25,807 nucleotides of DNA, from positions 1 to 25,807 of the IMG/VR virus record IMGVR_UViG_3300009156_000286; one strand, 5' to 3'. The notes under the pieces are model-generated. The model was given only the letters and a program-made list of their open reading frames with translations, did no database searches and had not been told where the DNA came from. How positions within the stretch are numbered: position 1 is the first letter of the stretch; each line of letters starts with the position of its first letter. This document shows positions 1-25,807 of the stretch, piece after piece. The DNA is from a virus. A program made the position numbers and the translations under genes.

Positions 1-1185
1 GCATTCATCACATTTGCGAATCACTTGAATGTCAATAGACTTCAGTACTTGGCTGATCGTGCTCAGGATAATTCACTGAAGGCACATCAGGGTAGTGTTC
101 GTAAGCAGGGTCTATTAGGTGGATTTAATCCAAGTGAATTCCGATTCGGTATCGGGAAGCTCATGCCTGATATTGATATTGGACTTCACGATAGTATTGA
201 CTTCTCTACTGCTACTAAAGGTGAGAGAAAGGCATGGGCTAACTTTGCTGATAGCCTTGATCCATACAATAACAAGGCACTCGGTAAAGAACTAGCTGAT
301 GCTGTGAATACAATGACTGGACACGCGCCGCTCAAGACTCACGTTCTACCCTTTAGAGGAGCAGAATTGAATCTTGAGAATCATGCGCGTCTATTGGGTC
401 GATTGTTCTTCGCACCTGGACTGATGGCAAGTAGAGTCAGGATGATGAATCCATCTACTTACATTATGGCTAGTCCCACGGCACGTAAGCAATATGTGGG
501 AGGACTATTTGGTGCGGCGGCTGGTTATACTGCATCTGCTTTACTGCTCAAGAATGGAGCAGAAGCATTAGGCTATGATGCAGATATTAACATGGACCCA
601 ACTAGTGCAGACTTCATGAAGATCCGTGTAGGTAACTATCGTATGGACCCAAGTGGCGGTATTGCACCTTACTTGGTTCTATACTCTCGATTGATTAGTG
701 GATACTACACATCATCGGCTACTGGTAGGACTTCTGAACTTGGTCAGGGATTTCAGGCTACTACAGCAGAGACCTTGAAGGATAGATTCCTCACAAACAA
801 GCAGGAACCTATTGCCAAGTTCGTATCCGATATGATGGCTGCATCAGAACATCAGCCAGTATTCATGAAGGATCGAATGTTGCAGATGATGATACCTATG
901 GTTGCCCAGGATATTTGGGAAGTATCGAAGGAAGATCCAGGGCTAATTCCATTGAGTGTAGGTACCTTCTTCGGACATGGTGGTCAGGTGTATCAGCAGG
1001 GTGTGGCTGGAACTAGATTCACTGACCCGAAGAATGAGAAGGTCTATGCTGGTGGTGGTCTACGTGGATTGATTTATGGTGCTGACTTCCAGAATCAGAA
1101 ATCAGGCCCAGGTCCGCGTCAAATGAGTCCGCGTAAACTAGGTCCACGTAACTTAGGACCAAGAAAGCCTACACCACGTCAGTAG
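1..1185 (+). CDS. C-terminal part of a large virion-type protein (5' end outside window)
   Basis: The frame is open from the first base with no convincing ribosome-binding site before the first possible start (a TTG at 25), so this is probably the 3' part of a longer gene. The visible 395 residues contain a Gly/Ala-rich hydrophobic stretch (FGAAAGYTASALLLKNGAEA) and tracts typical of phage virion or ejected proteins rather than enzymes. The last 25 codons are five tandem 15-bp units encoding basic pentapeptides of the type G/S/T-P-R-K/Q/N-L/M. I do not recognise a named family. An internal virion or large polyvalent protein is an inference from position, as the last gene of the virion-strand operon, and from composition. 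It converges on the minus-strand operon and its 3' end overlaps the next gene's 3' end by 17 bp. Confidence 0.6.
   Translation, partial: AFITFANHLNVNRLQYLADRAQDNSLKAHQGSVRKQGLLGGFNPSEFRFGIGKLMPDIDIGLHDSIDFSTATKGERKAWANFADSLDPYNNKALGKELADAVNTMTGHAPLKTHVLPFRGAELNLENHARLLGRLFFAPGLMASRVRMMNPSTYIMASPTARKQYVGGLFGAAAGYTASALLLKNGAEALGYDADINMDPTSADFMKIRVGNYRMDPSGGIAPYLVLYSRLISGYYTSSATGRTSELGQGFQATTAETLKDRFLTNKQEPIAKFVSDMMAASEHQPVFMKDRMLQMMIPMVAQDIWEVSKEDPGLIPLSVGTFFGHGGQVYQQGVAGTRFTDPKNEKVYAGGGLRGLIYGADFQNQKSGPGPRQMSPRKLGPRNLGPRKPTPRQ
1111..1185 (+). repeat. Five tandem 15-bp coding repeats ending at the stop codon
   Basis: Five consecutive 15-bp units start at 1111, 1126, 1141, 1156 and 1171. They encode GPRQM, SPRKL, GPRNL, GPRKP and TPRQ-stop. 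The core of each unit is CC(G/A)-CGT or CCA-AGA for Pro-Arg. The stop codon is the last codon of the fifth unit. The units differ at several bases, so the array is old or under selection rather than a fresh slippage event. Confidence 0.9.
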
Positions 1186-1399
1186 GTTTAGGTGTATGTC
1201 TGTGGTGCTGAATCTTGCAATAGACACAGTAGTCACATGTTGCTACGATCATGGCACCACAGACATGACACTTCCACGGAGTTAGACTGAAGAACCAATT
1301 GACCCACGCGCAATGTTTACTCTGGTCTCCACTTACATGCTCATAAGTGGGAGTATCAGTGTAAAAGAAGTCATTGTGCGTGGGTCTTGGTATTAGCAT
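1169..1399 (-). CDS. Small zinc-ribbon protein
   Basis: A 76-residue protein with CHVCGAM near residue 44 and CDYCVYC near residue 55, followed by a His-rich tail (QHHRHT). This is a plausible zinc knuckle. Its ATG overlaps the stop of the upstream DUF3987-like gene (TAATG), so it is probably translationally coupled and is the last gene of the minus-strand operon. Its 3' end overlaps the 3' end of the plus-strand virion gene by 17 bp. There is no assignable function. Small Cys-rich proteins recur along this operon. Confidence 0.6.
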   Translation of the reverse strand: MLIPRPTHNDFFYTDTPTYEHVSGDQSKHCAWVNWFFSLTPWKCHVCGAMIVATCDYCVYCKIQHHRHTPKPTDVV

Positions 1400-2682
1400 T
1401 ATCTTCCCTTCCCCGAGAAGAACTTCTTGTATTCCTTCACAACCAAATCAGGCATCTCGTAGACTATCTGATTCCCGATACTCTGCGTCTTGATCATTCC
1501 TGCCTGATCGAATGACAGCATAATCTCATCGAGTTCATTGGCTTCCTTGTAATGGAATGCCATTCGCTTGAGTAGCATCATTCGACTTATCTGATGTGAG
1601 TCTCTCTGATAGAGTTCCTGAATGATCAGGTTCTTGAGACTCTTGGCTTCAGATAGACCCTTCTTACCGTGGGTCATTTCCCTTACATTACCTACCAGCT
1701 TTTCACAATAGTCAATCGCTAGTTGCATTGAATCCTCGTCTATGTACAACTCTGGACTTCTTGCTAGGCTTAACAACATCGCCACCTTCAATACAGAATC
1801 CCCAAATCTGTTGAGTGTACCTGTATCATCCCGAAGTTCTTGAGTCAGGATATTCTCGGTAAACTCTTGATACCACTTCTGATACAGTAATCCCGCTGGA
1901 GAGAAGTAATTAACCTCTCCTGTCACATGTTCTACGAAGGGGATATTACATGCATCAGTTACTTCTGATGTAGCCAGTGGTTGGAATGGACCCTCCAACT
2001 TAGCTACCTCTTTCATATACTCGACTAACGCTGGATAGTTTGGGGGATTACGTAGAGGGACTAGTAGACTGTTGGCTCGGTTTCGTTTGTTTTCTGATAT
2101 GATGAATGTGCGTGCAAAGTACCCACCGTGGATGTCCTTCTTACCGAAGAAATCCGATGAGTGCGCTTCATTAGTTGCAGTCAACATACTGATAGTTGGG
2201 TCCTTCAAGTTGAATTGCTCCATCTTGAGTAGTGATCTCCACTCTCCAATATTGTACTGACGGTCATACAAATCTGTAAGGATGTCCGTCGCTACCTTGT
2301 CTTCTACGATTGATGAGGTAAGTTCAGACGAACAGATAAACGCACATGACTTACCATTACCTACTACCTTTCCCCCCGGTCCTGTCTGTGCTGTGCCTAG
2401 TTCCTTCAAGATTCCTTGGATTGATGAACGGCCAGATATTATTCGGGTTCCTCCAACCCCCTTCACTAATTGTTTCGCCATGCTGATAGGCGGACCCTTC
2501 TTCAGTCCACTCTCTGCATGAAACATCACATAGATGTTCGGATAGAGATTGTAGATCTGACGGTGCAGCCATACGTTATCCTTTACTACAGCTGACAATG
2601 CAGCAAGGCCGCCCCACAGCCAGAAGTTTGTGGGAGATTCTAATTCGCCGTGCTGACTTAGTAGAGTATCGAGCCATGTCAC
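1399..2682 (-). CDS. DUF3987-like replication ATPase
   Basis: A 427-residue protein starting at GTG 2682, with GAGG upstream and only 9 bp after the polymerase stop. The N-terminal layout (WLWGGLAALSAVV, then LYPNIYVMFHAESGLKKGPP) matches the DUF3987 family of phage and plasmid replication ATPases, often annotated as helicase or primase-helicase partner. Residues 57-64, where a P-loop is expected, read ESGLKKGP instead of GxxxxGK[ST]. A long central region contains FICSSELTS (possible Walker B area) and ISMLTATNE (sensor-like). The C-terminus resembles a winged-helix segment. The family role, DNA unwinding or helicase function at the fork, is inferred from similarity and from its position directly after the polymerase. 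The degenerate P-loop makes active ATP hydrolysis uncertain. Confidence 0.65.
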   Translation of the reverse strand: MTWLDTLLSQHGELESPTNFWLWGGLAALSAVVKDNVWLHRQIYNLYPNIYVMFHAESGLKKGPPISMAKQLVKGVGGTRIISGRSSIQGILKELGTAQTGPGGKVVGNGKSCAFICSSELTSSIVEDKVATDILTDLYDRQYNIGEWRSLLKMEQFNLKDPTISMLTATNEAHSSDFFGKKDIHGGYFARTFIISENKRNRANSLLVPLRNPPNYPALVEYMKEVAKLEGPFQPLATSEVTDACNIPFVEHVTGEVNYFSPAGLLYQKWYQEFTENILTQELRDDTGTLNRFGDSVLKVAMLLSLARSPELYIDEDSMQLAIDYCEKLVGNVREMTHGKKGLSEAKSLKNLIIQELYQRDSHQISRMMLLKRMAFHYKEANELDEIMLSFDQAGMIKTQSIGNQIVYEMPDLVVKEYKKFFSGKGR

Positions 2683-2691
2683 CTTGTTCCT

Positions 2692-5316
2692 CTAAAATGG
2701 AATGTCTTTGTCTACTACTCGCTTTGATTCTAGCTTAGCATAGTAATCTTCCCTAGCCTCCTCATCATTTACTGTGAATTGTTCCGTGATGGAAAGTGGT
2801 CGAATCCGAACAGGCTCAGGAAGAACCACCTCAACCGTTTTCTTAAACTTGTGTAAGTCACAGTAGTTCTCTCCTATCTCTACATCAGATGGAATCCTTA
2901 GTAACCTTCTTTTCAGGGAACAGGCAGCGAAACTGATGGGTCGTTCCATTTCCCTTTGGGCGATGGGGATGAAATCATCGAGGTATTCTCGTCTGATGGC
3001 GAACAAGAGAGCGTCATGCGCCTCAAGAATAATTCGCGCGTATGGTCGTTCTCGCTTAATCCGTATCCCAGCTGCTTTGGTATTGTCAGTGACTGCTCGC
3101 TGGGGCATGTAAGAAAATGCCTCTCGGAATAAGTCGTCTCCCCATCGTTCGTAGAATATTCGAACACCACCTCTATCAGCATCAATCCCCCAAGGTAATG
3201 GAGCTACTAGTTGACGAGTTTCTTTTAGAGCTTCAACTACTTCTGCATGGAACACGCGCTGAATCTTCGGTTGCTTGGCGTGGAATATCTTTAATGCTCT
3301 CTCGGCTTGTCCTTCGTCGATCGTAATCGGGATCTTATACTTTCGTGCTTGAGTGTTGAGTTCAGTACTCGCGCGTCGCTTTCCGGCTCCAAGATGTCCT
3401 GCATGACGGAGAGTCTTCCCAGCAAATCTAATTGGGCTTTCATATCCGAGCACTTTTTTAGAGTAATCAGATTCAGTACCACCGAAAAACCAAGTAGCAG
3501 TAAGAGCATGATAATCATGTTCGTCAATGTCCCTCAATGCTTGGTCATCTGTGGCTAAATTGAATACTACTCTAGCTTCTGCCTGTGAGCTGTCTATATT
3601 GACGAACACTTCCCCTTCACCGGGAATATACATACCTCTGACGTCCGAACCAATATCACCATGCTTGGTGAATACTTGGAACGCAGCGCCCATAGGTTTC
3701 ATGTCTGCTTTTTTGCCCTTACCTACTGTGTCAACTAGAGGGCGTGTGGGGGGATCTTGTAATCCTGTCGAGGTACGACCTGTTTCCAAACACATGAATG
3801 TAGTAGTCTTCATGCGCCCGTCGAAATCAGGTATTGCCATCAGATAGGTTGAGATAGTCTTCTTGACTTTGCGTCTCTCTAGACACTTCTCAATCCATGA
3901 ACGCATTCCAGGGTCCTTCACTCCATGCTTGAGATTAAGCAGGGCTGTGAGTTCTTCCTCACCCGTACCTTGACGACGAGGTAACTTCCAAACATCGAAA
4001 AGCAGAGAGTATACCTGTGTCGGGGAGTTGGGATTAATGTCCTCACCTGCCAACTGATACATCTCAAAACCAAGTCGTTCATCCCATTCCACGTACTTTG
4101 CAATGAGTTCAGCTCGCTTAACTTCGTCGACATAGAATCCATTAGTTTCTATCTCCGCATAGAAGTCAGGCAAGGTCATGATGAAGTTGCGATAGAACTT
4201 ATCTACCCCCAACTCCACCAAATCTGGTTCCATTGCTTCATCTATTTCAAGAGTAACACAAGCATCTCTGGCGCAGCCGATAAGAAGATCGCGGTACGAC
4301 CCCTCATACATACCGTCGTCTTTGTAGAATGGTTCCCTTGTATAGATAGATGTAAGGAATGCGAGTCCTTTCGGCAGTTCAGGATTGATGGCGAATGCTT
4401 TGAGCATAGTATCCGAGTGTATCCGTCGTATGGTGAATCCAAGACGCCGAATTTTGTCGCGATCATAATTGAAGTTTTGTCCGACAATATCTTTCTCCCA
4501 TAGAACCTTAGATACCATGAGCCACATAGTAGCTAGGTCAGCAGTTGGAATGGTTGATATTCCGTCACTATTCCACAGAGGAACAGTCATTCCATGTGAT
4601 TTAGTGAACGCGAGTCCGATACATATGGGTAAGCAATGACCACCTGCTTCGATATCGACTGACAGTTTAGGGTGATTCTTGTATCTTTCGAGGAAGGAGT
4701 ACAATTCTCCTGAGTTTTGGGCGACCTGAAGGACTCTGTTTGGAAGGTCCAATAAAGGACTGGCTGATTCTTCATATGATCTCTTTGCATCAAAGATCAT
4801 TACCTGACGATTCCAATAGCCCTTGATTTCGCCACCGCCAGAGTGATGTAGCAGATGCGCGGGATGATAGGTAGGTACAAACTTGTGGCCCATCCCCCGC
4901 ATGATAGAGCCGCGGAATTTACTGATTGGATTTCGCCCACTGAGCGCCCATAATGCAGTCCCACCGAGAGCAAGAATACAGTTTGGTCTGACATCATTAA
5001 TCTCCGTCTGTAGTTCGGCTAGTTGTTGGTCCATATCAATGCCATGATTCTTGGCTCTAATATGGAATGGTACTTTCTTCCCCTTCTTTCCTGATAGGTC
5101 TGGGGGAACCTCATATTTACACACATTAGTGACCCAAGCTCCACTCCTAGATAAGCCCGCATCCTTCAATATTCGGTCCAGTTCTCTACCTGACGGACCA
5201 ACAAACGGTCTACCTGCTGCCGTCTCCTCATATGATGGGGCTTCACCAAGTATCATCCACTTGGCTCCAACTGGACCCATTCCTGGTACATACTTCTTTT
5301 CTCTATCTGCCATCAC
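2692..5316 (-). CDS. Uracil-DNA glycosylase / family A DNA polymerase fusion
   Basis: An 874-residue replicative polymerase of the SPO1-like type. Residues 1-185 are a uracil-DNA glycosylase-like domain with GEAP at 24-27, PFVGPSG near 37-43, TNVCKYEVPP at 63-72 and the YHPAHLL motif at 150-156. The Fe-S cysteines of family 4 enzymes are not evident. A 3'-5' exonuclease follows: D221/E223 (Exo I), N281-D285 (Exo II) and D351 (Exo III; the usual Tyr four residues earlier is Gly347). The polymerase has motif A (D575), motif B (R630 and K634, then H638 and L642 where Phe/Tyr and Tyr are usual) and motif C (HDA at 767-769, not HDE). The extreme C-terminus is DKDIPF, like the bacterial SSB tip. 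The start is GTG 5316 or the adjacent ATG 5313, overlapping the previous gene by 14 or 11 bp. It acts at the phage replication fork. Confidence 0.93.
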   Translation of the reverse strand: MMADREKKYVPGMGPVGAKWMILGEAPSYEETAAGRPFVGPSGRELDRILKDAGLSRSGAWVTNVCKYEVPPDLSGKKGKKVPFHIRAKNHGIDMDQQLAELQTEINDVRPNCILALGGTALWALSGRNPISKFRGSIMRGMGHKFVPTYHPAHLLHHSGGGEIKGYWNRQVMIFDAKRSYEESASPLLDLPNRVLQVAQNSGELYSFLERYKNHPKLSVDIEAGGHCLPICIGLAFTKSHGMTVPLWNSDGISTIPTADLATMWLMVSKVLWEKDIVGQNFNYDRDKIRRLGFTIRRIHSDTMLKAFAINPELPKGLAFLTSIYTREPFYKDDGMYEGSYRDLLIGCARDACVTLEIDEAMEPDLVELGVDKFYRNFIMTLPDFYAEIETNGFYVDEVKRAELIAKYVEWDERLGFEMYQLAGEDINPNSPTQVYSLLFDVWKLPRRQGTGEEELTALLNLKHGVKDPGMRSWIEKCLERRKVKKTISTYLMAIPDFDGRMKTTTFMCLETGRTSTGLQDPPTRPLVDTVGKGKKADMKPMGAAFQVFTKHGDIGSDVRGMYIPGEGEVFVNIDSSQAEARVVFNLATDDQALRDIDEHDYHALTATWFFGGTESDYSKKVLGYESPIRFAGKTLRHAGHLGAGKRRASTELNTQARKYKIPITIDEGQAERALKIFHAKQPKIQRVFHAEVVEALKETRQLVAPLPWGIDADRGGVRIFYERWGDDLFREAFSYMPQRAVTDNTKAAGIRIKRERPYARIILEAHDALLFAIRREYLDDFIPIAQREMERPISFAACSLKRRLLRIPSDVEIGENYCDLHKFKKTVEVVLPEPVRIRPLSITEQFTVNDEEAREDYYAKLESKRVVDKDIPF

Positions 5317-5497
5317 GAGGTCCGTTCTCTTTTGCTGATTTACTCCTTGCTATTAGTCTTCTACGCATGTCCTGAACAGTTCTAATCCACTCACCTTCTT
5401 CCACATGTCTTGCCTTCAGTTGTTCAAGGTAGACATCTAACTCCTTGACACTCCACTCTTTAATCAGATTGGTCGCCACGTCTTTGTGGAAGCTCAT
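5303..5497 (-). CDS. Small hypothetical protein, charged and helical
   Basis: A 64-residue protein with strongly alternating charged and hydrophobic residues (KELDVYLEQLKARHVEEG), suggesting a helical or coiled-coil fold. A strong AGGAG lies 5-6 bases before the ATG, and part of it is the stop codon of the upstream 55-residue gene. Its 3' end overlaps the start of the polymerase gene by 14 bp, so the two are probably coupled. No family is recognised. Its position suggests a polymerase accessory role, but nothing in the sequence proves it. Confidence 0.65.
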   Translation of the reverse strand: MSFHKDVATNLIKEWSVKELDVYLEQLKARHVEEGEWIRTVQDMRRRLIARSKSAKENGPRDGR

Positions 5498-5505
5498 TTC
5501 TTCTC

Positions 5506-5673
5506 CTAATAGTGGGTATAATCGTACTCACCCATATCTCTGAGTTGACCTTTCATACGTTCAAACCGATCAAGCTCACGTTCAACATTATGCTTACATT
5601 CACTGACGTAGGTATCAGGATTCTTGATCTTTTCCAGTACTTTGAGTAGGAGTTGAAATTCTTTCTTGGTCAT
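5506..5673 (-). CDS. 55-residue hypothetical protein
   Basis: The ATG at 5673 is preceded by GAGGTG at good spacing, and the frame stays open for 55 codons to a TAG whose bases contribute to the Shine-Dalgarno of the next gene. The protein begins MTKKEFQLLLKVLEKI and is rich in Lys, Glu and Leu, predicted helical. It ends in an acidic, Tyr-rich tail (GEYDYTHY). Its first 59 bases overlap the end of the zinc-ribbon gene in another frame. Support comes from the ribosome-binding sites at both ends. Function unknown. Confidence 0.6.
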   Translation of the reverse strand: MTKKEFQLLLKVLEKIKNPDTYVSECKHNVERELDRFERMKGQLRDMGEYDYTHY

Positions 5674-5782
5674 GGGGCACCTCAAAGACTTTAGAACAGA
5701 CTAGACAGAAGTACTTGTTATTCGACATCAACTCCAACATTGACTGATCCTGATTCCGGCAGTTCGGGCATATCGGTTCCAT
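5615..5782 (-). CDS. Small zinc-ribbon protein overlapping its neighbours
   Basis: A 55-residue protein with CPNC at residues 5-8 and CLVC at 26-29, the spacing of a classical zinc ribbon. I chose ATG 5782 because GGAG lies 7 bases upstream. The TTG at 5806 has no comparable site and would lengthen the overlap. The first 65 bases overlap the end of the cold-shock-like gene and the last 59 overlap the 55-residue gene, each in a different frame. Its role is unknown. Nucleic-acid or protein binding is the usual job of such ribbons. Confidence 0.55.
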   Translation of the reverse strand: MEPICPNCRNQDQSMLELMSNNKYFCLVCSKVFEVPHDQERISTPTQSTGKDQES

Positions 5783-6032
5783 CTGGTACTCCAGTTGGCT
5801 TATCAATCACACGCACATGCAATGCACGATAACCCTTCGAGGGAACTTGAAGTGGAGTGAATTCCACGTACATACCCGTATGGAGTTCGGTGAATGTGAG
5901 AGTGTCCTGACGCAAAGCAGTCCAGTGAAAGAATATCCTAGTGAACTGGATATCCCTGGATGAAATGAATCCCCATCCAGCCTTACTTACCCTAATGATT
6001 CGGCCTACCGCCTTCTGTTCAGTGTTTTCCAT
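5718..6032 (-). CDS. Cold-shock-domain-like nucleic-acid-binding protein
   Basis: A 104-residue protein. Residues 8-75 follow the cold-shock domain pattern: GRIIRVSKAGWGFIS contains an RNP1-like K-x-G-W/F-G-F-I stretch, and RIFFHWTAL matches the RNP2-like V-F-V-H-x-S/T-A segment. A five-strand OB fold that binds single-stranded RNA or DNA is the family expectation. The C-terminal 30 residues are Pro/Gly/Glu-rich and coincide with the region overlapped by the next gene, so they may be shaped by overprinting. The ATG at 6032 is preceded by AGGA. It sits between the acidic protein and the polymerase block, and a role as RNA chaperone or ssDNA binder is inferred. Confidence 0.7.
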   Translation of the reverse strand: MENTEQKAVGRIIRVSKAGWGFISSRDIQFTRIFFHWTALRQDTLTFTELHTGMYVEFTPLQVPSKGYRALHVRVIDKPTGVPDGTDMPELPESGSVNVGVDVE

Positions 6033-6059
6033 CTCTTTTCCTATTCGTACATTAAAAGC

Positions 6060-6112
6060 GGGGATACGCGCGTGTCATCCACCATTTATGCGGAAGTATT
6101 GCACGTATCCCC
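6060..6112 (-). other. Intercistronic inverted repeat
   Basis: GGGGATACG (6060-6068) and CGTATCCCC (6104-6112) are a perfect 9-bp inverted repeat around a 35-base loop. It lies between the acidic-protein and cold-shock-like genes. On the minus strand the second arm is followed by GCTTTT, which is suggestive of, but not a full, intrinsic terminator. Confidence 0.55.
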
Positions 6113-6134
6113 TATCATCACACAAGAGACTTAG

Positions 6135-6159
6135 CTGACGAAAGGGAGTCGAACGTCAG
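6135..6159 (-). other. Intercistronic hairpin after the acidic-protein gene
   Basis: CTGACG (6135-6140) and CGTCAG (6154-6159) pair perfectly around a 13-base loop. It lies just downstream, on the minus strand, of the stop codon at 6178. There is no U-tract, so RNA processing or stability is more likely than termination. Confidence 0.45.
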
Positions 6160-6177
6160 GATGCTCTCATGTAATGA

Positions 6178-6408
6178 CTATAGTTCTTCGTCGGGGTCAT
6201 CCTCGTCTTCATCTTCCTCATCTTCGTCATCGTCTTCATAATCTTCTTCCTCGTCCACATCCTCATCTTCTTCTTCTTCAAGAATAGGAGTAACAGGAAG
6301 CTCGTCGTCCTTGATGATGTCAGTGTCGCCGGCCAGCGTGTAATTGATCACTTGATTCTCCGTAGATAGATGGGCCTTACTGGGGCCATTTAGTGAGGGT
6401 TCCGTCAT
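6178..6408 (-). CDS. Small protein with a poly-acidic C-terminal tail
   Basis: A 76-residue protein whose first 40 residues are ordinary (MTEPSLNGPSKAHLSTENQV) and whose last 33 or so are almost entirely Asp and Glu with a few Tyr, Val and Pro. Its net charge is extremely negative. Such tails bind basic proteins, mimic DNA, or occur in ssDNA-binding and replication proteins. Which applies here is unknown. The ATG at 6408 has only a weak upstream GGTAAG. It lies between the DUF669-like/73-residue pair and the cold-shock-like gene, with hairpins in both flanking gaps. Confidence 0.6.
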   Translation of the reverse strand: MTEPSLNGPSKAHLSTENQVINYTLAGDTDIIKDDELPVTPILEEEEDEDVDEEEDYEDDDEDEEDEDEDDPDEEL

Positions 6409-6449
6409 TTTACGTGCTTACCGCAACCCACAAGCATTCGCACAACCTA

Positions 6450-6472
6450 TATCATCTATGGGAGAGATGATA
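6450..6472 (-). other. Intercistronic hairpin
   Basis: TATCATC (6450-6456) and GATGATA (6466-6472) form a 7-bp stem with a 9-base loop, in the gap between the stop at 6487 and the next start at 6408. No U-run follows. Confidence 0.5.
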
Positions 6473-6486
6473 CAGGAGTAATTCAA

Positions 6487-6708
6487 CTACTGACCTACAT
6501 ACCCACGTTGAAGGTTGATGAACTGCTCGATAGCTGGATTGTCTTCAATCAGCTTGAGCATTGCATCAAGACGCTTCACCTCCTGCGCGTGCATATCCTT
6601 CTCACGTTGAATCTGCACGCGGATGGGCTGTGGACCCTTCTCCACATTCACCATTCCACGAGGATCATCGTAGGTGTTAGCACCGAGTGAACCTCCTAGG
6701 AAGTCCAT
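6487..6708 (-). CDS. 73-residue hypothetical protein
   Basis: A small soluble protein with a Gly-rich N-terminus (MDFLGGSLGANTYDDPRG) and a helical C-terminal half (EVKRLDAMLKLIEDNPAIEQ). It starts two bases after the stop of the DUF669-like gene with no good Shine-Dalgarno, so translational coupling is likely. The family is not recognised. Its tight association with the DUF669-like gene is the only functional hint. Confidence 0.6.
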   Translation of the reverse strand: MDFLGGSLGANTYDDPRGMVNVEKGPQPIRVQIQREKDMHAQEVKRLDAMLKLIEDNPAIEQFINLQRGYVGQ

Positions 6709-6710
6709 GA

Positions 6711-7106
6711 CTATTCAGCCGAACGCAGGGGACGGTACTTGTGAGGAACACGATTCACCATGCGTCCCTGCCATTCACCGTTCTCCACGAACACTTCAAC
6801 CTGCTTACCAGCCGCATTCGCAAGGTCAAAGCGAGCACCAGCCTTGACATCCACACCGAATGCCTGAAGGAAACCCACCGCAAAGCCAATAGCCTTGCTG
6901 TTGAAGTTCCAGTCGAGCGGAACATTAGCGAAGTCCGTGGAACCGTTGTCCGCGTTGGCAACGATAGTACCTTCCACTGGATAGTTGGTGCTACCACCAT
7001 CCTTGGAAGGTGCCTCGCCCACCGCATTGATCTGAACCACATACCACGCCGGCTCCACGACCTTACCGCGGAGAAGATCACGCTCGCCGAATTGAATGAT
7101 AGGCAT
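6711..7106 (-). CDS. DUF669-like candidate single-stranded-DNA-binding protein
   Basis: A 131-residue protein reading MPIIQFGERDLLRGKVVEP, then a conserved-looking core EAPSKDGGSTNYPVEGTI, then WNFNSKAIGFAVGFLQAFGV. This pattern is familiar from DUF669-like phage proteins encoded next to a RecA-like ATPase, generally taken to be ssDNA-binding or recombination partners. Function is inferred from family and from the immediate upstream neighbour, the Sak4-like ATPase, 11 bp away. There is no acidic C-terminal tail, unlike typical SSB. It likely coats ssDNA during phage replication or recombination. Confidence 0.6.
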   Translation of the reverse strand: MPIIQFGERDLLRGKVVEPAWYVVQINAVGEAPSKDGGSTNYPVEGTIVANADNGSTDFANVPLDWNFNSKAIGFAVGFLQAFGVDVKAGARFDLANAAGKQVEVFVENGEWQGRMVNRVPHKYRPLRSAE

Positions 7107-7117
7107 TGTTCTGTCCT

Positions 7118-7948
7118 CTACTGCTTGAACGAACTACTGGTTGTTGGTGTTGTTGTTTTTGGAGTTGTGAACTTGTCGATAGCTGGTCTAATCCAGGTAG
7201 CATAGAGAGGCTTGTTACCCACTACAATCTCCCTATCCAATCCTAAACCAGTACGCGCAAAGTCATCTCCAGTATGCTCTGTCAGTATGCTATAGTCACC
7301 CCCTTGACCTTCGACAAATCCCTGCTTGATGTTGAAGTGGTATACTTCATTCATGTAAGCCGGGAACTTTGCGGCGGTATTCTTAGAAGCCGTCACAATC
7401 TGACGACTGATATGTGTAGTCTTCTTAGTGGTGTCACGGTATTCTGCCTTCACCACATGCGCAATCATGATCACATTGATCTTGTGATAGTCTACAAGAT
7501 CCTTCGCACCGGCTAACAATTCATTCAATGCGGAGGACTCAGCGTTATAGTCCTCAATCTCATTGACTGCAATGCCAGCGATTAGCTTACCTGCTGCGGC
7601 ACCTGACTGACGTGAGACTCCATACTTCAACTTCATGGTCTGACGTAGTGTCATGTCTGCCATGCTGGTAATACTGTCAAAGACTACAGTCTTATATGGA
7701 CAGTTCACTCTCAACTGTTCCAGCTTTGCGCGTGGCTTGGCCCAATCTTCATAGTCATCAAACGTGATGGACTTAGGATCAATATCCCACTTCCTCATGG
7801 GCAGGATGATTCCATTCATCTTCCTATCCCACGAGAACCAGTATTGAGGGCCAGGAAATGATAAGGCTTGAGTTGACTTACGTGTTCCGGGTTCCCCCTT
7901 GAACATATAAGTCATTGCCTCGAAGTTAATGTCACTCATGTTGGGCAT
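7118..7948 (-). CDS. RecA-like P-loop ATPase (Sak4/AAA_24 type)
   Basis: A 276-residue protein with a Walker A-like GEPGTRKST at 18-26, in which the usual Gly before Lys is Arg. Walker B-like TVVFDSIT is at 87-94 and a sensor-like INVIMIAHV segment follows. This is the arrangement of phage AAA_24/Sak4 recombination ATPases, which work with an ssDNA-binding protein in annealing or strand exchange. The C-terminus is a Thr/Ser-rich flexible tail. The start ATG at 7948 overlaps the previous gene's stop by one base. The DUF669-like gene follows directly, supporting a recombination pair. Confidence 0.8.
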   Translation of the reverse strand: MPNMSDINFEAMTYMFKGEPGTRKSTQALSFPGPQYWFSWDRKMNGIILPMRKWDIDPKSITFDDYEDWAKPRAKLEQLRVNCPYKTVVFDSITSMADMTLRQTMKLKYGVSRQSGAAAGKLIAGIAVNEIEDYNAESSALNELLAGAKDLVDYHKINVIMIAHVVKAEYRDTTKKTTHISRQIVTASKNTAAKFPAYMNEVYHFNIKQGFVEGQGGDYSILTEHTGDDFARTGLGLDREIVVGNKPLYATWIRPAIDKFTTPKTTTPTTSSSFKQ

Positions 7949-8151
7949 TACTGGACTTCCTTATTGAACGGAAGCATGAGTTGAGTTGGCTCATTATCTC
8001 CCGACAATGTGTAGCCGATTGTCTCGAACTCCTCGACAACTGGCATCACAAAGATGTTAGTGAATGCATCATCATGCCCATCATCTAGTACGATGTCCAG
8101 TTCCATGTCACAGTGCGCATGTAGATAGGTAATCAGCTCCTTGACTTTCAT
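7948..8151 (-). CDS. Small conserved phage-type protein
   Basis: A 67-residue protein beginning MKVKELITYLHAHCDMELDIVL and followed by an acidic DDGHDD turn. This is a common layout of small phage proteins of unknown function. It overlaps the nuclease gene upstream by 4 bp (ATGA-type) and the ATPase gene downstream by 1 bp, so it is part of a translationally coupled trio. No catalytic motif is visible. Confidence 0.65.
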   Translation of the reverse strand: MKVKELITYLHAHCDMELDIVLDDGHDDAFTNIFVMPVVEEFETIGYTLSGDNEPTQLMLPFNKEVQ

Positions 8152-9155
8152 TCCTCCTCCTTATTCTGTGGGTCCCACACAGGAGCAGTGATGTAATTGA
8201 GTCGGAGTACATCCTCCCTCATGTTACGATCCGATTCGCACACCTGCTTGTATGCGCATGGACCATACATATTGTCGCAGTGCGTGTAATTCGGAGGCCA
8301 GTAACCCGACTCCTGATACTGGATGTACTTGTATGCATAGTATGGAATAGTCTCTCCTTGCCATTCCATTAGCATGTCTGCACTATAACTGATTACTTCC
8401 CTAGTCAACCTCTCGCCTATCTTGAGAGATGACTGGAGTCCAATCTTGTTCACAATCACGTTTCTGGATTTGAGCAGAATACAATGACCCATGAACTGGT
8501 TTGATAGAGTAGACTTAGCTCTCCTTTGCTTGAATGTCTTGTGGTCCATTGACACGATACCGATTTGATTCGTGTCAACCACTAGATCGAACTTCGCTTT
8601 CCACAAGACACGGACTTCATCATCTTCATAGATGACTTCACCCTTCACATGTTCACATGAGAGTGGGATGAATGAATCGTTCTCGTAGAACTTGAAGTAC
8701 TGTTCACATGTGTCGAGTGCGAACCGCCAGCCTACAGTGAATCCCTCACTGTTCTCTGGTGTGTTCTCCAGTCCAGGATACTCGTCTACTTCGTGCTTAC
8801 ATGTCGGGACTAGTACACACATGTCATTGCAGACATGCTCTACCTCATTGTCCGGCTCCATGAACTGATGAGTAGGAACAAATCCCTTACAATGAGGGCA
8901 ACCAGAAATAAAAAGTTGCCCAGCCGTGAGCGCGTGTCCGATGCTGGTATTTCGAGGAAATCCATTGATCATACTCCGGTAATAGACTTCCAGAACCTTG
9001 TGAATCAGTGAGCCAATCTCCAGTGAATTGGACTTACCTCGACTAGACACAAGTTGGTGATTGAATCGAATATCATGGTATCGCGCACATGACATGAGAG
9101 AACTCAACATCGTGGCATCCATGATAATGTTCTTCTTTGGTACAAGGACTTCCAT
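8148..9155 (-). CDS. Cas4/RecB-like PD-(D/E)xK nuclease with cysteine cluster
   Basis: A 335-residue protein. The nuclease core is visible as GSLIHKVLE (His52), KAKFDLVVD (Asp190), MDHKTFK (Asp204-x-Lys206) and QFMGH (Gln220). Cys23 near the N-terminus and Cys293, Cys300 and Cys306 near the C-terminus match the four Fe-S ligands of Cas4/AddB-type exonucleases. An insertion around residues 86-119 carries five more cysteines (CPHC, then C109, C113 and C119), possibly a second metal site. The family makes 3' ssDNA overhangs for recombination, fitting the ATPase and DUF669-like genes just downstream. The start ATG follows the TAA of a 28-residue frame and has GGGAG upstream. It is not in a CRISPR context. 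Confidence 0.82.
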   Translation of the reverse strand: MEVLVPKKNIIMDATMLSSLMSCARYHDIRFNHQLVSSRGKSNSLEIGSLIHKVLEVYYRSMINGFPRNTSIGHALTAGQLFISGCPHCKGFVPTHQFMEPDNEVEHVCNDMCVLVPTCKHEVDEYPGLENTPENSEGFTVGWRFALDTCEQYFKFYENDSFIPLSCEHVKGEVIYEDDEVRVLWKAKFDLVVDTNQIGIVSMDHKTFKQRRAKSTLSNQFMGHCILLKSRNVIVNKIGLQSSLKIGERLTREVISYSADMLMEWQGETIPYYAYKYIQYQESGYWPPNYTHCDNMYGPCAYKQVCESDRNMREDVLRLNYITAPVWDPQNKEEE

Positions 9156-9242
9156 TTAATTTGCTCCCATCATGTACACCATGTACAACAGTATGCACAC
9201 GACAGTGAATATCCACATTGGACTGACCTCATTTCGGGACAT
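9156..9242 (-). CDS. 28-residue single-pass membrane mini-protein
   Basis: The frame runs from ATG 9242, placed immediately after the TAA of the upstream gene, to a TAA directly before the ATG of the nuclease gene, filling the gap exactly. The product starts MSRNEVSPMW and then has a continuous hydrophobic helix (IFTVVCILLYMVYMMG). The ribosome-binding site is weak, so coupling would be needed. Coding status rests on this perfect fit and on the hydrophobic segment. Confidence 0.5.
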   Translation of the reverse strand: MSRNEVSPMWIFTVVCILLYMVYMMGAN

Positions 9243-9446
9243 TTACTTCACCCGCCTGATTCGAGGCTTCGACTCGTACTGATACAAGTCAATACCGAAA
9301 GTGAATGCGAGTGCATTCCTGATGACGAGAGAACGAGTGATGTCGTAACGCGCACACTCCTTCTCAATAGCTCTCTCGATGGCATGGTCTGCTCCTGTGT
9401 AATAGGAGCGACGCCCACCCTCTTGACGTGGCATCTTCTGTGGCAT
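9243..9446 (-). CDS. Small basic protein, possible ribbon-helix-helix regulator
   Basis: A 67-residue basic protein. The segment RAIEKECARYDITRSLVIRNALAF (written here in outline: a first helix, then R-S-L-V-I-R-N-A) resembles the second half of ribbon-helix-helix DNA-binding proteins, but the N-terminal beta strand is not clear. It starts in a TAATG overlap with the preceding gene, whose last codons supply GGAG. It is a candidate for the regulator that would bind the 13-bp dyads in the control region. This is speculation. Confidence 0.5.
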   Translation of the reverse strand: MPQKMPRQEGGRRSYYTGADHAIERAIEKECARYDITRSLVIRNALAFTFGIDLYQYESKPRIRRVK

Positions 9447-9604
9447 TAGTTCTTCTCCTCAGTTTGAAGGGCTTCATCTGATTCATCGAGAAAGAATTGA
9501 ATTGCTTCCTTCTCCTCATCTTCGATCCACTTGTTGCCGCAACGACAATCTGCATCACGGCCAAGTAGAACTTCTAGTATGTAAACTGCTTCCTTTCGAG
9601 TCAT
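9446..9604 (-). CDS. 52-residue hypothetical protein
   Basis: ATG 9604 overlaps the stop of the upstream gene (TAATG). GGAGAAG lies within the last codons of that gene. The product begins MTRKEAVYILEVLLGRDADC, has a single CRC motif, and ends acidic (DEALQTEEKN). Its final codons repeat the same design, encoding E-E-K-N while providing the Shine-Dalgarno for the next gene. The N-terminus resembles the second half of the 90-residue protein at 9861-10133 (TRDEVIWIL), so the two may be distant paralogues. Function unknown. Confidence 0.6.
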   Translation of the reverse strand: MTRKEAVYILEVLLGRDADCRCGNKWIEDEEKEAIQFFLDESDEALQTEEKN

Positions 9605-9861
9605 TAGTTCTTCTCCAGTATGTCAAGAACTTCATCAATTTCCTTCTGGGTGGGGAACTTGATCTTACCATCCTCCCACTCGAAGCACATTTGATCCAAC
9701 ATATCAGTCACGATGACACGCTTCGTTGTACCCATGCGCGCACCTACTGATGTAGTGTAGTGCTGTGTAGCTGACACAGCTTCCTTTGCTGTGACTGCTT
9801 TCCTGACGTACTCATAAGAGCCGTCAACGAAGAACTGCACTACATTGAATTTGTCTTCCAT
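9604..9861 (-). CDS. Conserved phage hypothetical protein, 85 residues
   Basis: The protein reads MEDKFNVVQFFVDGSYEYV, then AKEAVSATQHYTTSVGAR, then VIVTDMLDQMCFEWEDGK. I recognise this arrangement as a small conserved protein of unknown function in many tailed phages, but cannot name the family. A compact alpha/beta fold is likely. Both ends are TAATG junctions with neighbours, and the last codons (DILEKN) contain the GGAG for the next gene. Confidence 0.65.
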   Translation of the reverse strand: MEDKFNVVQFFVDGSYEYVRKAVTAKEAVSATQHYTTSVGARMGTTKRVIVTDMLDQMCFEWEDGKIKFPTQKEIDEVLDILEKN

Positions 9862-10133
9862 TACTTCTTCTCCATTGGAGTCATCAGTCCGCGTCCAATC
9901 AACGCTTCCTCAAGTAACATCTTCACTACTTCATCTTGAGTCTTTTTCTCCTCACCCATGATGTAACGGACGAGAATCCAAATGACTTCATCTCTAGTTA
10001 CAGGCATTTTAACTTCCTCAGTTCGTTGCCATTGTGGGTGATTGTCACAACTAGGATGATGTCCTTCTGCGCGTGTACGCTGACAATCATCACAACATCC
10101 GCGACTATCAAAACCATCAGTTGATTTACTCAT
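9861..10133 (-). CDS. Small Cys-rich N-terminus plus helical domain, hypothetical
   Basis: A 90-residue protein. The first 35 residues carry CCDDC and a further Cys with His residues (a possible zinc site). From residue 43 the frame continues MPVTRDEVIWILVRYIMGEE into a helical segment. The Met at residue 43 (ATG 10007) has its own strong GAGGAAG upstream, so a shorter 48-residue form may also, or instead, be made. ATG 10133 has GGAGACAACTA upstream. It may be a fusion of two small genes. Function unknown. Confidence 0.55.
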   Translation of the reverse strand: MSKSTDGFDSRGCCDDCQRTRAEGHHPSCDNHPQWQRTEEVKMPVTRDEVIWILVRYIMGEEKKTQDEVVKMLLEEALIGRGLMTPMEKK

Positions 10134-10161
10134 TAGTTGTCTCCAGTCAGGTTGTAGGTCC

Positions 10162-10197
10162 GAATCAGTCCACTACAATTAAGTAATGGACTGAATC
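10162..10197 (-). other. Long intercistronic hairpin
   Basis: The arms TCAGTCCA (10165-10172) and TGGACTGA (10187-10194) pair perfectly. They extend inward through one mismatch to TAC/GTA and outward through another to GA/TC, leaving a 6-base AATTAA loop. It sits in the 68-bp gap between two minus-strand genes. There is no U-tract. It could be a processing site, an operator or a partial terminator. Confidence 0.6.
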
Positions 10198-10201
10198 TGA
10201 A

Positions 10202-10432
10202 CTACAACAAGCCGAGCTTCTTCAGTTCCTCACCAGCCAACTTGCCCAACTCATTCCTGTCGTCAATGCTGAGAGCCTTCATCTCCTGCATCTCCACCTT
10301 ACGCCCACCCAACTCGAAGAACTTCTTGATGAGCGTCACGTTGCTGATGATTGGAGTCGTCTGTTCAGTCATTTCTTCCTCTTGCCTGTAGTTAGGTTCG
10401 TCCTCATACGCCCACTCCGCATCCCACACCAT
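10202..10432 (-). CDS. 76-residue hypothetical protein with two possible starts
   Basis: The ATG at 10432 overlaps the stop of the upstream gene. An internal ATG at 10372 has the much better GAGGAAGAA site and would give a 56-residue product starting MTEQTTPIISNV. The core (SNVTLIKKFFELGGRKVEMQ, then ELGKLAGEELKKLG) looks like a small helical phage protein. The 20 extra N-terminal residues are acidic and aromatic and less protein-like. Function unknown. A hairpin follows its stop. Confidence 0.6.
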   Translation of the reverse strand: MVWDAEWAYEDEPNYRQEEEMTEQTTPIISNVTLIKKFFELGGRKVEMQEMKALSIDDRNELGKLAGEELKKLGLL

Positions 10433-10560
10433 TAGTCTACTACTCCTCTATAGTTAAGTTTAGTTGCCTCCTGCCATGCTTCGTGTGTTCGATTCTCTCG
10501 GAATAGAAACAAGACTATCAAGAGAACCAATACACCGAAGAACAGACTAGTGATTTTCAC
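10432..10560 (-). CDS. 42-residue single-pass membrane protein
   Basis: I chose GTG 10560, with GAGG 6 bases upstream, because the upstream gene ends at 10547 and this gives only a 14-bp overlap. A longer frame from 10662 would overlap by 116 bp. The product has one strong transmembrane helix (FGVLVLLIVLFLF) followed by a charged tail ending NYRGVVD. It overlaps the next gene in a TAATG junction. It is one of three tiny membrane proteins in this operon. Function unknown. Confidence 0.55.
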   Translation of the reverse strand: MKITSLFFGVLVLLIVLFLFRENRTHEAWQEATKLNYRGVVD

Positions 10561-10747
10561 CAAGAACCTCGTGTAGTTCAAAGGCCAATCTTGAAAGAAT
10601 ACCCATGAGTCGCTCCCTGAACTCATCGGGTACTTCCATTTCAAGAGTCTTTGAAGTGTCACGAAAGACTTGAATGATGGTCGTGAGGACTAGTACATCC
10701 TCTGGCTCCAGTTCAAGCATCACAGTGTATCTGCTCTTAGCGATCAT
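10547..10747 (-). CDS. 66-residue hypothetical protein
   Basis: ATG 10747 gives MIAKSRYTVMLELEPEDVLV, followed by an amphipathic region (QVFRDTSKTLEMEVP) and a helical C-terminus. The frame is open further upstream, but that part overlaps the preceding membrane-protein gene, so the internal start is preferred. A GAGGAAG within the upstream gene is the likely, somewhat distant, ribosome-binding site. No family is recognised. Confidence 0.5.
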   Translation of the reverse strand: MIAKSRYTVMLELEPEDVLVLTTIIQVFRDTSKTLEMEVPDEFRERLMGILSRLAFELHEVLGENH

Positions 10748-10850
10748 CTGATTCGTCTTCCTCTTTAGTTGGCTGACCTGAAAATACGTAGGCGAGTGCG
10801 ATTGCACACACCACATATAAGACGATCAGCTTCAAGTAGTATTCAATCAT
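10737..10850 (-). CDS. 37-residue membrane mini-protein with acidic tail
   Basis: The frame runs from ATG 10850 to TAA 10737 and overlaps the next gene by 11 bp. The product begins MIEYYLKLIVLYVVCAIALA, a clear single membrane helix, and ends in a charged tail KEEDESDDR. No strong Shine-Dalgarno is present, which lowers confidence. Composition and the tiling with its neighbours are the support. Confidence 0.5.
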   Translation of the reverse strand: MIEYYLKLIVLYVVCAIALAYVFSGQPTKEEDESDDR

Positions 10851-10889
10851 TTTGTACAGAACGGATGTCCTTCGGGTGATTCGAGTGGT

Positions 10890-10915
10890 GGGGAGTGCTT
10901 TATTAGCCACTCCCC
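10890..10915 (-). other. Intercistronic hairpin GGGGAGTG/CACTCCCC
   Basis: GGGGAGTG (10890-10897) and CACTCCCC (10908-10915) pair perfectly with a 10-base loop. The gap lies between the stop at 10925 and the start at 10850. The same stem with the same loop length recurs at 16836-16861. No U-run follows on the minus strand, so simple intrinsic termination is not proven. Confidence 0.65.
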
Positions 10916-10924
10916 TACCCTTCT

Positions 10925-11137
10925 CTAGTTCTCGTCTGCCAAGTGAAGCTCGTAACTCACATCACCTGAATGAAGTACATCAGCTACATCAGTGAAGCCC
11001 CCAGTATGACCATACTGAATGACACTATCTCCAATATAGTCATGAATTACATCTTGCAGCTCGTTGGCAATCTTGAGTGTCAGGTCAGGATTGTCGTTGT
11101 TACGGATGTAGACGCGGAACTGAATGTAGTCTTTCAT
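10925..11137 (-). CDS. 70-residue hypothetical protein
   Basis: The product starts MKDYIQFRVYIRNNDNPDLT with alternating hydrophobic residues suggestive of a beta strand, then a helix (KIANELQDVIHDYIG), then further strands. This is a compact alpha/beta pattern. The ATG overlaps the upstream stop in a TAATG junction, with GAGGACAG inside the upstream gene's last codons. No family is recognised. Confidence 0.6.
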   Translation of the reverse strand: MKDYIQFRVYIRNNDNPDLTLKIANELQDVIHDYIGDSVIQYGHTGGFTDVADVLHSGDVSYELHLADEN

Positions 11138-11343
11138 TAGTATCTGTCCTCAGGATAGTCACCATACTCATCGAAGTGACGCGCGCGTCGTGTCTGACAC
11201 TTGACGCAGATACTGCTCCTACTACCCTTCGGCAGCTCGCGCCCGCATCCACCCACGCAACGATACACTTCCCTTCCCGACTTCGTGATACGCGGGCAAT
11301 CACCTGATTCATGTCCGCAGCAAGGATAATCTTCACATGCCAT
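11137..11343 (-). CDS. Cysteine-rich zinc-binding protein
   Basis: A 68-residue protein from ATG 11343 (GGAG 7-8 bases upstream). A longer frame exists but lacks a site. Cysteines occur as CEDYPCCGHESGDC near the N-terminus and as CVGGCGRELPKG and CVKCQTRRAR further on, fitting two zinc sites, the second a zinc ribbon. The C-terminus is charged. It follows the SNF2 gene after a 58-bp gap that contains a hairpin. It may be a DNA- or RNA-binding adaptor. Function unknown. Confidence 0.6.
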   Translation of the reverse strand: MACEDYPCCGHESGDCPRITKSGREVYRCVGGCGRELPKGSRSSICVKCQTRRARHFDEYGDYPEDRY

Positions 11344-11367
11344 GTCTGTTCTCCAGTTAGAGTTAGA

Positions 11368-11390
11368 TGAGCAGTTTAATGTCATGCTCA
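11368..11390 (-). other. Hairpin after the SNF2 gene
   Basis: TGAGCA (11368-11373) and TGCTCA (11385-11390) pair with an 11-base loop, 12 bp downstream of the SNF2 stop codon. It is modest in strength and has no U-tract. Confidence 0.4.
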
Positions 11391-11401
11391 GGACGTGGGC
11401 C

Positions 11402-13534
11402 TTATGCGGCTACACCTTCATCACCACCACCACCGCGATTCTTCTTTGCCTTATGCGCGCGAACGATAGATGCAGCCAACTCTTTCATGATTGCATCCTC
11501 ACTCCACTTCTCCGCTTCAGTACCAGTCCAATTGTGGAACTGTGCGCGCTTCCTCTCGACGATTGCATCGAGATTCTGATCAATGGCAGTCAATCCTTCC
11601 ATGTGCGTGTAGATTGCATTGACTGATTCAGCAGTCTGTCCGATGCGGACGAATCTACCTTCACACTGTTCTTCCTTGCCCGGATTCCACTGACGCTCAT
11701 GCATCACACAATCTGAACACGTCTGAAGATTCAGTCCCTCTCCACTTGCCAGTTGACTAGCCACTAGAATGGCTCGTGGCAGAGTGTTGAACTGTTCCTG
11801 AACTTCATGCCGCTGAAGTCCATTCATCTCCGCATCCAACTTCAAGACAGGAATTCTATCCTCTCCCTTGTCATACTTCTCTTTGAATGACTCATACAGG
11901 AGATACTGAACATCCTTGTGGTGTGCGAATACCACTAGTTTCCTGTCAGTGTCCTCAACGAACTCGTCTACATATTCCTCTGTAGCTGGAATCTTGGCGA
12001 GTGCGCATAGGTGACGCAACTTAGACATCATGGCGATGATAGCCATGCCGGTCATTGCATCCTGCTGTTCCTCAAACCATTTCACGAACTCCTCTACTGC
12101 CTCGTCATATATGGCTTCCTGAGTGGAATCCATTACAACATTCAGTTTAGTTCGATTAGTGAGTGGCAATTCAGCCATCACTTCTTTTCTTTCACGTCTA
12201 ATGATGATTCCCTGAGTGTACTCCTTGAACTGAGTGATATGCTTGATTCCACCTTCCTTCACGATGGCACCTTGGAAGTATGTGGCAACCCACTGACGCT
12301 TGAATGCGTCTGCTGACCAAAACTTCGATGGTGCAATCATGTTCAGGATTGGGAACAATTCACTACCTCGATTGTTCCATGGAGTTCCACTCAATCCAAT
12401 GACTTTCCTTCCCTTGCACACCTTCCTGACCATCTGTGTCCGTGATGAATCAGCATTCTTGATTTGCTGACATTCATCTAACACGACACACTTGATTCCG
12501 ACTCGATTGAATTGTTCAATATCGAATCCTGAGGTAACGACTTTACCTGACTTCAAAGTGCGTGACTTCTGAACTAGCATGTCATACCCGATGATGTAGT
12601 GCTTCAATCCGGGTATCAGCCAATCCTTCGAGGTATTCACAATCTGTGGAATGTGCATATCCTCTGGCTTAGTACCAACTGGATTCATCCAATTGATTTG
12701 AGTGGATGCGAACTGATACTTCAATCCACTCTTTACAATCCAGAGAGTTGGTGTGCAGAGTTCAGGATGGAAGTACACGACACCCATCGCTTGAATGGTC
12801 TTACCTAGCCCCATTTCATCAGCGATTAAGATGCCGTTGCCTGCTGCGAGTGCAGATTCAGCGAGCCTCATGCCCTCGACTTGAAAGTCATAAGGGCGCT
12901 TCCGCTGACATGCTACGCAGTTGTTCTTGTCCCATACGTGGTCACAATCATGTGAACCATTCAGATGGAACCGATGGAATGGAGTTCCCTTCGGAATCTT
13001 GCGTATGGTCATGTGACCACACTCAAGTGTGATGAATTTCAGGTTTGGCTTTGTGTCGCCCTTTACAATCTGAATCTTCTCTGACTTGACTTTGGCGACC
13101 TTACCACACACAGCACACTTATCTTGAATACGTGTAACTGTGTATCGTGGTGTCCTGATTACCTGCTCGTCGAATGTCACTTCAACATCTGCTCCACTCC
13201 GAATGGCGTCGATGATTTCTGGTGACAGAGACAGATTCGAGCATGGCATGGTATTAGTGCAGCCCACTTCTCTGGCTTTACTAGACCACACTTCATCATG
13301 CGCATGGCCGGGTCCGACAAGCGCGTGTGCCAACTCGTGTTTGATTGTATTGACTACATCCGGGTCTGGATGTATGTCAATATGGTGTGCGGAGAGAATG
13401 ATGCACTTGTCCTTGTAACTACACAGTCCAAGGAAGTGTGAATCGGCATTCTGATTCAGCCTGACTCCCCAGTCAGTTAAACCATATGCATTCAATTCAT
13501 CACGCATCATACGTGCGGCTTGGTGTCTATCCAT
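11402..13534 (-). CDS. SprT-type metallopeptidase / SNF2 helicase fusion
   Basis: A 710-residue protein. Residues 1-100 are SprT-like, with the zincin signature HELAH at 66-70 and further His at 77 and 79. Residues 140-210 hold Cys/His pairs (C140/C143, C172/H174, C206/C209), likely zinc ribbons as in SprT or SPRTN tails. From about 215 it is an SNF2 ATPase: DEMGLGKT (239-246, motif I), LDECQ (352-356, motif II), LSGTPWNNR (381-389, motif III) and, in the second lobe, ASGEGLNLQT and QCEGRFVRIGQ (623-633, motif VI). Known relatives do DNA translocation, fork remodelling or annealing (SNF2) and DNA-protein crosslink proteolysis (SprT/SPRTN). Combined here, they suggest removal of proteins from phage DNA. 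The start has AGAGGA 5 bases upstream. The C-terminus is Gly/Lys-rich. All catalytic residues I can place are present. Confidence 0.9.
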   Translation of the reverse strand: MDRHQAARMMRDELNAYGLTDWGVRLNQNADSHFLGLCSYKDKCIILSAHHIDIHPDPDVVNTIKHELAHALVGPGHAHDEVWSSKAREVGCTNTMPCSNLSLSPEIIDAIRSGADVEVTFDEQVIRTPRYTVTRIQDKCAVCGKVAKVKSEKIQIVKGDTKPNLKFITLECGHMTIRKIPKGTPFHRFHLNGSHDCDHVWDKNNCVACQRKRPYDFQVEGMRLAESALAAGNGILIADEMGLGKTIQAMGVVYFHPELCTPTLWIVKSGLKYQFASTQINWMNPVGTKPEDMHIPQIVNTSKDWLIPGLKHYIIGYDMLVQKSRTLKSGKVVTSGFDIEQFNRVGIKCVVLDECQQIKNADSSRTQMVRKVCKGRKVIGLSGTPWNNRGSELFPILNMIAPSKFWSADAFKRQWVATYFQGAIVKEGGIKHITQFKEYTQGIIIRRERKEVMAELPLTNRTKLNVVMDSTQEAIYDEAVEEFVKWFEEQQDAMTGMAIIAMMSKLRHLCALAKIPATEEYVDEFVEDTDRKLVVFAHHKDVQYLLYESFKEKYDKGEDRIPVLKLDAEMNGLQRHEVQEQFNTLPRAILVASQLASGEGLNLQTCSDCVMHERQWNPGKEEQCEGRFVRIGQTAESVNAIYTHMEGLTAIDQNLDAIVERKRAQFHNWTGTEAEKWSEDAIMKELAASIVRAHKAKKNRGGGGDEGVAA

Positions 13535-13564
13535 ATAGTCCTCTCGGTACGTATATGCGTGATG

Positions 13565-14269
13565 TTATTTGCTTGATGGAACTACATTAGAGGAACCGAC
13601 AAGTTGAACAACTTGTTTCGCAGCTTCCTCATATGACATGCCTGACTTGCTGTACCAGAGTGACTGGACTGCCACCTCAGGAACTCCATACTTCTTGGCA
13701 GCTTCACGAAGTGCAGCCTTATCGAATTTCTTGCTTCCTGCTTTCGGTCCCGCTGGTGATGTAGTACGTGCTTTCTTAGCCTGTACTGGCGTCGCAGGCT
13801 TATAATTCACATCCAAACTTCTAAATTTAGCCCGTTCCGCCTCACCGAGTGTGTGAACCAGCTCTGTAGCTTGTGTACGCCACGCATGACGCTGATTCTT
13901 CATTTCCATCAGTTCTTGTTCTTTGGCGAATATCGCCGCATCGAACTGAGTGATACGTTCGGCAGCCAATTCCGCCATCTTGAACTGCTTCTTGTCTGCT
14001 GGAATTGAATCATCATTCGTCACAGCAGCCCGAAGTGTAATGAAGTCAACAGTAGATGCATTGAATACATCCTGACTGACTTTAATACCTTGGTCTTGTG
14101 TACGTGACTGCTGGATTACATGATTGACGCGCGCATTGCTCTTGCGTTCTTCAGCCATTGCAGCCAATTCATTATCACGACACTTCTCGCAGAGCATGTC
14201 ATTATTTACCTTGAATAGTTCTACCCCTGACTTCGGGCAGGCATCGCAGTCACCAATAGGATTCGCCAT
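13565..14269 (-). CDS. Zinc-ribbon and coiled-coil protein of unknown function
   Basis: A 234-residue protein. An N-terminal zinc ribbon (CDACPKSG at 8-15, CEKC at 27-30) is followed by a long charged helical region (about 35-150, likely coiled coil). A basic Pro/Ala/Ser linker with KARTTSPAGPKAGSKK follows, and then a C-terminal helical domain (ALREAAKKYGVPEVAVQSLW) that resembles a small helix-turn-helix. GGGAG lies upstream of the ATG at 14269, one base after the preceding stop. It directly precedes the SprT-SNF2 gene in transcription order and may be its partner, by inference only. Confidence 0.65.
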   Translation of the reverse strand: MANPIGDCDACPKSGVELFKVNNDMLCEKCRDNELAAMAEERKSNARVNHVIQQSRTQDQGIKVSQDVFNASTVDFITLRAAVTNDDSIPADKKQFKMAELAAERITQFDAAIFAKEQELMEMKNQRHAWRTQATELVHTLGEAERAKFRSLDVNYKPATPVQAKKARTTSPAGPKAGSKKFDKAALREAAKKYGVPEVAVQSLWYSKSGMSYEEAAKQVVQLVGSSNVVPSSK

Positions 14270-14270
14270 C

Positions 14271-14441
14271 TTAGTTGCTCCCAGTCTTACGGAGTTGAAT
14301 TGACTGATTAGCCTGAATTACGTGCTTATCGCACGTACCGACACGCTTCCCGACAGTCATGGAATTGACTGATTGAACGTTAGTCGGGAGAGTTCTCACC
14401 CTCTTGATTCGCTGACAGATGGTGCAATAGAATCGCTTCAT
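14271..14441 (-). CDS. 56-residue small zinc-binding protein
   Basis: The frame runs from ATG 14441, with AAGGA about 9 bases upstream, to TAA 14271, one base before the next ATG. The product begins MKRFYCTICQRIKRVRTLPT and later has CDKH, so a CxxC...CxxH zinc site is likely. It is basic overall. The short inverted and direct repeats in this segment fall inside the coding region. Function unknown. Confidence 0.6.
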   Translation of the reverse strand: MKRFYCTICQRIKRVRTLPTNVQSVNSMTVGKRVGTCDKHVIQANQSIQLRKTGSN

Positions 14442-14462
14442 GATGGTCTGGTCCTTTCGGGA

Positions 14463-14681
14463 CTACAGGCTGTTGACCCACTTGATGATGAAGATAGCCA
14501 CATTCTGCTCTGCATGTGACAGCATCTTCAATTCGATGACTGGAATGTCATGTGCTTCCGCGTACTGATTCGACTTCCCTTCTGCCATTTCGAGCACAGC
14601 ATTGCGCGCATCCATGCACGTTGCACAGATACAATCACAATATTCTGGTGTGAGGCAGACCCTGCAGGATACTACTGACAT
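14463..14681 (-). CDS. 72-residue cysteine-rich protein
   Basis: I chose ATG 14681 because AGAGGA lies at good spacing. A longer upstream frame has no site. The N-terminus holds six cysteines in CRVC, CDC and CATC arrangements within 25 residues, followed by a helical C-terminal region (ARNAVLEMAEGKSNQYAEAH). It is a probable zinc-binding early protein of unknown role. The Shine-Dalgarno context CCGAGAGGAC is identical to that of the SNF2 gene. Confidence 0.6.
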   Translation of the reverse strand: MSVVSCRVCLTPEYCDCICATCMDARNAVLEMAEGKSNQYAEAHDIPVIELKMLSHAEQNVAIFIIKWVNSL

Positions 14682-14726
14682 GTAACACGTCCTCTCGGAG
14701 CCGGTGTCTGATTCTAGGAGCCACAT

Positions 14727-14914
14727 CTAGAATCTGATTCTTGAATTAGAGGCGGGGCCGTGGCTCCCCCCAGTATGGGGCCGAACCGGGAATGCTGTAC
14801 CCCACATTATATGCCGCTCGGCCCGGCAAAGGACCACAAGCCCTAGTGGTTTTCGCCGGGCCGTGTAGGACTTACACCCCCCTATGTCGAATTTACATCT
14901 TTCAAGAAGTCAAT
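14727..14914 (-). other. Structured intergenic segment with large stem-loop
   Basis: This GC-rich gap separates two minus-strand genes. CGGCCCGGC (14819-14827) pairs with GCCGGGCCG (14855-14863), with inner AAA/TTT and ACCAC/GTGGT (14833-14837, 14846-14850) pairs, giving a long interrupted stem. Just beyond it on the minus strand is TATAAT (14806-14811), a perfect -10 hexamer without a clear -35. Two copies of the dispersed 13-bp dyad lie upstream (14864-14876 and 14885-14897). It is likely a transcription boundary with a secondary minus-strand promoter. Confidence 0.5.
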
Positions 14915-15385
14915 TCATGAATCGCCAAGGCCGCAATTACACGAATCGCCAAGCCATGCCGGGCAATCATTTGCATGTAGTTTGACTACTTCCCCATTGT
15001 CTGTTATTGCTTCCTCTGATGGATCATGCCTCTTTTCCTTGCGCAGTCTGAATGCGCGTGCTACAGGGTCTTCCTGCTCAGACTCATCGTCTACACCATA
15101 CTTCTTCATGAACGCTAATGCTGCATCACGTTCCTCAGGTGACAGACGACAATCCGCGCATCTCACCATTCCCTGATTGTGTTCGAGCGCATCCTTGATT
15201 GTGATATCGTCAATCATGAATGGCTGAGAACAACTCCAGCATATTGATGTGCTCCCATCTATCATGTGCTCTACATTACGTGGAAGGAAATGTGTGCAGT
15301 GTGCTAATGCGCATCTCCAACCCATATTGAATGGACTGAGCGACTGATAGATGTACTTGTGCGTGTGTTTAGTTCTCTTTCCCAT
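14915..15385 (-). CDS. Multi-zinc-knuckle protein of unknown function
   Basis: A 156-residue protein from ATG 15385, chosen because GGAG lies 7-8 bases upstream and the preceding gene stops one base before. Cysteine pairs occur throughout: CALAHC near 25-30, CWSC near 48, CADC near 80 and CNCG near the end. The middle holds a helix (SPEERDAALAFMKKYG) and an acidic stretch followed by a basic one (RLRKEKRHD). Several metal sites are likely. Second gene of the minus-strand operon. No family is recognised. Confidence 0.6.
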   Translation of the reverse strand: MGKRTKHTHKYIYQSLSPFNMGWRCALAHCTHFLPRNVEHMIDGSTSICWSCSQPFMIDDITIKDALEHNQGMVRCADCRLSPEERDAALAFMKKYGVDDESEQEDPVARAFRLRKEKRHDPSEEAITDNGEVVKLHANDCPAWLGDSCNCGLGDS

Positions 15386-15386
15386 G

Positions 15387-15548
15387 TTAGTTCTCCAAGT
15401 GCTGATAGAACACGACAAACCATTCTGCGCGTGTCATATATGCCCCTTCAGGACATGTATGTTCAAACTCTTGGAAATAGTTACTCAACACGAATTCCAT
15501 TGGAAAGAGATTACTGAATTCGTTAAGTGTCATCCTCTGCTCTGTCAT
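15387..15548 (-). CDS. First gene of the minus-strand operon, 53-residue hypothetical
   Basis: ATG 15548 is preceded by GAGAGAG. The frame ends at TAA 15387, whose preceding codons (LEN) contain GGAG for the next gene. The product begins MTEQRMTLNEFSNLFPMEFV and looks like a small globular helical protein with many aromatics (FVVFYQHLEN). Its position, directly behind the predicted early promoter, suggests an immediate-early product. Function unknown. Confidence 0.6.
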   Translation of the reverse strand: MTEQRMTLNEFSNLFPMEFVLSNYFQEFEHTCPEGAYMTRAEWFVVFYQHLEN

Positions 15549-15631
15549 TGTGCTCTCTCTTGTTGAATTGACTTCTTACAATGGACATCTTCGAGGCGGA
15601 TTCATAATACAGCCCTCCCCCCCTCTCCCAT

Positions 15632-15661
15632 ATCTTAGCGCGCATCCGGTCGAATCGTCAA
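15632..15661 (-). promoter_or_regulatory. Sigma70-like promoter of the minus-strand early operon
   Basis: On the minus strand TTGACG (15661-15656) and TAAGAT (15637-15632) are 18 bp apart, about 85 bp upstream of the first gene's ATG. A perfect TGTAA-N3-TTACA dyad lies one base upstream of the -35, and an A/T tract lies farther up (UP-element-like). The predicted start falls in a G-rich segment. Confidence 0.6.
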
Positions 15662-15662
15662 G

Positions 15663-15675
15663 TGTAAAAGTTACA
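15663..15675. promoter_or_regulatory. 13-bp dyad, candidate operator
   Basis: TGTAAAAGTTACA is a perfect TGTAA-N3-TTACA dyad adjacent to the -35 of the early promoter. It belongs to a family of related sites in the control region. Its position fits an activator or a repressor binding at the promoter edge. Confidence 0.55.
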
Positions 15676-16006
15676 TTGCCAAGGCAAATTCAAGAATTGG
15701 ATTACTAAAAAAAAACAAAAAAAAAAAATAAGAATATACTTAATATATCTTTCGTGTACTTCCTACATACCCCATATGCCTGAATATGTATAGGAGGGAG
15801 AGGGAGGGGTGATATCAATATGGGACATAATATAATATACATCTAGGTACAGAACAATCCCTACACGCGCAGCGTGACTCGGTACAGAAGTTGCCAGGTC
15901 TTCGGCGAGCTGCGCCTCGAAGCTGCCCTGCCCCGTCGATGTGAGTGGGGGAGTGGCAGATATTCGGAGCGGTGGAGCAGGGGAGGGTGTCAGATGTACA
16001 CTTGGA

Positions 16007-16019
16007 TGTAGCATCTACA
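16007..16019. promoter_or_regulatory. 13-bp dyad, candidate operator
   Basis: TGTAGCATCTACA is a perfect TGTAG-N3-CTACA dyad (one more A/T pair extends each side) upstream of the GC-rich plus-strand cassette. Related degenerate sites flank it at 15988 and 16027. Confidence 0.5.
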
Positions 16020-16040
16020 TGGGGGGAGTCGAATTTACAC

Positions 16041-16074
16041 TCTCGGCGCGGATTGACTGACTTTCTCGGCGCGG
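16041..16074 (+). repeat. Direct repeat pair in cassette promoter region
   Basis: TCTCGGCGCGG occurs at 16041-16051 and 16064-16074, 23 bp apart (about two helical turns). TTGACT lies between the copies. Further down is TTGCAG-N16-TATCCT, a weak promoter candidate for the gene at 16180. The pair could be regulator half-sites or iterons. Confidence 0.5.
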
Positions 16075-16179
16075 CATGTTGCAGGGGCCTTGACTTGTGG
16101 TATCCTGTCGTCACGGCGAGAACCGCCGCCCGCGAGTCATGCCGGCCGCGGGGATTGAAAACTGAAAAGGGAGAATGTC

Positions 16180-16554
16180 ATGAAAGAATTCAGCAAGAAC
16201 ACGTCCACGAAGCGCGCGTATAACAAGGATTTGCCAACGGCTATTCCGTTCTCATTCACTTGGAAGATTTACGAGAATGAGGCGGAAATGGTCGCTGCTG
16301 GTGCTCAATTGACGCTGAAGCAGCAACTCAAGGCCGTCAATGCTGCGGCCAAGCAGACGGCGCGTCAGGCTTCACTTACTGCGGCACTTGACGCGGCTGG
16401 AATTGTCCGGCCGACGATTGAGAATGATGACCAGCTCCGGCTCAAGAACATGTATACGGTGCTGATGTCGTCTAAGCGTTACAGTGAGGATGAGGCGCGA
16501 GAGCTTGCCAGCAGCACGCTCGGCATTGAATGGGCGGAAGACGAAGCGGAGTAA
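16180..16554 (+). CDS. 124-residue hypothetical, first gene of GC-rich cassette
   Basis: The ATG is preceded by AAAAGGGAG. The N-terminus is basic (MKEFSKNTSTKRAYNKDLPT), followed by an Ala/Gln/Lys-rich helix (about 45-70, KQQLKAVNAAAKQTARQASL) and a C-terminal helical, acidic segment. The codons are GC-richer than in the flanking operons. No family is recognised. It is transcribed divergently from the early operon and followed by a strong hairpin. Confidence 0.65.
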   Translation: MKEFSKNTSTKRAYNKDLPTAIPFSFTWKIYENEAEMVAAGAQLTLKQQLKAVNAAAKQTARQASLTAALDAAGIVRPTIENDDQLRLKNMYTVLMSSKRYSEDEARELASSTLGIEWAEDEAE

Positions 16555-16568
16555 TTCCGCCAGGCATC

Positions 16569-16598
16569 GCGGCTAGTGGCAATTCCGCTACTAGCCGC
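16569..16598 (+). other. Strong intercistronic hairpin
   Basis: GCGGCTAGTGGC (16569-16580) pairs with GCTACTAGCCGC (16587-16598) over 12 bp including one G-U, with a 6-base AATTCC loop. No U-tract follows, so mRNA stabilisation or partial attenuation is more likely than full termination. Confidence 0.65.
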
Positions 16599-16635
16599 AT
16601 TCAACGCAGTACATACGCTCCGAAAGGGCTATGAG

Positions 16636-16827
16636 ATGAAGAACCCGAACGTCAACCCGGAGAACCACACGGCTACGGTGCTGGTGCTGGAAGCTATCGC
16701 CATGATGATGCTTATGGCGGGAGCAACCAAGGATGATGCGATTGAGGGCGCGTCCCGGTTGTTCTCGGCAGCATTCCGCGAGACTGAGCTTTTCAAGCTT
16801 GAATCCGCGATGCGCGACGGCGACTAG
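16636..16827 (+). CDS. 63-residue hypothetical, second gene of GC-rich cassette
   Basis: ATG 16636 is preceded by GAAAGGG, the same leader type as the next gene, and is preferred over an upstream in-frame ATG that lies inside the hairpin region. The product is MKNPNVNPENHTATVLVLEA followed by a Met-rich hydrophobic helix (IAMMMLMAGA) and an amphipathic C-terminus. It is possibly membrane-associated or a helical bundle. Function unknown. Confidence 0.6.
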   Translation: MKNPNVNPENHTATVLVLEAIAMMMLMAGATKDDAIEGASRLFSAAFRETELFKLESAMRDGD

Positions 16828-16835
16828 TAGCAGTG

Positions 16836-16861
16836 GGGGAGTGGTCAGCACGACACTCCCC
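16836..16861 (+). other. Intercistronic hairpin GGGGAGTG/CACTCCCC
   Basis: GGGGAGTG (16836-16843) and CACTCCCC (16854-16861) pair with a 10-base loop, the same stem and loop length as at 10890-10915. The left arm is also part of a degenerate copy of the G-rich 16-mer found downstream. Confidence 0.65.
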
Positions 16862-16891
16862 AAACCTCGCAACCGAAAGGGCAGGGACACC

Positions 16892-17101
16892 TTGAACAAC
16901 TTCGAGAAGTTCGTATCACTCCCGGCTGTAACGCGGCGGCGCATCCTGAATACGGCGCGGAAGATGCACCGGGCAACGTCGGGAATGCTTGATTACACGG
17001 TCATCGCCGACACCATGACCGAGACGGCTTACAATCTGCGGCGAGCACGTCAGCAGGAGCGAGAAGAAACGGCGCGGTATCGCTGGCAAGAGCGCGGATA
17101 G
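16892..17101 (+). CDS. 69-residue basic hypothetical, third gene of GC-rich cassette
   Basis: I chose TTG 16892 because GAAAGGGCAGGG lies upstream, as for the previous gene. The frame extends farther 5' only through the previous gene and the hairpin. The product is strongly basic and helical (RRRILNTARKMHRATSG, then YNLRRARQQEREETARYRW), consistent with nucleic-acid binding. An intrinsic terminator follows within 20 bp. The non-ATG start makes the exact N-terminus uncertain. Confidence 0.55.
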   Translation: MNNFEKFVSLPAVTRRRILNTARKMHRATSGMLDYTVIADTMTETAYNLRRARQQEREETARYRWQERG

Positions 17102-17120
17102 ACACGCGGCGAGAGTGGGG

Positions 17121-17153
17121 AAGGGGCTAGGGGAGCAATCCTCTAGCCCTTTT
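17121..17153 (+). terminator. Intrinsic terminator of the GC-rich cassette
   Basis: GGGCTAGGGGA (17124-17134), loop GCAA, and TCCTCTAGCCC (17139-17149) form an 11-bp stem with one G-U. The stem extends outward to AAG/TTT and is followed by TTTT. This is a textbook rho-independent terminator 20 bp after the third cassette gene. Confidence 0.85.
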
Positions 17154-17334
17154 CGCGTTTATAGACCCAAACCGAGAGTGGGGGAGTGGTTTGGAGAGTG
17201 GTCGAGAGGGGCGAGAGGGGTAGAAATTGAGGTGAGAGAGGGTGCGAGAGTGGGGAAGTGGTCAATATTTACACGCCGAGAGTGGTCTAGACACATGTGG
17301 AGAGTGGGGAAGGGGGTAATATGTACACATATGG

Positions 17335-17347
17335 TGTAATATCTACA
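17335..17347. promoter_or_regulatory. 13-bp dyad, candidate operator
   Basis: TGTAATATCTACA matches TGTAA-N3-YTACA with one asymmetric base. The identical 13-mer recurs at 17432. Confidence 0.45.
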
Positions 17348-17417
17348 TACAGAAACTCATATTGGGCGAAGCCCAATCAAGTGTGAGAGTGGGGGAGTGG
17401 GTAGAATGTGCATGATA

Positions 17418-17444
17418 TGTAAGAATTACAGTGTAATATCTACA
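17418..17444. promoter_or_regulatory. Pair of adjacent 13-bp dyads
   Basis: TGTAAGAATTACA (17418-17430, perfect dyad) and TGTAATATCTACA (17432-17444) are separated by one base, a 14-bp repeat step. This is suggestive of cooperative regulator binding. Confidence 0.55.
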
Positions 17445-17646
17445 TACAGAAAACGCACTCGGGCGCCAGCCCGACCACTCACTTGGATAGTATCGTCATG
17501 AGGTACAGCACAAGCGTGCTCGATATGCGCTGACTATACTACTAGGGTAGTAGACTATTGATAAAAAAATCTCGAGCCATATATTTTTTTTTTATTTATT
17601 AGTTGCCGTCATGTAGTAGGGGTATGGGGTATACCCATGCAGCATA

Positions 17647-17659
17647 TGTAAATATTACA
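17647..17659. promoter_or_regulatory. 13-bp dyad, candidate operator
   Basis: TGTAAATATTACA is a perfect TGTAA-N3-TTACA dyad, about 200 bp upstream of the virion-operon promoter. Confidence 0.5.
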
Positions 17660-17860
17660 CAAAATGCACGGTCGACATGGAAATAATGTCTCTCAGGCAC
17701 AAATTAAGTAAGGGAAATATAAAAAATAGAGGAGGTAAAATTCTGTAGGAAAAAATAAAAAAAATAAACCCTCAATTCATAATGTAATTCATGAAAAGTG
17801 GACGAGACTCCCCCATCCCGACTCCGGGCTAAGTCACTTCATTTCAACGACTTAGAGGGC

Positions 17861-17889
17861 TTGACAATCCGACGGATTCGTGAGACAAT
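17861..17889 (+). promoter_or_regulatory. Sigma70-like promoter of the virion operon
   Basis: TTGACA (17861-17866) is a perfect -35. A 17-bp spacer leads to GACAAT (17884-17889, four of six matches to TATAAT). The first gene of the plus-strand operon starts 70 bp downstream. Confidence 0.65.
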
Positions 17890-17895
17890 TCCTCT

Positions 17896-17919
17896 GGCGG
17901 ACCTCCCGCCCATCTTTTT
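17896..17919 (+). other. Leader hairpin with T-run at the predicted mRNA 5' end
   Basis: GGCGG (17896-17900) and CCGCC (17906-17910) pair with a 5-base loop, followed by CATC and TTTTT. It begins where transcription from the adjacent promoter should start. It could stabilise the 5' end, or be a weak terminator for upstream transcription. Confidence 0.45.
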
Positions 17920-17959
17920 CCTTACAATCTAAATTTTATTCTACTCATAGGAGTAGTGT

Positions 17960-18553
17960 ATGCCTATAGGTCTAGTTAATGATTCAGATTTTGAACAGGA
18001 ATTACTTCGCATTGGTTCTGTGAAGCCAAGTACTCCTGTATCTACTCCAATTAATCTAGAAGTAATCGAGGGAGTAGTAGAAACGGTTCCATCTAGAGGA
18101 CGGAATAAAGGGGATAATAATGTCCCCTCCTCTCTACGCGCGCTCATCGCTGAAGAACACCTAATGAATGGCAGATCAGCTGCACTAGAGATGGCTTCCG
18201 AACTAGGTATTTCTCCTAGTAGTGTGTCGGCTTACGCTAATGGAGCTAGTTCCACTGCATCATACGACACACCGAAGGAATCCATTGTAAGTGTAGTCAA
18301 TAAAGCGCGTGTGCGAGCCACTAAGAAGGCAGCTAAGACAATGAATGCTGCCCTAGCGGCTATTACACAACAGAAGCTAGACTACACTGATGCTGACAAG
18401 TTGTCTGGTATCGCTAAAGACATGTCAGTCATCATCAAGAATCTTGAGCCTAAACAGGCTGAAGGTCCATCAGGTCAAACACCCCAGTTCACCATTTACG
18501 CTCCTCAATTCCGTGATGAGCGTTCCTTTGAAATCATTCAGGTTCAGGAATAA
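17960..18553 (+). CDS. Putative small terminase subunit (helix-turn-helix protein)
   Basis: A 197-residue protein from ATG 17960 with AGGAG 6 bases upstream. Residues 71-95 (GRSAALEMASELGISPSSVS onward) form a helix-turn-helix, followed by a long Ala/Lys-rich helical region (VNKARVRATKKAAKTMNAAL) and a C-terminal tail with a beta-like segment. This order, DNA-binding HTH then oligomerising helices, is that of phage small terminases, which recognise the packaging site and regulate the large subunit. It is the first gene of the operon that contains the large terminase, three genes downstream. An alternative is a transcriptional regulator. Confidence 0.6.
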   Translation: MPIGLVNDSDFEQELLRIGSVKPSTPVSTPINLEVIEGVVETVPSRGRNKGDNNVPSSLRALIAEEHLMNGRSAALEMASELGISPSSVSAYANGASSTASYDTPKESIVSVVNKARVRATKKAAKTMNAALAAITQQKLDYTDADKLSGIAKDMSVIIKNLEPKQAEGPSGQTPQFTIYAPQFRDERSFEIIQVQE

Positions 18554-18573
18554 TCTAGTCTAATCAACTAGAT
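18553..18573 (+). other. Hairpin at the stop codon of the small-terminase candidate
   Basis: ATCTAGT (18553-18559) and ACTAGAT (18567-18573) pair perfectly around a 7-base loop. The left arm starts at the last base of the TAA stop, and the next gene's AGGAG follows the right arm directly. Confidence 0.55.
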
Positions 18574-18584
18574 AGGAGAAAAAC

Positions 18585-19034
18585 ATGCCTACAATCACAT
18601 CAGTTCGATTGGATCCATTCCGTCCTGTCCTCAAGGCTGGTACTCCTAGTCTGAGAGTTACAGCAGAACAGGATCTTTACATTCGTGAGATTCTTGACAT
18701 CTGCTGTTCAGATTCAGCGTCTGCAAAGAAGGCATATGCTGCAATTGAATATGTATTGACCAACAATACTCCAGGTCCAGTTCCTGCTTTGACTAGTCTC
18801 ACTCCAGCCACTACAGTAGTGGCAGTTCCCGTTCCAGTTGTTGTAGCTGGTACGGGATTTTTTGTGGACTCTGTAGTTCAGGTCAATGGAGTGGCAGTTC
18901 CTACCACATTCGTATCTGATACTGAATTGGGATTCAGTCCTGATGTGTCAGTTGCTGGTACTCTTGCAGTCACTGTCTTGAATACTGACTTGCAAGTATC
19001 GAATTCAGTCAATTTCGACGTAACTGCTGTCTAG
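18585..19034 (+). CDS. IPT/TIG Ig-like virion protein
   Basis: A 149-residue protein. The N-terminal 65 residues (MPTITSVRLDPFRPVLKAGT and a helical ICCSDSASAKKAYAA segment) are unrecognised. Residues 66-149 fit one IPT/TIG-type Ig domain: PALTSLTPATTV, GTGFFVDSVVQVNGVAVPTT, then ALAVTVLNTD-like strands. Such domains decorate phage heads and tails and bind surface polysaccharide weakly. AGGAG precedes the ATG, and hairpins lie in the gaps on both sides. A capsid or tail decoration role is inferred from the fold and the neighbouring sugar-binding gene. Confidence 0.65.
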   Translation: MPTITSVRLDPFRPVLKAGTPSLRVTAEQDLYIREILDICCSDSASAKKAYAAIEYVLTNNTPGPVPALTSLTPATTVVAVPVPVVVAGTGFFVDSVVQVNGVAVPTTFVSDTELGFSPDVSVAGTLAVTVLNTDLQVSNSVNFDVTAV

Positions 19035-19047
19035 TCTATCCAGACTA
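19032..19047 (+). other. Hairpin at the stop codon of the Ig-like gene
   Basis: TAGTCT (19032-19037, beginning with the TAG stop) and AGACTA (19042-19047) pair perfectly around a 4-base loop. GAGG for the next gene follows. Confidence 0.55.
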
Positions 19048-19058
19048 TTAGAGGAATC

Positions 19059-25807: not shown

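Follow-up and report, generated by a model that had tools for sequence, protein, structure and literature searches.

A SprT-like protease domain joined to an SNF2 motor in a single protein of uncultivated tailed phages

A 710-residue phage protein combines a SprT/SPRTN-like zincin domain, two zinc ribbons and an SNF2 ATPase motor in one polypeptide. That this one-chain architecture is genuine is practically certain, and both enzymatic domains exceed their Pfam cut-offs. Human SPRTN is an enzyme which clears proteins stuck on DNA, and SPRTN-like proteases and DNA motors usually reside on separate proteins. The gene is located in a stretch of 25,807 nucleotides (IMG/VR virus record IMGVR_UViG_3300009156_000286), which was analysed as a whole and is referred to as the window. 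The protein appears to represent a new domain architecture made of known families, and it carries a SPRTN-type SprT zincin with an intact predicted active site. An earlier note on this DNA, made from the sequence alone, had described a SprT metallopeptidase fused to an SNF2 helicase and considered the combination unusual; the domain identities, the coordinates and the unusual nature of the fusion are all upheld by the present analysis.

Domain architecture of the fusion protein

The gene lies on the minus strand, with a ribosome-binding site of the GAGAGGA type ahead of its ATG (Table 1). The earlier note had placed a chain of 710 residues at 11402–13534, with HELAH at residues 66–70 and the main SNF2 motifs, among them DEMGLGKT with K245 and a motif VI, and this is correct. 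DEMGLGKT is at residues 239–246, DECQ at 353–356, SGTPW at 382–386 and QCEGRFVRIGQ at 623–633. An AlphaFold2 model of the whole chain, computed from 41 aligned sequences (the window protein together with IMG/VR relatives), has a pLDDT of 81 and a pTM of 0.71. It displays an alpha/beta zincin at residues 1–98, a segment of low pLDDT at 99–134, strands of the ribbon region at approximately 149–180, and then the SNF2 motor.

Table 1. Coordinates in the window of the fusion gene, its parts and the neighbouring module genes
Feature	Position	Strand	Evidence
SprT-ribbon-SNF2 fusion protein, 710 aa	11402..13534	-	ATG at 13534, stop ends at 11402
SprT/SPRTN-like zincin domain, residues 1–98	13241..13534	-	Pfam, PHROG, model, SPRTN fold and profile matches
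Linker, residues 99–134, with near-invariant DAIRSG (109–114)	13133..13240	-	pLDDT mostly <50
Two Cys/His modules, residues 135–212	12899..13132	-	Conserved in 62/62 and 61/62 fusions
SNF2 ATPase motor, residues 213–700 (DEMGLGKT, DECQ, SGTPW, QCEGRFVRIGQ)	11435..12898	-	Pfam, profile, model, alignments
234-aa protein, N-terminal CxxC pairs, directly before the fusion gene	13565..14269	-	Syntenic throughout the clade
PD-(D/E)XK (exonuclease-like) nuclease	8148..9155	-	Pfam PDDEXK_1 3.9e-5, PHROG 1218 exonuclease; module-conserved
Sak4-like annealing ATPase	7118..7948	-	PHROG 124 3.6e-18; module-conserved
131-aa conserved module protein	6711..7106	-	No family match (Pfam, PHROG); position and conservation
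Uracil-DNA glycosylase-DNA polymerase A fusion	2692..5316	-	Pfam UDG 9.9e-23, DNA_pol_A 1.2e-20
DUF3987/primase-helicase-like protein	1399..2682	-	Pfam DUF3987 1.1e-7; PHROG 14296 DNA primase 4e-14

The N-terminal domain matches the SprT-like family of Pfam (PF10263) at residues 32–94 (E 3e-8, 33.9 bits against a cut-off of 25.6), and two relatives, L138 and L139, are above this cut-off as well. The profile phrog_1006 (155 positions) matches residues 1–94 (E 5e-22), and the matched SprT profiles of PHROG are all of single-domain length (155–223). H66, H70 and H79 are the predicted zinc ligands, the last one assigned as third ligand by alignment, and E67 is the predicted catalytic residue; all four are also invariant across standalone phage and bacterial SprT proteins.

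Modelled alone, the SprT domain reaches a pLDDT of 86.5. The top fold match of modelled residues 1–129 is human SPRTN (6mdw/6mdx; Z 10.8, rmsd 2.3–2.4 Å over 98–99 residues), followed by archaeal minigluzincins (Z 9.4) and Wss1 (Z 7.4). Foldseek E-values are weak for this small domain (5e-3 for SPRTN, probability 1.00), yet the sequence profile of the SprT part independently ranks SPRTN first among solved structures (E 1.9e-5). This search required the SprT part alone, as a profile of residues 1–260 returned mostly SNF2 chains and no SprT protease. The earlier note had made its reading depend on a match of the N-terminal residues to SprT or another zincin, and such a match was found. A chance occurrence of HExxH is ruled out by the Pfam hit, the fold match and conservation in 62 of 62 fusions.

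Typical SprT proteins carry a zinc ribbon right behind the protease core. This C-terminal ribbon is absent in the fusions, where the core is followed by the DAIRSG linker and then by a ribbon of the SNF2 family. PF10263 does not require the C-terminal ribbon, hence the membership of the fusion in the SprT family stands; as the ribbon is missing, SPRTN-like gating by DNA cannot be assumed. The pLDDT below 50 in the linker is consistent with a tether. DAIRSG (window positions 13193–13210, minus strand) falls into this region of low model confidence, yet it is almost invariant in the fusions. It is found neither in standalone SprT proteins nor in the deepest member of the clade, L139, and is possibly a docking or cleavage site.

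The ligands of ribbon 1 are C140, C143, C172 and H174, those of ribbon 2 are C197, H199, C206 and C209; the one exception for ribbon 2 is likely L139, whose sequence is without it. The earlier note had listed zinc-ribbon cysteines and set the domain boundary at residue 215. The cysteines are present, but they are not a unit of the SprT domain: SprT-less relatives begin at ribbon 1 and continue into the motor, so this ribbon belongs to the SNF2 partner, and the boundary is to be placed nearer residue 100–135. Within ribbon 1 of L049, L050 and L138 there is an extra Cys-rich insert (e.g. NVKCPTCKMFAYR), which suggests an added zinc module.

For the motor, Pfam reports SNF2-rel_dom at residues 229–511 (E 1.7e-30) and Helicase_C at 522–632 (E 6.9e-12), and the DNA helicase profile phrog_62 matches residues 212–692. 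Walker A, DExx box, motif III and motif VI are all present in a two-lobed motor, which identifies it as SNF2 (SF2); DNA-stimulated ATPase activity and translocation would be its predicted function. Many SNF2 remodellers are structural matches of the whole-chain model, and a profile comparison puts Sulfolobus SNF2/Rad54 (1z63) closest among solved motors. In a whole-chain search against viral structure models, SNF2 motors took up the hit list, so this search is uninformative on other SprT fusions. Besides SNF2, Helicase_C and SprT-like, the Pfam scan yielded only a sub-threshold AAA_34 match, and neither a HARP nor an HNH domain. With these domains absent by Pfam and a Rad54-like nearest motor, the resemblance to the fork-remodelling enzymes SMARCAL1 and ZRANB3 drawn in the earlier note is reduced to a functional analogy: the SNF2 motor fold is held in common, and action at forks may be a further parallel. 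An identity as a defence helicase (ZorD, DrmD, DpdE) was also rejected; the similarity is that of the shared SNF2 motor, and the NCBIfam matches are far below curated cut-offs.

Conservation and distribution

Two scans of IMG/VR identified 62 loci where a single ORF encodes both SprT and SNF2, the copy in the window included, 49 of which are distinct as judged by the last 300 residues. Those other than the window protein are 36–73% identical to it. L205, which is related to the deepest member L139, came from an additional scan. Thirteen residues never vary among the 62 fusions: H66, E67, H70, H79, W83, C140, C143, C172, H174, K245, D353, E354 and T384. Mean pairwise identity across the fusions is 66% for SprT and 60% for SNF2. 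The dN/dS ratio is 0.04–0.07 for SprT vs. 0.06–0.15 for SNF2 in the four pairs with changes and unsaturated synonymous sites, values which are indicative only because few pairs have usable dS. Judged from these comparisons of sequences, the fusion is old and under purifying selection.

Places covering 80% of the fusion were found neither in 50,697 phage records nor in 72,556 plasmids. SprT alone matches 989 phage records and SNF2 alone 343, with mostly different hosts. At 79 loci of standalone phage SprT (ORFs of 148–287 aa), no SNF2 gene is located within 8 kb; in one case elsewhere (L141) SprT and SNF2 are 5 kb apart. Among the bacterial matches listed (at least 58 loci) there is no fusion, and the ORFs are SprT-only or SNF2-only. 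With the fusion missing from the phage and plasmid sets and the domains separate elsewhere, it looks restricted to a single clade of tailed, uncultivated phages, whose longer records are in many cases approximately 43–49 kb in length. We found no description of a SprT-SNF2 fusion in the open-access papers searched, subscription papers being mostly outside the search. The possibility raised in the earlier note that the fusion might prove common and already characterised is thus not borne out for the catalogued phages and the literature searched.

Origin of the fusion and loss of the protease

Fused proteins and their close relatives fall into a single group of the SNF2 tree, L139 being its deepest member (SH-aLRT 89). 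The SprT domains of the fusions, including that of L139, group together in the SprT tree (92/87, from a short alignment). SprT is missing from the nearest SNF2 outgroups (L163, L170, L176, L178 and L194), in which the chain opens with the ribbon and then runs into the motor; additional L176 relatives have no SprT either. The simplest reading would be that the fusion happened once, in one phage clade, where a SprT domain was probably added ahead of a ribbon-SNF2 protein, minus the Cys ribbon of standalone SprT.

Clean losses of the protease are seen in L052/L058 and L053. In L056/L066 it has decayed, with LTNEI at the place of HELAH. These three cases occupy separate places in the tree among fused relatives, which suggests that the protease was lost or destroyed in at least three sublineages, with ribbons and motor retained. 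Hence, the protease is an accessory to the motor rather than an obligatory partner. No standalone SprT was found in the records of SprT-less members, an absence which is not proof, as virus records may be incomplete. A split into separate SprT and SNF2 genes was rejected on this ground and because none adjoins SNF2 at the 79 further loci. Several seemingly unfused tree rows (L039, L045–L048, L059 and L140) are truncations at contig ends and not true losses, and L026 and L028, labelled as standalone in the SprT tree, are both full-length fusions. In L058, a 119-aa ORF (MSDFTNGLRSLAEFYDARPDF...) occupies the site of the missing SprT domain (entry L058/L052, just before position 10013); it has no family match in Pfam or PHROG.

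Genomic neighbourhood

The fusion gene is part of a module with the order 234-aa protein, fusion, small ORFs, PD-(D/E)XK nuclease, Sak4-like ATPase, 131-aa protein, cold-shock-domain protein, UDG-PolA and DUF3987 protein. Homologues of the 234-aa protein are present at 28 of 33 compared loci, including the SprT-less L053, L058 and L066; it was not found in the SNF2 outgroups and shows no clear family by Pfam or PHROG. From its position and conservation, the 131-aa protein is probably an ssDNA-binding protein. The genes of the replication module are common to fused and SprT-less members of the clade. Of these, the nuclease, Sak4 and 131-aa genes also occur in the SNF2 outgroups further away, some of which have PolA as well. 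The motor therefore is to be seen as a component of replication-recombination, with the protease as its accessory. A virome survey ties SNF2 proteins to PolA modules, their viral function being termed unknown (PMC9069017), and authors of a jumbo-phage study proposed that SNF2 could stand in for UvsW in recombination (PMC7824862).

The earlier note had spoken of an early operon. This would be reasonable for a replication module that runs opposite to the structural genes, but promoter-like matches in the window are no commoner than in shuffled sequence. Some further observations concern other parts of the window. The UDG domain of UDG-PolA is N-terminal, and a His occupies the position aligned by eye with F762 of E. 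coli Pol I (RFAGKTLRHAGHLGAG); this His is kept in the compared polymerases of the clade. The PolA types discussed for this position in the virome study are Phe, Leu and Tyr (PMC9069017). Approximately 600 bases (17340–17960) just before the structural operon are without a listed gene and contain several terminator-like hairpins. Upstream of the terminase gene there are an IPT/TIG-domain protein (18585–19034, plus strand), common to ten relatives, and a 563-aa protein with a weak DUF7910 match (19059–20750, plus strand).

Relation to known systems

The fusion shares with human SPRTN and Wss1 the SprT zincin fold, HExxH with a third His by alignment, and a tie to DNA transactions. SPRTN has no motor in its chain and partners with separate helicases such as FANCJ, whereas the phage protein has SNF2 in cis. 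Standalone phage SprT proteins (PHROG 1006, 3768, 6445 and 10840; gp83 of mycobacteriophage Eaglepride) possess the same zincin core, with approximately 30–50% identity to the SprT domain of the window, and a standalone mycobacteriophage SprT has been matched structurally to SPRTN (PMC12363180). They differ in being single-domain ORFs with their own C-terminal ribbon and without a nearby SNF2 gene (see above). SNF2 helicases of PHROG 62 and the five outgroups named above have the same motor and N-terminal ribbon, in a similar neighbourhood, but without SprT.

A precedent for a zincin and a SWI2/SNF2 domain in one phage or plasmid polypeptide is given by the polyvalent proteins, which are large, multi-domain, delivered on invasion, and often combined with a methylase or ArdC-N (PMC5512222). 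Their zincins form 12 clades with no specific kinship to other defined zincin clades and use Glu as third ligand (PMC5512222). In contrast, the fusion has 710 aa, a SprT-type zincin with an invariant His, and a gene in a replication module; it displays neither the large size nor the Glu ligand of that class.

Possible function and alternative explanations

We propose that the protein is a replication/recombination translocase with a tethered protease that digests proteins which block phage DNA, and possibly crosslinks. For this mechanism as a whole we see an even chance. Somewhat more doubtful is the view that it constitutes an ATP-driven, self-contained DNA-tracking protease clearing both covalent and non-covalent obstacles from replicating phage DNA. 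At intermediates of replication or recombination, the motor would move along the double-stranded DNA of the phage and present the tethered protease to proteins halting motor or fork, i.e. tight roadblocks or covalent DNA-protein crosslinks. The obstacle would be strained or unfolded by the motor and digested by the SprT domain, after which PolA/Sak4-dependent synthesis could go on. In eukaryotes, FANCJ is required for the unfolding of protein adducts, a step that likely precedes degradation by SPRTN (PMC10175854). Translocation, the coupling of motor and protease, and the substrate are thus postulated, on a basis of observed architecture, intact predicted active site and module membership; DNA-dependent proteolysis of DNA-bound or crosslinked protein is the predicted activity. 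In lineages which lost the protease, the motor would work alone, and so the protease would be a conditional accessory. As at least three lineages have neither the protease nor, in their records, a standalone SprT, clearing of roadblocks by this route seems not to be essential.

The main rival to a protease acting on roadblocks is an attack on host proteins, in which SprT would cut DNA-associated proteins of the host (nucleoid, RNA polymerase, restriction or defence) while SNF2 only delivers it or acts independently. Expression of LHTSCC gp83, a standalone SprT-like mycobacteriophage protein, is bactericidal and causes filamentation (PMC7474061), and the jumbo-phage authors, pointing to the patchy distribution of phage SprT, favour host proteins as its targets (PMC7824862). 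Loss of SprT is patchy in the fusion clade, too, yet repeated loss indicates a conditionally useful protease and fits either of these views. However, the gene sits in a conserved replication core, and the slow evolution of the protease equals that of the motor, which is not what a typical arms-race effector would show; we consider this explanation possible, though clearly less probable than the proposed mechanism.

Two further explanations place the role of SprT in the chain itself or its partners. The domain could be a regulatory protease which processes its own chain or a partner (the SSB-like protein, PolA or the 234-aa protein) to switch the replication state. SPRTN is reported to inactivate itself by autocatalysis (PMC7826251), processing of their own polypeptide has been predicted for the zincin domains of polyvalent phage proteins (PMC5512222), and the near-invariant DAIRSG segment in the linker would agree with such a role. 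However, phages without SprT still have the 234-aa protein, Sak4, exonuclease and PolA, which therefore need no processing by SprT, and this explanation is unlikely. Most improbable is that SprT has no catalytic role and is a remnant which binds DNA or protein on an ordinary phage SNF2 helicase. Its loss or wreckage in L052/L058, L053 and L056/L066 and the lack of the ribbon of standalone SprT would be in line with a passenger domain, but all 62 fusions, down to 36% identity and at low dN/dS, keep every predicted zinc ligand and catalytic residue, and the one domain form that did decay has visibly lost HELAH.

Conclusions

The handover of DNA-bound proteins from motor to protease has been studied in eukaryotes with separate proteins, e.g. 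FANCJ and SPRTN. A natural fusion, together with protease-less and active-site-decayed relatives as controls, makes the cooperation of motor and protease in cis directly testable. The fusion would also serve biochemistry as a compact DNA-directed protease. For the biology of these phages, it allows a direct test of whether their replication is held back by protein roadblocks or crosslinks.
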